Positions 1 to 64,000 of a stretch of DNA of 64,000 bases are shown here, piece by piece. The DNA is from Rhizobium sp. Root274 (GTDB lineage: Bacteria; Pseudomonadota; Alphaproteobacteria; Rhizobiales; Rhizobiaceae): the NCBI RefSeq assembly GCF_001429245.1, contig NZ_LMJE01000008.1, positions 372,001 through 436,000 on the forward strand, in the 5' to 3' direction. The notes beneath the pieces were generated by a model. The model had not been told where the DNA came from. It searched no databases and saw only the letters and a list, made by a program, of their open reading frames with translations. The translations under genes were made by a program, and so were the position numbers. The stretch's first letter is position 1. Every line of letters begins with the position of its first letter.

Positions 1-420
1 CTGCTCACGACCGGCCGCATCCTCAGCCAATACAATGTGGGAGCGCAGACGCGGCGCACCGAGAATGTCGTCTGGCACGAGGAGGACCGGCTGGAGATCC
101 ATCCGCACGATGCCGAACAGCGCGGTGTGAAAGATGGCGACTGGATCAAGCTTGCCAGCCGTGCCGGCGACACGACGCTTAGGGCGTTGATAACCGACCG
201 CGTGGCGCCGGGCGTGGTCTATACGACCTTCCACCACCCGAACACGCAGGCCAATGTGATCACCACCGACTATTCGGACTGGGCAACGAACTGCCCGGAA
301 TACAAGGTGACCGCCGTGCAGATCTCGCCATCCAACGGCCCGACCGAATGGCAGGAAGGCTACGAAGAACTGTCACGCCAGTCGCGGCGGATCGTCGGTA
401 AGCTGGAAGCGGCGGAGTGA
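1..420 (+). CDS. fdsA: Formate dehydrogenase alpha subunit, C-terminal part (truncated by window edge)
   Basis: The reading frame is open from base 1 and ends at 420, giving about 139 residues of a C-terminus. The sequence begins LLTTGRILSQYN and continues with ENVVWHEEDRLEIHP and GVVYTTFHHP, the pattern of the C-terminal molybdopterin-dinucleotide-binding barrel of NAD-linked formate dehydrogenases of the Fds type. In that family the subunit carries the bis-MGD cofactor and oxidises formate to CO2 in the cytoplasm, passing electrons to the FdsBG diaphorase. The genes that follow (fdhD, fdsD) support the assignment. Catalytic residues lie outside the window, so the call rests on the C-terminal domain and on context. 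Confidence 0.85.
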   Translation: MLTTGRILSQYNVGAQTRRTENVVWHEEDRLEIHPHDAEQRGVKDGDWIKLASRAGDTTLRALITDRVAPGVVYTTFHHPNTQANVITTDYSDWATNCPEYKVTAVQISPSNGPTEWQEGYEELSRQSRRIVGKLEAAE

Positions 421-460
421 ACGCGATGCTGATCGCGTCCGTTCGGCAAGGGGCATCGAC

Positions 461-1294
461 ATGATGCCCTCGTCGCGCTCATTGACGAGCCTTAAGGTCC
501 GCAGCGGACAGCAAAGCACCGGAAGCCGGATGGTGCCGGAGGAAGTTCCTATTGCTTTCTCCTACGGTGGCTCCACCCACGCCGTGATGATGGCGACGCC
601 TGCCGATCTCGAGGATTTCGCTTTGGGCTTCTCGCTGGCCGAAGGGATCATCAACAGCGCTCACGAGGTGCTGTCCGTTGAGCCTGTCGAGGCGGATGCC
701 GGGATCGACCTGCAGATCACGCTGGAGGATCAGACGGCGGACGCGCTGGTTTCGCGCCGACGGCGCATGGCGGGTCCCGTAGGCTGCGGGCTCTGCGGCA
801 TCGAGTCGATCGAGCAGGCGACGCGGCCTGTGCCGGTCCTCGCGGATACCGGTTTCCGCATTGAAAGCGACCACATCGTTGAGGCGATGCGCCTGCTCGG
901 GGACCGTCAGGTTCTCAACCGCGAGACGCGCGCCGTGCATGGCGCCGGCTTCTATATCCCCGGCCAGGGCCTTATGGCTCTGCGCGAAGATGTCGGTCGC
1001 CACAATGCACTCGACAAGCTTGTCGGCGCCGTGATCCGGGGCGGATGGAACCCGGCCTCCGGTGTCGTGGTCGTGACCAGCCGGCTTTCCGTGGAAATGG
1101 TCCAGAAGGCGGCCATTCTCGGCTGCCCCGTGCTGGCCGCCATTTCCGTTCCCACCGCCCTTGCCATCCGCACCGCCGAACAGGCGGGTTTGACGCTGGT
1201 CGGGATTGCCAGGGGCGACGAGTTTGAGATCTTTACCCGTGCCGATCGCCTGATCGAAGGAGCCGAACGCCATGTCGCACAGTCACACCGATGA
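461..1294 (+). CDS. fdhD: FdhD sulfurtransferase for formate dehydrogenase maturation
   Basis: A protein of 277 residues, typical of FdhD. Known role: it moves sulfur from a cysteine desulfurase to the molybdenum cofactor, a step needed for active formate dehydrogenase. The CGLCG motif with its two cysteines lies near residue 108, and downstream comes the segment REDVGRHNALDKLVG that is characteristic of the family. An AAGGGG box sits about seven bases before the ATG. It starts 40 bp after fdsA and overlaps the delta-subunit gene by 23 bp, so the three genes are very probably one transcript. Confidence 0.95.
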   Translation: MMPSSRSLTSLKVRSGQQSTGSRMVPEEVPIAFSYGGSTHAVMMATPADLEDFALGFSLAEGIINSAHEVLSVEPVEADAGIDLQITLEDQTADALVSRRRRMAGPVGCGLCGIESIEQATRPVPVLADTGFRIESDHIVEAMRLLGDRQVLNRETRAVHGAGFYIPGQGLMALREDVGRHNALDKLVGAVIRGGWNPASGVVVVTSRLSVEMVQKAAILGCPVLAAISVPTALAIRTAEQAGLTLVGIARGDEFEIFTRADRLIEGAERHVAQSHR

Positions 1295-1616
1295 GAAACT
1301 CGTCCGCATGGCGAACCAGATCGCGACCTTCTTCCTATCGCAGCCCGAGGAGGTGCGGCGCGAGGGGGTGGCAACCCATATCAACAAGTTCTGGGAGACG
1401 CGCATGCGTCGCCGCTTCTTCGAACTGCTCGAAACCCCGGATGTCGGCTTTCTGCCGCTGGTGATCGAGGCCGCGAAAGACATCAAACGGCCGGGAGAAC
1501 CGGATTCCCGCGCCATCGGCGTGGGCTCGGATGCCGCAGCAGGCGCACCGGGTGGTCGGGGTGTGGTTGCCGGCGAGTCGCTATCGGAACCCAGCATTCC
1601 GGAGGCAACAGCATAA
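1272..1616 (+). CDS. fdsD: Formate dehydrogenase delta subunit
   Basis: A small 114-residue protein. Its first 75 residues match the FdsD family: KLVRMANQIATFF, then a short stretch and HINKFWETRMRR. FdsD is known as an accessory subunit of NAD-dependent formate dehydrogenase, possibly acting with FdhD in cofactor delivery. The C-terminal 40 residues are Gly/Ala/Pro rich and look unstructured. A GAAGGAG ribosome site lies inside the end of fdhD, and the start codon overlaps that gene, indicating translational coupling. Confidence 0.88.
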   Translation: MSHSHTDEKLVRMANQIATFFLSQPEEVRREGVATHINKFWETRMRRRFFELLETPDVGFLPLVIEAAKDIKRPGEPDSRAIGVGSDAAAGAPGGRGVVAGESLSEPSIPEATA

Positions 1617-1678
1617 CTTTTTGAATTTTGGGGCTTGGGGGAGGTCCAAATAGGCTTTTGGAGGAGGAGGAGTACTAC

Positions 1679-3331
1679 ATGGCGGTTTCTGGAGTTAGCG
1701 CTGACAGCTTGAGAGATGTCGGCATTCTGGACAAAGAACGAATTATTGCAAAACCGGGCTTCAATCGCTGGCTTGTCCCGCCGGCTGCCCTCGCCATCCA
1801 TCTGTGCATCGGCATGGCCTATGGCTTCAGCGTCTTCTGGCTGCCGCTGAGCAAGGCGATTGCCAATCCCGATGCCAGCTGTTCCGAGATGACGCTCCTC
1901 AGCGCCCTGTTCACCACCGCCTGCAATTGGCGCGTCGCTGATCTCGGCTGGATCTACACGCTCTTCTTCGTCTTCCTCGGTTGCTCCGCCGCCATTTGGG
2001 GCGGCTGGCTCGAACGGGTCGGCCCGCGCAAGGCAGCCTTCGTCTCGGCCTGCTGCTGGTGCGGGGGCATTCTCGTCGCCGCAGTCGGCGTGATGACCCA
2101 CCAGCTTTGGCTGATGTGGCTCGGCGCCGGCGTTATCGGCGGGATCGGCCTCGGTCTTGGCTATATCTCTCCGGTCTCCACCCTCATCAAGTGGTTCCCG
2201 GATCGACGGGGTATGGCAACCGGCATGGCGATCATGGGCTTCGGCGGTGGTGCGATGATCGGCGCGCCGCTCGCCAACCTGTTGATGACCGTGTTCAAGA
2301 CCGATAGCTCCGTCGGTGTCTGGCAGACCTTCGTGGTCATGGCGCTGATCTATTTCGTCTTCATGATGGGTGGCGCCTTCGGTTATCGGATCCCGCCGGC
2401 CGGCTGGCGCCCGGAAGGCTGGTCGGCCCCCGCATCCAAGAGCACGATGATCACCGCGCGGCACGTGCATCTGCGCGATGCGCACAAGACACCGCAGTTC
2501 TGGCTGATCTGGGCGGTGCTCTGCCTCAACGTGTCCGCCGGCATCGGCGTGATCGGGGTCGCATCACCGATGTTGCAGGAAATCTTCGCCGGTTCCCTGA
2601 TCGGGCTGCCGGATCTGACCTTCTCGCAACTGGATACCGGGCAGAAGGCTCAGATTGCGGCGATCGCAGCTGGCTTCACCGGCCTCCTGTCGCTGTTCAA
2701 CATCGGCGGCCGCTTCTTCTGGGCCTCCATGTCCGACAAGATCGGCCGCAAGAACACTTATTTCTGCTTCTTCATCCTCGGCATCATTCTTTATGCTGCG
2801 GCCCCCACACTCGCCGAACTCGACTCCAAGGCGATGTTCGTTCTCGCGTTCGGCATCATCCTGTCGATGTATGGCGGCGGCTTTTCCACCATCCCGGCCT
2901 ACCTGGCTGACATCTTCGGAACGCAGTTCGTCGGCGCGATCCATGGAAGACTGCTGACCGCCTGGGCAACTGCCGGCATCGTCGGACCGGTCGTGGTCAA
3001 TTACATTCGCGAAGCGCAGATTTCGGCGGGGGTTGCCCCCGGGCCCGAACTCTATACCGGCACCATGTATATTCTCGCCGGCATGCTTGCGGTTGGCTTG
3101 ATCGCCAATGCCTTCGTGAAGCCACTGTCCGACAAGTGGTTCATGTCTGATGCTGAGGTTGCTGCTCTCCAGGCCAAGACGGCGGCCGCCAGTGCAGGAC
3201 CGAGCGGTTCCTTCGGGATCGGCAAGGGTGGGCTGGATGGCAAGGCGGCGCTCGCCTGCGCCGTCGTCGGCCTGCCGCTCCTCTGGGGCGTGTGGATCAC
3301 ACTGCGCAACAGCCTGGCGATCTTCGGTTGA
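1679..3331 (+). CDS. MFS transporter, oxalate/formate antiporter (OFA) family
   Basis: A 550-residue integral membrane protein with about 12 to 14 hydrophobic segments. It begins with a hydrophilic stretch and then PPAALAIHLCIGMAYGFSVFW, the usual OFA opening; the MFS loop signature appears as DRRGMATGMAIMGFGGG. The ATG at 1679 was chosen because a strong GGAGGAGGAG box lies just upstream; an ATG 51 bases earlier has no such site. Its place directly after the formate dehydrogenase genes suggests formate, oxalate or a related monocarboxylate as substrate, which is inference. A long periplasmic or cytoplasmic insertion follows the second segment (around SCSEMTLLSALFTTACNW). Confidence 0.85.
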   Translation: MAVSGVSADSLRDVGILDKERIIAKPGFNRWLVPPAALAIHLCIGMAYGFSVFWLPLSKAIANPDASCSEMTLLSALFTTACNWRVADLGWIYTLFFVFLGCSAAIWGGWLERVGPRKAAFVSACCWCGGILVAAVGVMTHQLWLMWLGAGVIGGIGLGLGYISPVSTLIKWFPDRRGMATGMAIMGFGGGAMIGAPLANLLMTVFKTDSSVGVWQTFVVMALIYFVFMMGGAFGYRIPPAGWRPEGWSAPASKSTMITARHVHLRDAHKTPQFWLIWAVLCLNVSAGIGVIGVASPMLQEIFAGSLIGLPDLTFSQLDTGQKAQIAAIAAGFTGLLSLFNIGGRFFWASMSDKIGRKNTYFCFFILGIILYAAAPTLAELDSKAMFVLAFGIILSMYGGGFSTIPAYLADIFGTQFVGAIHGRLLTAWATAGIVGPVVVNYIREAQISAGVAPGPELYTGTMYILAGMLAVGLIANAFVKPLSDKWFMSDAEVAALQAKTAAASAGPSGSFGIGKGGLDGKAALACAVVGLPLLWGVWITLRNSLAIFG

Positions 3332-3353
3332 GTTTCAGCCACAGATCCGAAAG

Positions 3354-3381
3354 AGAGGCGGTCCGGACGCGGGCCGCCTCT
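3354..3381. terminator. Hairpin between convergent genes
   Basis: An 8-bp inverted repeat, AGAGGCGG and CCGCCTCT, with a 12-base loop, lies between the stop of the transporter gene and the stop of the asparaginase gene. The T-tracts on each side are weak, so it may serve both strands as an attenuating terminator. Confidence 0.55.
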
Positions 3382-3400
3382 TGCCGTTTCCGGGGTGTGC

Positions 3401-4246
3401 TCAGTTCAGCCAGATATGAATGAGGGCGGCTTCCGGCGTTTGGGTGCCACCGTCTTCTATGCCCGTGCTCCACAATCCGGCGCCGGCGGCATAAGCACCG
3501 GGCGCCAGGCCGCCGGCTTCGCACTGGCTGACGGCGCGCAGCCGCTTTCCAGCGCTGACCGCATCGGCCAGAACCTTCAGCAGCGAAGGATCGGCCATGG
3601 CCGTGCCGGACCCAAAGACCCGCAACACGGCTCCGTCCAGCTGCGAAAGCGCTGCTTCGATCATCGCTGAGGGCATGCCGGGGGAGAGTGTCAGGATTGC
3701 CAACCTGCGTTCGGCAAATCGCCGGTGCAGCGGTGCTAAGGGACTGGATTGCGGTTGCGCGCTGAACGCGTCGACTTCGTGGCTATGATGTTTGACCAGG
3801 CCGCCGGCTTCAAGCAGCTTACCGGCAAAGGCGAGAAACACACCCGGTTCAGTGCGGGTTGCCGCCTCGATCGCCAGCGACAGGTTTTCTTCGGCATCTC
3901 CACCGGTCCCGAGCGGATGCATGGAGCCGCAGAGAATGACGCGGCGTTCCTCGCATGCCAACGCCTGCGCGAGCGCTGCGCCGGTAAAGGCCATTGTATC
4001 CGTGCCGTGGGTGATGATGACGGAAGCACCAGGATGGCTGCGGATTACATCCAGCATCTCGTTCCAATGGGTTGGTCCGACATCGGCGCTGTCCAGCAGC
4101 GGTTCGAAGATGTGGGCGACGAGCGTCGTTTTCGTCCCGAGCCTCGCTTCTAGAGCTGCCTCCACAAGGCCACGCTTGGGAGCGAGGCCGTCTGGCGTCT
4201 CCGCCATGCCAATAGTCCCGCCGGTATGGATCAAAACAAGCTGCAT
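3401..4246 (-). CDS. Type I (cytoplasmic) L-asparaginase
   Basis: A 281-residue asparaginase of the bacterial type I/II fold. The N-terminal threonine motif HTGGTIGM carries the nucleophile, and IITHGTDTMAFTG carries the second catalytic Thr-Asp pair. No signal peptide is present, so it is expected in the cytoplasm, releasing ammonia from asparagine. The start at 4246 is supported by GGAGG about eight bases upstream; the longer frame from 4285 has no such site. The length is slightly below the family's 320 to 330 residues. It is alone between a convergent transporter and the end of cheW. Confidence 0.88.
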   Translation of the reverse strand: MQLVLIHTGGTIGMAETPDGLAPKRGLVEAALEARLGTKTTLVAHIFEPLLDSADVGPTHWNEMLDVIRSHPGASVIITHGTDTMAFTGAALAQALACEERRVILCGSMHPLGTGGDAEENLSLAIEAATRTEPGVFLAFAGKLLEAGGLVKHHSHEVDAFSAQPQSSPLAPLHRRFAERRLAILTLSPGMPSAMIEAALSQLDGAVLRVFGSGTAMADPSLLKVLADAVSAGKRLRAVSQCEAGGLAPGAYAAGAGLWSTGIEDGGTQTPEAALIHIWLN

Positions 4247-4334
4247 GGATGACGCCTCCGCTCTGTTTGGCGTCTGGTAGGGCAAGTGCCGGATGAGATC
4301 AACATGATCCGCAGACCGATCGCTTCAAACGCAA

Positions 4335-4358
4335 AAGGCAGCGCCGGGGCGCTGCCTT
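4335..4358 (-). terminator. Rho-independent terminator after cheW
   Basis: A perfect 11-bp stem, AAGGCAGCGCC with its complement and a 2-base loop. Read on the minus strand it is followed by TTTTGCGTTT, placing it just beyond the cheW stop. Confidence 0.8.
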
Positions 4359-4382
4359 GGAAAAAGCGGTCATGTCAGCCAA

Positions 4383-4859
4383 TCAGGCGGCCAGGTCTTC
4401 CAGATCGCTGCCCTTGAACATCTTGGCAAGGTTCAGGAAGCAGATCATGCCATTCTCGTTGGCAATGATGCCTTCCGAGAAGGTCTTGTCGAAGGAAGCC
4501 GAGACTTCCGGAACGGGCTGAACCTGGCTCGACGGGATCGTCAGGATGTCCGAAACGCGGTCGACGAGCATGCCGATGACCATGTTGTGGACTTCGGCAA
4601 CGACGATGGCCGAACGCTCGTTGGCAACCGTGCTCTTCATGCCGAGCTTGTAGGCCAGGTCGATGATCGGGATGACCGAGCCACGCAGGTTCATGACGCC
4701 GATGACGTCGGCTGGGGCGTGCGGGATCGGTGTCGAGGGCGCCCAGCCGCGGATTTCGCGGATGGTCGTGGTCTTGACGCAGAATTCCTGATCATGAAGC
4801 CGGAAAGCAATGATCTCGAGTGTTTCGCCGCCGAAGCTGGTGGAACTGATAGTGGCCAT
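4383..4859 (-). CDS. cheW: Chemotaxis coupling protein CheW
   Basis: A 158-residue single-domain CheW protein. The stretch IIAFRLHDQEFCV, then VIGVMNLRGSVIPIIDL and IVGMLVDRVSDIL-like segments, are the standard CheW core that bridges chemoreceptors to CheA. The start at 4859 overlaps the stop of the chemoreceptor gene in a TAATG arrangement, so the two are translationally coupled. No cheA or cheY is in the window; this looks like a receptor-coupler pair feeding a chemotaxis array encoded elsewhere. Confidence 0.95.
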   Translation of the reverse strand: MATISSTSFGGETLEIIAFRLHDQEFCVKTTTIREIRGWAPSTPIPHAPADVIGVMNLRGSVIPIIDLAYKLGMKSTVANERSAIVVAEVHNMVIGMLVDRVSDILTIPSSQVQPVPEVSASFDKTFSEGIIANENGMICFLNLAKMFKGSDLEDLAA

Positions 4860-6643
4860 TAGAAATCTTCCCAACCTTCCTGTACCTTGACGGCAGCTGC
4901 TCCACCTGCGGCGCGAGCGACAGTCGCCATGAGTTTGCGTGCCGGTGATGTCACATGTGCAGTCTCGGTACGCGCTGAAGACATATTAGCCGAAGAGTGT
5001 TGCCCAATTCTAAACTGTCCCACGAGTTCGCGCAGTGCAGCCGCCTGCTGGGCCAATCCATGGCTTGCCGCAGTCGATTCCTCCACCATTGCGGCATTCT
5101 GCTGGGTGTTCTGGTCCATCGCGTTGACGGCCTTGTTGATTTCCTTCAGGCCCGTCGCCTGCTCTCGAGACCCTTCGACGATGGCGATAACGTTCCGGTT
5201 GATCTCCTTGACCTCTATGACGATCTGTTCCAGCGCCTTGCCGGTCTCGCCAACCAGTTGGACGCCGGTCTTTACCTGATCACCGGACTTGCCGATCAGG
5301 GTCTTGATCTCCTTGGCGGCGCTGGCGGAGCGCTGTGCCAGTTCGCGCACTTCCTGTGCCACGACGGCAAAGCCCTTCCCGGCTTCCCCGGCTCGTGCCG
5401 CCTCGACGCCTGCGTTCAGCGCCAGGAGATTGGTCTGGAAGGCGATCTCGTCAATGACGCCGATGATGCTGGAGATTTCCCGCGAGGAGCTTTCGATTTC
5501 ATCCATCGCGCGGATCGCGGTCTTCACAACTTCGCCCGACCGCTCGGCCCCGTCTTTCGTCCGGGCCACCAGTTCACCCGCTTCCGTTGCCCGTTTCGAG
5601 CTATCGGTAACGGTCTGGGTAATCTGTTCCAAGGCCGCAGCCGTTTCTTCAACGGCGGCTGCCTGTTGTTCTGTGCGCTTGGCTAGATTGTCGGACGCGA
5701 CGCGGATCTGCTCCGAGCCGGATGCAATGCCAGCCGTATTGCCATTCACCTCCTGCATCGCCGCGCCAAGGCGGCCGATGGCGGTGTTGAAGTCCACGCG
5801 GATCTGCTCAAGCGAAGGAATGAAAGGTTCGGGGATCTGGGCAGTGAGATCACCGTTGGCAAGCGCCGTCAAACCGTGAGCAATCTTGTCCACGGCACGA
5901 ACGCGGCCTGTGATATCTGTTGCATATTTGACGACCTTGAAGACCTTTCCATTCGCATCGAAGATCGGATTATATGAAGCCTGGATCCAGACGATCTTGC
6001 CACCCTTGCCGATCCGCTTAAATTCCTGCGAGACAAACTGACCCGACGCCAGCGTTTTCCAGAATTCGCGGTATGCCTCGGAGCGGACGTAATCCGGTTC
6101 GCAGAACATCTGATGATGCTTGCCGACTATTTCGTCCAGTGTGTAGCCGAGGGTGGCGAGGAAATTCTCGTTGGCGGTCAGGATGTCGCCCTTGAGCGTG
6201 AATTCGATCGTGGCCTGCACGCGCGAGATCGCGTCCAGCTTTCCCGCATCTTCCGCCGACTTCTGCTTGGTAGCGGTGATGTCGCTGGCGAACTTCACGA
6301 TCTTCCAGAGCTTGCCGTTGCGGAAGACCGGGTTATACGACGCCTGGATCCAGACATCGCTGCCGTCCTTCTTCAGGCGCTTGTATTCGCGGCTCTCGAA
6401 CTGGCCGCGGTTGAGCATGGCCCAGAAGTCGCGATAGTCCTGAGTCGCCGTGTAGGCGGCGTCACAGAAGATTCGATGATGCTTTCCTTTGATTTCCGCC
6501 AGTTCGTATCCGAGTGCCTGGCAGAAGTTTTCGTTGGCAGTGATGATTGTGCCATCGAGGTTAAACTCGATGATGGCCTGCGAGCGTCCCAAGGCCTCCA
6601 GGACAGCCTTGGATTCCATTCCGGGGAGTGTCAAGAGGTTCAT
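4859..6643 (-). CDS. Soluble methyl-accepting chemotaxis protein with two PAS domains
   Basis: A 594-residue chemoreceptor without any transmembrane segment. Two tandem PAS domains (about residues 10-125 and 130-247) are close copies: both contain GKHH, a YR(D/E)FW motif and [13 protein letters not shown]-like stretch follows, then a signalling domain (about 300-530) with the tip region [16 protein letters not shown] and [14 protein letters not shown]. The protein ends GWEDF, which resembles the C-terminal pentapeptide that recruits the CheR methyltransferase. A cytoplasmic redox or ligand sensor is likely. The start at 6643 follows AGGTGGA; an upstream ATG at 6712 has no clear ribosome site. 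Confidence 0.93.
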
Positions 6644-6881
6644 CGTGGTAGTTCCACCTGTTCCGCAAGGCTGACAATCAGCCGCTCCATAGGCGAAATG
6701 TAGCAGTCCCAAATTAAGAAAAAGTCAAATTAACACTGCACATTCGTCGTTTCCTCAACATTCTCAAGGGGCGTATCCTTATGTTTTCACGAGAGAAAAT
6801 TTCGGGACTCCCCCAGATGTGGGAGAAAGTTTAGGTTAAAGGGCAATTGCCCATGTGATCCGACTGGACGCCGACATCGTA

Positions 6882-7817
6882 TTATGCAGCCCTTGTAGGG
6901 CGATCCAGAATGCGCTTGCCGAACAAGCTGGCGGCGAGGTCGACCATCACGCGTGCACTGCGGCCGCGATCGTCGAGGAACGGGTTGAGTTCCACCAGAT
7001 CGAGCGACGAGACGAGGCCGCTGTCATGCAACAACTCCATGATCAGATGTGCTTCACGGAAGGTGGCACCGCCGGGCACGGTCGTGCCGACGCCTGGCGC
7101 CACCTCCGGATCCAGAAAGTCGACATCGAGGCTCACATGCAGAAGGGCCCCTGCTGCGCGGACATCCGAGAGGATGCGTTTGATGATGCTGCCCATGCCG
7201 TCCTCGTCGATTGCGCGCATGTCGAACACATTGACGGAATTTTCCGAGATCAGCTTGCGCTCCTCGTCATCCACCGAGCGTATGCCGACCTGGTAGACAT
7301 TGCGAGGGTCGACCAGCGGCCGATCCGCAGCAAGGATCGGGGCGAATTCCGCCTTGCCGCAGAAGAAAGCGACCGGCATGCCGTGGATATTTCCTGATGG
7401 AGACGTCTCAGGCGCGTTGAAATCCGAATGGGCGTCGAGCCAGAGCACGAACAGCGGACGGCCGACCTCCTGCGCATGGCGCGCCATGCCGGAGACGCTG
7501 CCCATGGACAGGCTGTGATCGCCTCCAAGAAGCAGTGGGACTGCACCTTCCGACGCGGCCTTGTAGGTTTCTGCCTCGATCGCGCGGGTAAAGGCACCGA
7601 CCACGTCGAGCTTGCGGGCACGCTCCATCTGCGGCAGGTCGCTTGCCGGTGCAGGACGCAGGTCGCCGCGATCCTCGACGTGGTAGCCGAGATCAAGCAA
7701 TGCCTGGGCGATACCGGCGATGCGCAGCGCCGCCGGACCCATGGCGCAGCCGCCACGGCCCGAGCCGTCCTCAAGGGGAACGCCGATCAGGCTGACGGTC
7801 TTCTTCTCATTGCTCAT
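6882..7817 (-). CDS. rocF: Arginase
   Basis: A 311-residue ureohydrolase. The three binuclear manganese motifs are visible: GGDHSLSMG, LDAHSDFN and SLDVDFLDP, together with the IHGMP substrate segment. It hydrolyses arginine to ornithine and urea in the cytoplasm. The ATG follows a GAGGA box at five bases. It is transcribed divergently from an Lrp/AsnC-type regulator with about 120 bp between them, which suggests amino-acid-responsive control of arginine catabolism (inference from context). Confidence 0.94.
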   Translation of the reverse strand: MSNEKKTVSLIGVPLEDGSGRGGCAMGPAALRIAGIAQALLDLGYHVEDRGDLRPAPASDLPQMERARKLDVVGAFTRAIEAETYKAASEGAVPLLLGGDHSLSMGSVSGMARHAQEVGRPLFVLWLDAHSDFNAPETSPSGNIHGMPVAFFCGKAEFAPILAADRPLVDPRNVYQVGIRSVDDEERKLISENSVNVFDMRAIDEDGMGSIIKRILSDVRAAGALLHVSLDVDFLDPEVAPGVGTTVPGGATFREAHLIMELLHDSGLVSSLDLVELNPFLDDRGRSARVMVDLAASLFGKRILDRPTRAA

Positions 7818-7938
7818 GGTCGTCCTCGTTTTCGCTTTTAGGGATCATCGGGCATTCGGCTGTTATCAAAAAGATGGAACATCGCCACAAAGCGCTATAG
7901 TTTGTGCAAATCGCAACCATCATGTGACGATCTGCAAA

Positions 7939-8364
7939 ATGGATGATCTCGATCGAAATATTCTCGGCGCTCTCCGGCAGAATGCGCGCCTGCCGGTCGC
8001 ATCGCTTGCGGCGATGACGGGCGCTTCGCGCGCAACGGTTTCGGCCCGGATCGATAGGATGGTGGCGAATGGTACGATCGCCGCATTCACCATCCTCACC
8101 GGTCAGGAGATCCAGTCAGCCGGTGTGCGCGCGATCGTGATGATCGAGATTGTCGGCAAATTCGCCGATCGCGTCGCCCATCAACTGCGCGGCTTGCCGC
8201 AGGTGAAGAGCCTGCACAGCACCAATGGGCGTTGGGATTTCATCGCTGAACTTGAGGAGCGTGATCTCTCAGGCTTCGACGAAACGCTGCGGCGCATTCG
8301 GCTGATCGAGGGCATCAACATTACCGAATCCAGCATTCTTCTGAAGACGAGCAAGGTCGGTTGA
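7939..8364 (+). CDS. Lrp/AsnC family transcriptional regulator
   Basis: A 141-residue regulator. It opens MDDLDRNILGALRQNAR and continues with a helix-turn-helix around ASRATVSARIDRMVANGTI, then an effector-binding alpha/beta half with INITESSILLK near the end. The ATG at 7939 gives the family's usual start (MDxLDxxIL), whereas the longer open frame upstream overlaps the divergent arginase gene. It probably controls the neighbouring arginase gene in response to arginine or ornithine, by analogy with other Lrp-type catabolic regulators. That target is inferred only from divergence. Confidence 0.92.
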   Translation: MDDLDRNILGALRQNARLPVASLAAMTGASRATVSARIDRMVANGTIAAFTILTGQEIQSAGVRAIVMIEIVGKFADRVAHQLRGLPQVKSLHSTNGRWDFIAELEERDLSGFDETLRRIRLIEGINITESSILLKTSKVG

Positions 8365-8376
8365 AGCCCGAGATCA

Positions 8377-8407
8377 GTTCCGGAGAAAAGGAGACTTTCG
8401 CCGGAAC
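8377..8407. terminator. Inverted repeat between convergent regulator and tamB
   Basis: GTTCCGG and CCGGAAC form a 7-bp stem, extended inward by GAAA/TTTC across one mismatch. It sits between two convergent stop codons and could end transcription on either strand; T-runs are modest. Confidence 0.5.
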
Positions 8408-8410
8408 GCT

Positions 8411-11400
8411 CTAGTATTCCTTTTCGTAGAAGATACCGCCGCCGGCACCTTCGCCGCCCGCTTCGCCCTTCAGTTTCACGCCTCGGCCTATATCCAGGTT
8501 AATGACGGCCTTTGCGCCGCCGCTGCCGCTTTGCTGCAGTTCCAGATAGGTTCGATCGTTCAAGTATTTGCCGGCACTGATGCTGGTCTGGCCGGTCTCA
8601 TCGGTCGATATGTCGAGGTCGTCAACCCCGAGTGTTGTGCGCAGAGACTGAAAGAGCGACGTGCCCGTTCCGCCCGCCAGTTGCGCTGCCGCATCTGCCA
8701 GCTGGGCGATCTGCAGAGCAGACAAACGGGCCATCGACTGGCCGAAGATCAACTGCGCGAGGATCTCGTCCTGCGGCAGGGCAGGTGAAGACGTGAAGCT
8801 GACTGAGGGATTACTGGCAAGGCCCGTCAACTTGATCGTGATGGTCGCGCCGCCCGAGGTCGTCGTGGCGGTGAGGTCGATCAGCGGCACGAGGTCGCCG
8901 CCGAAGGTGATTTTCGCGTCGGTTATCGTCAGGCGCTTCGTCAGGATCTGCATGCGCCCGCGACGCAGTTCGAAACCACCCGAAATGCTCGGCGCCGCCG
9001 CAGTCCCCGTGAGTGTGATCGTGCCGCCCAGTTCGGCGTCGATGCCACGACCGCGGACGAAGGTCTGTGTCGGCGAGGAAATCCTGAGATCGAGCACGAT
9101 CGGCGCGCTTGCGGACCTGCCTTCAGCCGGCTCCTGCGTACTCTGCTGGCGCAGCACTTCGAGCGGTGCATGGCGATGTTCGATATTGAGTTCGCGCAGG
9201 CTGGCGGGCTTGCTTTCAGACAGCGTAATCGAGGTGCGGTCGAGGTCGATGGTCCCTGCCAGCGTCGGGCCGGCCAAGAGCGGTCCCTTGAGCGTCAGCC
9301 GCGCATCCGCGGTGCTGGTCACGGTTTTCCCGTCGACATAAACGGCTTTATCGAGATTGATCGAGAGGTCCGCGGGCAAACCGGGGGAGCGGATATCGAT
9401 GGAGCCACTGGCCGTGATGCGACCGCCGGTCGCGAAATTGCCGGTGAGGTTGCCAATCTCGGCGCGGCTGCCCGTGAGACTGATCGTGGTTGCGATCTGT
9501 TCGATCGCCAGATTGCGCCGCACATCGACGACACGGGCGCCGCTCGTTGATATGGTCCCGGTGATGCTGGGTTCGGAGGAGTTGCCACCAACGGTGAGAT
9601 CGACCCGCGCCGTGCCCTCGGCAACCAGCCCCTGATCGGCCAGACGGCCATTAGCGGCCGAAAGAGGGACGTCCCCCTGGATCCGCAGTTCCAGGCCAAC
9701 GCCATTGGATATCGAGACCGAGCCCGTACTGTTGAGGCCGATGCCGCCGCCGTTGATCCGGCTGTCGAGCGTCAGGCGCCCATTCTCGAAGCGGCCGTTC
9801 AGGGTCAGACCGAGCGGTGCCAGACCGGCGGCCCGGCTCTGCGCGATCGCCGCCCCTTGCCAGTCGAGCCGATAATCGGCGACGGGTGCCGCCGTCGTGC
9901 CTGCAACATCGATCTGGCCTGAGATCGTGCCTTCCGGCGCAACCTGAGGGGCCAGAGCATTGGCAAGCGAAGCCGGCAATCCTGCGATGTCCACGCGAAG
10001 GTTCAGCCGCTCTCCGACATCGCCCGACACGGTCACACGGCCGCTTCCCGCCGAAATGGTTGTCGGCGGCACCACAACCTTGCCGTTGTCGAGGCGAATC
10101 GTGCTCGGTTGGGCGAGCGAGAGGGGAATGCCGCGAGGGGCGGCCTGTAGCGCATTCAGCGTTACCGACATCCCGGCAGGCGTCTGGGACAGCTGTCCGT
10201 TCACGCTTACGGGGGCGTTGTCGTAACGGGCATCAAGGTCGAACTCTGTCTTATTCGCCGCCCGGTCCACCTTGAGCTCCACGCCCTCGATGCGGTTGGT
10301 GCCGGAAACGACAGCATCAGCTGTCACAATCCCATCTGCAGCCAGAGCCGCGACGTCACTCGCATTCAGGTCGATGGCAGGCGCGATAATCTCTACGCCA
10401 TCCTGGGTGATCTTCGTGCCGCTAGCCTTGACGACCGCGGAGGTCTTGCCCGCCTCCGAGGCCAGAGCCACATTGCCCTTCAGATCTCCGCTTACCTCCT
10501 GGCCCGCGAGCGCCGCCAGAAGGCTGATATCGGGAAAGTCGAAGGCGATCTCGCCCGCTGGCCTGAATGCCGCATCCAGGGTCAGCGCACCGCTCAGCGT
10601 GTTGGGGCCGATCTCCAGAGCCAGCCCCTTCACCTCGGTCGCTCCATTGGCGCTGACGACATTGCCGTTCGCCTTGACCGGCTTGCCATCGATCTGGCCA
10701 CTCAGGCTGATGTCGCCCTGAGGTGCCGTCGGGCTGGCAAGACCTTCTGCCGTCAGCTTAAGGTCGCTCACCTTGTAACCAGCCGCCACGCCCTCATCGA
10801 TCGCGAGGCTGACCGTCGCCTGGATGGCGTCCAGCGGCCCGGAGGCGGAGAGGTCGAAGCTTGCTGCCCCCTCCAGACGCTCGACGAAGTCCCCAAGATT
10901 GTTCAGCTGGCCGGTCAGGGCGGTCGCCAACGCCCCTTGTGGGTCGAGCGAGAGACTGCCCTGTACTTGGCCCAGATTGGTTCGCAGGTCGATATCGCGC
11001 AGGCTGACCGCCTGCGGCGCTGCATAATCGAGGCGCGTCGACACCTGCACCGGACCATCCAGCCTGGACGCGAGTGCCTGTGGTAGGAAACCGGGCTCGG
11101 CCGTCATCTGCACGTTGCCGGTAAATGACTGGTCGGCGAGCCCATAACGCCCACTGACCGCCCCATCCAGTCCTTCCGTATGGAGTATCAGTCCCTCCGT
11201 GGAGATGGCATCGGCCTCGACAACCAGAGGGGCCGTCAGATGAAGGGGTGCGCGAACATAAGGTGCGATACGGGGATCGGTGACGTCAGCCGACTGGACA
11301 GCCAGATCGACCATGAGGGGTCCCTGGCGGGTCGATAGGTTGAAGGCCGTGCTCGTGGCATTGAGATCGACATTCTCGAAGCGGCCCTGAGGCAGGGTGA

Positions 11401-12574
11401 GGCTCGCGAGATCCAGCTTGGCTGCCAGGGCGGCGGCGCTTGCTTCGCCCTGCAGACGCAGCGTCGCCTGACGCAAGCGCAGTTCCCCCGGGATGTCTCG
11501 GGCCGGTGCCGTCAACAAGACCGGCTCATCGGTTGCACGGGCCTCGATCGTCAGGTCGTTACCGCCTTGCGGATCGTAGCGCCCGGACGCGGTCAGGGCT
11601 GCTGAAGCGGTCGTAAGTTTGCCCGTCCTGATCGTGACGGTGCCGGACGGCCCCAGATCGACATCAGCATCGATTGCGGTTTCGCCGGCAAAGATCTGGC
11701 GCAGCTCCGGTGGCATGAGGCTCGCGAAGTTGCCGCCGCCCTCAGCTGTAATCGTTCTCGTGCCGTCCTCCGCCAGCCGATGCCGGGTGTTAACGGAAAC
11801 GGTCTGCTCGCCGGAGAGTTCGGCGGTGATCTTTCCTGCCCAGTCGTTGAGAGGGCCTTCGCCGTCTATATTCAGCGCAAGGGGTGGCTCGCCCGGTAAC
11901 TGCAACATCCGTCCCAGCATGCCCGCACGCGGTTCCTGGTAGTCCAGCCGGATGCGCAGCTGGTTGTCGTTCGGCGCATAGAGGAGAGCTGCCACCACGC
12001 TGTTGCCGGGATCATCGAGCCGGGTCGCCGTCAGCCGGCTTGCGATGGTGTCGCCGATGATCTGCACTGCGCCCTGGGCGTCCAGCGCCAGATCCCGCTG
12101 CACAAGCGCCTGTCCGAGCTGGAGCGACGGCAGGTCAAACTTCTTCACGTCGATTTCGACCGGCAACGAGAAGGGCTCGTCATTGGCCGGCGCCACCTCC
12201 GCCGTCGGTTCCGGCGCCCGGGTCACGGCCACGGTCCTGGCGGAAATCAGCTCGGCGGTAAATCGTTTGCGGATGAGATCCGAAGGGGTCCAGTCGAGCG
12301 ACAGATCGTCGATCGTCGCATAGGTGCCGCGGGAATCGGAGACGGTGACCTTGTCGATGGTCAGCGGACTGCTCAGGAGCGGCGAAGCTCCGGTGATCTC
12401 GATCTGTCGATTGTCAGCGGAGGCAAGCTCGGCAATCGTCGAGAAGAGATAGCCACTGCCGGTGCGCGAAAAGCCGGCCAAAAGCACTGCCAGGATGACG
12501 AGCGTCAGCAAGGCTGCCGTCACGGCGCCGAGCAGCTTAATCGTCCAGATCAGGATGCGTTTCAGCCAGGTCAT
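8411..12574 (-). CDS. tamB: Translocation and assembly module inner-membrane protein TamB
   Basis: A 1387-residue protein with one N-terminal membrane anchor (about residues 10-35, KLLGAVTAALLTLVILAV) followed by a very long beta-rich region of repeated short strands, and a C-terminal DUF490 domain ending in an aromatic residue. This is the TamB/YtfN architecture: a periplasm-spanning beta-taco linked to outer-membrane assembly and lipid transport. It lies 27 bp downstream of tamA on the same strand, so both come from one operon. Length is at the upper end of the usual 1200-1500 residues. Confidence 0.94.
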   Translation of the reverse strand: MTWLKRILIWTIKLLGAVTAALLTLVILAVLLAGFSRTGSGYLFSTIAELASADNRQIEITGASPLLSSPLTIDKVTVSDSRGTYATIDDLSLDWTPSDLIRKRFTAELISARTVAVTRAPEPTAEVAPANDEPFSLPVEIDVKKFDLPSLQLGQALVQRDLALDAQGAVQIIGDTIASRLTATRLDDPGNSVVAALLYAPNDNQLRIRLDYQEPRAGMLGRMLQLPGEPPLALNIDGEGPLNDWAGKITAELSGEQTVSVNTRHRLAEDGTRTITAEGGGNFASLMPPELRQIFAGETAIDADVDLGPSGTVTIRTGKLTTASAALTASGRYDPQGGNDLTIEARATDEPVLLTAPARDIPGELRLRQATLRLQGEASAAALAAKLDLASLTLPQGRFENVDLNATSTAFNLSTRQGPLMVDLAVQSADVTDPRIAPYVRAPLHLTAPLVVEADAISTEGLILHTEGLDGAVSGRYGLADQSFTGNVQMTAEPGFLPQALASRLDGPVQVSTRLDYAAPQAVSLRDIDLRTNLGQVQGSLSLDPQGALATALTGQLNNLGDFVERLEGAASFDLSASGPLDAIQATVSLAIDEGVAAGYKVSDLKLTAEGLASPTAPQGDISLSGQIDGKPVKANGNVVSANGATEVKGLALEIGPNTLSGALTLDAAFRPAGEIAFDFPDISLLAALAGQEVSGDLKGNVALASEAGKTSAVVKASGTKITQDGVEIIAPAIDLNASDVAALAADGIVTADAVVSGTNRIEGVELKVDRAANKTEFDLDARYDNAPVSVNGQLSQTPAGMSVTLNALQAAPRGIPLSLAQPSTIRLDNGKVVVPPTTISAGSGRVTVSGDVGERLNLRVDIAGLPASLANALAPQVAPEGTISGQIDVAGTTAAPVADYRLDWQGAAIAQSRAAGLAPLGLTLNGRFENGRLTLDSRINGGGIGLNSTGSVSISNGVGLELRIQGDVPLSAANGRLADQGLVAEGTARVDLTVGGNSSEPSITGTISTSGARVVDVRRNLAIEQIATTISLTGSRAEIGNLTGNFATGGRITASGSIDIRSPGLPADLSINLDKAVYVDGKTVTSTADARLTLKGPLLAGPTLAGTIDLDRTSITLSESKPASLRELNIEHRHAPLEVLRQQSTQEPAEGRSASAPIVLDLRISSPTQTFVRGRGIDAELGGTITLTGTAAAPSISGGFELRRGRMQILTKRLTITDAKITFGGDLVPLIDLTATTTSGGATITIKLTGLASNPSVSFTSSPALPQDEILAQLIFGQSMARLSALQIAQLADAAAQLAGGTGTSLFQSLRTTLGVDDLDISTDETGQTSISAGKYLNDRTYLELQQSGSGGAKAVINLDIGRGVKLKGEAGGEGAGGGIFYEKEY

Positions 12575-12601
12575 CGGTATTCTATCGTCCCTTCGCGTCG
12601 G

Positions 12602-14542
12602 TCAGAAGCTCTGGCCGATGCCCGCATAGATGCCATAACGACTGCCGCCGTCATAACGTTTCAATGGCATGGCGACATCGAGGCGCAAAGGCCCGAACGG
12701 GGTCATGTAGCGGAGACCGACGCCAGCACCCATGCGCAAGTCGGAGAATTCGAGAACGGTGCTGTCGGAGACGGAGCCGACATCGAGGAAGGGTACGATC
12801 CCGATCGTCTCGGTGATGCCGATCCGTGCCTCGATCGATGCCGTGGTGTAGGACCGGCCCCCGGTGCCGTCACCGTCTGCATTGTAGGGCGTGATCTCCT
12901 GAAAGGCATAGCCGCGGACGGAACCACCCCCGCCAGCGAAGAAGCGGCGGGTCGCCGGGATCGCGGAAAGATCTCCACCGCCGAACAGTGACCCCGCCGA
13001 TAGTTTGCCCGCCAGGACTACCCGGTCTTCCGAGCCCAGACCGAGATAGGCTGAGATCGAGCCTTCGAGTGAGGCAAAGGCGGTCTGGCCAAAGAAATCA
13101 TAACTCGGCGTTACCGTCACTGTGCCGTAATGGCCTTCGGTCGGGTTGAGCCTGTTGTCGCGCGTATCCCGGGTATAGCCGAGGGGAACGCCGAAGGTGA
13201 GATACTCGTTGCCGTCGCCGAACGCGTCGTCGATGCTGTCATAGGCAAGCGAAACGCCGGCGCTCACCGTGTCGGTGTCCGTCAGTTCATAGGCGAGCGC
13301 GACCTTGCCGGTCACGGTTGCCGCATCATAATAGTCGGTTTCGAGGGTGCTGCCCTTGATGCTTGCTTCGAGCGTCGCCGAGGGGAAGAAGGCACCCGGC
13401 TTGATGAAAGTGATGCCGGCTGTGTAGTCGAGCGAGGTGAGGTCGGTCACGTCGCGGCTTTCGCCGAGACCCCGAACGGCGCCTTCGATCCTAAGAGATT
13501 CGGCATTGCCGAAGAGGTTGCGGTGGCCCCAATAGCCTTCGAAACCTGCTCCATCGAGCGAGGAATAGCTGGCGCCGAAACCAAAATAGCGATGCTTTCC
13601 TTCGGAGACGGTGATGCCGATCGGAAGGCTTCCGTCTTCGGCCAGTGTTTCGTCTTCCTTCAATGTCACTGAAGAGAAGACCCCAAGTGCCCGCAGGCGT
13701 TCGGCGGCCTTGCGCAGCTGTTCCGGATCATATTTCTGGCCCGGGCGGAGGCGAGAATAGCGCTCGATGAACTCCGAATTCACCTTTCGCGCGCCCTTGA
13801 CCGTCACGGCGCCGATCGGCGCAACCGGTCCTCCATTGATGGCGATGGTCACGTCCACCGTGTTCGTCTCGTGGTCGGCGACAACATCCCGTCGGGTGAT
13901 TTCCGTCAGCGGCCGACTTTCCGCCTTCACCGCATCGGCCATCTTCTGTGCGGCCTTCAGGATGACCAGAGAGCCCGCCGGCTCTCCCGGCGTCAGATCG
14001 AAGTCTTCCGGATTGAGGTCCGTGGCATCCCCTTCGAGCGTGATCTTGCCCAAAGCGAATTCCACGCCGGGCTCGACGGAAATCGTGACGGGAACCGGTC
14101 GCGATCGGTCGAATGTCGGATTGGGCGGCAGTGCATCGATGTCGCGGCCATCGATGGTCACGCGCACGACGCCGCCATAGAGTGCGCGTTCGTAAAGCGT
14201 GGCAATCAGACGGTCGCGATCATCGCGCGCTTTGATCACGAGGCCGAGATCGCCGGATACCGGATCGTCTTCCTCGGCCAGCAGCCGCGACGTGCGCTCC
14301 AGCGATTTGCGCAGGTTGCGCTCGCTGGTGCCTGCGTCGAATGTGAGGGTGTAGTCGACCGGATCGATAATGTCGCGATCGGGTTCTTTCTCGCCCCAGA
14401 GATGGATGCCGAACAGCTCGAAGGCGCCGGCTGGCGTGGCCATGGTGGCGCTCAGCAGAAGCGGGCTTGCAGCGGTCAGAACCAGTCCGAGCCGGAACGC
14501 ATGACTAAACTTCGGCAATCTCGATCCACTCGGTCTTTGCAT
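12602..14542 (-). CDS. tamA: Outer-membrane assembly protein TamA (BamA/TamA superfamily)
   Basis: A 646-residue secreted protein. A signal-peptide-like N-terminus (hydrophobic segment about residues 18-40) precedes POTRA domains (about 60-290) and a 16-strand beta-barrel typical of Omp85 proteins. The barrel region includes VRGYAFQEITP, which holds the conserved VRGY motif of lid loop 6, and ends in phenylalanine (GIGQSF), the outer-membrane targeting signal. Together with TamB downstream it forms the translocation and assembly module. No strong ribosome site precedes the ATG, so the exact start is uncertain. Confidence 0.94.
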   Translation of the reverse strand: MQRPSGSRLPKFSHAFRLGLVLTAASPLLLSATMATPAGAFELFGIHLWGEKEPDRDIIDPVDYTLTFDAGTSERNLRKSLERTSRLLAEEDDPVSGDLGLVIKARDDRDRLIATLYERALYGGVVRVTIDGRDIDALPPNPTFDRSRPVPVTISVEPGVEFALGKITLEGDATDLNPEDFDLTPGEPAGSLVILKAAQKMADAVKAESRPLTEITRRDVVADHETNTVDVTIAINGGPVAPIGAVTVKGARKVNSEFIERYSRLRPGQKYDPEQLRKAAERLRALGVFSSVTLKEDETLAEDGSLPIGITVSEGKHRYFGFGASYSSLDGAGFEGYWGHRNLFGNAESLRIEGAVRGLGESRDVTDLTSLDYTAGITFIKPGAFFPSATLEASIKGSTLETDYYDAATVTGKVALAYELTDTDTVSAGVSLAYDSIDDAFGDGNEYLTFGVPLGYTRDTRDNRLNPTEGHYGTVTVTPSYDFFGQTAFASLEGSISAYLGLGSEDRVVLAGKLSAGSLFGGGDLSAIPATRRFFAGGGGSVRGYAFQEITPYNADGDGTGGRSYTTASIEARIGITETIGIVPFLDVGSVSDSTVLEFSDLRMGAGVGLRYMTPFGPLRLDVAMPLKRYDGGSRYGIYAGIGQSF

Positions 14543-14640
14543 TTCGCTACATCGCGATCTGTCAGGCTCTCCCCTGCCTTAAGACAACTTAGGCGGAAAT
14601 GCGCAGAAAGGGATACCCCCTTTTTTAGCGACAGACGAAA

Positions 14641-14668
14641 AAGGCGGGGAGTGTTGCCTCCCCGCCTT
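14641..14668 (-). terminator. Terminator after glycine-zipper lipoprotein gene
   Basis: A perfect 10-bp stem AAGGCGGGGA/TCCCCGCCTT with an 8-base loop, 23 bp beyond the lipoprotein stop on the minus strand, followed there by TTTTTCGTCTG. Confidence 0.8.
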
Positions 14669-14691
14669 CGATCACGAATCTGCTTTGCGGA

Positions 14692-14955
14692 TCAATAGCC
14701 GCGCGGGCAGGCGTCGATGTAGCGGTTGCCATACTGGTCGCGATAATAGCACTGGCCCGGCTGTTCCGAGACGCGGCCAATCACGGCGCCCGCGATGCCA
14801 CCGATGGCGGCACCCACAGCTGCGCCGCGGACGTTGCCCGTGGCAATGCCACCAATGATCGCGCCGGAAGCAGCGCCGATCCCGGCACCGCGTTCCGTCT
14901 GGGTGCAGCCTGCGACCGAAAGGCCGACCAGCATCAGCACTAGAGCTTTCTTCAT
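14692..14955 (-). CDS. Small glycine-zipper lipoprotein
   Basis: An 87-residue protein. The N-terminus MKKALVLMLVGLSVAGC is a lipoprotein signal ending in the lipobox VAGC. It is followed by a Gly/Ala-zipper region (GAGIGAASGAIIGGIATG and a second copy), like the 17-kDa surface antigen family, and a short tail with CYYRDQYGNRYIDACP. It is expected in the outer membrane. GGAGAG lies eight bases before the ATG at 14955; an in-frame ATG six bases upstream is too close to that box. Specific function is unknown. Confidence 0.82.
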   Translation of the reverse strand: MKKALVLMLVGLSVAGCTQTERGAGIGAASGAIIGGIATGNVRGAAVGAAIGGIAGAVIGRVSEQPGQCYYRDQYGNRYIDACPRGY

Positions 14956-15275
14956 CTTCATCTCTCCACGTTCACGCGTCCGGTCGAGCCGGTCTTGTTT
15001 TTCGACAGCATGCCCCGCCGCTCGAGCTGTCCCCATGCGGCTTGAGGCTTACATCAGCATAACCTTGACCAACGGAAAGTCCATGGTCGTGGCTCACACC
15101 TTCTCAGGTGGTTTCCTTGCATGATGGATCGAAGATGAACCCAGCATTTACAGGCGGTCTCATGCTGCGATGCGGCACATAAATTTTTCTGCCGCGACCT
15201 TCTGGACAGTTGCACATGTCACATAAAACTAACACGATACCCTTTGTGTCCGGGAGAGACACGAGGAGGAACAAG
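14956..15275. other. Intergenic region between divergent lipoprotein and hydroxylase genes
   Basis: About 320 bp without a supported gene. It must hold promoters for both flanking genes. The only clear structure is a 5-bp hairpin, GTGTC and GACAC, at 15246-15262, immediately before the GAGGAGG ribosome site of the 2Fe-2S subunit gene. I see no recognisable operator or small ORF. Confidence 0.6.
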
Positions 15276-15764
15276 ATGGCTAAAGTGACACTGACGGTGA
15301 ATGGCCGGACAGTGAGCGGAGAGTGCGAGGATCGCACCCTGCTCGTGCATTTCATTCGCGAGAAGCTTGGTCTGACAGGAACGCATGTGGGTTGCGATAC
15401 CACCCAGTGCGGCACCTGCGTCGTCCATATGGACGGCAAGTCGATCAAGAGCTGTTCGATCCTGGCCGTCCAGGCCTCGGGGTCGTCGATCACCACGATC
15501 GAAGGTCTCTCTTCCGGCGGCGACCTGCACCCTGTGCAGGCGGCCTTCAAGGAGCATCACGGCCTGCAATGCGGCTTCTGCACACCCGGCATGGTGATGA
15601 CGGCGCTCGACATGATCTGTCGTCACAACGGTGCGCTCGACGAGGCCACCGTCCGCCACGAGCTCGAAGGCAATATCTGTCGCTGCACGGGCTACCACAA
15701 CATCGTCAAGGCCGTGCTTTCGGCCAATGAAGCGATGACCGCCGGCCGTCAGGCCGCCGAGTGA
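15276..15764 (+). CDS. Molybdenum hydroxylase small subunit (2Fe-2S, CoxS-like)
   Basis: A 162-residue iron-sulfur protein. The N-terminal plant-ferredoxin-type cluster motif is [10 protein letters not shown] with a further cysteine at SC, and the second all-helical cluster domain has CGFCTPGM and CRCTGY. This is the electron-transfer subunit of xanthine-oxidase-family enzymes. The ATG at 15276 is preceded by GAGGAGGA. It is the first gene of an S-L-M operon; the M and L subunits follow on the same strand. Confidence 0.93.
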
Positions 15765-15770
15765 CTTCAA

Positions 15771-15864
15771 GCGAGTAGGGAATAGCGAGTAGCGAATGGT
15801 CCGTCGCATGGCGACGTCAATTTAGCGCACTCCGTCCTCTATTCGTCATTCGCTATTCGCTCAC
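15771..15864 (+). repeat. Imperfect inverted repeat in the gap between the S and L subunit genes
   Basis: The left arm (about 15771-15799) contains GAATAGCGAGTAGCGAAT and the right arm (about 15841-15864) its near complement; 15 of 18 positions match. Each arm is itself built from a short TAGCGA-type unit. The element nearly fills the 117-bp gap inside the operon, so it could fold in the mRNA between the two coding regions. It looks like a member of a short interspersed palindromic repeat. Confidence 0.7.
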
Positions 15865-15881
15865 TTCTGGAGGAGAAGACA

Positions 15882-18248
15882 ATGGGTGTTGAAGGAATCG
15901 GCGCGCGGGTGGCGCGCAAGGAAGACAAGCGTTTCCTGACCGGCAAGGGCCGGTATACCGACGATATGGTCGTGCCGGGCATGAAATATGCCTATTTCGT
16001 CCGTTCGCCCTATGCGCATGCCAAGATCAAGTCGATCGATGTCACCGCCGCCAAGGCCATGCCCGGCGTCATCGATGTGCTCGACGGCAAGCAGCTTTTG
16101 GCCGATGGAATCGGCAATCTGATCTGCGGCTGGATGATCCATTCCAAGGACGGCACGCCGATGAAGATGGGCGCTTGGCGTCCGCTGGCGCATGAGACCG
16201 TGCGCTATGTCGGCGATGCCGTCGCGATCGTCGTGGCTGACAGCATCGGCGAGGCACGGGACGCCTCGGAAGCCGTTGTCGTCGAATACGAGGAACTGCC
16301 GGTGGTGACCGGTGCCGTCGATGCGCTGAAGCCAGGCGCGCCGCAGCTTCACCCCGAAGCGCCCGGCAACCTGATCTTCGACTGGGAGATCGGCGATAGT
16401 GCCGCCGCCGATGCGGCGATTGCCAGTGCCGCCCATGTCACCGAGATTGACATCTTCAACAACCGTCTGTCGCCGAACCCGATGGAGCCGCGCGCGACGC
16501 TCGGCATCTACGACACGGCGGAAGATCATTTCACCTGCTACACCACCTCGCAGAATCCGCATGTCGCGCGTCTCGTCATGAGCGCCTTCTACAATGTCGC
16601 GCCCGAGCATAAGCTGCGCGTCATCGCGCCCGATGTCGGCGGCGGTTTCGGCTCGAAGATCTACATTTATCCGGAAGAAGTCGTCTGTCTCTGGGCATCC
16701 AAGAAGACCGGCGTGCCGGTCAAGTGGACGTCCGATCGTACCGAGGCCTTCCTCACCGATGCCCATGGTCGTGACCATGTTTCCAAGGTCAAGATGGCCT
16801 TCGACAAGGATCACAGGATCATCGGGTTGAAGGTCGACACCATCGCCAATCTCGGCGCCTACATGTCGCTCTTTTCCTCTTCAGTTCCGACCTATCTCTA
16901 TGCCACGCTGCTGTCTGGCCAGTATGCGATCCCGGCGATCCACGCCAATGTTCGGACTGTCTATACCAACACCGTGCCGGTCGATGCCTATCGTGGTGCC
17001 GGTCGTCCGGAGGCGACCTACCTGCTGGAACGCACCGTCGAGACGGCAGCGCGTGAACTCGGCATTTCGCCGGCTGAACTGCGCCAGAAGAACTTCGTGC
17101 GGACCTTCCCGTACCAGACGCCCGTCATCATGTGCTACGACGCCGGCAATTACGACGCCTCGCTCGAAGCTGCGATGTCCGCTGCCGACTGGAATGGTTT
17201 CCCGGCCCGCAAGGCGGAAGCCGCGCGGCGCGGCAAGCTGCGGGGCATCGGCATGAGTTGCTATATCGAGGCTTGCGGCATTGCGCCGTCTGCAGCGGTC
17301 GGTTCGCTCGGGGCCGGTGTTGGTCTGTGGGAATCGGCCGAAGTCCGCGTGAATGCGGTCGGCACGGTTGAAGTGCTCACCGGTTCGCACAGCCATGGCC
17401 AGGGCCACGAAACCACCTTCGCCCAGCTCGTTTCCGAACGATTCGGCCTGCCGATCGACAATGTCTCCATCGTCCATGGCGATACCGACAAGGTGCAGAT
17501 GGGCATGGGCACCTATGGCTCCCGCTCCGGTGCCGTCGGCATGTCGGCGATCGTCAAGGCGCTCGATAAGGTCGAGGCGAAAGCCAAGAAGATCGCGGCG
17601 CATCTGATGGAAGCCGACGAAAGCGACATCGTCATCGAGAATGGCGAACTCAAGGTCGCCGGGACCGACAAGACGCTGCCGTGGTTCCAGGTGGCGCTTG
17701 CCGCCTATACCGCACATAACCTGCCGTCCGGCATGGAGCCGGGCCTGAAAGAGGGGGCCTTCTACGATCCCTCCAACTTCACCTTCCCGGCCGGCTGCTA
17801 CATCGCCGAAGTCGAGGTCGATCCGGAAACCGGCAAGACCGAGATCGTGCAGTTCGTCGCAGCCGACGACTTCGGCAATATCATCAATCCGATGATCGTC
17901 GAGGGCCAGGTGCATGGCGGTATTGCGCAAGGGATCGGCCAGGCGCTGCTCGAAGGCGTGCATTACGATCCGCAGACGGGCCAGCTTCTGACCGCAAGCT
18001 ACATGGATTATGCCATGCCGCGCGCCGACGACCTGCCGTCCTTCAATGTCTCGCACCAGAACACGCCTTGCCCGGGCAATCCGCTCGGCATCAAGGGCTG
18101 CGGCGAGGCAGGCGCCATCGGATCTCCGCCGGCGCTGATGAATGCGATCACCGATGCAATCGGCAACAACGATCTCAACATGCCGGCGACGCCGCTTGCC
18201 GTCTGGAGCGCGCTCCAGGCCAATGCGACCCGCCAGGCCGCCGAATAA
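15882..18248 (+). CDS. Molybdenum hydroxylase large subunit (form II CODH-like)
   Basis: A 788-residue molybdopterin-cytosine-dinucleotide-binding subunit of the xanthine oxidase family. The active-site loop is AYRGAGR at residues 369-375. True form I CO dehydrogenases have AYXCSFR here, with the cysteine that holds copper, so this enzyme is form II and its substrate is not established. The C-terminal segment [11 protein letters not shown] holds the conserved catalytic glutamate. An AGGAG box precedes the ATG. It lies between the 2Fe-2S and FAD subunit genes, giving a complete three-subunit hydroxylase. Confidence 0.93.
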
Positions 18249-18263
18249 GGGAGGAAAAGGACC

Positions 18264-19064
18264 ATGCAGCTCTATTCCACCAGCTACCATCGCGCATCCA
18301 CGGTCGAGGATGCCGGAAAGCTCCTGTCCGGTGCCGAGGACGGCAAGTTCATCGCCGGCGGCCAAACCCTGATCGCGGCGCTCAAGCAGCGCCTCGCCCA
18401 GCCTTCCGATCTCGTTGACCTGCGCCACATCGAAACCCTCAAAGGCATCAAGGTCGAGGGTCGGCGCGTGACCATCGGCGCTGCCGTCACTCATGCGGAG
18501 GTCGCGTCGTCTGCGGCGATCCGTGCGGTCTGTCCGGCCGTTTGCCATCTCGCCTCGATGATTGGCGATCCGCATGTCCGTCACATGGGCACGATCGGTG
18601 GTTCGGTCGCCAATGACGATCCGGCGGCGGACTATCCCTCCGCCGTGCTCGGGCTGGGGGCAACGGTCATCACCAACGCCCGAGAGATCGCAGCCGACGA
18701 TTTCTTCGTCGGCCTCTTCGAAACGGCGCTGGCCGAGGACGAGATCATCACGGCTGTTCGCTTCGACGCGCCGGAGAAGGCCGGTTACGCCAAGTTTGCC
18801 AATCCGGCCTCGCGTTATGCGATGACCGGTGTCTTCGTCTCCAAGGGAGCAGGGGGCGTGCGCGTCGCCGTCACCGGTGCGGGGTCGAACGGTGTGTTCC
18901 GGCATGCCGGACTTGAGGCAGCATTGTCGGCCAACTGGTCACCGGACGCGGTATCCGGCGTTGCGATTGATTCGTCCGACCTCATGTCGGACCTTCATTG
19001 CACCTCCGAATACCGGGCGAACCTCATCCGGGTCATGGCCAAACGCGCCGTCCAGGCCTCCTGA
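18264..19064 (+). CDS. Molybdenum hydroxylase medium subunit (FAD-binding, CoxM-like)
   Basis: A 266-residue flavoprotein. The FAD-binding motifs AGGQTLIAALKQR (near residue 32) and GTIGGSVANDDPAADYP (near residue 112) are those of CoxM/xanthine dehydrogenase FAD subunits. It receives electrons from the iron-sulfur subunit. It starts 15 bp after the large subunit gene with GGAGG in the gap. The operon order here is S-L-M; the classical form I CO dehydrogenase order is M-S-L. A terminator follows 28 bp downstream. Confidence 0.93.
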   Translation: MQLYSTSYHRASTVEDAGKLLSGAEDGKFIAGGQTLIAALKQRLAQPSDLVDLRHIETLKGIKVEGRRVTIGAAVTHAEVASSAAIRAVCPAVCHLASMIGDPHVRHMGTIGGSVANDDPAADYPSAVLGLGATVITNAREIAADDFFVGLFETALAEDEIITAVRFDAPEKAGYAKFANPASRYAMTGVFVSKGAGGVRVAVTGAGSNGVFRHAGLEAALSANWSPDAVSGVAIDSSDLMSDLHCTSEYRANLIRVMAKRAVQAS

Positions 19065-19092
19065 CCGAGGCGTTCTCTGGGATGCTGCAACG

Positions 19093-19117
19093 AAAGGACG
19101 GCGCATTGCCGTCCTTT
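19093..19117 (+). terminator. Terminator of the hydroxylase operon
   Basis: A perfect 10-bp stem AAAGGACGGC/GCCGTCCTTT, loop GCATT, continuing into TTG. It separates the hydroxylase operon from hemA. Confidence 0.85.
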
Positions 19118-19127
19118 TTGTCTGGAG

Positions 19128-19141
19128 TTGACGCAGATCAA
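19128..19141 (+). promoter_or_regulatory. FNR/FixK-type anaerobox upstream of hemA
   Basis: TTGACGCAGATCAA matches the FNR/FixK consensus TTGAT-N4-ATCAA at nine of ten defined positions. It is about 149 bp upstream of the hemA start. TTGACG could also serve as a -35 element for TAGAAT at 19153, although the 19-bp spacing is long. Confidence 0.6.
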
Positions 19142-19289
19142 GTTCGCGGTGGTAGAATCCGTTAGGATTTATATGTGAAGATTCTAAAGTTCGCGCCTTT
19201 TGTCGCAGTTTAGAATGAATGTACACAAGCGGGGTTGACCCCGGCGACGGAGATACCCCAAAAGGGTCTGAAAGACTGGAGTTACAGGC

Positions 19290-20504
19290 ATGGATTTCGA
19301 GGCGTTTTTCACGGAGCAGCTGGCGGGACTTCACGAGGAAGGCCGCTACCGCGTCTTCGCTGATCTCGAACGCCAGCGCGGCAATTTTCCGCGCGCCACC
19401 CGCTATACCGACAAGGGCACCCAGGACGTCACCGTCTGGTGTTCCAACGACTACCTCGGCATGGGCCAGAACCCGCTCGTCATCGACGCGATGAAACAGG
19501 CGATCGATGACTGTGGCGCGGGTGCGGGAGGCACCCGGAATATCTCTGGCACCAACCACTACCACGTTCTTCTCGAGCGCGAACTCGCCGATCTGCACGG
19601 CAAGGAATCAGCGCTGATCTTCACCTCGGGTTACGTTTCGAACTGGGCGGCCCTCGGCACTCTCGGCGCAAAGATCCCGGGCCTCATCATTTTCTCGGAT
19701 GCGCTGAACCACGCATCGATGATCGAAGGCATCCGCCATTCGAAGGCCGAGCGCGTCATCTGGAAGCATAACGACGTCAAGGATCTGGAAGCGAAGCTCG
19801 CTGCCGCCGATCCGAAGGCGCCGAAGATGATCGCATTTGAGTCGGTCTACTCAATGGACGGCGATATCGCGCCGATCAAGGAAATCTGCGATCTCGCCGA
19901 CAAGTATGGCGCGATGACCTATCTCGACGAAGTGCATGCGGTCGGCATGTACGGCGCCCATGGTGGCGGTATCGCCGAACGCGAAGGCCTGATGCATCGC
20001 CTGACGGTCATCGAGGGGACACTCGGCAAGGCGTTTGGCGTCATGGGTGGCTATATCGCCGCCTCGGCAGCGCTTTGCGATTTCGTCCGCTCCTTTGCCT
20101 CGGGCTTCATCTTCACGACGGCCCTGCCGCCGGCGCTTGCTGCCGGTGCGGTTGCCTCGATCCGCCACCTGAAGACCAGCCAGGTCGAGCGTTTTGCCCA
20201 TCAGGAGCGTGTGCGCCGCCTGCGTTCAATGCTCGACAAGGCCGGCATCCCGCATGTGCAGAACCCGAGCCATATCGTGCCGGTGCTGGTCGGCGACGCC
20301 GCCAAGTGCAAGTGGATCTCTGACCTGCTGCTCGACAACTGTTCCATCTATGTGCAGCCGATCAACTATCCAACGGTCCCGAAAAAGACCGAGCGGCTGC
20401 GCATCACGCCCACTCCGCTGCATACCGATGCCGATCTCGAACATCTGGTCGGCTCGCTGCACCATCTCTGGTCGCGCTGCGCGCTCGCCCGCGCCGTGGC
20501 TTGA
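19290..20504 (+). CDS. hemA: 5-aminolevulinate synthase
   Basis: A 404-residue PLP enzyme of the alpha-oxoamine synthase family. It condenses glycine with succinyl-CoA, the first step of the C4 heme pathway typical of alphaproteobacteria. Visible motifs are [13 protein letters not shown] near the N-terminus, [12 protein letters not shown], and [14 protein letters not shown], whose lysine forms the internal aldimine. Length agrees with rhizobial HemA. GGAG lies nine bases before the ATG. The upstream region carries an anaerobox-like site and three TAGAAT-type half-sites, suggesting oxygen or iron control. Confidence 0.96.
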
Positions 20505-20530
20505 TCACCGCTTCAATCCTTCGCATAACG

Positions 20531-20562
20531 ATGCGGGTTCCGGAAACGGAGCCCGCATTTTC
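20531..20562 (+). terminator. Terminator after hemA
   Basis: A 12-bp stem with one G-T wobble closed by a GAAA tetraloop, followed by TTTCT. It sits 26 bp beyond the hemA stop and before the ribosome site of the next gene. Confidence 0.85.
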
Positions 20563-20579
20563 TTTGGGAGGTTTAGCAC

Positions 20580-21701
20580 GTGACCATTGCCAAGCGCGTC
20601 AGTGACCTGGTCGACCGGGTGATCGAGGAAGAACGCATCACCGGGGCCGTGGTGCTGGTCTATCAGGACGGGAAGCCGATCCTGGAAAAGGCGGCCGGTT
20701 TTACCGACCGCGAAGCCGGCCTTCCCGTCAAGCTCGATACGATCTTCCGCTACGCCTCCGTCACCAAGCCGTTCGTTGCCGTGACCGCGCTGGTCATGGT
20801 CGAGAAGGGGCTGCTGCGCCTCGATGATCGGGTCAGCGATTACCTCCCCTGGTTCCGGCCGAAGAGTCCGGATGGTCGCGAAGCGGCCATCACCATTCGC
20901 CATCTGCTGACCCACACGTCGGGTCTCATCTACGATCCGGCACTCGAACTCCTGCCGGAGAGCCAGCGCATGACGCTCGGCCTTGGCAATACGGATTTCA
21001 GTCTCGAAGAAAATTTCAGCCGCCACAATGCCATCCCGCTCGCCTTCGAGCCGGGAGCGCGTTGGGCCTATTCCTTCGCCACCGACATCCTTGGCGGGGT
21101 GCTCGCCGCCGTGCATGGCGGCACACTGGAGGATGCCGTCGTCCACCATCTGGCCGAACCGCTCGGCATGGTCGATTCGCGTTTCCACGCTACCGATCGA
21201 GAGCGCTTGGCGGTTCCCTATGCCGATCATCCCGGGAGGCCCGTCCGCATGCCGGACCCGTGGGTCAGCGGGGACGAGGAAGCATGGCGTACGGTGTTTT
21301 CACCCGCCCGTATCTTCAACCCCAAGGCCTTCCAGTCCGGCGGGGCCGGCATGGTGGGAACGGCTGACGATGTGATGCGGCTTCTCGAAATGCTGCGCAG
21401 CGGCGGTGCGCCAATCCTGTCACCAGAGACAGCCAAGGCCGCGCTGTCGAACCAGATCGGCGATGTCGACGGAGAGCCCGGTTATCGTTTCACCTTCGTC
21501 GGCGGCCTCGTCGTCAACCCCGCCGCCGCCATGACGGCTTTGCCGAAAGGAGCGATCCAGTGGGGCGGTGTCTATGGCAATACCTGGTTCATTGATCCGG
21601 CGGAGCGGTTGACGGTGGTCAGCCTGACAAACAACGCCCTTGAAGGCTGTACCGGGCCCTATCCGGAAATGCTGCGGGCTGCCGTCTACGATTGTTCCTG
21701 A
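20580..21701 (+). CDS. Serine hydrolase, class C beta-lactamase family
   Basis: A 373-residue enzyme with the serine beta-lactamase/D-Ala peptidase fold. The S-x-x-K motif is ASVTKPF near residue 60; HLLTHTSGL is the typical downstream segment, and YSFATD supplies the Y-x-x motif. There is no signal peptide, so it is probably a cytoplasmic esterase or peptidase and not an antibiotic-resistance enzyme. The start is GTG at 20580, supported by GGGAGG seven bases upstream. The natural substrate cannot be told from the sequence. Confidence 0.88.
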   Translation: MTIAKRVSDLVDRVIEEERITGAVVLVYQDGKPILEKAAGFTDREAGLPVKLDTIFRYASVTKPFVAVTALVMVEKGLLRLDDRVSDYLPWFRPKSPDGREAAITIRHLLTHTSGLIYDPALELLPESQRMTLGLGNTDFSLEENFSRHNAIPLAFEPGARWAYSFATDILGGVLAAVHGGTLEDAVVHHLAEPLGMVDSRFHATDRERLAVPYADHPGRPVRMPDPWVSGDEEAWRTVFSPARIFNPKAFQSGGAGMVGTADDVMRLLEMLRSGGAPILSPETAKAALSNQIGDVDGEPGYRFTFVGGLVVNPAAAMTALPKGAIQWGGVYGNTWFIDPAERLTVVSLTNNALEGCTGPYPEMLRAAVYDCS

Positions 21702-21704
21702 CGC

Positions 21705-22907
21705 TTAGAGGCGGGCAATCACTTCAGCCGCCTGACGCCTTGCCTCGCGGTCGGCGGCAAACACGTCCGCGATTGATGCCGGTTCGGCAATCCCGGTCAA
21801 ATCGTCCATCACCCGCTCCACGACATCCGCCATGGCGAGGAAGCCAATCTTCTCCTCGACGAAGGCGTTATAGGCGGTCTCTTCCGCTGCGTTGAGGATG
21901 GCGCCCTGCAATCCGCCACGTTCCAGCGCCGTCCGGGCAAGCCGGATCGCCGGAAAGCGTGTTTCGTCGGGCGCCTCGAAATCAAGCCGTGCCAGCTTGG
22001 CGAAGTCCAGCCGGTCCACATTCAGCGCCGGGCGCTTCGGATAGGTCAGCGCATAGCCGATGGCCGTGCGCATATCCGGCACGCCGAGCTGGGCGATGAC
22101 GGAGCCGTCCGTATAACCAACCATCGAATGAATGATCGACTGCGGATGCACGACGACCTCGATCTGGTCGGGGCGTACATCGAAGAGGTGCTTAGCCTCG
22201 ATCATCTCCAGCGCCTTGTTGAACATCGAAGCGCTGCCGACGGAGATCTTCAGGCCCATCGACCAGTTCGGATGGCTGCGCGCCGTCTGCACCGTGACAT
22301 TGGCCATCTGCTCGCGGCTGTGAGTGCGGAAGGGGCCACCTGAGGCCGTCAGGACGACACGCTCCAGCGCGTGGCGCTGGTCGGCTTCCAGACACTGGAA
22401 GATCGCCGAATGTTCGCTGTCCACCGGGATCAGTCTGCCGCCGCCCGCTTTCACCGCGTCGACGAAAAGCTGGCCCGCAGACACCAGGCATTCCTTGTTG
22501 GCGAGCGCGATATCGGCTCCGCGTGCCGCTGCCTTTAAGGTCGGGGCCAGACCTGCCGTGCCGACGATCGCTGCCATTACCCAGCCCGCATTCATGTCGG
22601 CAGCCTCGTCCAGCCCGCTCGTGCCGGCAGCAACAGCCGTGCCGGAGCCGGAGAGCAAATCCTTGAGGGCCACATACTGACTCTCATCGGCGGTGACTGC
22701 CAGCTTCGCGCCCGTGCGACGTGCCTGTTCGGCCAGAAGGTCCAGATTGCCGTTGCCGGTGAGCGCCATGATCTCGAAGTGATCGCGCCCGCCAAGCTGC
22801 TCGATGACATCGAGCGTGCTGACGCCGATCGAACCGGTCGAACCGAGGACTGAGAGGCGGCGGGGCCGGTCGCTGTCGATCATGCTGCTTACGTCCGATT
22901 GCTTCAT
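21705..22907 (-). CDS. dxr: 1-deoxy-D-xylulose 5-phosphate reductoisomerase
   Basis: A 400-residue enzyme of the non-mevalonate isoprenoid pathway, converting DXP to MEP with NADPH. The N-terminal nucleotide-binding motif is LGSTGSIG, and ALANKECLVSAG and PVDSEHSAIFQCL are the conserved substrate and metal-binding segments. The gene is convergent with the serine hydrolase, with only three bases between stops. In many alphaproteobacteria dxr lies with uppS, cdsA and bamA; here it stands apart, as it does in some rhizobia for second copies. Confidence 0.95.
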   Translation of the reverse strand: MKQSDVSSMIDSDRPRRLSVLGSTGSIGVSTLDVIEQLGGRDHFEIMALTGNGNLDLLAEQARRTGAKLAVTADESQYVALKDLLSGSGTAVAAGTSGLDEAADMNAGWVMAAIVGTAGLAPTLKAAARGADIALANKECLVSAGQLFVDAVKAGGGRLIPVDSEHSAIFQCLEADQRHALERVVLTASGGPFRTHSREQMANVTVQTARSHPNWSMGLKISVGSASMFNKALEMIEAKHLFDVRPDQIEVVVHPQSIIHSMVGYTDGSVIAQLGVPDMRTAIGYALTYPKRPALNVDRLDFAKLARLDFEAPDETRFPAIRLARTALERGGLQGAILNAAEETAYNAFVEEKIGFLAMADVVERVMDDLTGIAEPASIADVFAADREARRQAAEVIARL

Positions 22908-22986
22908 GCTCAGATGGCTCTACAAGGGAAAGGGAAGACCAGCAAGAGAAGAGGCTTTGACGCAGCGCTCAAACGCAGGAGGTCGA

Positions 22987-24834
22987 ATGCGAAAGGGGGA
23001 GCCAATGGGATGGTTGCGGGAGAACGGGCCCTTGCTGCTCGCCGGCCTGGCGCTCACCTGCCTCTCGATCGGCGGCTTTCTCTATCTCTCCGATGCCATG
23101 GTGACGGCGCACACTGCCTGGTCTGTTGGAGCGCTTGCGGTCCTGGCCGTGCTGCTCTTCGATATGGTGCGAGCGCTCCTCAGTGGCCGGATCGGCGTCG
23201 ATGCCATCGCGGCGCTTGCCATCGGCACGGCGCTTGTGCTCGGGGAAAGCCTTGCCGCCGCCATCGTTTCCGTCATGTATGCCGGCGGGCAACTGCTTGA
23301 AAGTTTTGCCGAAGGCCGCGCCCGGCGCGATATGAGTGCACTTCTCGGCCGCGTGGCACGTACGGCCATGGTCCACCGTGGCGATACCCTCGTCGCCGAG
23401 CCGATCGAAAGCCTCGCTCCGAGCGATATCATCCTCCTGCGGCGGGGCGAGGTGGTGCCGGTCGACGGACGGTTGCTGGCCGCCGGAGCCAGCCTCGATA
23501 TGTCTGCGCTCACCGGTGAACCCACGCCGGTCACCCTCAAGCAGGGGTGCGAGGTGCCGAGCGGAGCGACGGTCGTCGGCGATGCCTTCGACCTCCTCGT
23601 CCTGCGCGGTTCAGCGGCCAGCACCTATGCCGGCATTGTGCGGCTGGTCGAGCAGGCGCAGGCCAGTCGGTCTCCCATGGCTCGCCTCGCCGACCGTTAT
23701 GCTCTGTATTTTCTTGGCCTGACCCTCTGTCTTGCCGGCGGGGCTTTCGCCTGGAGCGGCGATCCTGCACGCGCCCTCGCCGTGCTGGTGGTTGCCACGC
23801 CCTGTCCGCTGATCCTTGCCGTGCCGGTTGCCGTGATCTCCGGCATGTCGCGCGCCGCAGCACAAGGCGTGCTCGTGAAGACAGCAAGCGCGCTTGAGGC
23901 TCTTGCTGCCGTTTCCACCGTCGTGCTCGACAAGACGGGTACGGTCACCTCCGCACGACCCGAAGTTGGCGCCGTGCTGGCGGGGTCCGGTTTCACCGAG
24001 GCCGAGGTGCTGCGTCTGGCCGCTTCGCTCGACCAGGCCTCCGGTCATGTCGCGGCCGAGGCGCTCGTGCGCGCCGCACTCGATCAGGGATTGCCGCTCT
24101 CCCTGCCGCAGGATGTCGTCGAGCATCCGGGGCAGGGGTTACTGGGTCTGGTCGACAGCCATTCCGTCGTGCTTGGCGGAAGCGGCTTTGTCAGTCGCCA
24201 TCTCTCGCCGGGAGAGGTCCTGTCGCGAGCCGAACTGCCGCCGGGCGCCGCGGTGGTTGCCGTCAGCGTGGATGGCAAAGCCGCCGGCCACATCCTGCTG
24301 ACCGACCCCGTGCGGCAGGACGCGGCGGATGCCATCGCCGCCTTCCGCGCTTTCGGCATAAACAGGATCGTGATGGCATCCGGAGATCGGAGCGATGTAG
24401 CGGAAGCCGCAGCCGCCACCCTTCACCTCGATGCGGTGAAGGGTGACCTCACCGCGCCGGACAAGGTTGATCTGGTTCTCAAGGAAAAGCGCACGGGTAT
24501 CGTGATGATGGTGGGGGACGGCGTCAACGATGCGCCGGCCTTGGCGACCGCCGATGTGGGCGTTGCCATCTCCGTCCGTGGCTCGGCCGCATCCTCGGAA
24601 GCGGCCGATGCCGTGCTTCTGGCCGACGATCTCGGCCGCCTGCCACTCGCCTGCACGATCGCCCGTCGCTCACGGCGTATTGCCCGACAAAGCGCCGGTG
24701 CGGGCGTGGCGCTCTCCGGCGCCGCGATGGTCTGCGCCGCCGTCGGGCTTTTGTCGCCGGTGCAGGGTGCCCTGCTGCAGGAGGTGATCGACGTTGCCGT
24801 CATCCTCAATGCACTTAGGGCTTTGCGGGCCTGA
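22987..24834 (+). CDS. P1B-type heavy-metal ATPase without N-terminal metal-binding domain
   Basis: A 615-residue P-type ATPase. It has the TGEP actuator loop (about residue 176), the phosphorylation motif DKTGTVT (about 315) and the hinge GDGVNDAPAL. The transmembrane ion motif reads TPCPLIL, so it is CPL instead of the usual CPC, CPH or SPC. The nucleotide-domain HP motif appears as SGHVAA, with histidine but no proline. There is no N-terminal HMA domain. Substrate is therefore open. AGGAGG precedes the ATG at 22987; a second ATG 18 bases later also has GGGGGAG upstream. It diverges from dxr. Confidence 0.88.
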   Translation: MRKGEPMGWLRENGPLLLAGLALTCLSIGGFLYLSDAMVTAHTAWSVGALAVLAVLLFDMVRALLSGRIGVDAIAALAIGTALVLGESLAAAIVSVMYAGGQLLESFAEGRARRDMSALLGRVARTAMVHRGDTLVAEPIESLAPSDIILLRRGEVVPVDGRLLAAGASLDMSALTGEPTPVTLKQGCEVPSGATVVGDAFDLLVLRGSAASTYAGIVRLVEQAQASRSPMARLADRYALYFLGLTLCLAGGAFAWSGDPARALAVLVVATPCPLILAVPVAVISGMSRAAAQGVLVKTASALEALAAVSTVVLDKTGTVTSARPEVGAVLAGSGFTEAEVLRLAASLDQASGHVAAEALVRAALDQGLPLSLPQDVVEHPGQGLLGLVDSHSVVLGGSGFVSRHLSPGEVLSRAELPPGAAVVAVSVDGKAAGHILLTDPVRQDAADAIAAFRAFGINRIVMASGDRSDVAEAAAATLHLDAVKGDLTAPDKVDLVLKEKRTGIVMMVGDGVNDAPALATADVGVAISVRGSAASSEAADAVLLADDLGRLPLACTIARRSRRIARQSAGAGVALSGAAMVCAAVGLLSPVQGALLQEVIDVAVILNALRALRA

Positions 24835-24841
24835 CTAATCG

Positions 24842-25573
24842 TCAGGCCTGTGTCATCACGCTGCCGTCTCCCGAAACACGGACGCGCAGGTTGTTCTGAA
24901 CATGGGACACGCCGGAGACATGATCGGCGCAGTCTTCCGCCCGACGTTTTTCCCAGCGGTCGGTCACCTGACCCGTTAGCGTGACCTCACCACCGTCGAC
25001 ACTGACCTCGATGTCGGAGGCGTCGACTGAAGGATCGTCGCTCAGGCGGTCGTTGACCTCTTCGAGGATGCGGGCATCCGACCGGCGGTAGCCGCGTGGA
25101 CCCTTGCCCCGGTGATCGTCAGCCTCGCGTCGCCGACCGGCTTCATTGTCGCCAAACCAGGAAGAGACTTCATCCCGTGCCTTGTCGAAGAAGCCGCGGT
25201 CATCGTCGCGCCCGCGGTTGTAGCCCCGATACCTGTCGTCGTTGCCCCGACCTCCCGGACCGCCATAGCCCGGGCGGAACGCGTCGGCATAACGATTGGA
25301 GCGGCCATTGTCGCCATAACCCGGATCTGCCGGGTCGCCATTATAGCCGTAGGTTTCCCGCGGCCGTTCGGCCTGGCCCATCCGCGGATAACGCGAGCCG
25401 GAGCCGCCATAGCCGCCGTCATAGCCGAAGTCGCGCTGGCGGTCCGGGCCGTAACGGTCGGTATCCGGTCGATCTTCGCCATAGCCGCGCACGAAACCGC
25501 TTTCGCCCGGCGCGTAGTCGCCGCTCGGGCCTCGACGGTCACGACCGTTCCGGTTTTCGAATTCGTTGGCCAT
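24842..25573 (-). CDS. BON domain protein with Gly/Arg/Tyr-rich N-terminus
   Basis: A 243-residue protein. Residues 1-150 are low-complexity and rich in Gly, Arg, Asp and Tyr; SSWFGD follows, and a BON domain occupies about 165-235 (ILEEVNDRLSDDP, then VDGGEVTLTGQV and GVSHVQNNLRV). BON proteins are linked to osmotic and envelope stress. AGGAGG lies five bases before the ATG. A GGAAC-N18-TT promoter site stands upstream on this strand, divergent from an identical type of site for the ferritin-like gene, which supports general-stress induction. No signal peptide is visible. Confidence 0.85.
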   Translation of the reverse strand: MANEFENRNGRDRRGPSGDYAPGESGFVRGYGEDRPDTDRYGPDRQRDFGYDGGYGGSGSRYPRMGQAERPRETYGYNGDPADPGYGDNGRSNRYADAFRPGYGGPGGRGNDDRYRGYNRGRDDDRGFFDKARDEVSSWFGDNEAGRRREADDHRGKGPRGYRRSDARILEEVNDRLSDDPSVDASDIEVSVDGGEVTLTGQVTDRWEKRRAEDCADHVSGVSHVQNNLRVRVSGDGSVMTQA

Positions 25574-25621
25574 TCTTTCCTCCTTTTTTCGGTGAGGGAC
25601 GTCGAAGCGTCACATCAGGCC

Positions 25622-25646
25622 AACCGAGAAGGGCCGCGATCGTTCC
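25622..25646 (-). promoter_or_regulatory. EcfG/RpoE2-type promoter for the BON gene
   Basis: On the minus strand GGAAC (25646-25642) is followed after 18 bases by TT (25623-25622). This matches the rhizobial RpoE2/EcfG pattern GGAAC-N18/19-TT, 49 bp before the BON start codon. Confidence 0.75.
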
Positions 25647-25669
25647 GATCTGCATGACAAATATCCCCA

Positions 25670-25694
25670 GGAACAAAGCGTCCGGAGTCCGGTT
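25670..25694 (+). promoter_or_regulatory. EcfG/RpoE2-type promoter for the ferritin-like gene
   Basis: GGAAC at 25670-25674 followed after 18 bases by TT at 25693-25694, 34 bp before the start codon of the YciF-like gene. Confidence 0.75.
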
Positions 25695-25728
25695 GTTCGT
25701 GTGCAATTCCCACAAGAGGAGAAAACCC

Positions 25729-26232
25729 ATGGCTACGACCAAGACACTCGAAGACCTGTTCCACGAGACCCTGAAGGACATCTATTACGCCGAACGCAAG
25801 ATCCTGAAGGCGCTGCCGAAGATGGCGCGTGCCGCCCAGGACGAAAAGCTGAAGGCTGCCTTCCAGCAGCACAAGGACGAAACCGAAGGCCAGGTCGAGC
25901 GCCTGCAGCAGGTGTTCGAGATCATCGGTAAGCGTCCCCGCGCCAAGACCTGCCCCGCCATCGACGGCATCGTCGAGGAAAGCGAAGAGATCATGGAAGA
26001 ATTCAAGGGCTCGCCGGCTCTGGATGCGGGTCTGCTCGCAGCCGCACAGGCCGTTGAACACTATGAAATCAGCCGCTACGGCACCCTGAAGGCCTGGGCG
26101 CTGCAGCTCGGTTATAATGATGCGGTGAAGCTTCTCGATGAGACGCTGTCGGAAGAATCGAAGACCGACGAAGCGCTGACCAAGCTTGCCGAAAAGGCTG
26201 TCAACTCGGCTGCTCAGAAGAAGGCTGCCTGA
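25729..26232 (+). CDS. YciF-like ferritin-fold protein (DUF892)
   Basis: A 167-residue all-helical protein of the YciE/YciF family. It begins TTKTLEDLFHETLKDIYYAE and has two ferritin-like helix pairs with the metal-ligand pattern E-x6-Y and E-x2-H (QQHKDETEGQVERL and EHYEISRYG). Members of the family are induced by osmotic and general stress; exact activity is not known. The ATG at 25729 follows GAGGAG. The much longer open frame upstream is antisense to the BON gene and is not used. A GGAAC-type promoter lies just upstream. Confidence 0.93.
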   Translation: MATTKTLEDLFHETLKDIYYAERKILKALPKMARAAQDEKLKAAFQQHKDETEGQVERLQQVFEIIGKRPRAKTCPAIDGIVEESEEIMEEFKGSPALDAGLLAAAQAVEHYEISRYGTLKAWALQLGYNDAVKLLDETLSEESKTDEALTKLAEKAVNSAAQKKAA

Positions 26233-26256
26233 TCTCAGGCTCTTCTTTCCCATGCA

Positions 26257-26281
26257 AAAGGCCCGGCTTGTCCGGGCCTTT
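26257..26281. terminator. Bidirectional terminator between ferritin-like and topoisomerase genes
   Basis: A perfect 10-bp stem AAAGGCCCGG/CCGGGCCTTT with a 5-base loop, flanked by TTT on one side and TTTTG when read on the other strand. It serves the two convergent genes. Confidence 0.85.
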
Positions 26282-26286
26282 CTGCG

Positions 26287-27363
26287 TCAGGCGTCGGGAG
26301 GGGTGAAGGGACCGCCTTCGAGGAAGGCCATCAGGCGGTTTTCGTCCGCCCGCAGCAGCGCGTGACCCGTGGAAGCGCTGACGACAGCCTTCACGGCTGA
26401 GAGATCGGTTTCCTTGTCGCTTAGCGCCAGGATAGCAGGATGCACGTAACTCGACCGGCAGATGGTCGGCGTGTTGTGCAGCCGGTCGGAAGCCACTTCG
26501 CACATCCGGCGGATCGTCGGACGCTCATCCGCCTGCATCATTTTCCAGGCCTCGCCAAAAGCGGCGACGCTGCCACCCCAGGTGCGAAAGGTCTTGGCGG
26601 ACAAGGAATGACCCGTGATCTGGGCGAGATAGGCGTTCAGCCGGCCGGAATCGATCCGGTGCAGGCTACCGTCCCGGTCTCGCCAGGAAAACAGGTCACG
26701 GCCAGGCAGGTCGGCGATTTCTTCAAGGATTTTCTGCAGGCGGGGATGGCGCAGCTTGCGGCGCACACGCTTGCCGCCCTTGGCGGTGAAGCTCAGGCGG
26801 ATGCCGTCCTGTTCGAAGGTGAGGTGCCGCTTCTGCAGCGTCGTTGCGCCATAGGTCTTGTTTTCCTCGACATAGGTGCGATTGCCGACGCGCATATAGG
26901 TGACGTCGAGAAGGCTGACGAGCGCGGACAAGAGAAAGGGCGTTTCCTGTGTCCGGTCTTCGAGGTCGCGCAAGACCCGCCGGCGGATGATCGGCAAGGC
27001 GTGGCCGAAGGTGACGAGATCGCCGAATTTGCGGGTGCTGCGCCAGGAGGCCCAGTCTGCGTGGTAGCGATATTGCTTGCGACCCCGGGCATCGAGCCCG
27101 GTCGCCTGGAGGTGGCCCCTCGGCTCCAGCGAAATCCAGACCCGGTCATAAGCGGGGGGCAGGGCCAGGCGCCGAATCCTTTGGAGAATCGTATCGTCCG
27201 TAAGCCTTGTTCCATCCGGAAGATGGTAGGAAAATCCCGCGCCTCTGCGTCGGCGCGATATGCCCGGCATATTGTCTGTGGTGTAGACGAGGCCGATCTC
27301 TTCAAGTTCGGCCCGATCTTCGGGAAGCGGGTTTAACGGCTGCTCGTCGTCAGGGTTACGCAT
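26287..27363 (-). CDS. DNA topoisomerase IB
   Basis: A 358-residue bacterial (poxvirus-like) type IB topoisomerase, which relaxes supercoils through a 3'-phosphotyrosyl intermediate. The motifs are ARGRKQYRYH, KTFRTWGGSV and, for the catalytic tyrosine, CRSSYVHPAI. The ATG at 27363 overlaps the stop of the sigma factor gene in an ATGA, so translation is coupled; a longer frame from 27465 would sit inside the sigma gene. Coupling of a topoisomerase to a stress sigma factor suggests it is made under stress. Confidence 0.92.
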   Translation of the reverse strand: MRNPDDEQPLNPLPEDRAELEEIGLVYTTDNMPGISRRRRGAGFSYHLPDGTRLTDDTILQRIRRLALPPAYDRVWISLEPRGHLQATGLDARGRKQYRYHADWASWRSTRKFGDLVTFGHALPIIRRRVLRDLEDRTQETPFLLSALVSLLDVTYMRVGNRTYVEENKTYGATTLQKRHLTFEQDGIRLSFTAKGGKRVRRKLRHPRLQKILEEIADLPGRDLFSWRDRDGSLHRIDSGRLNAYLAQITGHSLSAKTFRTWGGSVAAFGEAWKMMQADERPTIRRMCEVASDRLHNTPTICRSSYVHPAILALSDKETDLSAVKAVVSASTGHALLRADENRLMAFLEGGPFTPPDA

Positions 27364-27887
27364 CAGCCGACCGGACTGTCGGTGCCCATTTCGCCGAGTT
27401 CGCGGCGAAGCTGCTGGCGCGCGCGGCTGAGACGACTTTTGACCGTTCCCACAGCGCAGCCGCAAATCTCGGCCGCATCTTCGTAACGCTCACCCAGCAT
27501 GACGATCAAAACCAGCATTTCGCGGTGATGCTCGGGAAGACGATCGAGCGCACGGCGCACTTCATCGGCCTGGACAGTCCATTCCTGGGTTGCTTCCGTG
27601 GTCAGTCTGGCGCTGACCCCTTCGGGAAGGCCGATGGTTTCACGACTGCTCTTCTTGAAACGGGTGCAGAAGGTATTGCGCATGATGGTGAAGAGCCAGG
27701 ATTTCAACCGCGTGCCCGGCTCGAATTTGTCGAGATTGGCGAGCGCTTTGGTCAGCGTTTCCTGGACGAGATCGTCGGCCTCTTCGGGCTTTGGGCAAAA
27801 GGTGCGCGCAAAGGCCCGCAGCGCCGGAATGAGTTCCACGACTTCGGACTGTGCGGCAAGCTCGGCTCTGCGTGTGCGGGTGTTCAA
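27363..27887 (-). CDS. ECF sigma factor, EcfG-like general stress sigma
   Basis: A 174-residue ECF sigma factor. Region 2 reads ALRAFARTFCPKPEEADDLVQET and SWLFTIMRN, and region 4 has YEDAAEICGCAVGTVKSRLSRAR. These closely follow the EcfG (ECF15) pattern of alphaproteobacteria. The TTG start at 27887 is chosen because GGAGGAG lies about seven bases upstream and the length fits the family; an ATG at 27956 has no ribosome site. The downstream topoisomerase overlaps it. It likely recognises the GGAAC-type promoters seen nearby (inference). Confidence 0.88.
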   Translation of the reverse strand: MNTRTRRAELAAQSEVVELIPALRAFARTFCPKPEEADDLVQETLTKALANLDKFEPGTRLKSWLFTIMRNTFCTRFKKSSRETIGLPEGVSARLTTEATQEWTVQADEVRRALDRLPEHHREMLVLIVMLGERYEDAAEICGCAVGTVKSRLSRARQQLRRELGEMGTDSPVG

Positions 27888-27993
27888 GTCACACTCCTCC
27901 AATGGTACTGGACGCCGCGGTGCCCGCCGAACCTTCTGAAATGGCCATCGGCCCAAACAGCAGGGGGGTGGACACGACCGGCAGGCATGGCGA

Positions 27994-28257
27994 TCAGCTT
28001 CGGCTCACGAACTTGGAAAAACGGCTCAGTTTGCCGTCTGCCGTTCGATCCTGGTGCAGAAAGGCCAAGTCGCTCTTCTCAAACACCGAAAAGAAGTCAT
28101 CCCATTCCATCGGCTCCAGGTTTTCCTCCTGTTCGCCGAAATCGACGCGAAGAATTCCGCCTTCGCCGCTATCCTTGACGCGTGACGGCGTACCCTCTCG
28201 CTCCTCGATCCAGCGGCGGATCTCCTCATGATCCGTAGTCTGGTTTGCGCTGCTCAT
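27994..28257 (-). CDS. Conserved small acidic protein, function unknown
   Basis: An 87-residue protein: HEEIRRWIEEREG, then VDFGEQEENLEPMEWDDFF and ending FSKFVSRS. This conserved rhizobial family is often labelled 1,4-alpha-glucan branching protein in databases, but nothing in it resembles a glycosyl hydrolase, so I leave the function open. The ATG at 28257 is chosen because it gives the conserved start; the frame from 28329 overlaps the promoter. A GGAAC-N18-TT site lies 43 bp upstream, and the sigma factor gene follows after about 106 bp. Confidence 0.82.
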   Translation of the reverse strand: MSSANQTTDHEEIRRWIEEREGTPSRVKDSGEGGILRVDFGEQEENLEPMEWDDFFSVFEKSDLAFLHQDRTADGKLSRFSKFVSRS

Positions 28258-28299
28258 GGTTGCCTCGTGCTGAAAACGCTCCTGAATTTTCGTCACATC

Positions 28300-28324
28300 A
28301 ACGTGTGGTCGTGGCGACAGTTCC
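28300..28324 (-). promoter_or_regulatory. EcfG/RpoE2-type promoter for the small acidic protein and sigma operon
   Basis: On the minus strand GGAAC (28324-28320) is followed after 16 bases by CGTT (28303-28300), the full GGAAC-N16-CGTT form. Read-through would also transcribe the sigma factor and topoisomerase genes. Confidence 0.8.
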
Positions 28325-28347
28325 CTCAATGAGGTGCTTTTTCAAAG

Positions 28348-28372
28348 GGAACATCTCTCGTCAGGCGGTGTT
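28348..28372 (+). promoter_or_regulatory. EcfG/RpoE2-type promoter for the 127-aa protein gene
   Basis: GGAAC at 28348-28352, then 18 bases, then TT at 28371-28372, 33 bp before the start at 28406. It is divergent from the site at 28324. Confidence 0.75.
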
Positions 28373-28405
28373 TGCTTGTTCATTCGCGGAATGAAAGGAC
28401 CTTGC

Positions 28406-28789
28406 ATGGCGCATCTCGAGAACGCAGACGGACAGGGGCAGCTGCTGATAGGCGAGCGTCTTTCGCCGGTTTCCTATCATGTGACCGTAGAAGAAAGAGA
28501 CGAGCAGCTGGTCGCCAAGGTAAACCTCCAGGCGCCTCGCGACTGGTTGATCAAACAAGGTTTCAAAAAACGGGCGACGCTTGTGCGGGCCTCGGGTGAT
28601 CGCGTCGAAGTTCTGCACGACGGCGAAGTGGATGTTGCGGATAGCTTGAGCATCGTGCTTGAGGCCGATGATCTCGTCTATGCGCGTGCGGATGCATTGC
28701 TGGACGCCTTCCCCGAACTGGAACTGAGCAGCGACGCCGCGGAGCGCATAAAAAAGGTCGGGTCTAAAGATCCGGACAGCACCGATTGA
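28406..28789 (+). CDS. Hypothetical stress-associated protein
   Basis: A 127-residue protein that I do not recognise. It begins MAHLENADGQGQLLIGERL and has an alternating beta-strand pattern (VSYHVTVEER, QLVAKVNLQ, RATLVRASGDRVEVLHDGEVDV), followed by a helical acidic C-terminus. No membrane segment or signal peptide is present. AAGGA lies seven bases before the ATG at 28406; another ATG 15 bases upstream is less well placed. A GGAAC-type promoter precedes it, and the NepR-like gene follows after 68 bp, so both may be co-expressed in general stress. Confidence 0.75.
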   Translation: MAHLENADGQGQLLIGERLSPVSYHVTVEERDEQLVAKVNLQAPRDWLIKQGFKKRATLVRASGDRVEVLHDGEVDVADSLSIVLEADDLVYARADALLDAFPELELSSDAAERIKKVGSKDPDSTD

Positions 28790-28857
28790 CGTAGAACCCG
28801 AGGACGCCGCAGTTCTATACTGCGCGCCCATCAGATGCATGCTTATCGGAGAAACAG

Positions 28858-29037
28858 ATGTCACAATCAGCGGGAAGCTCTATCCCTGGCAGGCGCGACC
28901 GGACGGGCGGTATCGTGCGGGACAAGCTCGATCTGCTGATGATCGAGCTGGAGCGGGAGAAAGTCCCGCAAAACCTCGTCGACCTTGCGCAGGATCTGCA
29001 GAAGGCCCTGGACGAAAAGTTTCCGAAGGAAGATTAA
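28858..29037 (+). CDS. NepR-like small anti-sigma factor candidate
   Basis: A 59-residue ORF, MSQSAGSSIP at the start and LDEKFPKED at the end. The central part reads IVRDKLDLLMIELEREKVP followed by NLVDLAQDLQKAL. NepR proteins have two helices joined by a short linker with a conserved proline (typically EPVPDRFLxLL), and the KVPQNLVDLAQDL segment fits that layout. A CGGAGA box lies eight bases upstream. In alphaproteobacteria NepR holds the EcfG sigma factor until PhyR releases it. The nearby EcfG-like gene supports the call; the match is by eye only. Confidence 0.6.
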   Translation: MSQSAGSSIPGRRDRTGGIVRDKLDLLMIELEREKVPQNLVDLAQDLQKALDEKFPKED

Positions 29038-29043
29038 GAGCCG

Positions 29044-29068
29044 GGAACCTTTCAGGCTACCGCCGGTT
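29044..29068 (+). promoter_or_regulatory. EcfG/RpoE2-type promoter for the 62-aa membrane protein gene
   Basis: GGAAC at 29044-29048, 18 bases, then TT at 29067-29068 (GGTT form), 41 bp before the start at 29110. Confidence 0.75.
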
Positions 29069-29109
29069 GGCAACGGTACAAGCCCTCTCACACTGAGCGA
29101 GGTGTTCCG

Positions 29110-29298
29110 ATGACCGATCTGTTCTGGCTGATGGCGGTAACGCTGGGTCCTGTCATTCTCGCAGGTGCCATCATCTATGCGCTGATGCGGCAAAGGCGTC
29201 TTCGACCAGATGAACAAAGACGCAGTGATGCTGCGGCTAGAGAACTCTACCAGCAGGACGAAAATGCCGATACACGGCATCTCGGAGGACGCTCGTGA
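29110..29298 (+). CDS. Small single-span membrane protein
   Basis: A 62-residue protein with one hydrophobic helix (about residues 4-25, FWLMAVTLGPVILAGAIIYA) and a basic, then acidic, cytoplasmic tail (RQRRLRPDEQRR). The family is not recognised. Its own GGAAC-N18-TT promoter lies upstream, which ties it to the general stress regulon. The GAGG before the ATG supports translation. Confidence 0.72.
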   Translation: MTDLFWLMAVTLGPVILAGAIIYALMRQRRLRPDEQRRSDAAARELYQQDENADTRHLGGRS

Positions 29299-29309
29299 CA
29301 AGGCCTCGA

Positions 29310-29543
29310 TCAGGTAAATGTGCCGTCGGTCGGGTTATAACGCTTGCCCTTGGCAAGCATGGCGAGCTCAACAAGTTCGTCCTCGTCCCGCACCCCGTTC
29401 TCCACGAGATAGAACAACAGGGCCGTGGCGTTTTCCTGCCCAGGTCCTTCTAACACCACGGATGCGCCGTCATTGATGCGGCTGACAGCACGCTCGACGA
29501 TATTGGCCGCATCAGCCTTCAAGCCGGAAGATCTTGGAGTCAT
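29310..29543 (-). CDS. Hypothetical protein, 77 residues
   Basis: A small soluble protein of unknown function, beginning MTPRSSGLKADAANIVERAV and ending KRYNPTDGTFT. The segment LVENGVRDEDELVELAMLAKG is predicted helical. GGAGGG is placed six bases before the ATG at 29543, whereas the upstream ATG at 29603 lacks such a site. It is convergent with the small membrane protein gene and divergent from nothing recognisable. No GGAAC-type promoter was found in front of it, unlike its neighbours. Confidence 0.68.
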   Translation of the reverse strand: MTPRSSGLKADAANIVERAVSRINDGASVVLEGPGQENATALLFYLVENGVRDEDELVELAMLAKGKRYNPTDGTFT

Positions 29544-29668
29544 CGCATTCCCTCCAAATATCTGCTGGCTCAATCGGCACGCGTTCGCCAGCATGGTAAA
29601 CACATGCTCGACGTAAAGGGCAACGAATGCAACCCCAGATTCGCACAGGGAACTTTTTGCTGACGCAA

Positions 29669-29745
29669 TGGTGATCCCGACGCGATTCGAACGCGTGACC
29701 CTCAGATTAGGAATCTGATGCTCTATCCTGCTGAGCTACGGGACC
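29669..29745 (-). tRNA. tRNA-Arg (anticodon CCT)
   Basis: A 77-nt cloverleaf on the minus strand with encoded CCA. The acceptor stem GGTCCCG pairs with CGGGATC (one G-T wobble), the D-arm holds AGCTCAGC, the anticodon loop is TTCCTAA, and the T-arm contains GTTCGAATC. The anticodon CCT reads AGG arginine codons. Confidence 0.95.
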
Positions 29746-29828
29746 ACTCCCTCCTCCATACAAAAGGCCGACGGGCAAGCCAAGCGGTTTTCCGCGCAAG
29801 GCTGCAGCCGTCTGGTTTTTGATCGGCG

Positions 29829-30989
29829 TCATCGGGGCAGGCGCTGTTCGGCGAGGCGCACCCAATAGGAGATACCGGCGGCCAGGATATCGTCGTTGAA
29901 ATCGTAAGACGGGTTGTGCAGCCCCGCCGTGTCGCCATTGCCGATCATGATATAGGCGCCAGGGCGCGATTGCAGCATGAAGGCGAAGTCTTCGCCGGCC
30001 ATGCTGGGGTCTACCTCGGTGTCGACTTCGTCGGCACCGACCACATCGATCGCAGCCCTGGCAGCATATTCGGTTTCCTTCGGATGGTTAACGGTCACCG
30101 GGCAGTTGCGCTCGTAGTCGTAGTCGACCTCAGCGCCATGTGCCGCGGCGATCCCAGCGGCCAATTCGCCGATCCGCCGTTCCGCAAGATCGCGAACCTT
30201 TTCGTCGAGTGACCGCACGGTGCCGGAGATGAAGGCCTCTTCGGGGATGATGTTGTGCGTGGTGCCGGCATGAAACTGGGTGACGGACACGACGACGGAG
30301 CGCAGCGGATTGGCGTTACGCGCCGCAATCGTCTGCAGCGCGGCAACGATCTGCGCGCCGATGACGATCGTATCGGTCGTGTTGTGTGGCTCAGCCGCGT
30401 GGCCGCCGCGGCCGGTGATCTTCAGGGAAAACTTGTCGGGGGCTGCCATGATGCCGCCCTTGCGAATGGCGAAGCTGCCGGCCTTCTTGCCCGGCATGTT
30501 GTGCATGCCATAGACTTCGGCGATGTCGAAGCGCTCCATCATGCCGTCTTCGACCATGGCAAGCGCTCCGCGCCCTCCTTCTTCGGCCGGCTGAAAGACG
30601 ACCGCGACGCGGCCCGCGAAGTTCCGGGTTTCCGCCAGGTGTTTGGCTGCACCCAGAAGCATGGCCATATGTCCGTCATGGCCGCAGGCATGCATGCGAC
30701 CTGGTGTTGTCGAGGCCCAGGGCTTCCCTGTAATCTCTTCGAGCGGCAGGGCGTCCATGTCGGCTCGCAGCCCGATGGTCGGGCCCTTGGCCGTGCCCTC
30801 GATGATCCCCACCACGCCAGTGCGACCAATGCCGGTGACGATTTCGTCGACGCCAAATTCGCGGAGCCTCGCCGCAACGAAAGCAGCGGTTTCTTCGACG
30901 TCATAGAGAATTTCGGGATTGGCATGCAGATGGCGACGCCACTCTGTGGCCTCCGACTGGAGTTCGGAGGCACGGTTCAGTATCGGCAT
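29829..30989 (-). CDS. M20 family amidohydrolase (hippurate hydrolase-like)
   Basis: A 386-residue metal-dependent amidohydrolase. Metal-binding motifs are MHACGHDGHMAM and QPAEEGGRGA, with the dimerisation-domain histidine in GGHAAEPH. The family removes acyl groups from amino acids (hippurate, N-acetyl amino acids or indole-acetyl conjugates). No signal peptide. The ATG at 30989 was chosen because it gives the family's usual opening (LRREIHxxPE-like RRHLHANPE near residue 19) and has AGGA upstream. The long N-terminal extension from 31244 overlaps the divergent carboxypeptidase gene. Confidence 0.92.
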   Translation of the reverse strand: MPILNRASELQSEATEWRRHLHANPEILYDVEETAAFVAARLREFGVDEIVTGIGRTGVVGIIEGTAKGPTIGLRADMDALPLEEITGKPWASTTPGRMHACGHDGHMAMLLGAAKHLAETRNFAGRVAVVFQPAEEGGRGALAMVEDGMMERFDIAEVYGMHNMPGKKAGSFAIRKGGIMAAPDKFSLKITGRGGHAAEPHNTTDTIVIGAQIVAALQTIAARNANPLRSVVVSVTQFHAGTTHNIIPEEAFISGTVRSLDEKVRDLAERRIGELAAGIAAAHGAEVDYDYERNCPVTVNHPKETEYAARAAIDVVGADEVDTEVDPSMAGEDFAFMLQSRPGAYIMIGNGDTAGLHNPSYDFNDDILAAGISYWVRLAEQRLPR

Positions 30990-31137
30990 TGTGTTGTCCT
31001 GGACGCTTTCGATCACATGATTGTCGGGCCCGAATGTGCGCCTTTCAATTGACGTATTCAATGGGCTTTGCCATTGCTTGCACTTCCATGGCATCGCAGT
31101 GCCAGCACCCCTCACCATCGAATATGAGGTTTCAACC

Positions 31138-32247
31138 GTGTCAACGAAGTGCCCGGGCAGGTTTTCCGCCAGAGCAGCCCTCGGTAAATTGGCCGTCGCC
31201 GCAGCCCTTGTCGCCATTGCCGTCCCGAGTGTCGCTGCCGCCAATCCGATCGTGGTGGTGGATGTGGCGAGCGGTCGGGTGATTGCGCATCAGGAAGCCT
31301 TCCGCAAATGGTATCCGGCTTCGCTCACCAAGCTGATGACGGCCTATGTGACCTTCCAGGCGATCCGCAGCGGAAAGGTATCGCTCGATACCGTCGTCGT
31401 GATGAGCAGACATGCCGCCGACCAGCCGGCCAGCAAGATGTATTTCAAGCCGGGCTCGAAGCTGACGCTCGACAGTGCCCTGAAGCTTTTGCTGGTGAAG
31501 TCGGCCAATGACATTGCTGTGGCGATCTCCGAGACCGTCGGCGGTACGGAAGGGGCATTCGTCGCGCGGATGAATGCCGAGGCGCAGCGGCTCGGCATGA
31601 GCTCCAGCCGTTTCATCAATCCAAACGGATTGCCGGGCAAGGGGCAGTACACGACCGCCCGGGATCTCGCGCTGCTTGCCGCCGCCATCCGCCGCGAATT
31701 CCCGGAGCATGCCGGGTATTTTTCGCTCGAGGGGGTGACGACCGGCAAGAAGGACTACCCGAACTACAATATGCTGATCGGCCGCTTCCCCGGGGCTGAC
31801 GGAATGAAAACTGGCTTCATCTGCGCCTCCGGCTTCAACCAGGTTTCGTCTGCAACGCGGAACGGCCGCACGGTCATCTCCGTCGTGCTGGGTGCCGACA
31901 GTCTTGGCGCGCGTGCCGATATCTCTGCCGATCTCCTGCAGAAGGCCCTGACGACGAATACCGCCGGCAACCGGCTGGCTGCACTCGCCCCCTATGGCGA
32001 GGGCCAGGACCAGGTCGCCGATATCAGCGCCGACATCTGCAACCCGAAGGCGGCCGCCGTGCGCAGCGAAGGCCGCGATGAGGCGGGGCGGATGAAGCTT
32101 CTGTCCCCCTATATCCGAGAAATGGACCACCCGCCGGTCATGAGCTTTGCCGGATTGATCCCCGGCAGCACGCCGGTTGATTCGAAGAAAGTGCCAGTCG
32201 GGGAGATCGCCAATGTGCCAATCCCCAAGCCGCGACCGAATATGTAA
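31138..32247 (+). CDS. D-alanyl-D-alanine carboxypeptidase (low-molecular-weight PBP)
   Basis: A 369-residue exported serine peptidase of the S11 family. A signal peptide (about residues 10-35, ending VPSVAAANP) precedes the active-site motifs: SLTK (nucleophile), SAN (second motif) and KTG (third motif, GMKTGF). It trims the terminal D-Ala from peptidoglycan stem peptides in the periplasm. The start is GTG at 31138 with GAGG eight bases upstream; an earlier in-frame ATG at 31021 would put a non-secretory stretch before the signal. The family's C-terminal extension is present but short. Confidence 0.9.
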   Translation: MSTKCPGRFSARAALGKLAVAAALVAIAVPSVAAANPIVVVDVASGRVIAHQEAFRKWYPASLTKLMTAYVTFQAIRSGKVSLDTVVVMSRHAADQPASKMYFKPGSKLTLDSALKLLLVKSANDIAVAISETVGGTEGAFVARMNAEAQRLGMSSSRFINPNGLPGKGQYTTARDLALLAAAIRREFPEHAGYFSLEGVTTGKKDYPNYNMLIGRFPGADGMKTGFICASGFNQVSSATRNGRTVISVVLGADSLGARADISADLLQKALTTNTAGNRLAALAPYGEGQDQVADISADICNPKAAAVRSEGRDEAGRMKLLSPYIREMDHPPVMSFAGLIPGSTPVDSKKVPVGEIANVPIPKPRPNM

Positions 32248-32256
32248 AGTGATGTC

Positions 32257-33423
32257 ATGACGCTTGAGCGCATCCCCGTCTCCATCCTCACCGGCTTTCT
32301 CGGAGCGGGTAAGTCGACCCTCTTGAACCGGCTCCTGAAGGATCCGGCGATGAAGGATGCCGCCGTCATCATCAACGAATTCGGCGAGGTCGGGATCGAC
32401 CATCTGCTGGTCGAGGCCTCCAACGACGCCGTGGTGGAACTGGCCGACGGCTGCCTGTGCTGCACGGTGCGCGGCGAACTCGTGGATACGCTTGCTGAAC
32501 TGATCGACGGCATGCAGACGGGGCGGCTGAAACCCTTGTCGCGGATTGTCATCGAAACCACCGGCCTTGCCGATCCGGCCCCCGTCATGCAGTCCGTCAT
32601 GGGTCATCCGGCAATTGCCCAGCATTTTGATCTCGATGGCGTCGTCACGGTGGTCGACGCGGTCAACGGTCTGGCGACGATCGACAACTTTCCCGAGGCC
32701 TATCGTCAGGTGGCCGTTGCCGACCGGTTGATCCTGACCAAGAAAACGCTCGCCGATGCCGAGACGATCGACCGCGTCACGGCTCGGCTGAGGGCGCTCA
32801 ATCCGCGCGCGCCGATCACCGATGGCGACGAGGAGGATGCGGCGCATGCCTCGATCCTGATTAACGGTCTCTACGACCCCGGCAGCAAGATACCGGACGT
32901 CGATCGCTGGCTGCGCGACGAGATGGCGGCGGCCGACGATCATCACGATCACCACCACCATGATCATGGGCACCACAACCACGACGCCCACGCCCATGAT
33001 CATGGGCACGGGCATCACCATCACGCCCATGACGTGAACCGTCATGGCGATCAGATCCGTTCTTACTCCATCGTGCATGACCAGCCGATCGATCCGATGG
33101 CGATCAACATGTTCATCGACCTGTTGCGCTCGACCCACGGCGAGAAGCTCTTGAGAATGAAGGCGATCGTGGCGCTCACCGATCGGCCGGACCGGCCGCT
33201 CGTGCTGCATGGGGTGCAGTCGATCTTCCATCCGCCGGTCCGCTTGCCGGCCTGGCCCGAGGGCTCCGACCGCAAGACGCGACTGGTGTTGATCACCAAG
33301 GATCTGTCGGAAGATTATGTGCGGGATCTGTTCGGCGCCTTTACGGGCAAGGTCGCAATCGACCGTCCCGACCGCGCCGCCATGACCGACAATCCGCTGT
33401 CGGTGCCGGGCTTCAAGTTCTAG
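32257..33423 (+). CDS. COG0523 family GTPase metallochaperone (CobW/YjiA-like)
   Basis: A 388-residue G3E GTPase. The Walker A is GFLGAGKST, the metal-binding CxCC motif is CLCC (near residue 68), and the G3E motif is ETTGLADP. Residues about 227-262 form a histidine-rich stretch of roughly 20 histidines, a common metal store in zinc-associated members. The CobW C-terminal domain follows. It starts 10 bp after the carboxypeptidase gene, so both may be co-transcribed. Zinc or cobalt handling is the likely role. It overlaps the tail of the TusA-like gene by four bases. Confidence 0.93.
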   Translation: MTLERIPVSILTGFLGAGKSTLLNRLLKDPAMKDAAVIINEFGEVGIDHLLVEASNDAVVELADGCLCCTVRGELVDTLAELIDGMQTGRLKPLSRIVIETTGLADPAPVMQSVMGHPAIAQHFDLDGVVTVVDAVNGLATIDNFPEAYRQVAVADRLILTKKTLADAETIDRVTARLRALNPRAPITDGDEEDAAHASILINGLYDPGSKIPDVDRWLRDEMAAADDHHDHHHHDHGHHNHDAHAHDHGHGHHHHAHDVNRHGDQIRSYSIVHDQPIDPMAINMFIDLLRSTHGEKLLRMKAIVALTDRPDRPLVLHGVQSIFHPPVRLPAWPEGSDRKTRLVLITKDLSEDYVRDLFGAFTGKVAIDRPDRAAMTDNPLSVPGFKF

Positions 33424-33662
33424 GCAATCTCTACCTTACCCTTGCGGATGTGGAAACGGTGACCGGTGTCGATCTTCTCCTGGGAGAGAAGGTCGTGGCC
33501 GTCCTCGTTGCAGAGATGCGGGATGTCGATGCCGGCGAGCGGATCGCTGGTTTCGATCAGCAGTTCCTCGCCCGGCTTCATGTTCGCCAGCCTGCGCCGG
33601 GTCTTGAGAACCGGCAGGGGGCATTTCAGCCCCTTGAGATCGTAAAGATCGGCGTCGGTCAT
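33420..33662 (-). CDS. TusA-like sulfur carrier protein
   Basis: An 80-residue protein with the TusA/SirA/YedF fold. It starts YDLKGLKCPLPVLKTRRRL, in which CPLP is the CPxP active-site motif that carries persulfide sulfur. Downstream are ETSDPLAGIDIPHLCNEDGH and a final beta strand. Role: sulfur relay for tRNA thiolation, cofactor or membrane-associated sulfur metabolism; the exact target is not clear. The start codon overlaps the stop of the L,D-transpeptidase gene by ATGA, and its 3' end overlaps the COG0523 gene on the opposite strand. Confidence 0.9.
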   Translation of the reverse strand: MTDADLYDLKGLKCPLPVLKTRRRLANMKPGEELLIETSDPLAGIDIPHLCNEDGHDLLSQEKIDTGHRFHIRKGKVEIA

Positions 33663-34981
33663 TCCGACTGCCAGAGCATCCAGAAAGGTTTCTTCTTCGC
33701 CGGCGCCTCGGGGGCAGCAGCCGTCACCGGTGGCGGTGCCAGCGGGTTCGGCTGCGGCACAGGGATGTTGCTCGCCGTCTGGGTGCCAGTGGGCTCAGCG
33801 CCCGGGGTGGCCGTTGCCGCCGGAGCCGTTTGCGCCGTCATGGGCTGGTTCGTCACCGGTGCCGCATTGCCGGGCGTTGACATCGGGGCGGCTGCCGCAT
33901 TGTCCGGCGTGTTATTGGCCATGCGGTTGATCGCAGCTGCGCCATCGGGCGCTGCCAGCGTGGCTGGATCGACGTCGTCGATGTCGAGCAGCTTGCCGGC
34001 CTTGAGCGCCGAGCCGGTCGGGGCAAAGGCGAGGTCCTTGGCGCGGGAGCGGCGGAGGTCCGCGACCAGCGCTTTGCGCTCGGCTTCGGTCGGGTCGTAC
34101 CAGATCTTGCCGTCGAACTTCTTCATGGCCTTGTCATAGGCCTTGTCATAGGCGGCATTGTAGCCGGCCATGGCCATTTCGAGTGCCGGCGGCGTCGACA
34201 TCGGCGGGCACGCGGCCTGGGCGTTGAAGCTCTTGCCGTCGGCAGGCATCTGGTTGAAGACGTATTTCTTCTCGCAGACATTCACTTCCGGCGGGCGCTT
34301 TGTCACTTCGAACTGGTCGTAGCCAACCTTCAGCATCTTCCAGAATTCGATATGCTGGCTGTGGCGGTGGCGCGCCATGTTCTCGGCCGTCATGCGGAAG
34401 GGGAAGGCCTGCAACTGGATCGAGGTCTGGCCACCCTTGAAGGCATCGCGGGCAAAGGCATAGATCTCGAGGATCTGCGCGTCCGTCATCGAATAGCAGC
34501 CGGACGACGAGCAGGCGCCATGGATCATCAGGTTCGTACCGCTGCGGCCATTGGCCTGATCGTAGCGGTTCGGGAAACCGGTGTTGATCGCGAGGAAATA
34601 TTTCGAATTCGGGTTCAGGTGATAGGGCGTCAGGGGATAGAAGCCCTCGGGCGCCTGACGGTCGCCTTCCTTGACCTTCGGGCCAAGGCGGCCGGACCAG
34701 GCGCAGATGTCATAGGATGCAATCAGATCGAAGCGGTTGTTCGTCTTCGCCTTCCAGACCTCCAGCTTGCCCTCTTCCTTGAAGATGCGCAGCATGATCG
34801 GCGAATTGCGCTCCATGCCCTTCTTCTGGATCTCTGCCAGAATCCGGCCGGGCAGTGGCTGCTCGACCTTGTTGGCGACCTTGGGCGTATCGTAGGTCGC
34901 ACTTTCCAGCGTGTCATTGCAGCCTGCCAGGGCAGCAGCGAAAACCAGGAGCAGGGCCGTTGATGTCAAGCGCATGCGCAA
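33659..34981 (-). CDS. L,D-transpeptidase-like lipoprotein (YafK family)
   Basis: A 440-residue exported protein. The signal ends in the lipobox LAGC. The catalytic domain (about residues 40-230) contains MIHGACSSSGCYSM, where the SSGCYSM cysteine is the YkuD-type nucleophile. The C-terminal 120 residues are Ala/Pro/Thr rich and disordered. Family members remodel or hydrolyse murein cross-links in the periplasm. The gene is translationally coupled to the TusA-like gene downstream. An A/T-rich inverted repeat lies 51 bp upstream. Confidence 0.88.
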   Translation of the reverse strand: MRMRLTSTALLLVFAAALAGCNDTLESATYDTPKVANKVEQPLPGRILAEIQKKGMERNSPIMLRIFKEEGKLEVWKAKTNNRFDLIASYDICAWSGRLGPKVKEGDRQAPEGFYPLTPYHLNPNSKYFLAINTGFPNRYDQANGRSGTNLMIHGACSSSGCYSMTDAQILEIYAFARDAFKGGQTSIQLQAFPFRMTAENMARHRHSQHIEFWKMLKVGYDQFEVTKRPPEVNVCEKKYVFNQMPADGKSFNAQAACPPMSTPPALEMAMAGYNAAYDKAYDKAMKKFDGKIWYDPTEAERKALVADLRRSRAKDLAFAPTGSALKAGKLLDIDDVDPATLAAPDGAAAINRMANNTPDNAAAAPMSTPGNAAPVTNQPMTAQTAPAATATPGAEPTGTQTASNIPVPQPNPLAPPPVTAAAPEAPAKKKPFWMLWQSE

Positions 34982-35031
34982 ACGCTCTTTCCAGAACTGA
35001 TGGACAGGCTCAAGGAGCCCGGGATCAATAG

Positions 35032-35061
35032 TTTATAATGTCTTTCTTCACAAATTATAAA
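35032..35061. repeat. A/T-rich inverted repeat upstream of the transpeptidase gene
   Basis: TTTATAAT and ATTATAAA are perfect 8-bp arms separated by 14 bases. It lies between the accA stop and the transpeptidase start, in the region expected to hold the transpeptidase promoter. It stands out from the GC-rich surroundings and could be an operator or a promoter element. Confidence 0.55.
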
Positions 35062-35142
35062 CCACCGGAAACCGGTAGGCCTCACCCGCCTTCTGCCGCT
35101 ATGGCGGCAAAACGGCGGAGTGATGGCAAAAAGCCTGCAGCG

Positions 35143-36096
35143 TCAGAGATTTCGGCCGATATCGAGGAATTTCTGCCGGCGGTCGGTGCGCAGCTTGTCT
35201 CCCGATTGCGCGGAGAGTTCAGTGAGCGCCGTGAAGATCACGTCGCCCGTGGCGTTGATCACCTTTTCCGGGGCGCGATGGGCGCCGCCGACCGGCTCCT
35301 GAATGATGCCGTCGATGATGCCAAAGCCCTTCAGGTCTTCCGCCGTGATCTTCATGCTGGTCGCGGCTTCCTTGGCGCGGGTACTGTCGCGCCAGAGAAT
35401 GGAGGCCGCCCCTTCGGGCGAGATGACGGAGTAGATTGCATGCTCCAGCATGTAGACGCGGTTACCGGTGGCAATCGCAATCGCGCCGCCCGAGCCGCCT
35501 TCGCCGATGACGACCGAGATCATCGGGACCTTGAGGCCGAGGCACATTTCGGTGGAGCGGGCGATGGCTTCCGCCTGGCCACGCTCTTCGGCACCAACGC
35601 CCGGATAGGCGCCTGCCGTGTCGATCAGCGAAATCACCGGCAGGCCGAAACGGTCGGCCATTTCCATGACGCGGATTGCCTTGCGATAGCCTTCAGGACG
35701 GGGGCTGCCGAAATTGTGCTTGATGCGCGACTTGGTGTCGTTGCCCTTTTCCTGGCCGATCACGGCGACAGGCTGACCACGGAAGCGGGCGAGGCCGGCC
35801 TGAATGGCGGCGTCCTCGGCAAACTTGCGGTCACCGGCGAGCGGCGTGAATTCGGTGAACAGCGCTTCGGCGTAATCGACGAAATGCGGACGCTGCGGAT
35901 GGCGCGCGACCTGCGTCTTCTGCCATGCGTTCAGCTTCGAATAGATCTCCACCATCGCCTCGTCGACGCGGCTTTCCAGCCGGCTGATCTCTTCCGAGGT
36001 GTCGATGCTCTCGTCCTCTTCCGCGATCTTCTTCAGTTCGCGGATCTTGGCCTCGAGGTCGGAGATGGGTTTTTCGAAGTCGAGATAATTATGCAT
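35143..36096 (-). CDS. accA: Acetyl-CoA carboxylase carboxyltransferase subunit alpha
   Basis: A 317-residue protein, the usual AccA length. It opens [16 protein letters not shown], has [30 protein letters not shown] and [17 protein letters not shown] motifs (here [15 protein letters not shown]). With AccD it transfers the carboxyl group from biotin to acetyl-CoA, the first committed step of fatty acid synthesis. GGAG lies four bases before the ATG. It follows xerD by 63 bp on the same strand, an order common in Rhizobiaceae. Confidence 0.97.
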
Positions 36097-36159
36097 GAAC
36101 TCCGTTCCGATCGTTCGTCCCTTAGCGCTTGCCGCCCGCAGGAACCGGCTTTGCCGGTC

Positions 36160-37101
36160 CTAATCGGGGTTTTTGGCCTGTTTTGCAAGGGGGTGATGTG
36201 TTTGCACCAGTTGCTGCAGCCGCTCATCCAGCACATGCGTGTAGATTTGTGTCGTGGAAATGTCGCTGTGGCCCAGCAGTTCCTGCACCACGCGCAGGTC
36301 CGCGCCGTTGCCGAGAAGATGGCTGGCAAAGGCGTGGCGCAGCACATGCGGCGAGACGGCTGCGGCCGATAATCCCGCCCGGATCGCCAGATCCTTCAGC
36401 TCGCGTGCAAAGACCTGGCGAGGCAGATGCCCTTCCTTTGACGCTGCCGGAAACAGGAAGGGGCTTGCGGCATGAACAGGATTTTCCGCCCGGGTCGCGC
36501 CATAACGGGCCAGTGCCTCGATTGCCGTGCGCGACAGCGGTACCAGCCGTTCCTTGTTGCCCTTGCCCTTCACCACAAGGAAGCGCCCCTCCTGCGTCAA
36601 TACCTTGGCCGGCAGTGACACGAGCTCGCTCACGCGCATGCCGGTGGCATAAAGAAGCTCCAGCAGCGCCAGCCGGCGAATGCGGGCCGGCTGATCAGCC
36701 CCCTCCAGCCGGCTTTCCTCCTCGGCGAGCTTAAGCATGCCGCCTACATCCTCGACGGTCAGGACCTTCGGCAGGGAGCGTGCCTTCTTCGGCGCATCGA
36801 GGATCGCGGTCGGGTCGTCGCCGCGCAGATTTTCCGCATAGAGAAACTTGTAGAACTGCCGCATGGCTGACAGCCGGCGTGCCTGGGACGTCGGCTGGAA
36901 GCCGCGGCGGGAGAGATCGGCGAGATAGGCGACCAGATCGTCGCGGCTGGCATTTCCGACTGAAACCTTCCGTCCCGACAGGAAGGAGGCGAGGTCTTCC
37001 AGGTCGCGCTCATAGGAGGACAGCGTGTTGGCGGCCGCACCCCGCTCGGCGCTCAGCATTTCGAGAAAGGCGTCCACACGGGCCCGGCTCAGATCCGACA
37101 C
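36160..37101 (-). CDS. xerD: Site-specific tyrosine recombinase XerD
   Basis: A 313-residue tyrosine recombinase. N-terminal SAM-like DNA-binding domain ([23 protein letters not shown]), catalytic residues in [22 protein letters not shown] and [13 protein letters not shown], with the nucleophilic tyrosine in the last. It resolves chromosome dimers at dif with XerC and FtsK. The start is GTG with GGAGGAAGG upstream. Its fixed genomic place beside accA and aroK, and absence of flanking repeats, indicate the housekeeping XerD and not a mobile integrase. Confidence 0.95.
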
Positions 37102-37117
37102 GCCTTCCTCCTTTTCG

Positions 37118-37267
37118 CTATTCGACGGGATTGATGCGCTCGGAAGGAATGCGCACCGTCACATCCCGTTCCCTCGGCTCGACAAAGACGGCGAAGGACC
37201 ACATCGTGACATAGGCGATGCCGACGATCGTGGCGCAGAAGAAGAGAAATCGGAAGAGGGTTGGCAT
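37118..37267 (-). CDS. 49-residue membrane peptide upstream of xerD
   Basis: A short [22 protein letters not shown] at the start, then [21 protein letters not shown] and ending RINPVE. One transmembrane helix covers about residues 5-28, with a charged periplasmic or cytoplasmic tail. The stop is 16 bp before the xerD GTG on the same strand, so it is probably the first gene of that transcript. It reads as a true small gene because of the clean helix-plus-tail composition and close spacing, but function is unknown. Confidence 0.7.
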
Positions 37268-37296
37268 CGGCAGTCCTTCGGGCTCGCTTTGCCTAG

Positions 37297-37376
37297 ATAG
37301 GGAGAAGCGAGCGCAAGATGCAAGGGCGGGACAGCATGGCCCGTTTGCGGCCTACGGCTTGACGCTCGCTCCCTAT
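37297..37376. repeat. Inverted repeat between the membrane peptide gene and aroK
   Basis: The arms are about 37297-37317 (ATAGGGAG, AA, GCGAGCG, C, AAG) and 37358-37376 (CTTG-ACGCTCGCTCCCTAT). They pair over roughly 18 bp with small bulges and enclose about 40 bases. The unit resembles the arms of the repeat at 15771-15864, suggesting one repeat family in this genome. Confidence 0.6.
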
Positions 37377-37412
37377 TTGTCAATAGGTCATGAAACAGTT
37401 GCGAATAGGCCG

Positions 37413-38003
37413 ATGACCGATACGATCCTCCACCTAGCTCCCTCGCCCGGTGAGCGCGCCAAGGCAGCGCTCGGTCGCCGCAATCTGGTTCTCGTCGGGT
37501 TGATGGGGGCCGGCAAGTCGGCGATCGGGCGGATCGTCGCCCAGCAGCTCGGGCTTCCTTTCATCGATACCGACACCGAGATCGAGCGCGTCTCGCGCAT
37601 GACGATCCCCGAACTCTTCGCCGCCTATGGCGAAGAAGAATTCCGGGCACTGGAAACCCGCGTCATCAAGCGGTTGATGCGTTCTGGTCCGCGCGTGGTC
37701 TCGACCGGCGGCGGCGCCTTCATCAACGACAAGACCCGCAAGCAGATCGAACGCGGCGGCCTGTCGGTCTGGCTGAACGCTGATCTCGAAGTGCTCTGGG
37801 AGCGCGTCAACAAGCGTGACCATCGGCCGCTCTTGAAGACGGAAAACCCGAAGCAGACACTCAAGGACCTGATGGACAAGCGATATCCCATCTATGCACT
37901 GGCCGATGTTACGGTGCAGTCGAGGGATGAGCGCAAGGAGGTGATTGCCGGCGAAGTGCTTGCCGCTGTCATCGATCATATCGGTAAGGACGAACGGAAA
38001 TGA
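37413..38003 (+). CDS. aroK: Shikimate kinase
   Basis: A 196-residue P-loop kinase. Walker A is GLMGAGKSAIG, followed by DTDTEIE (shikimate-binding aspartate), EEEFRALE and STGGGAF. It phosphorylates shikimate in aromatic amino acid synthesis. The ATG at 37413 gives the family's length; the frame open from 37218 is antisense to the peptide gene. It overlaps aroB by four bases (ATGA), so the pair is coupled. Confidence 0.95.
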   Translation: MTDTILHLAPSPGERAKAALGRRNLVLVGLMGAGKSAIGRIVAQQLGLPFIDTDTEIERVSRMTIPELFAAYGEEEFRALETRVIKRLMRSGPRVVSTGGGAFINDKTRKQIERGGLSVWLNADLEVLWERVNKRDHRPLLKTENPKQTLKDLMDKRYPIYALADVTVQSRDERKEVIAGEVLAAVIDHIGKDERK

Positions 38004-39127
38004 CCAAGCTCGAAACCTCGGAACGCCTGGTGCATGTGCCGCTGGGCGAGCGCTCCTATGACATCCTGATCGGGCCGGGCCTGATGGCGCGGGCCGGTGG
38101 CGAGATCACGAGCCGCATTAAGGGCCGTCGTGCCGCCATCGTGACGGATGAGAATGTCGGCGCGCGTTATCTCGACGGTCTGATGGACAGCCTGCAGACT
38201 GACGGCATCGAGGCCGTCTCGGTGACGCTTCCCGCCGGCGAAAAGACCAAGAGCTTCGACAGCCTCACCAATGTCTGCGACGTGCTCTTGGAAGCGCGCA
38301 TCGAGCGCAACGACACCGTGATTGCGCTCGGCGGCGGCGTCATCGGGGACCTCACCGGCTTTGCCGCCGGCATCGTGCGTCGCGGCGTGCGTTTCGTGCA
38401 GATCCCGACCTCGCTTTTGTCCCAGGTCGACAGCTCAGTCGGCGGCAAGACCGGCATCAATGCCCGCCAGGGCAAGAACCTGATCGGCATCTTCAACCAG
38501 CCGGATCTGGTGCTCGCCGATACCGATGTGCTCGACACGCTGTCCGAGCGCGAATTCCGCGCCGGCTATGCGGAAGTTGCCAAATATGGCCTGATCGACA
38601 AGCCCGACTTCTTCGAATGGCTGGAGGCCAACTGGCGTGAGGTCTTTGCCGGGGGCGCCGCCCGAATCGAGGCCATCGCGGTATCCTGCCAGGCAAAAGC
38701 CGATGTGGTGGCCGCTGACGAGCGGGAAAACGGGCGGCGCGCGCTGCTCAATCTCGGCCATACCTTCGGCCATGCGCTGGAAGCGGCGACGAAATATGAC
38801 AGCAGCCGGCTGGTGCATGGCGAAGGCGTGTCGATCGGCATGGTGCTCGCTCACCGCTTCTCGGCCCGCATGAACCTCGCCAGCCCCGATCTCGCGGACC
38901 GTGTCGAGGCCCATCTGCGCGAAGTCGGCCTGCCGACCCGCATGGACGAGATCCCAGGCGAGTTGCCCCCGACCGAGGTGCTGATGGATGCCATTGCCCA
39001 GGACAAGAAGGTCAAGAGCGGCAAACTCACCTTCATCCTGACGCGCGGCCTCGGCCAATCCTTCGTCGCCGACGACGTTCCGGCCTCCGAGGTCGAGCGG
39101 TTCATCGAGGAGATGCGCACGTCATGA
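38000..39127 (+). CDS. aroB: 3-dehydroquinate synthase
   Basis: A 375-residue NAD- and metal-dependent enzyme, second step of the shikimate pathway. Motifs: ALGGGVIGDLTGFAAG, PTSLLSQVDSSVGGKTGIN, the metal-binding LNLGHTFGHALE, and LVHGEGVSIGM. Length is standard. Coupled to aroK upstream and to the CorC/HlyC gene downstream by four-base overlaps. Confidence 0.96.
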   Translation: MTKLETSERLVHVPLGERSYDILIGPGLMARAGGEITSRIKGRRAAIVTDENVGARYLDGLMDSLQTDGIEAVSVTLPAGEKTKSFDSLTNVCDVLLEARIERNDTVIALGGGVIGDLTGFAAGIVRRGVRFVQIPTSLLSQVDSSVGGKTGINARQGKNLIGIFNQPDLVLADTDVLDTLSEREFRAGYAEVAKYGLIDKPDFFEWLEANWREVFAGGAARIEAIAVSCQAKADVVAADERENGRRALLNLGHTFGHALEAATKYDSSRLVHGEGVSIGMVLAHRFSARMNLASPDLADRVEAHLREVGLPTRMDEIPGELPPTEVLMDAIAQDKKVKSGKLTFILTRGLGQSFVADDVPASEVERFIEEMRTS

Positions 39128-40434
39128 TGGAATTCCAGGCATTCCTGTCGAACCTGTCGGATTACTGGCTGACGCTTCTCGCCATTCTGGCGCTGATCTG
39201 TGCCTCCGCTTTCTTCTCGGGTGCGGAGACGGCCCTCACCGCCACGTCCCGGGCCCGCATGCACGGGCTAGAGGTCAATGGCGATACGCGCGCCGGCCTG
39301 GTCAATTCGCTGATCGAACGGCGCGACCGGCTGATCGGGGCGCTGCTGATCGGCAACAACCTCGTCAACATCCTCGCGTCCTCGCTCACCACCAGTCTCT
39401 TCCTCGGCTTGCTCGGAGATTCCGGCGTGGCGATCGCCACGATTTTGATGACCGTGCTTCTGGTCATCTTTTCGGAAGTCCTGCCAAAGAGCTGGGCGAT
39501 CTCGACGCCCGAAAGGTTCGCCCTGTTTGTCGCGCCTGTCGTCAGGCCTTACGTGGCGATCGTCGGCCCCCTGTCGAGCGTGGTCAACTGGATCGTGCGC
39601 AAGCTGCTCGGCATCTTCGGCGTCTCGATCTCGGGCGAAGCCTCGATGCTGTCGGCCCATGAGGAACTGCGCGGTGCGGTGGCCTTGCTCCACCGAGAGG
39701 GCAGTGTCGTCAAAGCCGACCGCGACCGGCTCGGTGGCGTTCTCGATCTCGGTGAACTTGAGGTCTCCGACATCATGATCCACCGCACGGCCATGCGGGC
39801 CGTCAATGCCGATGATGCGCCCGAGGTCGCCATCCGCACCATTCTTGAAAGCCCCTATACGCGCATGCCCGTCTGGCGCGGCACCACCGACAACATCATC
39901 GGTGTCGTGCATGCCAAGGACCTGATCCGGGCACTCGCCGAACCCAATGTCGAGCCGCAGGATCTAGATATCGTCAAGATCGCGCAAAAACCCTGGTTCG
40001 TGCCCGACACCACCAATCTCAAGGACCAGCTCAACGCCTTTCTGCGCCGCAAGACGCATTTCGCCGTCGTCGTCGACGAATATGGCGAAGTGCAGGGCGT
40101 GGTGACGCTGGAAGACATTTTGGAGGAGATCGTCGGCGACATCTCCGACGAGCACGATCTGGAAATCCAGGGCGTGCGCCAGGACAGCGACGGGTCGATC
40201 GTGGTGGATGGCGGTGTGCCGATCCGCGACCTCAACCGCGCCATGGACTGGCAGTTGCCGGATGAGGAGGCAACCACGATCGCCGGCCTGGTCATCCATG
40301 AATCGAAGACGATCCCGGAAGAGCGCCAGGCCTTCACCTTCTACGGCAAGCGTTTCATCGTGTTGAAGCGGGAGAAGAACCGGATCACGCGTCTGCGCAT
40401 CCGGCCGCTTGAGACGGCCGAAACGCAGGCCTGA
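39124..40434 (+). CDS. HlyC/CorC family membrane protein (CNNM-CBS)
   Basis: A 436-residue protein: an N-terminal CNNM/DUF21 membrane domain (about residues 1-150, with ASAFFSGAETALTATSRARM and IGNNLVNILASS), a pair of CBS domains (about 215-335, with YTRMPVWRGTTDNIIGVVHAKDL and VDEYGEVQGVVTLEDILEEIVG), and the CorC_HlyC domain at the C-terminus. The family is linked to Mg2+/Co2+ efflux or tolerance. It is the third gene of the overlapping aroK-aroB cluster, an arrangement well known in rhizobia. Confidence 0.93.
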   Translation: MMEFQAFLSNLSDYWLTLLAILALICASAFFSGAETALTATSRARMHGLEVNGDTRAGLVNSLIERRDRLIGALLIGNNLVNILASSLTTSLFLGLLGDSGVAIATILMTVLLVIFSEVLPKSWAISTPERFALFVAPVVRPYVAIVGPLSSVVNWIVRKLLGIFGVSISGEASMLSAHEELRGAVALLHREGSVVKADRDRLGGVLDLGELEVSDIMIHRTAMRAVNADDAPEVAIRTILESPYTRMPVWRGTTDNIIGVVHAKDLIRALAEPNVEPQDLDIVKIAQKPWFVPDTTNLKDQLNAFLRRKTHFAVVVDEYGEVQGVVTLEDILEEIVGDISDEHDLEIQGVRQDSDGSIVVDGGVPIRDLNRAMDWQLPDEEATTIAGLVIHESKTIPEERQAFTFYGKRFIVLKREKNRITRLRIRPLETAETQA

Positions 40435-40449
40435 ACCCGGTCCGGGCTG

Positions 40450-40731
40450 TTACCAACGGGTGGCTTCGCCGGGCGCCGCAGGCTCGATCGCCAGCGCATG
40501 CAGCCCGGCGTCGATTTCCGGCTTCAGCAGATCGTTGACGGCCCGGTGGCGTGCGAGCCGGGTCATTCCGGCGAAAGCATCCGAGACGATCCGCACGCGC
40601 ATATGCGTCTCGCCGGTGCCGGTGATGTCGGGCTGATGGCCGGCGTGATGGGCGCTTTCGTCGATCACCACGAGCCGTTCCGGTGCAAAGGTCTCGGTGA
40701 GTTTTGCTTCGATCCGGTCGCGGAGGGACAT
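40450..40731 (-). CDS. BolA family protein
   Basis: A 93-residue protein with the BolA fold. The segments KLTETFAPERLVVIDES, HHAGH and RHRAVNDLL are family hallmarks; the histidine may help bind an Fe-S cluster with a monothiol glutaredoxin. Role: iron homeostasis or Fe-S trafficking, with stress-linked effects. The ATG at 40731 has AGGAGA upstream; the longer frame from 40914 runs antisense into the J-domain gene. It is convergent with the CorC gene and divergent from the J-domain gene. Confidence 0.92.
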   Translation of the reverse strand: MSLRDRIEAKLTETFAPERLVVIDESAHHAGHQPDITGTGETHMRVRIVSDAFAGMTRLARHRAVNDLLKPEIDAGLHALAIEPAAPGEATRW

Positions 40732-40835
40732 GGGAAATTCTCCTGGGCACTGCTTCGGCCAAAGCCCCACAAAGCGCTGAACATTCCCGTTTGTCAATTC
40801 TTGCCGCGCCCCCGCCGGCGCCCCATAATTACGGC

Positions 40836-41462
40836 ATGAAACTCGACTCGAAATACTTCGATCCGATCCGCACCAAACGTCGGCGTGCGGCGGAGCCGGA
40901 AAAATCCGATCCAACCTGTCAATGGGACGGCTGCAACAAGCCGGGGGCCCATCGCGCGCCCGTGGGTCGCCATGCGGAGGGGCAGTTCTTCCTGTTCTGC
41001 TTCGAGCATGTGAAGGAATACAACAAGGGCTATAACTACTTCTCCGGTCTCTCGGACAACGAGATCGCGCGCTACCAGAAGGAAGCGATTACCGGCCATC
41101 GGCCGACCTGGACCGTCGGCGTCAACAAGGCTGCCAAATCGAGCCCGATCCACTCCACGATGCGTTCCGGATCGGCTGCGTCACAGGCGCGCATCAAGGA
41201 TCCTTTCGGCTTCGTGCAGCAGGGTCGGGGCGGAGCCTCGCGCTATCAGGCTGCGGACCGGAAACTGAAGACGCTTGAGGCAAAAGCGCTGGATACGCTT
41301 GGACTTACCGTCAGCTCCACGCCCACCGACATCAAGACCCGCTACAAGGAGCTTGTAAAAAAACACCATCCTGACGCAAATGGCGGAGACAGGGCTTCCG
41401 AAGAGCGTTTTCGCGCTGTCATTGAAGCCTACAAATTGTTAAAGCAGGCCGGTTTCTGTTAG
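40836..41462 (+). CDS. J-domain protein
   Basis: A 208-residue DnaJ-like protein. Its N-terminal part (1-130) has CQWDGCNKPGAHRAP and FCFEHVKEYNKGYNYF, with cysteines and histidines that may bind zinc. The C-terminal J-domain (about 145-205) has KKHHPDANGG, in which HPD stimulates DnaK. It precedes cobS by 60 bp and may be co-transcribed with the cobaltochelatase genes. Client is unknown. Confidence 0.9.
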   Translation: MKLDSKYFDPIRTKRRRAAEPEKSDPTCQWDGCNKPGAHRAPVGRHAEGQFFLFCFEHVKEYNKGYNYFSGLSDNEIARYQKEAITGHRPTWTVGVNKAAKSSPIHSTMRSGSAASQARIKDPFGFVQQGRGGASRYQAADRKLKTLEAKALDTLGLTVSSTPTDIKTRYKELVKKHHPDANGGDRASEERFRAVIEAYKLLKQAGFC

Positions 41463-41522
41463 TCCGAACACACAAGCAGCGATGAGATGCGGCCGGTCGG
41501 TGGCGCCCGGCATGGAGAAACG

Positions 41523-42515
41523 ATGAGCAAAATTGAACTTGATATTACCAATCTCCCCGACACCACCGTGTCGGTGCGCGAGGTCTTTGGTATCGACAGC
41601 GACATCCGGGTGCCGGCCTATTCCAAGGGTGATGCCTATGTGCCGGACCTCGATCCGGACTATCTTTTCGACCGTGAAACCACGCTCGCCATTCTTGCAG
41701 GTTTTGCCCACAATCGCCGCGTCATGGTCTCCGGCTTCCACGGTACCGGCAAGTCCACGCATATCGAGCAGGTCGCTGCCCGCCTCAACTGGCCTTGTGT
41801 GCGCGTCAACCTCGACAGCCATGTCAGCCGTATCGATCTCGTCGGCAAGGACGCCATCGTTCTGAAAGACGGCAAGCAGATCACCGAATTCAAGGACGGC
41901 ATCCTGCCTTGGGCCTATCAGCACAATGTGGCACTCGTCTTCGACGAATACGATGCCGGCCGTCCGGACGTGATGTTCGTCATCCAACGCGTTCTGGAAT
42001 CCTCGGGCCGCCTGACTCTGCTCGACCAGAGCCGTGTCATCCGTCCTCATCCCGCCTTCCGCCTGTTTGCCACCGCCAACACGGTCGGCCTCGGCGATAC
42101 CACCGGCCTCTATCACGGCACGCAGCAGATCAACCAGGCGCAGATGGACCGCTGGTCGATCGTGACCACGCTGAACTACCTGCCGCATGACAAGGAAGTC
42201 GATATCGTCTCGGCCAAGGTGAAGAGCTTCGGCGCCACGGCCGAAGGCCGCGACACGGTCTCGCGCATGGTGCGCCTTGCGGATCTGACGCGCGCCGCCT
42301 TCATCAATGGCGATCTCTCGACCGTCATGAGCCCGCGTACCGTCATCACCTGGGCCGAAAACGCCGAGATTTTCGGCGATGTCGCCTTCTCCTTCCGCGT
42401 CACCTTCCTCAACAAGTGTGACGAGTTGGAGCGCACGCTGGTGGCCGAGCAGTATCAACGCGCCTTTGGCGTGGAACTCAAGGAAAGTGCGGCCAATATC
42501 GTGCTTGGCGCATAA
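41523..42515 (+). CDS. cobS: Aerobic cobaltochelatase subunit CobS
   Basis: A 330-residue AAA+ ATPase. Walker A is GFHGTGKST (about residue 70) and Walker B is [10 protein letters not shown]. With CobT and the large CobN it inserts cobalt into hydrogenobyrinic acid a,c-diamide in aerobic B12 synthesis. The ATG at 41523 gives the known N-terminus ([22 protein letters not shown]). It is followed after 12 bp by cobT. CobN lies outside the window. Confidence 0.96.
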
Positions 42516-42527
42516 GGACTGAACAGC

Positions 42528-44420
42528 ATGGCAGTGCGGGGCGACAATTCGAAGGCCAAGGCGGGCGGCGTGGTGGACATGGAGCCGATGCGCCGTGCCA
42601 TCACGGGCTGCGTGCGCTCGATTGCGGGCGATCCGCAGGTCGAGGTCGCCTTTGCCAATGAACGCCCCGGTCTCGCTGGCGAACGCATCCGCCTGCCGGA
42701 ACTGTCGAAGCGCCCGACCGCGCATGAACTCGCCGTCACCCGTGGCCTCGGCGATTCGATGGCGCTCCGGCTCGCCTGCCATGACCAGAAGGTGCATGCC
42801 ACCATGGCGCCGCAGGGTGCCGATGCTCGAGCGATCTTCGATGCGGTCGAACAGGCCCGCGTCGAGTCTCTCGGCTCGCTGCGCATGCCGGGTGTGGCCT
42901 CCAACATCCAGTCGATGAACACCGAGAAATATGCGAAAGCCAATTTCTCGACGATCAGCCGCCAGGAAGATGCGCCGCTTGGCGAAGCCGTTGCTATGCT
43001 GGTGCGCGAGAAATTGACTGGTCAGAAGGCGCCGGAGAGCGCCGGCAAGGTGCTCGATCTCTGGCGCCCCTTCATCGAGGACAAGGCCGGTGCCGATCTG
43101 GACAACCTCGCCTCCGTCATCGAAGACCAGCAGGCCTTTTCCCGCGTGATCCGTCACATGCTCTCGTCCATGGAAATGGCCGAGGACATGGGCGACGAGG
43201 AGGAGCAAGGGGAAGACGATCAGTCGACCGACGAGGAGCAGCCGCGCAGCGGCGAGCAGGAGCAGGAAAGCGCCGAGGAAGAAGCCGGCCAGGATTCCGC
43301 ACCTGCCGAAGACAGCGAAGCCTCGCAGGAGCAGCTTGAAGACGGCGAGATGGACGGCGCCGAAATCTCCGAAGAGGAGATGTCGGACGAAGGCGACGAC
43401 GACAGCGAAACGCCCGGCGAAATGCGTCGTCCGGCGACCCCCTTCGACGATTTCAACGAGAAGGTCGACTACAAGATCTTCACGCAGGATTTCGACGAGG
43501 AAATCACCGCCGAAGAGCTTTGCGACGAGGCCGAGCTCGACCGTCTGCGCGCCTTCCTCGACAAGCAACTCGCGCATCTGCAGGGCGCCGTCGGCCGGCT
43601 TGCGAACCGCCTGCAGCGCCGCCTGATGGCGCAGCAGAACCGCTCCTGGGATTTCGACCTGGAAGAGGGCTATCTCGACCCGGCACGGCTCACCCGTCTG
43701 ATCATCGACCCGATGCAGCCGCTCTCCTTCAAGAAGGAGAAGGATACCAAGTTCCGCGATACGGTCGTGACGCTGGTCATCGACAATTCCGGCTCGATGC
43801 GCGGCCGCCCGATCACGGTCGCCGCCTCCTGCGCCGATATTCTGGCACGCACGCTGGAGCGCTGCGGCGTCAAGGTCGAGATCCTGGGCTTCACCACCAA
43901 GGCCTGGAAGGGCGGCCAGAGCCGCGAATCCTGGCTGGCCGGTGGCAAGCCGCCGGCACCCGGTCGCCTCAACGACCTGCGCCATATCATCTACAAATCG
44001 GCGGACGCCCCCTGGCGCCGTTCCAGGCGCAATCTCGGCCTGATGATGCGCGAAGGCCTGCTCAAGGAAAACATCGACGGCGAGGCGCTGATGTGGGCGC
44101 ATAACCGCCTGATCGGGCGGCGCGAGCAGCGCAAGATCCTGATGATGATCTCGGATGGTGCGCCGGTCGACGATTCGACGCTGTCGGTCAATCCGGGCAA
44201 TTATCTCGAACGGCACCTGCGTGCGGTCATCGAGCAGATCGAGACGAAGTCGCCGGTCGAGCTTCTCGCCATCGGTATCGGCCACGACGTCACGCGCTAC
44301 TATCGCCGCGCCGTCACCATCGTCGACGCCGACGAACTGGCAGGCGCGATGACCGAGCAGCTCGCCTCGCTGTTCGAGGACAAGGCATCGGGTGGCAGCG
44401 GGCGGCGCCTGCGTGCCTGA
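42528..44420 (+). CDS. cobT: Aerobic cobaltochelatase subunit CobT
   Basis: A 630-residue partner of CobS. A central acidic, Glu/Asp-rich linker (about residues 220-300) joins the N-terminal region to a C-terminal von Willebrand A domain with the MIDAS motif DNSGSMRG (about residue 418). The CobS-CobT ring acts on CobN. Length and layout match rhizobial CobT. The coding strand's acidic linker explains a long open frame on the other strand. Confidence 0.96.
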
Positions 44421-45459
44421 GCCGGGCCGCCTTCATCGTTTTACGCTTCGACTGGCAGCAAGCGCCTGTGTGATCCTGCTGGCAGCCTGCACCGCACCGG
44501 CGGAAATCTCTGCCGGTGATGTCCTCGCCATACCCGTCGACAGCACGGTTATCTCCAGTCTCGACGGCATGACGTCGGCGCTGGGTGGTGCGCCGCGTCT
44601 GGAGCAGGGGCTGACCTTCGTCGGCGGTCTCGAACTCTCTTCGCCCGAACCCCTGTTCGGAGCCTTCTCATCGATCCGCTTCCGCGACAGGGAACACTTT
44701 CTCGGCGTCTTCGATACCGGCTATTTCATCGAGGGGCGCATCACCCGCGATAGCGCTGGTCGCCTCTCCGGCGTCGCCGATGTCAGGCTTGCGCCCCTGC
44801 TCGACGAGGAGGGCCATGTCAGCCCGTCGAAATATCTGGTGGATGCCGAAAGCCTCGCACTCGATGGTGATCGCGCCTTTGTCGGCTTCGAGCAACGTCA
44901 CCGCGTCGTCGCCTATTCCCCGCTCTCCGATCTCGGCAAGGCCCGTGCCTCGGCGCCCCTGCCGCTTCCCTTCGACGTCAGCAACCTGCGCAGCAATGGC
45001 GGCATCGAAGCGCTGGTGCTCTCGCCGCCCGCAAGCCCGTTTGCCGGCGCGATTCTCGCGCTCTCGGAGAAGAGCGTCGACGAGAATGGCAACAATTATG
45101 CCGGCATCCTCTCCGGTCCCCTTCAGGGCGAATTCCGGGTCAAGCCGCATGATGGCTTCGAGATCACCGACGGTGCCTTCCTGCCGAATGGCGACCTGCT
45201 GCTGCTGGAGCGCCGCTTTTCCATCGCCACTGGCGTCGGCATGCGCTTGCGGCGGATCGAAGGCGACACCATCCGCCCCGGCGCCGTGGTCGATGGAAAG
45301 GTCATCTTCGAGGCGGATAACCGCTCGCAGATCGACAATATGGAAGGCATGGACGCCGTTGTCGCCGAGGACGGCTCGGTGCATCTGATCGTCGTGTCGG
45401 ATGACAATCATTCGATCCTGCAGCGCACGCTGATGCTCGAATTCCGGTTGGTGCAGTAA
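44392..45459 (+). CDS. Lipoprotein with esterase-like/phytase-like beta-propeller
   Basis: A 355-residue exported protein. The N-terminus has a lipoprotein-type signal ([13 protein letters not shown]), followed by a phytase-like esterase domain rich in beta strands: [51 protein letters not shown] and NMEGMDAV. This domain is found in periplasmic phosphoesterase-like proteins; substrate unknown. Start codon is GTG, either 44392 (AAGG upstream) or 44413; both overlap the end of cobT. Confidence 0.85.
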
Positions 45460-45487
45460 AACTGTCGCGCCAAATGCAGCCAAAGAA

Positions 45488-45520
45488 AAAGGCCAGGGCC
45501 ATATCCCGGCACTGGCCTTT
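45488..45520. terminator. Bidirectional terminator
   Basis: A 9-bp stem AAAGGCCAG/CTGGCCTTT with a 15-base loop and T/A tracts on both sides, between the convergent lipoprotein and transporter genes. Confidence 0.75.
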
Positions 45521-45543
45521 CTTCATGTCGATATGCCGTGTGC

Positions 45544-46182
45544 TTATGCCGCGCGCTCGACCTGCGGCATCGGCCGCAGCACGCTCATCAGAGCGCCATA
45601 GGGCAAGAGCATGACCACACCGATCAGCATCTTCACGCTGAAGTCAGCCATCGCCCAGGAGATCCAGCGCGGTGCTTCCGCGGTCATCACGCCGAGGATC
45701 GGGGCAGCTGCAATGGCGAAATCGTCATTCGGCCCAATGAAGCCAAAGACCGGGGCGAAGGAGAGCGAGAAGAAGATCACCGTGTCGAGAACCGAGCCGA
45801 TCACCGAACCCATCAGCGGCGCCTTCCACCAGGACTGACGGCGCAGCCGGTTGAAGACGGAGATGTCGAGCAACTGGCCGACCAGAAAGGCCGAGCCGGA
45901 GGCGACAGCGATGCGCGGGGTTGCCAGCAGAACGGAGAGGATGACGCCAGCGATAAAGCCGACAAAGACCACCTTGCGGGCCGCCGTCGGGCCAAACTGA
46001 CGGTTGGTGAGATCCGTGACGAGGAAGGCGACCGGATAGGTGAAGGCGCCGAAGGTCAGGAGATCGGCGAGATTGATGCCGGCGAGCGTTCCCTCGAGCG
46101 GAAACTGCACGAGGAAGTTCGAGGCGACGACGACGGCCGTCATGAGCAGGCTGTAGGCAAGGAAATAGCGTGCGTTCAGCAT
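45544..46182 (-). CDS. VUT family queuosine precursor transporter (YhhQ-like)
   Basis: A 212-residue membrane protein with about six helices. Opening ARYFLAYSLLMTAVVVASNFLV and the motifs NLADLLTFGAFTYPVAFLVTD-like segment and GSAFLVGQLLDISVFNRLR are those of the YhhQ/VUT family, which imports preQ0 or preQ1 for queuosine. AGGA lies just before the ATG, partly inside a small hairpin. No recognisable preQ1 riboswitch was found upstream. Confidence 0.92.
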   Translation of the reverse strand: MLNARYFLAYSLLMTAVVVASNFLVQFPLEGTLAGINLADLLTFGAFTYPVAFLVTDLTNRQFGPTAARKVVFVGFIAGVILSVLLATPRIAVASGSAFLVGQLLDISVFNRLRRQSWWKAPLMGSVIGSVLDTVIFFSLSFAPVFGFIGPNDDFAIAAAPILGVMTAEAPRWISWAMADFSVKMLIGVVMLLPYGALMSVLRPMPQVERAA

Positions 46183-46281
46183 TTTTTATCCTGGGTGATG
46201 CCACCAGTTGGAGGGACAATACTGTTTGATCGGGAGGCATCTTAGCGGCCACTCGTGCCGCGCGTCATGCTCCCAAACGAA

Positions 46282-46311
46282 AAGGCTTGCCCGGATGCCC
46301 GGCCAAGCCTT
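46282..46311 (-). terminator. Terminator after rpmB
   Basis: Stem AAGGCTTG/CAAGCCTT with an inner CCGG pair; on the minus strand it is followed by TTTTCGTTT. Confidence 0.8.
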
Positions 46312-46337
46312 GCTCGTTCATTGCCGATAAGCTGCTA

Positions 46338-46628
46338 TTACGCGGCTTCGGCGGTCTTCTTGGCAATCTGGCGGCGCAGCAGACGGGCGCGCATGCTCAG
46401 TTCGTTTTCAGAAGCCTTGAGAAGGAAGGCGTCGAGGCCACCGCGATGCTCGACCGTGCGCAGGGCAGCAGCCGAAACGCGCAGACGGAAACGCTGGTTG
46501 AGCGCGTCCGAGATCAGCGTGACGTCGCACAGGTTCGGCAGGAACCGGCGCTTGGTCTTGTTGTTCGCGTGGCTTACATTGTTGCCCGACTGGACGCCCT
46601 TGCCGGTCAATTCGCAACTGCGGGACAT
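46338..46628 (-). CDS. rpmB: 50S ribosomal protein L28
   Basis: A 96-residue ribosomal protein. It starts [20 protein letters not shown], with [10 protein letters not shown] following, both conserved in L28. It binds 23S rRNA in the large subunit. A near-consensus sigma-70 promoter lies 91 bp upstream and a terminator follows, so it is monocistronic. Confidence 0.97.
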
Positions 46629-46718
46629 GGTACACCTATTGTTTTTCTAGGCCATCGCATCGCTACCGGGCAAATGCCGGTGAGGCAATCCAACAGCGTC
46701 TGATTGGAAAGTTGCGGT

Positions 46719-46747
46719 TCTATAGTCAGTGAGAACCGGCCCGTCAA
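46719..46747 (-). promoter_or_regulatory. Sigma-70-type promoter of rpmB
   Basis: On the minus strand TTGACG (46747-46742), a 17-base spacer and TATAGA (46724-46719), close to the -35/-10 consensus and correctly spaced, upstream of rpmB. Confidence 0.75.
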
Positions 46748-46858
46748 GCCAAACCTTGGATTTTCCGGACTGTCGCGCCGTCTTACGTTATTTTGTTGCC
46801 ACAGTCCAACGGCAAGGATGTCCTTGTCCAATGCCCGAGCTTCGGCATTCCCCCCGAC

Positions 46859-47656
46859 ATGGAGATGGTGTCCTTGCGTCGATCCGGCCTCGTTGTCACA
46901 GCTGCCCTCGCCTTCGTCTCGCTCTTGCCTTTTGCACTTAAAGGAGAGGCGGCCGATTATCATTACGATACCGCCTACAGCGTGTCGCTCGGCATTCTGC
47001 CCATCGCGCGGCTGACATTCCGCACGGAGGTGAAGGACGATCGCTACGAGATTTCCGGCCGCTTCCGGTCCTCGGGCCTCGTCGATGTGGTGCGCGAGAT
47101 CTCGGCCGACAGCAGTGTCTCGGGTCTCTTTGCGGGCAACCGATTCCAGCCGGAGCGGTATCGCCTCGACTACAGGAGTGGCAGCAAGAAAAGCCGCTAC
47201 ACCATCACCTATGCCGATGGCGCCGCCGTCGAGACCAAGGTGGAGCCGCCGCCGAAAGCGCGGCCAATATCCTGGGTGCCTGTTACCGATGCCAATCTGA
47301 AATCGGTGCTCGACCCGATCGGCGCGCTCCTGATCCCCGGCGATGCCGATGTCTGCTCGCGCACGCTGCCGATCTATGACGGTGAAAGCCGCATGGATCT
47401 CGTGCTCTCGCCCGGTGGCACCGCGCCCTTCAAGGCCGGCAAGGCAAGCGGCGATGCGGTCGTCTGCTCCGTCCGCTATGTGCCCATCGCCGGCTACAAG
47501 AAAGGCCGTAAGGATATCGAGTATCTGAAGTCGGTCGAGGGCATGGAGATCTGGTTTGCCAAGACGGCGACGTTGAAGCTATATGCTCCTGTTTATGCCA
47601 AGATCCCGACCCGGTACGGAACGGTGCATGTCTCGGCCGAAGCGTTCGACGGATAA
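46859..47656 (+). CDS. DUF3108 domain protein, exported
   Basis: A 265-residue protein with a signal peptide (about residues 8-32, LVVTAALAFVSLLPFALKGEA) followed by a DUF3108 domain (DYHYDTAYSVSLGILPIARL, then VEGMEIWFAKTATLKLYAP near the end). The predicted fold is a beta-rich periplasmic protein; role unknown, although similar proteins are tied to outer-membrane or lipid handling. Two in-frame ATGs (46859 and 46865) are possible; neither has a clear ribosome site. Confidence 0.82.
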   Translation: MEMVSLRRSGLVVTAALAFVSLLPFALKGEAADYHYDTAYSVSLGILPIARLTFRTEVKDDRYEISGRFRSSGLVDVVREISADSSVSGLFAGNRFQPERYRLDYRSGSKKSRYTITYADGAAVETKVEPPPKARPISWVPVTDANLKSVLDPIGALLIPGDADVCSRTLPIYDGESRMDLVLSPGGTAPFKAGKASGDAVVCSVRYVPIAGYKKGRKDIEYLKSVEGMEIWFAKTATLKLYAPVYAKIPTRYGTVHVSAEAFDG

Positions 47657-47683
47657 GAGGGGGGCAGACCCCGCATATAGGGT

Positions 47684-48568
47684 ATGTGCATGAAGGCCAG
47701 GGCGACGCTGATCGGTTTCACCGCCATCCTGATGTGGTCCATCCTCGCCTTGATGACAGCCGCTTCCGGAAAGATGCCGCCGTTCCAGCTCTCGGCCATC
47801 ACCTTCGCGATCGGCAGCCTGCCCGGTATCCTTCTGTTCATCGTCAGGCCCGAACGCCTCAAGACCTTACGCCAGCCGCCTAAGGTCTGGCTTGCCGGTG
47901 TTGGCGGGCTGTTCGGCTATCACTTTCTCTATTTCACGGCCCTGCGGAATGCGCCGCCGGTCGAGGCGGGCCTGATCGCCTATCTCTGGCCGCTGCTCAT
48001 CGTTGTCGGATCTGCCCTGCTGCCGGGTGAAAGGCTCGACTGGCATCATATCGTCGGTGCCATCGCCGGGCTCGCCGGGACGGTGTTGATCGTTTCCAAG
48101 GACGGCCTCGCCTTCGATCCGACCTATAGCCTGGGATACGCGGCCGCTTTCCTCTGCGCCTTCACCTGGGCTGCCTATTCGCTTGTCAGTCGCAAGTTCG
48201 AGGCCGTGTCGACCGATGTCGTCAGCGGCTTTTGTCTCGCCACCTCCATCCTGTCGCTCGCCTGCCACCTGGCGCTTGAGACGACCGTCTGGCCGGAAGG
48301 TCCATCGCAATGGGTCGCCGTTATCGGCCTGGGCCTGCTGCCGGTCGGGCTTGCCTTCTACACCTGGGACTATGGGGTGAAGAACGGCGACATCCAAATT
48401 CTCGGTGCCTCCAGCTATGCGGCGCCTCTGCTCTCGACCCTCAACCTGATCATTTTTGGGTTCGGCGAGTTTACGACCACTATTGGCCTCGCATGCGTGC
48501 TGATCACCGGTGGCGCCGTGCTCGCGGCCAAGGATATGGTCTTCCGCAAGAAGGACGCCAACAGCTAG
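47684..48568 (+). CDS. DMT superfamily transporter (EamA, YddG-like)
   Basis: A 294-residue protein with ten hydrophobic helices in two EamA repeats. Motifs include LMWSILALMTAASGKMPPFQ and FTALRNAPPVEAGLIAYLWPLL, close to YddG aromatic amino acid exporters. A metabolite or amino acid exporter is likely. The next gene starts 12 bp later on the same strand. Confidence 0.9.
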   Translation: MCMKARATLIGFTAILMWSILALMTAASGKMPPFQLSAITFAIGSLPGILLFIVRPERLKTLRQPPKVWLAGVGGLFGYHFLYFTALRNAPPVEAGLIAYLWPLLIVVGSALLPGERLDWHHIVGAIAGLAGTVLIVSKDGLAFDPTYSLGYAAAFLCAFTWAAYSLVSRKFEAVSTDVVSGFCLATSILSLACHLALETTVWPEGPSQWVAVIGLGLLPVGLAFYTWDYGVKNGDIQILGASSYAAPLLSTLNLIIFGFGEFTTTIGLACVLITGGAVLAAKDMVFRKKDANS

Positions 48569-48580
48569 ACGGGAGACGCC

Positions 48581-49222
48581 ATGGGTGGTGCGACCGGCAT
48601 TCTTGCGCTTTCGGTCGCACTCGGCACCAGCTATCTCTGGATCCTGCCGCGCGAGAAGACGGTCGTGCGCGCAATCTGGAAAACACTGCCCGTCCTGCTT
48701 CTCTCGGTTTACGCGCTCGCGGTCGATGCTCCCGTGCTGCTCGCAGTTGCTCTTTTTCTCGGGGCGCTTGGCGATCTTTCACTCGCCTTTGATGGCGATC
48801 CCGCCTTCATCCGGGGCGTCGCCGCGTTTCTGCTGTCGCATGTCGCCTATGTCGGACTGCTCGCCGGTTTTACCCAGCCGGCCCTTGCCCTCTCCGAACC
48901 CTGGCGCATCCCGGCGGCCCTGGTCGTGGCCGGTTTCACCTGTGGTGTGCTGGCACGGATCTGGCGACCCGCCGGCCGCATGGCCATGCCGATCGGAGCT
49001 TATGTGCTCATCTTCATGGTGCTGGTGTGGCTCACTCTGGGGCTCCCCGATCCACTGGCCTTTGTCGGGGCCACCCTCTTTATCTTCTCGGACGTGATCC
49101 TCACCATCCGCAAATACTGGACGGGTCCGGATCATCCGATCGATCGGCTGGCGTCCTATGTGGTGTGGATCAGCTATTTCGCCGCCCAGGTGATCCTTAC
49201 GGTCACCCTTTCCCGGCTCTGA
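48581..49222 (+). CDS. Lysoplasmalogenase-type membrane protein (YhhN/TMEM86)
   Basis: A 213-residue protein with about eight hydrophobic helices. The pattern ALFLGALGDLSLA and FLLSHVAYVGLL matches the YhhN family, whose eukaryotic members cleave lysoplasmalogen. The catalytic aspartates in LGDLSLAF and FSDVILTIRKYW are present. It follows the EamA gene closely and is convergent with the cupin gene (six bases apart). Confidence 0.88.
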   Translation: MGGATGILALSVALGTSYLWILPREKTVVRAIWKTLPVLLLSVYALAVDAPVLLAVALFLGALGDLSLAFDGDPAFIRGVAAFLLSHVAYVGLLAGFTQPALALSEPWRIPAALVVAGFTCGVLARIWRPAGRMAMPIGAYVLIFMVLVWLTLGLPDPLAFVGATLFIFSDVILTIRKYWTGPDHPIDRLASYVVWISYFAAQVILTVTLSRL

Positions 49223-49228
49223 CGGCGA

Positions 49229-49651
49229 TCAGCGACCGGGCGCCCAGCCGGGCGGGGCCATCTCGAAGACCGAAAAGTCGAAACCGGGCGCCACCGTACA
49301 GCCGACCAGCGTATAGTCGCCAAGGCTTTCCGCCGACTGCCATTCGTCCGCCTCGATAATCGCCTGCGGACGCTCGCCGGCGAGGAGGCCCGGACCGAGT
49401 ATCACGGTCTCCTGCGTCACGCCGTCCTTCGAGCGATGGAGCGCCAGCGGCGCGCCGGCATAATAGTGCCAGGCTTCCGACGCGTCCTTGACCTTGTGCC
49501 AATGCGAGCGCTCGCCGGCCTCCAGCAGGTAGTAGATCGCTGTCGAATGGCCGCGTTGCCCGCCATTGGCATCGCGGAATGTCTCGACATACCATCCACC
49601 CTCGGGATGGCGCTGCATGCCGAGGGCTTCGATGATATCGGCTGCCTGCAT
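49229..49651 (-). CDS. Cupin domain protein (DUF985)
   Basis: A 140-residue cupin. The sequence begins ADIIEALGMQRHPEGGWYVE and has TAIYYLLEAGERSHWHKV and GCTVAPGFDFSVFEMA, the DUF985 pattern. Enzyme activity is unproven in the family. Its start overlaps the gloB stop by ATGA, so it is translated with gloB. Confidence 0.9.
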   Translation of the reverse strand: MQAADIIEALGMQRHPEGGWYVETFRDANGGQRGHSTAIYYLLEAGERSHWHKVKDASEAWHYYAGAPLALHRSKDGVTQETVILGPGLLAGERPQAIIEADEWQSAESLGDYTLVGCTVAPGFDFSVFEMAPPGWAPGR

Positions 49652-50421
49652 CAGAAATTGTCCTTGCGCTTGCGGATCTCGGCAAAGACTTCGTCATTGG
49701 CCGCCGTTTCCATGCCGAGCGTCTTGCGGATGTCGGGATCTGCGGCGCGCAGGAAGGGATTGGTCTCTTTTTCCAATCCGATCGTCGTCGGAATGGTGAA
49801 GTCGCCGCGCATTCGCTGGGCCTCGATCACCTCCGCCCGGGTCTTCAGCCGCGTGTTATCGGGGTCGACGGTCAGTGCGAAGCGGGCGTTCGAGAGGGTA
49901 TATTCGTGGCCAAAATAAACGATCGTCTCGTCGGGAAGCTCGGCGAGTTTCTGCAGCGAATGCCACATGTCCATGGCCGAACGCTCGAACAGTCGGCCGC
50001 AGCCCAGCGCGAAGAGCGTATCGGCGGCAAAGAGCAGCATGTCTTCGGGCAGGTAATAGCAGATATGCCCGGCGGTATGGCCCGGCGTCTCGATCACGCG
50101 CACGGGATGGGTGCCGAACATGAACTCGTCACCATCATCGACGGTACGGTCAATGCCGGGTATGGCAACCGCTTCGTTGCGCGGGCCGATGATCTCGCAG
50201 CCATAGGCTTCTTTCAGCGCAAGGTTCGCTTCGACATGGTCGCCGTGATGGTGGGTCGTGAAGATATGGGTGATCTTCCAGCCCCGTCTTTCCGCCGCGG
50301 CCTGGATCGGCGCCAGTTCCGGTGCGTCGATGCAGGCCGTGAGCCCGGATTCCGGGCAATGCAGGAGAACGCCAAAATTGTCGCTTCGGCACAGAAAGAC
50401 CTCGATCTGTAGTGATTTCAT
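49651..50421 (-). CDS. gloB: Hydroxyacylglutathione hydrolase (glyoxalase II)
   Basis: A 256-residue metallo-beta-lactamase-fold enzyme. The metal motif [11 protein letters not shown] and the downstream [11 protein letters not shown] and [13 protein letters not shown] are those of GloB. It hydrolyses S-lactoylglutathione, the second glyoxalase step. The ATG at 50421 gives the usual N-terminus ([14 protein letters not shown]). A DUF985 cupin is translationally coupled downstream. Confidence 0.95.
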
Positions 50422-50509
50422 TGTTGTACCGTTTCTTGTCCCGCCTCTTTGGCGCAAATGTACCTTGTTGCGCCTTGAGTTCCAATCGTCGGCTGTTAAC
50501 AATACCGCT

Positions 50510-51262
50510 ATGCATGCGGATATCGTCGAACTACGCCAGTTTTATTACACCATGCTCGGGCGTGTGGCGGAGCAATCGATTGCAATGGCACTGTCCTCCG
50601 TCTGGGCGCGGTTGCCGCAGGAGCGTCTGGTCGGCCTCGGCTATTGCATTCCCTTCCTCGAGCGCTTCCGTGGCGATACCGAACGCACCATGGCCTTCAT
50701 GCCGGCAGGGCAGGGCGCCGTGAACTGGCCGGTCGGCGAGCCCTCGGCCACAACGCTCGTCTTTGAAGAAGAGCTTCCGCTGCCGGATAGTTCCGTCGAT
50801 CGGGTGCTGATGGTGCATTCGCTGGAATTCGCCGAGAACCCGCGCGAGACGCTGAAGGAAATCTGGCGCGTGTTGGCGCCCGGAGGACGCCTCGTCATCG
50901 TCGTGCCGAACAGGCGTGGAGTCTGGGCTCGCATGGAGCACACGCCCTTTGGCTCGGGTCGGCCTTATTCGCGCGGCCAGCTCACGGCGCTCTTGCGCGA
51001 GACGAATTTCACGCCGGGTGCATCGGCCGAAGCGCTGTTCTTTCCGCCGTCCAAGATCCGCGCGATCCTTCGCCTGCGGCGTGGCTTCGAGCGCGTCGGT
51101 CGGATCCTGTGGCCCGCCTTTTCCGGCGTCATCGTCGTCGAGGCGCAGAAGCGGCTCTATCAGGGGCTGCCGGTTGCCTCGCGCGCCTCGCGTCGTGTCT
51201 TTGCACCGGTTCTCGCTCCACAGGGCATCCCGACGGCGCGGAGCCGCCCCGACCCGTCCTAA
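50510..51262 (+). CDS. Class I SAM-dependent methyltransferase
   Basis: A 250-residue protein. The methyltransferase core includes [20 protein letters not shown] and [19 protein letters not shown]. Substrate not evident; the N-terminus ([19 protein letters not shown]) occurs in a rhizobial family beside gloB. The glycine-rich SAM motif I is weakly conserved. The ATG at 50510 is the start for the known N-terminus, and it diverges from gloB with 88 bp between them. Confidence 0.85.
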
Positions 51263-51392
51263 TCGGCCCAACCGGAGCTCGACCGAACGGTCCGATCGCC
51301 TCGACAAACGGCCGTTTCCGTTTTATTGCCAGCCCAGTGAAGGGCGCAGGCTTCCTCTGTGTCCTCAACCGCGCATTCATGGAACTCCGCTG

Positions 51393-52316
51393 ATGTCTGA
51401 AATCCTGTTCGATCGCATCGCTCTGATCGGTATCGGCCTGATCGGCTCCTCGATTGCCCGCGACATCAAGAAATATGGGTTGGCGCGCGATGTCGTCATT
51501 TCGACCCGCAGTGCCGAGACGCTGAAGCGGGCGGAAGAACTCGAACTCGGAACGGCCTATACGACATCCGCGGCGGAGGCGGTGAAGGACGCCGATCTCG
51601 TCATCGTGTCGGTCCCGGTCGGCGCCTCGGAAGCGGTCGCTGAGCAGATCGCGCCGCATCTGAAAGCGGGCGCTATTGTTACCGATGTCGGCTCGACCAA
51701 GGCCTCGGTCATCGCCCAGATGGCGCCGCACATGCCGGAAAATGTCCATTTCATTCCCGGCCATCCGCTCGCCGGCACCGAAAAGTCCGGCCCCGATGCC
51801 GGCTTCTCCGGCCTATTCAAGGGACGCTGGTGCATCTTCACGCCTCTGCCGGGAACGGATCAAACAGCCCTCGAGCGCCTCAGCACCTTCTGGAAGGCGC
51901 TGGGCTCGATGATCGACGAAATGGACCCCCAGCATCATGACAAGGTTCTGGCCATCGTTTCGCATCTACCGCACATCATTGCCTACAACATCGTCGGCAC
52001 GGCGGATGATCTGGAAGCAGTGACGGAATCCGAAGTCATCAAATATTCGGCTTCGGGCTTCCGCGACTTCACCCGTCTTGCCGCCTCGGATCCGACCATG
52101 TGGCGCGATGTCTGCCTGCACAACAAGGATGCGATCCTCGAAATGCTGGCGCGCTTTTCTGAAGACCTTGCCTATCTGCAGCGGGCGATCCGCTGGGGCG
52201 AGGGCGACAAGCTCTTCGAACTTTTCTCGCGCACGCGCACCATTCGTCGTTCGATCGTCCAGGCGGGCCAGGACGTCGATTCGCCGGACTTCGGTCGCCA
52301 CGCGCTCGACAAGTAA
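51393..52316 (+). CDS. tyrC: Prephenate/arogenate dehydrogenase
   Basis: A 307-residue NAD(P)-dependent dehydrogenase of tyrosine synthesis. The Rossmann motif is GIGLIGSSIARDI, followed by DVGSTKASV, FIPGHPLAGTEKSGP and SHLPHIIAYNIV, all typical of TyrA/TyrC. It converts prephenate or arogenate to the tyrosine precursor. It is convergent with the DUF2125 gene (five bases). Confidence 0.94.
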   Translation: MSEILFDRIALIGIGLIGSSIARDIKKYGLARDVVISTRSAETLKRAEELELGTAYTTSAAEAVKDADLVIVSVPVGASEAVAEQIAPHLKAGAIVTDVGSTKASVIAQMAPHMPENVHFIPGHPLAGTEKSGPDAGFSGLFKGRWCIFTPLPGTDQTALERLSTFWKALGSMIDEMDPQHHDKVLAIVSHLPHIIAYNIVGTADDLEAVTESEVIKYSASGFRDFTRLAASDPTMWRDVCLHNKDAILEMLARFSEDLAYLQRAIRWGEGDKLFELFSRTRTIRRSIVQAGQDVDSPDFGRHALDK

Positions 52317-52321
52317 GCCGT

Positions 52322-53335
52322 TCAGAGCGGCGGGAGCTGGCCGAGCGGGATGAAGCCGAGCATGGCCACCCCGTTCTGGATGGTGACCTCGGCGGACCCG
52401 TCGTCGCGGCCAAGCGTCAGCACGCGCAGAACTTTGGCGATGTCATCAAAGGTGTCGCGCTTGTCCGGGAAGGCGGTCTTCAGCGCGTCGCGCCAGGCGC
52501 GGATCTTTTCGATTTCGATGCGGATCGAGCCGGAAATCAGACCGTCGTCGCCCACGGAGAATGGCCCGCTCAGCGTCAGCACACGCCCTTCGCCGAGGTC
52601 GACCACCATGCGGCGAAGTTCCCCCTTGGTGCCGTAAAGCTGCTGCCGGTGGGCAAGGCGGGGGTCGAGCAGCCCGCCGCGATCGACAAAGGTCGTATCG
52701 AAACTGGCTGAAACGGGCGGCAGCGCGATGGCGGTTCCGTCCACGGTCACGGCCGCGTCGCGGGTCAGGGCCGCATAGTCGAGATTGCCGTCATTCTGGC
52801 GCACATGGGTTTCCAGATGTGGCGTCACCACCTCGACCTGCTGGTTGGTTACGGTGGAGGTGACCCTGGTGCGAAGGTCGCTCCATTCCATCGAGCTGCG
52901 CTGCAGGCCGGTGAAGCCGGCACGGAAGCTTGAACGGAGGTCGCCCCATTCGAGCACAGCGTTGAAGCCGAGCGCGGAGCGGACTTCTGCCGGGCCATCC
53001 ATCTCCCAGACCACATGGCCGGGATCGTAGACTTGTGCTGCGGCCCTGATGGGGCCTGACGAAGCGGAGATGCCCTGGAAGTTGTCGTCGAAGGACAGGC
53101 GGTCGCAGTTCAGCCGGAAGCGGAAGGGATAACCGCCCATGGTGGCATTGTCGCAATTGGCGGTCACGCCAGCCGGATTTCCGCCGGAAAAGAAGCCTGT
53201 GATGCGGGTTCGCAGAAATTCTGCGGCATAATACCAGGCGACGCTATAGACAGCGATGAACAGGACGATCAAAACGCCGAGCAGGAGCACCTTGCGACTG
53301 GTCGGGCTTTGCGGCGCTGTCGACGGCATGGCCAT
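52322..53335 (-). CDS. DUF2125 family membrane-anchored protein
   Basis: A 337-residue protein with one N-terminal membrane anchor (about residues 15-38) and a periplasmic domain (DUF2125), including a short Cys pair in VTANCDNATMGGYPFRFRLNC. The family is restricted to alphaproteobacteria and has no known function. The rest of the domain is beta-rich. Confidence 0.85.
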   Translation of the reverse strand: MAMPSTAPQSPTSRKVLLLGVLIVLFIAVYSVAWYYAAEFLRTRITGFFSGGNPAGVTANCDNATMGGYPFRFRLNCDRLSFDDNFQGISASSGPIRAAAQVYDPGHVVWEMDGPAEVRSALGFNAVLEWGDLRSSFRAGFTGLQRSSMEWSDLRTRVTSTVTNQQVEVVTPHLETHVRQNDGNLDYAALTRDAAVTVDGTAIALPPVSASFDTTFVDRGGLLDPRLAHRQQLYGTKGELRRMVVDLGEGRVLTLSGPFSVGDDGLISGSIRIEIEKIRAWRDALKTAFPDKRDTFDDIAKVLRVLTLGRDDGSAEVTIQNGVAMLGFIPLGQLPPL

Positions 53336-53382
53336 GGAAGTCTCCTCGCTGCGACGTTTCTATTTATGGATTGGCCTGGGAT

Positions 53383-53916
53383 ATGGACGAATTTTGGGTC
53401 TTTGGCTACGGCTCGCTGATGTGGAACCCGGGCTTTCCCTATGAGGAAAGACTGACGGCGCGTCTTGCCGGCTATCGGAGGTCTCTCTGCGTGCGCTCCT
53501 ATGTCCACCGTGGCACGGAGGAGCGCCCCGGTCTAGTGCTCGGTCTTGACCGTGGCGGCTCGTGCAAAGGCGTGGCTTTCCGTGTGTCGGCGCCGAACTG
53601 GGAGGAGACCCTTGGCTATCTGCGCGAGCGGGAACTGGTCACCAGCGTCTATCTCGAACGCTCGGTGCGTCTCGTGCTCGGTGATGGACGCGAGGTTTCT
53701 GCGCTCACCTATGTGATCGATCGCACCCACCCGCAATATGCCGGCAATGTCAGCGTGGAAGAGGCTGCCCGCGTCGTCCACGGCGCCGTCGGTCGCTCGG
53801 GCGCCAATCCGGTCTATGTCGCCAATACGGTTGACCACCTGCGCGAACTGGGCATTCGCGACCAGTGGCTGGAAAGTGTCATTGCGGCCATCGCCACCCT
53901 CGACCGGGCCGACTGA
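53383..53916 (+). CDS. Gamma-glutamylcyclotransferase, ChaC-like
   Basis: A 177-residue protein. It begins DEFWVFGYGSLMWNPGF, the ChaC signature for binding gamma-glutamyl substrates, and carries the catalytic glutamate in RERELVTSVYL. Known ChaC enzymes split glutathione or gamma-glutamyl peptides to 5-oxoproline. The ATG at 53383 is favoured over a TTG 12 bases upstream. It is convergent with plsC. Confidence 0.92.
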   Translation: MDEFWVFGYGSLMWNPGFPYEERLTARLAGYRRSLCVRSYVHRGTEERPGLVLGLDRGGSCKGVAFRVSAPNWEETLGYLRERELVTSVYLERSVRLVLGDGREVSALTYVIDRTHPQYAGNVSVEEAARVVHGAVGRSGANPVYVANTVDHLRELGIRDQWLESVIAAIATLDRAD

Positions 53917-53921
53917 CAGCC

Positions 53922-54713
53922 TCAAACCTTTGGCGCGGCACCCAGTTCCTTCAGCCGCTGCACGGCCGTCGGCGGCAGGGGCAGGTCCGGATTGTCGCGC
54001 GCCGTCTGCACCAGGAGTTCGTCGCTCGCCTGTTCCAGATCGTGCATCAGCTTGTCATGGAAGGCGTCCGGATCCATCCCTGGCTGGATCGGCGGCAGGA
54101 TGCGCACGGTGAAATGGCCGGGAAAGCGCAGGAACTTGCGGCGCGGCCAGAACAGGCCGGGATGCATGGCCACAGGCACGACCGGAACATTCAGGTCGCG
54201 GTAAAGCCTCGCGATGCCATACTTGTATTCGGGTGCTGCACCCGGCGGGCGACGTGTGCCTTCCGGATAGATGATCAGCTGGCGGCCGGTCGCCATTTCC
54301 ATCTTGGTGCGCTCGATCACCTGGGCCATGACCTTGCCCTTGGCGCCGCGGTTGACCGGGATCATCCGCTGCTTGGCAATGTACCAGCCGAAGATCGGAA
54401 TCCAGGTGAGCTCACGCTTGAGGATATAGACCGGATCGTCCAGCCAGGGCAGCAGCGCATAGGTGTCCCAAAAGGACTGATGCTTCGGCGCCAGGATGTA
54501 GCCGCCCTTCGGAATGTTCTCCAGCCCCTCCACGGTGAAGGTGGTGCCGACGATCGTCTTCATCAGCCAGTGGTTGGCTTTCGCCCAGCTCTTCGGAATG
54601 AAGTAGGCGCGCTTGCGCGGAAGCAGGAAGTAGATCGGCGACAGGACAATCATCCGAAGGATGAGGTTCGCATAAAAGGCAGTGTTGAACAGGATGGACC
54701 GGAAGGCAATCAT
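53922..54713 (-). CDS. plsC: 1-acyl-sn-glycerol-3-phosphate acyltransferase
   Basis: A 263-residue membrane-associated acyltransferase. The catalytic motif is KHQSFWD (H-x4-D), and the phosphate-binding motif is YPEGTRRPPG. It makes phosphatidic acid from lysophosphatidic acid. The N-terminus has a hydrophobic helix (LILRMIVLSPIYFLL). It is the last gene of the ftsE-ftsX-ydcF-plsC group. Confidence 0.93.
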   Translation of the reverse strand: MIAFRSILFNTAFYANLILRMIVLSPIYFLLPRKRAYFIPKSWAKANHWLMKTIVGTTFTVEGLENIPKGGYILAPKHQSFWDTYALLPWLDDPVYILKRELTWIPIFGWYIAKQRMIPVNRGAKGKVMAQVIERTKMEMATGRQLIIYPEGTRRPPGAAPEYKYGIARLYRDLNVPVVPVAMHPGLFWPRRKFLRFPGHFTVRILPPIQPGMDPDAFHDKLMHDLEQASDELLVQTARDNPDLPLPPTAVQRLKELGAAPKV

Positions 54714-54781
54714 GAAGGGGCTCTCTCGACGTGCAGGTCGTGCTTAGACCAAAAGCGTCGCTAGCAAAAGCCGCCTCACTG

Positions 54782-55552
54782 TCAGGAGTTGCGGCCAGAT
54801 TCGGTTATTTCTCCGTCGGGCCGCAGTCCCTTGTCGCCACTCCAGCCGACAAGACCCCTGACATAGGCGATGATGGTCTTGCCATATTCGAACAGCATCG
54901 TGCGCATGGCATCCGGCTCGCTGTACCAGGCTTTGGTCTTGAGATCGGAGGCAACGACCGGATAGCCGACGAATTCCGTCCCCGGGTCGCTGCGGCGCAA
55001 TTCCATCAGACTGCGGGCAAGGTGATAGTTGCTCGTCACCACCAGAACGGAGCGGTAGCCCTTGTCGCGGATCCACGATGCCGTTTCATTGGCATTGCCG
55101 ATCGTGTCGATCGCCGAATAGCCGATGTCGACGCAGCACTCGAAAATGTCAGGCGAGGTTCGGGTTGCCCTGCGGATCTGCCCGGCTGTCGTCTGCGGAT
55201 TGACGCCCGAGATCAGCAGCCGCTTGCCATAGCCGCGTTTCAACAGATCGATGGCCTGTTCGATGCGCTGATAGCCTCCGGTCAACACGACAATCGCATC
55301 GGCCTTTGCCACCTCCGGCGGTCGCAGGTTGGTGACCTGGTCGGCAAAGACGAGAAAGCCTGCAACGATCATCGCGATCCCCAGCAGGACGAGGATGCCG
55401 CCATAGCGCAGCACGCGCCGGATGATGCCGCGGCGCGCAAACAGGCCGGCGCTCGGGCCGGGGGCCGCGCCGTGGCTGAATGGCTCGTTCTGCGGCTCGT
55501 GTCGCGTCATCCGCTCCATGGTGTTCGTGCGTGAGTCGCCGGCATGTCCCAC
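54782..55552 (-). CDS. YdcF family membrane protein (DUF218)
   Basis: A 256-residue protein with one transmembrane helix (about residues 45-70, YGGILVLLGIAMIVAGFLVF) and a periplasmic DUF218 domain: ADAIVVLTGGYQRIEQAIDLL, RLLISGVNP and VVTSNYHLARSLMEL. Family members are linked to envelope and peptidoglycan precursor metabolism. The first ATG at 55552 has no strong ribosome site, and 55519 or 55510 are alternatives. Confidence 0.88.
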   Translation of the reverse strand: MGHAGDSRTNTMERMTRHEPQNEPFSHGAAPGPSAGLFARRGIIRRVLRYGGILVLLGIAMIVAGFLVFADQVTNLRPPEVAKADAIVVLTGGYQRIEQAIDLLKRGYGKRLLISGVNPQTTAGQIRRATRTSPDIFECCVDIGYSAIDTIGNANETASWIRDKGYRSVLVVTSNYHLARSLMELRRSDPGTEFVGYPVVASDLKTKAWYSEPDAMRTMLFEYGKTIIAYVRGLVGWSGDKGLRPDGEITESGRNS

Positions 55553-55595
55553 ACCGAACAGGCGGCTTTAAGGCGAGTCAACATGTGAGATGTCA

Positions 55596-56597
55596 TCAAT
55601 CATCCAGCAACCCGTCGGTGCGGGATGGGTCGGACCGGATGAGGTCGATCTCGTAGATAGTCCGCATGACGGTGATCCGTGCCGTCACCGTCGTCAGAAG
55701 GGCAATGACGATCATGGTTGCAAAGATGCCGAGATAACCGGTCCAGCCGATGGTGAAGGTGCCGAAGAGAGCCGTTGCCTGATCGCTTTCCGGGGTGGCC
55801 AGCGACCGGCTCTGCCAGAAACTCGCGAGCGCGAACAGAGCGGCTGCCAGAATACCGCCGGCGGCCGCCCCCTTGAGGCTGATCTTCAGGAAATGCTTCT
55901 GGAACTCCTGCGCCACGAAACTGCCCTCGGCGCCGACGAAATGCAGCACCTCGATGATGTGGCGATTGCCCGAGAGTGCGCCGCGCGTGGCGAACACCAC
56001 CGTCAGCACCATGGCTGTAAAGACGAGGATAAGCACGCCGGCGCCAATCAGCACCGTCGTGTGGGCCATCTGCACCAGTCGGTTCACCCAGGTGCGGTGG
56101 TCATCGAGGAAGGCCTGCGGGACCTCCTCCTTCAGAAGCGCCCGCATCGCCTCGAAATCAGGTGGGTTGGTCTCGTCGATCGTGACGACGATCAGCCGGG
56201 GCACCGGCAGGTCCTCAAGATTGAGGCCGGTGCCGAGCCAGGGCTCGAGCAGGCGGGCCGTTGCGCTGTCGTCCATGATCTGGCCGTCGCGCGTGCCGAC
56301 GAAAGTGAGCGCTAGATCCCGCGCTTTGACAAGGGCTGCCCCCATGTCCAGCCCATCTTCCGGCTTGATCTGGATGGTGATCTCGCGGGAAATCTGGCTT
56401 TGCCACCCGGTCGCCGTGGCGCGTACCATCGAGACGGCGCCGAGCGTCAGGCAGGCGAGAAAGGCCATGATGGCGATCACCACCATCAGCGCATTGCCCT
56501 GAATGTTCGAGGGCGGCAGGATCGGCGCCGTCGGCCTCACCGTCATCTCGACGCGGCGCTTGGGCTGTTTCGGTTCCGGCTGTGCGCGCTCATTCAT
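55596..56597 (-). CDS. ftsX: Cell division ABC transporter permease FtsX
   Basis: A 333-residue protein with four transmembrane helices and a large extracytoplasmic loop between the first two, the FtsX layout. Segments include LMVVIAIMAFLACLTLGAVS and RHIIEVLHFVGAEGSFVAQEF. With FtsE it controls septal peptidoglycan hydrolases. It overlaps ftsE by eight bases. Confidence 0.94.
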   Translation of the reverse strand: MNERAQPEPKQPKRRVEMTVRPTAPILPPSNIQGNALMVVIAIMAFLACLTLGAVSMVRATATGWQSQISREITIQIKPEDGLDMGAALVKARDLALTFVGTRDGQIMDDSATARLLEPWLGTGLNLEDLPVPRLIVVTIDETNPPDFEAMRALLKEEVPQAFLDDHRTWVNRLVQMAHTTVLIGAGVLILVFTAMVLTVVFATRGALSGNRHIIEVLHFVGAEGSFVAQEFQKHFLKISLKGAAAGGILAAALFALASFWQSRSLATPESDQATALFGTFTIGWTGYLGIFATMIVIALLTTVTARITVMRTIYEIDLIRSDPSRTDGLLDD

Positions 56598-57249
56598 AGA
56601 TGTCGAGCCGCCCGTCGGTGAGAATCATGCGCCGCGCATCGACCTGATCCATCAGGGCCAGATCATGGGTCGCGATGATCACGGCAGTGCCCAGCCGGTT
56701 GAGTTCCAGGAAGAGGCTGAGCAGGCGCCGCGCCATCGGCGGGTCGACATTGCCCGTCGGTTCGTCGGCGAGCAGGATTTCCGGCCGGTCGATCAGCGCA
56801 CGGGCAATCGCCACGCGCTGCTTCTCGCCGCCCGAAAGCACCGGCGGCAGCACGTTGATGCGCTCGCCGAGCCCCACCCATTTCAAAAGTTCGATGACGT
56901 CCTGGCGGTAGCTCTGCTCCTCCTTGCCGCGAACCCTGAGCGGCAGCGCCACATTCTCGTAGGTCGTCAGGTGTTCTAGCAGACGAAAATCCTGAAAGAC
57001 GATGCCAACACGCCGGCGCAGCATCGGAAGCTCGGCGCGGGGAATGCGGGTGATATCGCGGCCGAAGCTGCGGATCAGCCCGCGCGTCGGCTGCAGCGAC
57101 ATGAACAGTAGGCGCAGCAGCGTGGTCTTGCCCGCACCTGATGGCCCGGTCAGGAACTGGAACGACCCTTTCGGCACGTCGAAGGTGAGGTCGCGGAGGA
57201 TCTCCGGTCCCATCCCATAACGCAGGCCGACATTTTCGAAGTGGATCAA
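56590..57249 (-). CDS. ftsE: Cell division ATP-binding protein FtsE
   Basis: A 219-residue ABC ATPase. Walker A is GPSGAGKTTLLR, the signature motif LSGGEKQRVAIARAL, and Walker B ILLADEPTGNVD. The start is TTG at 57249 (IHFENVGLRYG follows), chosen for the length of the family; an ATG at 57321 would add 24 unusual residues. FtsE powers FtsX. A TTAACCAT motif lies 112 bp upstream. Confidence 0.93.
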   Translation of the reverse strand: MIHFENVGLRYGMGPEILRDLTFDVPKGSFQFLTGPSGAGKTTLLRLLFMSLQPTRGLIRSFGRDITRIPRAELPMLRRRVGIVFQDFRLLEHLTTYENVALPLRVRGKEEQSYRQDVIELLKWVGLGERINVLPPVLSGGEKQRVAIARALIDRPEILLADEPTGNVDPPMARRLLSLFLELNRLGTAVIIATHDLALMDQVDARRMILTDGRLDIYE

Positions 57250-57360
57250 ACGCTGTGCCCAGTCTGCGATGTCTGAGGGTGGGGCTCGTAAACGAGGATC
57301 GTCAACGGCCGGTAAACGCATGCCAGGAAAGCGGCCCTGAAGGCCCGTCTTTTCGAAGCA

Positions 57361-57368
57361 TTAACCAT
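57361..57368. promoter_or_regulatory. CtrA-type motif TTAACCAT between ftsE and a divergent gene
   Basis: TTAACCAT is the half-site reported for rhizobial CtrA-bound promoters. It lies 82 bp before the 57450 gene and 112 bp before ftsE. Confidence 0.4.
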
Positions 57369-57449
57369 TTGAATTTACGTCTGGTGTGGATTCGTTTCAA
57401 CCGCCGAGTTTCGGAGTGCCCGATTTTGGCTGTGCGAAAGGTCTGACCC

Positions 57450-58100
57450 ATGCGTGCATTCCGTCAGCAGTCGCAGGCTGCCACTCCCGAGGCGGACCTC
57501 CTGCCGCCGGACCGCGCGCGACGGAAGTTCGATCGCAGCCCTGTCAGACCCTCGGGCGCCGATGTCATCGACGCCCAATTTATCGTGGTGCGGGATGTGC
57601 GCACATCGGCACCACGGCCCGTCATCAGCGAAAGCATCTCCCCTGTCGGCGATCTTCAGGCGCGGCTGCGCGCTGCCTTCGTCACTGTGGAAACGCGGCT
57701 GCAGCGGCTGTCCGAGGTTTCCTTTGCGCTCGTCGTAGCACTCGCCTTCGTCGCGATTTTCTCGCTTGCCGGTCATCTGGCCTTCGGCGGCTCGGGGCAT
57801 CCGGACCTTGATGCCCGGCCGCTCGATCTCACCCATGTGAACCTCACGCCGCAGGACAGGAACGGCATGCGGGTGCTGCTGATCAGCGCGATTGTCGAGA
57901 ACCGGACGGATCGCGAGGTTGCGCTGCCGCGTGTCCGGGCCGATCTGCTCGTCGGCGGCCAGATCATTGCCAGCACCTATATCGAGCCGCCCGTCGCCTC
58001 GCTCGAAGGCGGCCAGAGCCGCGGTCTTGCCGCAAGACTTCAGCATCCCGGGGGAAAAACCCCGGAACTGCGCCTTTCCTTCGAAGATGCGGGTGCCTGA
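57450..58100 (+). CDS. Membrane-anchored protein of unknown function, divergent from ftsE
   Basis: A 216-residue protein with a basic N-terminal half, one transmembrane helix (about residues 92-112, VSFALVVALAFVAIFSLAG) and a C-terminal beta-rich domain (VLLISAIVENRTDREVALPRVRADL) that resembles DUF3426. Role unknown. AAAGG lies eight bases before the ATG. The gene stands next to ftsE in many rhizobia, as far as I recall, so a link with envelope or division is possible. Confidence 0.75.
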   Translation: MRAFRQQSQAATPEADLLPPDRARRKFDRSPVRPSGADVIDAQFIVVRDVRTSAPRPVISESISPVGDLQARLRAAFVTVETRLQRLSEVSFALVVALAFVAIFSLAGHLAFGGSGHPDLDARPLDLTHVNLTPQDRNGMRVLLISAIVENRTDREVALPRVRADLLVGGQIIASTYIEPPVASLEGGQSRGLAARLQHPGGKTPELRLSFEDAGA

Positions 58101-58185
58101 TCTATTCGACTGTGCTAAGTGCAGTGCCTTTCCGGCGGAGCTTGCCGGGTGAGGCCATTTCCGGCCCGGCATCAAGGAGACCGCC

Positions 58186-58728
58186 ATGCCCGTCGTTCGC
58201 GGAAAGAACATCGAACCGCTTTTCACGCCCGAACAAATTGACGCCCGCAATCGCGAGCTGGCCACCGAGATCATGAAGGGTCCCTGTGATGACCTCCTGG
58301 TCATCTCGGTGCTCAAGGGCTCCTTCATCTTCGCCGCCGACCTCATTCGGGCGTTGCATCACGTGGGCCTGGCACCGGAAGTCGAATTTATCACCCTGTC
58401 CAGCTATGGCACAGGCACGGTGTCGCAGGGCGTGAAGATCATCAAGGACATCGACAGTGACGTGAAGGGTCGCAACGTCCTCCTGATCGACGATATTCTT
58501 GAGTCCGGCCGCACGCTCCTGTTCGCCAAGGAACTGATGTATGAACGGGGTGCCGCAAACGTCACCATCGCCGTGCTTCTCGACAAAAAAGTGAAGCGAA
58601 AAGAACAGTTTGAGGCCGATTATGTCGGTTTCGAATGCCCCGATTACTTTGTCGTCGGCTATGGTATGGACGTGGCCTATGCCTTCCGCGAACTGCCCTT
58701 CGTTGGCGTCGTTACCGGCGACGCCTGA
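58186..58728 (+). CDS. hpt: Hypoxanthine phosphoribosyltransferase
   Basis: A 180-residue phosphoribosyltransferase. The PRPP-binding motif is LLIDDILESGRTL, with VISVLKGSFIFAADL and EADYVGFECPDYFVVGYGMD as the other conserved parts. It salvages hypoxanthine and guanine. AAGGAG lies six bases upstream. Confidence 0.95.
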   Translation: MPVVRGKNIEPLFTPEQIDARNRELATEIMKGPCDDLLVISVLKGSFIFAADLIRALHHVGLAPEVEFITLSSYGTGTVSQGVKIIKDIDSDVKGRNVLLIDDILESGRTLLFAKELMYERGAANVTIAVLLDKKVKRKEQFEADYVGFECPDYFVVGYGMDVAYAFRELPFVGVVTGDA

Positions 58729-58772
58729 GCGTCCCAAATGGACACGCTGCGCCTCGCGACCGAAGAGACTTG

Positions 58773-58780
58773 TTAACCAT
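58773..58780 (+). promoter_or_regulatory. CtrA-type motif TTAACCAT upstream of cpdR
   Basis: A second TTAACCAT, 99 bp before the cpdR start codon. Confidence 0.4.
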
Positions 58781-58878
58781 GGCGCCGGACAGAGGGTCCG
58801 GCGTTTACCACTCGACAAGGAAGATCTGGTGATTTGCCTGCCTGAACAATGAATCCATGACGGAGGCAGATCTCAACC

Positions 58879-59238
58879 ATGGCGCGAATTCTCATCACCG
58901 AAGACGAAGACTCGCTTCGCTCCTTCGTCGCCCGTGCGCTCCGTCTGGACGGTCACGAGACCCATGAAGCCGCCGATGGCGCCGAAGGCTTGGAGAAGCT
59001 CTCCGAAGGTCCTTACGACCTGCTGCTTTCTGATATTCGCATGCCGGTCATGGACGGCATCGAGCTTGCCCATCGCGCCTCTTCCGATTTCCCCGACCTG
59101 AAGATCCTGCTGATGACCGGCTATGCCGAACAGCGCGAGCGCGCCGATGATCTCGCCTCGAAGATCATCGATGTCGTGTCGAAACCCTTTGCACTGCCGG
59201 AGATCCGCAGCGCCGTTGCTCGGGCGCTTGCTGGCTGA
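58879..59238 (+). CDS. cpdR: Single-domain response regulator CpdR
   Basis: A 119-residue receiver domain with no output domain. The phosphorylated aspartate is in LLLSDIRMP, the acidic pair in ITEDEDSL, the switch threonine in LLMTGYAEQ, and the lysine in SKPF. CpdR adapts ClpXP for CtrA and other cell-cycle substrates in alphaproteobacteria. GGAGG precedes the ATG by about 11 bases. Confidence 0.93.
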   Translation: MARILITEDEDSLRSFVARALRLDGHETHEAADGAEGLEKLSEGPYDLLLSDIRMPVMDGIELAHRASSDFPDLKILLMTGYAEQRERADDLASKIIDVVSKPFALPEIRSAVARALAG

Positions 59239-59268
59239 GGCCCTTCCCAGATCACCGACCACGGGATT

Positions 59269-59304
59269 GCCGCCTCGTTCAATAAAACGCAGGCGGCATT
59301 CTTT
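59269..59304 (+). terminator. Terminator after cpdR
   Basis: GCCGCCT and AGGCGGC form a 7-bp stem, extended by CGTT/AACG across a bulge; ATTCTTTT follows. Confidence 0.7.
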
Positions 59305-59340
59305 TGATGGGCACGGGGCAGGGCGCTCCGTTCTTCACCT

Positions 59341-62019
59341 TCACTGAATATCCAGCAACCGCTCGAGATACCGTCGCTCGATCTCGGGGCTGGAGTTTTG
59401 CCCAAGCTTCTCGCGGATCGCCTCCAGAATTTCGCGGGCGCGCTGCACGTCGATCTCGTCAGGCACTTTCACGCGCTCGCCGAAGTCAGGACCATTGGTG
59501 GCGCGCGGGCGGCCGAGGGGGTCGCGGTCGTTCTGGTTGCCCCGACCCTGACCCATCTGCTGTCCCTGACCCTGCTGGCCCTGCATCGCCTGCATCATCT
59601 GGTTCATCATGTCGCGCGCACCCTGGCGAAGTGCTTCCATGGCGCGGCCCTGGCCCTGCACGGCGCGGTCGCCCTGGCTCTTGCCGAGCGCGTCGCCCGC
59701 ACCTTCCATTTCCTGCTGGGCCTGGCCAAACCCCTTGCCCGGTTTCATGCCGAGGCCTTTCAGCCCCTCCTGCAATTCGCCGAGCTGCTTGCCGAGCCCC
59801 TCCTGCTGTTCACGCAACTGCTTCAACGCCTCGCGCAACTGCTCTGCCGTCATGCCATAGAGATTGGGCTGCGCCCCCTGCTGTCCCTGTTGGCCTTCCT
59901 GCCCCTGTTGACCCTGCTGGCCCGGATCCTGCTGCTCTCCTTCGGCACCTTCTTCACCCTGCTGCGGGTCGCCGCGCTGCATGCGGTCGCGCAGTGCCTG
60001 GTCGAGGCGGAAGGTCTCGTCCATCAGCTGCTGCTGCTGCTGCATGATCTCGCCCAGCTTGTCGATCTGACGGCGGGCCTCGCTGTTTTCCTGCTGCTGG
60101 CCCTGTTGCGGTCGTCCGGCCTGGAGATTGTTCATCATGCGCTGCAGTTCGGAGAGCAGTTGCTGCGCCTGATCGCGATTGCCGGACCGCGCAAGGTTCT
60201 CCAACTGGTCGAGCAGGTTGTCGAGGTCTTTCTGGCGCAGCGTGTTCTGCGCGTTCTGCTGCTGCTCCCCGCTCTGGTTTTGCATGCGTTGGGCGAGTTC
60301 CGAGATGAAGTCGTTCATCGCGGCGCGCAGCTCGTCCATCAGCTTCTTGATCTCTTGATCAGTCGCCCCGTTCTCCAGCGCATCCGCCAGCGCCTGCTGG
60401 GCGTCGCGCAGCCGTTTTTCTGCAGTGGAGAGCTCGCCATCCTCGATGCCGAGCGCGATTTCCCAGAGATAGTCTGCCGTGTCCTTCAGCGATTCTTCGC
60501 CTTTGGCCTGAGCCATGCGGGCGCGGGCACTCTCGATCAGCAGGAAGTGACCGAGATTGGGGATGGTCTCGTCGGCGCGGATCACCAATGCTTCATTGAG
60601 CGCGATCGCCTGCGGTATCTCCCGGGTGTCGAGCGCAAAGGTCTGACGCTGTTCGGCCACGGCTGCTGCCAGCGGCTCGGCGAAATTGCGCGTGGGCAGC
60701 ACCATTTCGACCGGTTCGCTGCGGCCCGTCTGCCCGGCACCATCCGTCGCCACCAGCGTGATCTTTACCTTGCTGCCAGCGAGAGGATGTTCGGTGATGT
60801 TGCGGCTGGCGACACTCTTCATGTCACGGGCATTGTGGCGCGGCAGATCAAGCTTGTAGTCCGGCAGCGGATAGAGCGGCTTTACGTCCGCCTTTGCCTC
60901 GACCGGCACGATCTCGGCATGGGCCTTCTGCAGGCCGTAATCATCCTTGGCCGTGAAGGCGATCTCGAGCGCCCCGTTCAGCGCCCGGCGCGGCTTGCCG
61001 TCAAAGGCGATTTCGGGCGCCTTGTCCGGCGTCACGCCGATCGTCCACTGGCGATCTGCCACGCGCAGCTGCCCGGCCTCGGCAAGGTCCAGCTCATGCG
61101 TGCGGGCTGCCTGGGGCGTAGTCGTGGTGCCAATCGGGGCAGAGGCAGCCTGAGGAGCTACCGGCGGTGTTGCCGGTGCTGTCACCGCGCCGGTCCCTGC
61201 CGCCTTCGGATCGCTCGCTGCAACCTCGACCACCGTGCCATCACTCTGCTTGACGAACAGCACCTTCTCATCCGTCGCGCCGCCGCTGATGCGCACGGTC
61301 ATCTTGGAATTCTGCGGCACGACGATGCCGGATGTCTGCGTGCCCAGCCCCGACAGGAAAACCGGCGGCTGGCCGGTATAGGCCGGCGGCGTGATCCAGG
61401 CATCGATGCGGATCGCCGGCTGCTCCGTCACCGTCACATGGCGCCGGAAAGCATCGGCGATCGTGCCGGCTCCGTTCGAGCCGGAATAGGCAAGTGCCGT
61501 CACAAACAGCAGAGCCGGAATGGCGCGCAATGCATAGCGATCGTGGCGCGCGAGATCCGGCTGCGGCAGGCCGGCATCGAGAGCGGCGATCCGCTCGGCC
61601 ATGCGCCGCTGGTGCTCCTGCCAGAGAGCCCGGGCAAAGGGCGTATCGGCGGCGAGCGCGTCGTCCTGCACCGCGACAGGCTGGTGCGGCAGTCCGTTGC
61701 GTTCCTCGAGCAGCCGGTCGGCTTCACGGGCCGTGGGCAAGGACAGGCGGAGAAAGGGCAGGAAGGAGGCAACAAAGGCAAAGATCAGCAGGAAGACCAG
61801 GCCGAGGCGCAGGATCTCAGGCAGTTCGCGGAACACGCCGAACCAGGCAAGCGAGACGAAAAGCGCTGCGATGCCGAGGATCGGCAGGAAGAGCGGCAGG
61901 ATCCGTTCGGCGAGAAGCACACCCCGGGCCAGAACGCGTTTCACCCCGACGCGACGCGCGAGCGCCGGGTCGCGCTGCAACGCACCTTTCCGCTGGCTGG
62001 CCGGGCGGGAAAAGATCAT
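59341..62019 (-). CDS. TIGR02302 family membrane protein (DUF4175)
   Basis: An 892-residue protein. Three hydrophobic segments (about residues 40-60, 70-90 and 160-180) near the N-terminus are followed by a long soluble part and a C-terminal Gln/Gly-rich region (about 600-820) with repeated QQGQQGQ units, predicted coiled or disordered. The family is conserved in alphaproteobacteria next to lysA and has no known function. The start at 62019 follows GGAG. Confidence 0.88.
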   Translation of the reverse strand: MIFSRPASQRKGALQRDPALARRVGVKRVLARGVLLAERILPLFLPILGIAALFVSLAWFGVFRELPEILRLGLVFLLIFAFVASFLPFLRLSLPTAREADRLLEERNGLPHQPVAVQDDALAADTPFARALWQEHQRRMAERIAALDAGLPQPDLARHDRYALRAIPALLFVTALAYSGSNGAGTIADAFRRHVTVTEQPAIRIDAWITPPAYTGQPPVFLSGLGTQTSGIVVPQNSKMTVRISGGATDEKVLFVKQSDGTVVEVAASDPKAAGTGAVTAPATPPVAPQAASAPIGTTTTPQAARTHELDLAEAGQLRVADRQWTIGVTPDKAPEIAFDGKPRRALNGALEIAFTAKDDYGLQKAHAEIVPVEAKADVKPLYPLPDYKLDLPRHNARDMKSVASRNITEHPLAGSKVKITLVATDGAGQTGRSEPVEMVLPTRNFAEPLAAAVAEQRQTFALDTREIPQAIALNEALVIRADETIPNLGHFLLIESARARMAQAKGEESLKDTADYLWEIALGIEDGELSTAEKRLRDAQQALADALENGATDQEIKKLMDELRAAMNDFISELAQRMQNQSGEQQQNAQNTLRQKDLDNLLDQLENLARSGNRDQAQQLLSELQRMMNNLQAGRPQQGQQQENSEARRQIDKLGEIMQQQQQLMDETFRLDQALRDRMQRGDPQQGEEGAEGEQQDPGQQGQQGQEGQQGQQGAQPNLYGMTAEQLREALKQLREQQEGLGKQLGELQEGLKGLGMKPGKGFGQAQQEMEGAGDALGKSQGDRAVQGQGRAMEALRQGARDMMNQMMQAMQGQQGQGQQMGQGRGNQNDRDPLGRPRATNGPDFGERVKVPDEIDVQRAREILEAIREKLGQNSSPEIERRYLERLLDIQ

Positions 62020-62152
62020 CCGTCAGGTCTCCGAGAGCGCCGCCGATATGTTCGGGCTCGTGACACCAGAAGATAGCAGTCTTTGTGGCGAAGACGAGGG
62101 CGGGCAGGCGTCAGCGCCGCTTTTTCCCGCCCCATCGCTCAATTGTGAAGGA

Positions 62153-63421
62153 TCAGGCCAGCCAGTCGGGCACGGAATCCAGCGCAATCAGATCCTCGTA
62201 GCTCGGGCGCTTGCGAATCACATGGAATTCGTCGCCCTTCACCAGCACCTCTGGAATGAGCCTGCGGGTGTTGTAGGTCCCGGCCTGGACCGCGCCATAG
62301 GCGCCGGCCGAACCTACGGCCATCAGGTCGCCCGGCTTCGGCTTCGACATTTCCCGGTCGAGCGCCAGGTAGTCGCCCGTCTCGCAGACGGGCCCGACGA
62401 CATCCGCCTTGATGCGCGGCGCGCTTGCCGCCTGCAGCACCACCGGCTTCACTTCGTGATAGGCTTCGTAAAGCGTCGGGCGGATCAGGTCGTTCATGGC
62501 TGCGTCAACGATGACGAAGGTCTTGTCGCCGCCGTCCTTCACATAGATGACTTCCGTCACCAGAATGCCGGCATTGCCGACAATCAGGCGCCCGGGCTCG
62601 GTAACGATGCGGCAGTTCAGGCTCGACAGCTGGTCCTTGACGATCCGGGCATAGGCGTCCGGCTCCGGCGGCGGGTTGTTGTCGTCCTTGTAGGGAATGC
62701 CAAGGCCACCACCGACATCGACATGGTCAATCGAATGGCCATCGGCGCGCAGGTTCTCAACCAGCTCGCGCAGGAGGCGGAAAGCATCCTCGAAGGGCTG
62801 CAGATCGGTGATCTGGCTGCCGATATGCATGTCGATGCCGGAGACCTGGATGCCCTCCAGGGTCGCAGCGCGGGCATAAACGGCGCGGGCGCGCTCGTAG
62901 GAAATGCCGAACTTGTTTTCCTTCTTGCCGGTCGAGATCTTGGCGTGGGTCTTTGCATCGACATCCGGATTGATGCGGAAAGAGACATACGCCTTCTTCC
63001 CCGCCTTGATGGCGCGCTGGTTCAAGACTTCCAGTTCCGGCTCGCTCTCGACATTGAAGCAGTAGATGCCGACTTCGAGGCCCAAATCCATCTCGCTCAG
63101 CGTCTTGCCGACGCCGGAGAACATGATGCGGTTGGCCGGGATGCCGGCAGCCAGCGCCCGGCGCAGTTCACCTTCCGAGACCACGTCGACGCCTGCGCCC
63201 AGCTGCCCGAGCGTCTTCAGCACCGCTTGGTTGGAATTGGCCTTCATCGCATAGCAGACCAGCGCATCGACGCCGTCGAAGGCTTTGGCGAAGACCTTGT
63301 AGTGACGCTCCAAGGTGGCAGTCGAATAGCAGTAGAAGGGTGTGCCGACCGCACGTGCGATTTCGGGGATGGACACGTCTTCGGCGTGAAGAACGCCGTC
63401 GCGAAAGTCGAAATGGTTCAC
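62153..63421 (-). CDS. lysA: Diaminopimelate decarboxylase
   Basis: A 422-residue PLP enzyme, final step of lysine synthesis. The lysine that binds PLP is in CYAMKANSN; MFSGVGKTLSEM, DVGGGLGIPY and GPVCETGDYLA are the other motifs. Start codon is GTG at 63421. It lies 13 bp after lptM and upstream of the TIGR02302 gene, the usual rhizobial order. Confidence 0.96.
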   Translation of the reverse strand: MNHFDFRDGVLHAEDVSIPEIARAVGTPFYCYSTATLERHYKVFAKAFDGVDALVCYAMKANSNQAVLKTLGQLGAGVDVVSEGELRRALAAGIPANRIMFSGVGKTLSEMDLGLEVGIYCFNVESEPELEVLNQRAIKAGKKAYVSFRINPDVDAKTHAKISTGKKENKFGISYERARAVYARAATLEGIQVSGIDMHIGSQITDLQPFEDAFRLLRELVENLRADGHSIDHVDVGGGLGIPYKDDNNPPPEPDAYARIVKDQLSSLNCRIVTEPGRLIVGNAGILVTEVIYVKDGGDKTFVIVDAAMNDLIRPTLYEAYHEVKPVVLQAASAPRIKADVVGPVCETGDYLALDREMSKPKPGDLMAVGSAGAYGAVQAGTYNTRRLIPEVLVKGDEFHVIRKRPSYEDLIALDSVPDWLA

Positions 63422-63434
63422 GGATTGAGCCCTG

Positions 63435-63623
63435 TCACAGAAGCGGGTCGAGGAGGAAGGGCTTGTCGGCCACAGGCGCTACCTTGCTGTCGCGCTTGTT
63501 CTGCTGGTCGACCGGCGTGCTCGGCAGGTCGAGGTCGCCTTTGCGGCCGCAGGCGGACAGAGCCAGCGAAGCGGCCAGCAGCAGAGAGAGCGTGAGCGTC
63601 GTGCGTTTCAGCGAATTCACCAT
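63435..63623 (-). CDS. lptM: LPS translocon maturation lipoprotein LptM
   Basis: A 62-residue lipoprotein with signal LLAASLALSAC and the LptM/YifL core CGRKGDLDLP. It aids disulfide maturation of LptD in the outer membrane. An alternative ATG lies 12 bases upstream; neither has a strong ribosome site. Confidence 0.88.
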   Translation of the reverse strand: MVNSLKRTTLTLSLLLAASLALSACGRKGDLDLPSTPVDQQNKRDSKVAPVADKPFLLDPLL

Positions 63624-63661
63624 GACCCGGTCCATGAAGATATTGTTGTGCTAGCGTGTAC

Positions 63662-63687
63662 AGAAAAAAGGGGCGCTTGTGCACCCC
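63662..63687 (-). terminator. Terminator after argH
   Basis: On the minus strand GGGGTGC and GCGCCCC form a 7-bp stem (one T-G pair) with loop ACAA, followed by TTTTTT. Confidence 0.8.
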
Positions 63688-63746
63688 TGATCTCGTGATG
63701 TGTCCTGCAAGTGCCGGTGATCGGTTGTCTTGACCGGTTGCCCGGA

Positions 63747-64000
63747 TCAATTGCGCGCCCGCCACCAGGCAATCTGCTTTCTGACTTCCGACGGTGCCGT
63801 GCCGCCAAAGCTCTTGCGGCTGGCAACGGAGGCTTCGACAGTCAGAACGTTGAAGACGTCCGCCGTGATCGCGGCATTGATGCTCTGCAAGTCTTCCAGT
63901 GAAAGTTCTGCCAGATCGCAGCCCTTCTTCTCGGCCATGGCGACTGCATTGCCCGTCACATGGTGGGCGTCGCGGAAGGGTAGGCCTGCTTCCCGCACCA
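63747..64000 (-). CDS. argH: Argininosuccinate lyase, C-terminal part (truncated by window edge)
   Basis: About 84 residues of the C-terminus: [20 protein letters not shown], then [19 protein letters not shown] and [18 protein letters not shown], conserved in ArgH. The enzyme makes arginine and fumarate from argininosuccinate. The gene enters from the right edge; its active-site serine loop is outside. A terminator separates it from lptM. Confidence 0.93.

Follow-up and report, generated by a model that had tools for sequence, protein, structure and literature searches.

A compact gene block in the window

The window analysed here, a 64,000-nucleotide stretch of the genome of Rhizobium sp. 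Root274, contains a 4.7 kb block (24842..29543) that combines five stress-type promoters with the genes for a secondary sigma factor and a small NepR-related protein (Table 1). The gene identities proposed in the earlier note were borne out throughout: BON protein, DUF892/YciF-type protein, acidic 87-aa protein, ECF sigma factor, topoisomerase IB, and proteins of 127, 59 and 62 aa. The stop codon of the sigma gene is overlapped by the ATG of the topoisomerase IB gene, as read from the sequence, and the start codon of the sigma gene, picked in the same way, is probably a TTG. Curated families were found for none of the 127-, 59- and 62-aa proteins, and the matches of the 62-aa protein were weak and all below the cut-off. 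A search with the 127-aa protein takes in 42 proteins, itself included, at E ≤ 0.001, and its AlphaFold model is rich in beta strands (pLDDT 76.6). Some homologues of the 87-aa protein carry a branching-enzyme name in UniRef. No PhyR is encoded in the island; PhyR, two NepRs (nepR1 and nepR2) and the canonical EcfG of this genome are located on a separate contig, C7.

Table 1. Genes and predicted regulatory sites of the block (window coordinates).
Feature	Position	Strand	Basis
BON-domain protein, 243 aa	24842..25573	-	Pfam BON 3.8e-20; SWFGD domain
Predicted EcfG-type promoter of BON gene	25622..25646	-	GGAAC-N18-TT, CGGTT end; conserved core
Predicted EcfG-type promoter of YciF/DUF892 gene	25670..25694	+	GGAAC-N18-TT; 28/28 loci
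YciF-like protein (DUF892), 167 aa	25729..26232	+	Pfam DUF892 2.1e-62
DNA topoisomerase IB	26287..27363	-	Pfam Topoisom_I 2.6e-23, Top1B_N_bact 5.6e-22
ECF sigma, RpoE5/secondary-EcfG clade	27363..27887	-	Sigma70_r2, r4_2 and PhyR_sigma2 over cut-off; tree
Acidic 87-aa protein, first gene of sigma operon	27994..28257	-	No family over cut-off
Predicted EcfG-type promoter of 87-aa/sigma/topoisomerase genes	28300..28324	-	CGTT end; 17/18 loci
T-tract between divergent promoters	28337..28343		TTTTTC in 13/16 aligned loci
Predicted EcfG-type promoter of 127-aa gene	28348..28372	+	GGAAC-N18-TT; 20/20 loci
127-aa protein	28406..28789	+	No Pfam/NCBIfam family
59-aa diverged NepR-family protein, putative anti-sigma (NepR3)	28858..29037	+	Profile searches
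Predicted EcfG-type promoter of 62-aa protein gene	29044..29068	+	GGAAC-N18-TT; 12/14 loci
62-aa protein, predicted membrane protein	29110..29298	+	Hydrophobic N-terminal stretch in sequence

Five conserved EcfG-type promoter sites

All five GGAAC-N18-TT sites (25646-, 25670+, 28324-, 28348+ and 29044+) were found at the places first reported, with TT-to-start gaps of 48, 34, 42, 33 and 41 bp, respectively; the reported range of 33 to 49 bp is thus right but for its upper end, which is 48. The BON and YciF promoters stand back to back with the 5′ ends of their GGAAC elements 24 bp apart, and the sigma operon and the 127-aa gene have promoters in the same arrangement. The T-tract between the latter two, scored by eye in the aligned loci (L080 is truncated there), may be UP-element-like.

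Within the 64-kb window the loose motif GGAAC-N18/19-TT has 16 matches against 9.26 (sd 3.15) in shuffled sequence, and at least 16 were reached in 2 of 100 shuffles. The genome-wide scan that had been suggested for judging this density returned 701 matches, below the 1153 of the reversed control, so a single site is no proof and bare motif counting was rejected as evidence of that kind. The stricter forms GGAAC-N16/17-CGTT and -GGTT have 85 + 57 = 142 matches per 4.56 Mb, or 0.146 per 4.7 kb, versus four in the island (Poisson 1.7e-5 for one stretch). Read by eye, the two lists taken together show just one other place where four such sites fall within this length. It is the canonical phyR-nepR-ecfG locus (C7:1050012-1055476), which holds six CGTT sites in total. 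Divergent site pairs number eight in the genome and zero in the reversed control; a fixed back-to-back spacing of 24/25 bp was discarded as a general rule, since the listed pairs vary widely by eye and some fall in coding sequence. Self-complementary overlapping GGAAC-N-GTTCC sites in several relatives were set aside as probably due to the symmetry of the motif itself.

What we regard as decisive support for the five sites comes from their conservation at orthologous places. Counting sites up to 220 bp before the gene, and the window among the loci, a site precedes the YciF gene in 28/28, the 127-aa gene in 20/20 and the 87-aa gene in 17/18 loci, and the BON and 62-aa genes in 12/14 each; the two BON misses (L074 and L075) are truncated tblastn hits, and the minus-strand site is present there as well. 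Spacing in the relatives is N18 or N19, so N18 is not universal. Majority-base frequencies in the core are 0.96 and 0.91, against 0.67-0.69 and 0.54-0.58 in the surrounding sequence, and the GGAAC 5′ ends are 24 or 25 bp apart in 11 of 12 loci for the BON/YciF pair and 14 of 16 for the 87-aa/127-aa pair. This conservation across relatives lends good support to the original proposal that the block is a general-stress island whose genes are served by five promoters of the EcfG type.

A secondary sigma factor of the RpoE5 type

The island sigma has regions 2 and 4 together with a PhyR/EcfG-type region 2, all over the Pfam cut-off (Sigma70_r2 1.9e-16, Sigma70_r4_2 8.4e-16, PhyR_sigma2 6.2e-12), which places it in the ECF15/EcfG type; ECF15 is the group name that RpoE5 carries in the literature. 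In a sigma tree with several long branches, it falls within an 80-row clade (99/86 support) together with Sinorhizobium meliloti RpoE5, and canonical EcfG forms a separate clade of 34 rows (98/92) that includes this genome's own EcfG. RpoE5 is represented in the tree by locus L144, identified on the basis of the published rpoE5 promoter, from which it differs by one base over the stretch compared. The island sigma neither clusters with canonical EcfG nor adjoins nepR and phyR, so the label "EcfG-like" in the earlier note is correct as to type and can be refined to the secondary, RpoE5 type. A GGAAC site of its own accompanies the island-type sigma in 30 of 38 fetched loci.

Promoter classes and the sigma factor that reads them

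Each of the five island sites reads GGAAC-N17-GTT, in agreement with the EcfG consensus of Sphingomonas (GGAAC-N17-20-GTT), while one of five (28324-) fits the Rhizobium etli EcfG1 consensus GGAAC-N16-CGTT; topoisomerase IB is itself listed with an EcfG site in Sphingomonas. The fit to the broader consensus would suit a reading in which canonical EcfG serves all five promoters as part of its normal regulon, the island sigma controls few genes of its own and the clustering reflects gene order. In line with this, the account of RpoE5 overexpression in S. meliloti reports a single putative target, and YciF orthologues of 83-85% identity keep GGAAC-N18/19-GTT in four genomes of the genus that have no match to the sigma (-10 ends GGTT in G019, TGTT in G008 and G013, AGTT in G034). 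Of the 11 genomes without a sigma match, six have only DUF892 relatives of ≤68% identity, whose sites are of mixed class (TGTT, CGTT, GGTT) or absent; in G021 no YciF match turned up. Since the YciF promoter is kept in four genomes without a sigma match, canonical EcfG probably reads at least this promoter. As an account of the whole island we consider the reading possible but on the unlikely side, because the island-type sigma mostly retains the GGAAC site noted above, and because the R. etli EcfG2 regulon is described as partly distinct, with each sigma favouring its own promoter (PMC3892343).

The -10 class is almost fixed for each promoter: ahead of the sigma or 87-aa gene, 42 of 48 sites end in CGTT, as against 4 of 79 ahead of the BON, YciF, 127-aa and 62-aa genes (Fisher 3.8e-23 when one distant site is dropped, giving 42/47; the loci are not independent). 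Genome-wide, CGTT is enriched at the right spacing (85 vs 50.9 expected) and GGTT hardly at all (57 vs 47.1 expected). Both observations would agree with a division of labour in which sigma-driving CGTT promoters belong to canonical EcfG and the non-CGTT promoters of the effectors and NepR3 belong to the island sigma. We hold such a division to be very improbable, given that non-CGTT YciF promoters survive in the four genomes without a sigma match and that GGTT sites are among the listed Sphingomonas EcfG targets. GGTT as a private -10 element of the island sigma is unsupported in view of the same YciF promoters.

A diverged NepR-family protein

Sequence profiles place the 59-aa protein among the distant relatives of NepR, although curated family models overlook it. 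The description of the ORF as NepR-like was right even though Pfam gives it no match (nothing, NepR PF18557 included, is reported even at E 10). Among 21 members of the 59-aa family, three nonetheless match Pfam NepR (best 6.1e-4), and no other Pfam family is reported for two or more of them. An iterative profile search from the 59-aa protein, which demonstrates profile homology to canonical NepR, reached 16 canonical NepRs within five rounds (best E 5.6e-8); hhalign gave 86.9% (E 4.2e-6), and the top three PDB matches were NepR chains, albeit weak (E 0.01-0.28). The profiles of four neighbouring proteins took in no NepR. One reversed and eight shuffled profiles retrieved nothing whatever, so the informative controls are the four neighbours only. 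The 87-aa protein was rejected as an anti-sigma candidate, its profile never arriving at NepR. Substitutions by codon position are 1940:1256:4076 in the 59-aa gene at 20 loci of the genus and 24:13:59 at three Sinorhizobium/Ensifer loci, and codon-level selection on the NepR-family ORF is seen in all four groups examined.

The distribution of the 59-aa family follows that of the sigma. The genus offers a natural comparison: the sigma is matched (E 1e-45) in 37 of 48 genomes and unmatched in 11, and a NepR-family partner (E 1e-4) is present in 32 of the 37 and in none of the 11. Five sigma-bearing genomes had no partner at this threshold, and a NepR-family ORF was absent within 6 kb at 29 of 79 RpoE5-type loci. 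The ORF lies on the strand opposite the RpoE5-type sigma at 48 of 50 loci, and canonical NepR lies upstream of its sigma and shares its strand at 28 of 30 (median gap 30 bp). A GGAAC site stands close before the NepR-family ORF in 3 of 46 loci, redundant loci included, so stress control of this ORF is not a general rule. In loci of the window type the promoter is farther away, ahead of the 127-aa gene.

These data bear on whether the protein might instead bind PhyR or another NepR and act one step higher in the switch, as may be the case for two Methylobacterium NepR paralogues described as binding PhyR and no sigma (PMC4814048). We think this unlikely, as the 59-aa family tracks the RpoE5-type sigma, with no match at E 1e-4 in any of the 11 genomes without a sigma match, and part of the canonical helix-1 motif (LR..Y) is missing from the 59-aa protein.

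Proposed regulation and relation to known systems

On balance, we lean towards the view that the block is a secondary arm of the alphaproteobacterial general stress response, controlled by feedback and equipped with a sigma factor and an anti-sigma factor of its own. Partner switching between PhyR and NepR, encoded on the other contig, would free EcfG, and the resulting holoenzyme would activate the five GGAAC-N18-TT promoters. One of these would drive an operon for the 87-aa acidic protein, the RpoE5-type sigma and topoisomerase IB, and the sigma would in turn boost its own promoter and probably other promoters like it. The promoter facing the other way (28348+) would serve the 127-aa gene and, by read-through, the NepR-family gene, whose product most likely binds and restrains the RpoE5-type sigma as a built-in negative feedback. 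The BON, YciF-type and 62-aa proteins would be the effectors.

Lang et al. 2018 (PMC6180224) had already noted, next to S. meliloti rpoE5 (SMb21484) and on the opposite strand, an unannotated RsiA1/RsiA2-like ORF; they describe the control of RpoE5 activity as little understood and urge more work on this ORF. It is probably the NepR-family ORF that we find in strain 4H41 (L144 8519-8764), 63 bp downstream of the RpoE5-type sigma and on the opposite strand. The two systems share a sigma of the same clade. They differ in that the S. meliloti ORF is downstream, on the strand opposite SMb21687, whereas the island ORF is upstream, divergent and preceded by the 127-aa gene, and in that the island sigma gene continues into topoisomerase IB. 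The occurrence of a NepR-family ORF beside RpoE5-type sigmas in several genera, together with codon-level selection, makes it the likely partner of these sigmas, a question now directly testable by binding.

The island resembles the canonical PhyR-NepR-EcfG switch in its NepR-family and EcfG-type partners and GGAAC-N-GTT promoters, but canonical NepR precedes its sigma on the same strand, and the island has no PhyR. R. etli EcfG2 (PF00052) is likewise described as a secondary EcfG paralogue alongside the canonical switch (Jans et al. 2013, PMC3892343); in contrast to the island, that description places no anti-sigma gene in its vicinity. Methylobacterium extorquens also encodes additional NepR homologues; a stress-induced promoter of the EcfG type serves one of them, yet none is described as binding a sigma (PMC4814048). 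At least two EcfG-type sigmas are reported for half of the completed alphaproteobacterial genomes. We tentatively suggest, while thinking it rather doubtful in this full form, that the 59-aa protein represents a third subfamily of NepR, marked by LA..LQ.AL in helix 2 and by the loss of LR..Y from helix 1, which supplies the dedicated, PhyR-insensitive anti-sigma of RpoE5-type factors in Rhizobiales and beyond. On this view its genes face those of the sigmas and escape the family models, and the secondary sigmas would make up a switch of their own whose input is something other than PhyR.

A sister clade to canonical EcfG

The sigma factor of the island is 45% identical to the genome's own canonical EcfG. 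In a phylogeny built from 118 different sigmas, 34 rows form a canonical clade (98/92), and a separate clade with 80 rows (99/86) includes the window sigma and S. meliloti RpoE5. The tree has several long branches, and the joins among these are uncertain. The rpoE5 locus (L144) was identified by its near-identity to the promoter sequence printed in the rpoE5 paper.

Frequency and conservation of the EcfG-type sites

An earlier note had listed five predicted EcfG-type promoter sites in the island, and their positions, strands and start-codon distances were confirmed against the sequence. It had also proposed a genome scan for GGAAC-N18/19-TT density; the loose motif was mildly enriched in the window, C8:372001-436000 (16 versus 9.26 expected), but across the 4.56-Mb, 14-contig host genome it occurred only 701 times versus 1153 for the reversed pattern. 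With a full -10 at spacing N16/17, CGTT sites numbered 85 genome-wide versus 50.9 expected (Poisson 8e-6) and GGTT sites 57 versus 47.1 (Poisson 0.09), expected counts being derived from spacings 18-30. The island holds four of these 142 sites, and the canonical phyR-nepR-ecfG locus holds six CGTT sites in 5.5 kb; besides these two, no place with at least four sites per 4.7 kb was found by eye in the CGTT and GGTT lists.

Sigma matches (E <= 1e-45) were found in 39 of the 80 genomes searched, own genome counted, and 37 loci around such genes were taken for comparison and gene maps. Counting the window, a site lay in the orthologous place, within 220 bp, before the YciF gene in 28/28 loci, the 127-aa gene in 20/20, the 87-aa gene in 17/18, and the BON and 62-aa genes in 12/14 each. 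Mean majority-base frequency at core, spacer and other positions was 0.964, 0.690 and 0.669 for 12 aligned BON-YciF intergenic regions (L074 and L075 being excluded because their BON match is truncated), and 0.912, 0.536 and 0.580, respectively, for 16 aligned 87-aa/127-aa regions (Mann-Whitney 6e-7 and 1e-8, for loci that are not independent). The back-to-back GGAAC spacing was 24 or 25 bp in 11/12 and 14/16 of these loci; two others measured 46 and 71, and a truncated region lacked a pair. Transcription from the five sites, and the sigma reading each, are predicted. Very tight back-to-back pairs adjoin a NepR gene at six other loci (table), with 8-9 bp from GTTCC to GGAAC and A/T-rich flanks.

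Sigma gene promoter and -10 classes

The 220 bp ahead of the sigma gene contained a GGAAC site, of CGTT type in 27 cases, in 30/38 loci; those without one were the window, its near loci L072-L075, and L097, L101 and L104. In the window group the motif is gone from the aligned stretch before the sigma gene. Sigma expression would there rely on the promoter of the 87-aa gene. A terminator scan between these two genes listed none on their strand, and the topoisomerase start overlaps the sigma stop. On the other strand, read-through from the 127-aa gene promoter may extend to the 59-aa gene.

When a site fitting both spacings was assigned the one giving GTT, CGTT ended 42 of 48 sites before the sigma or 87-aa gene and 4 of 79 before the BON, YciF, 127-aa and 62-aa genes. 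Two of the six non-CGTT exceptions precede 87-aa homologues away from the sigma (L101, L102). We read these classes as promoter tuning. The idea that the non-CGTT class is private to the island sigma failed when tested, since YciF orthologues (83-85% identity) keep GGTT, TGTT, TGTT and AGTT promoters in four genus genomes where no sigma match reached the 1e-45 limit.

A diverged NepR family linked to the sigma

The 59-aa protein had no match in Pfam or NCBIfam at E 1 and scored only 6.5 bits against a purpose-built NepR profile. Iterative searching of 30606 ORFs from its family gathered ORFs that neighbour sigmas of the RpoE5 type in Sinorhizobium, Mesorhizobium and Neorhizobium, and by the fifth iteration had reached 16 canonical NepRs (best E 5.6e-8); control profiles from four neighbouring small proteins gathered their own relatives and no NepR, and reversed and shuffled profiles gathered nothing. 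Profile-profile comparison with NepR gave 86.9% (E 4.2e-6, 36 columns), the best PDB matches were NepR chains (E 0.01 to 0.28), and 3 of 21 members matched Pfam NepR (best 6.1e-4). KLR.YYD is not retained in helix 1, and helix 2 reads LA..LQ.AL, the helices being named after NepR structures. All protein contacts in the island model are putative.

When NepR-family ORFs scoring at least 20 bits were counted up to 6 kb away, 50 of 79 RpoE5-type loci had one, the nearest lying on the opposite strand to the sigma in 48, and 30 of 34 canonical loci had one, the nearest lying on the same strand in 28 (L109, L110 and L116, redundant, and L150, L152 and L153, outside both clades, excluded). L092-L094 are among the 29 RpoE5-type loci with none; their close relatives L091 and L095 do have such an ORF, and the L092 genome carries one ~19 kb away.

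The sigma was present in 37 of 48 genus genomes searched for both, and the family (E <= 1e-4) in 32 of these 37 and none of the 11 sigma-less genomes (Fisher 1.9e-7, for genomes that are not independent). Weaker matches in two of the 11 (5.5e-4 and 9.3e-4) we take for putative canonical NepRs. At E <= 0.001 the family was found in 42 of 60 genus genomes, comprising these 48 and 12 more outside the sigma comparison. Changes were most frequent at third and least at second codon positions in all four groups tested, including Sinorhizobium/Ensifer, where passages of Lang et al. (2018, PMC6180224) place SMb21687 on the other strand from the ORF. These passages report an RsiA-like opposite-strand ORF in S. 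meliloti and leave its role open. The literature titles and abstract openings searched, a scope with few subscription papers, held no description of the family across genera.

Other island proteins and neighbouring features

Named relatives of the small proteins occur in Rhizobium wuzhouense, R. glycinendophyticum, R. rosettiformans, Peteryoungia aggregata and Allorhizobium. The 127-aa protein, of no known family, has a beta-rich predicted model. Some UniRef homologues of the 87-aa protein are named 1,4-alpha-glucan branching enzyme, which looks like a misannotation, the protein being too short.

Coordinates of features in the window, in the host genome and at related loci
Location	Position	Feature
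Window	25646-, 25670+, 28324-, 28348+, 29044+	GGAAC-N18-TT sites
Window	27994-28257	87-aa protein
Window	29669-29745	tRNA-Arg (anticodon CCT), just past the island
Host genome, contig C7 (in L003)	1050012-1055476	Canonical general-stress locus: two NepR genes, PhyR, EcfG, six GGAAC-N16/17-CGTT sites
Host genome, contig C10 (143 kb)	57747-58208	Further sigma with PhyR_sigma2 match, 36% identical to island sigma
L053, L056, L059, L062, L063, L070	around 1501-1560	Back-to-back EcfG-type pair adjoining NepR gene
L078	8855/8881	Both strands fit EcfG consensus over nearly the same bases
L080	8766/8792	As L078
L083	8917/8943	As L078
L089	9398/9424	As L078
L154	8524-8754	Caulobacter, canonical sigma clade; opposite-strand NepR-family ORF (strand-rule exception)
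L143	7306-7830	Paracoccaceae, non-canonical clade; same-strand NepR-family ORF (strand-rule exception)
L148	7518-7766	As L143
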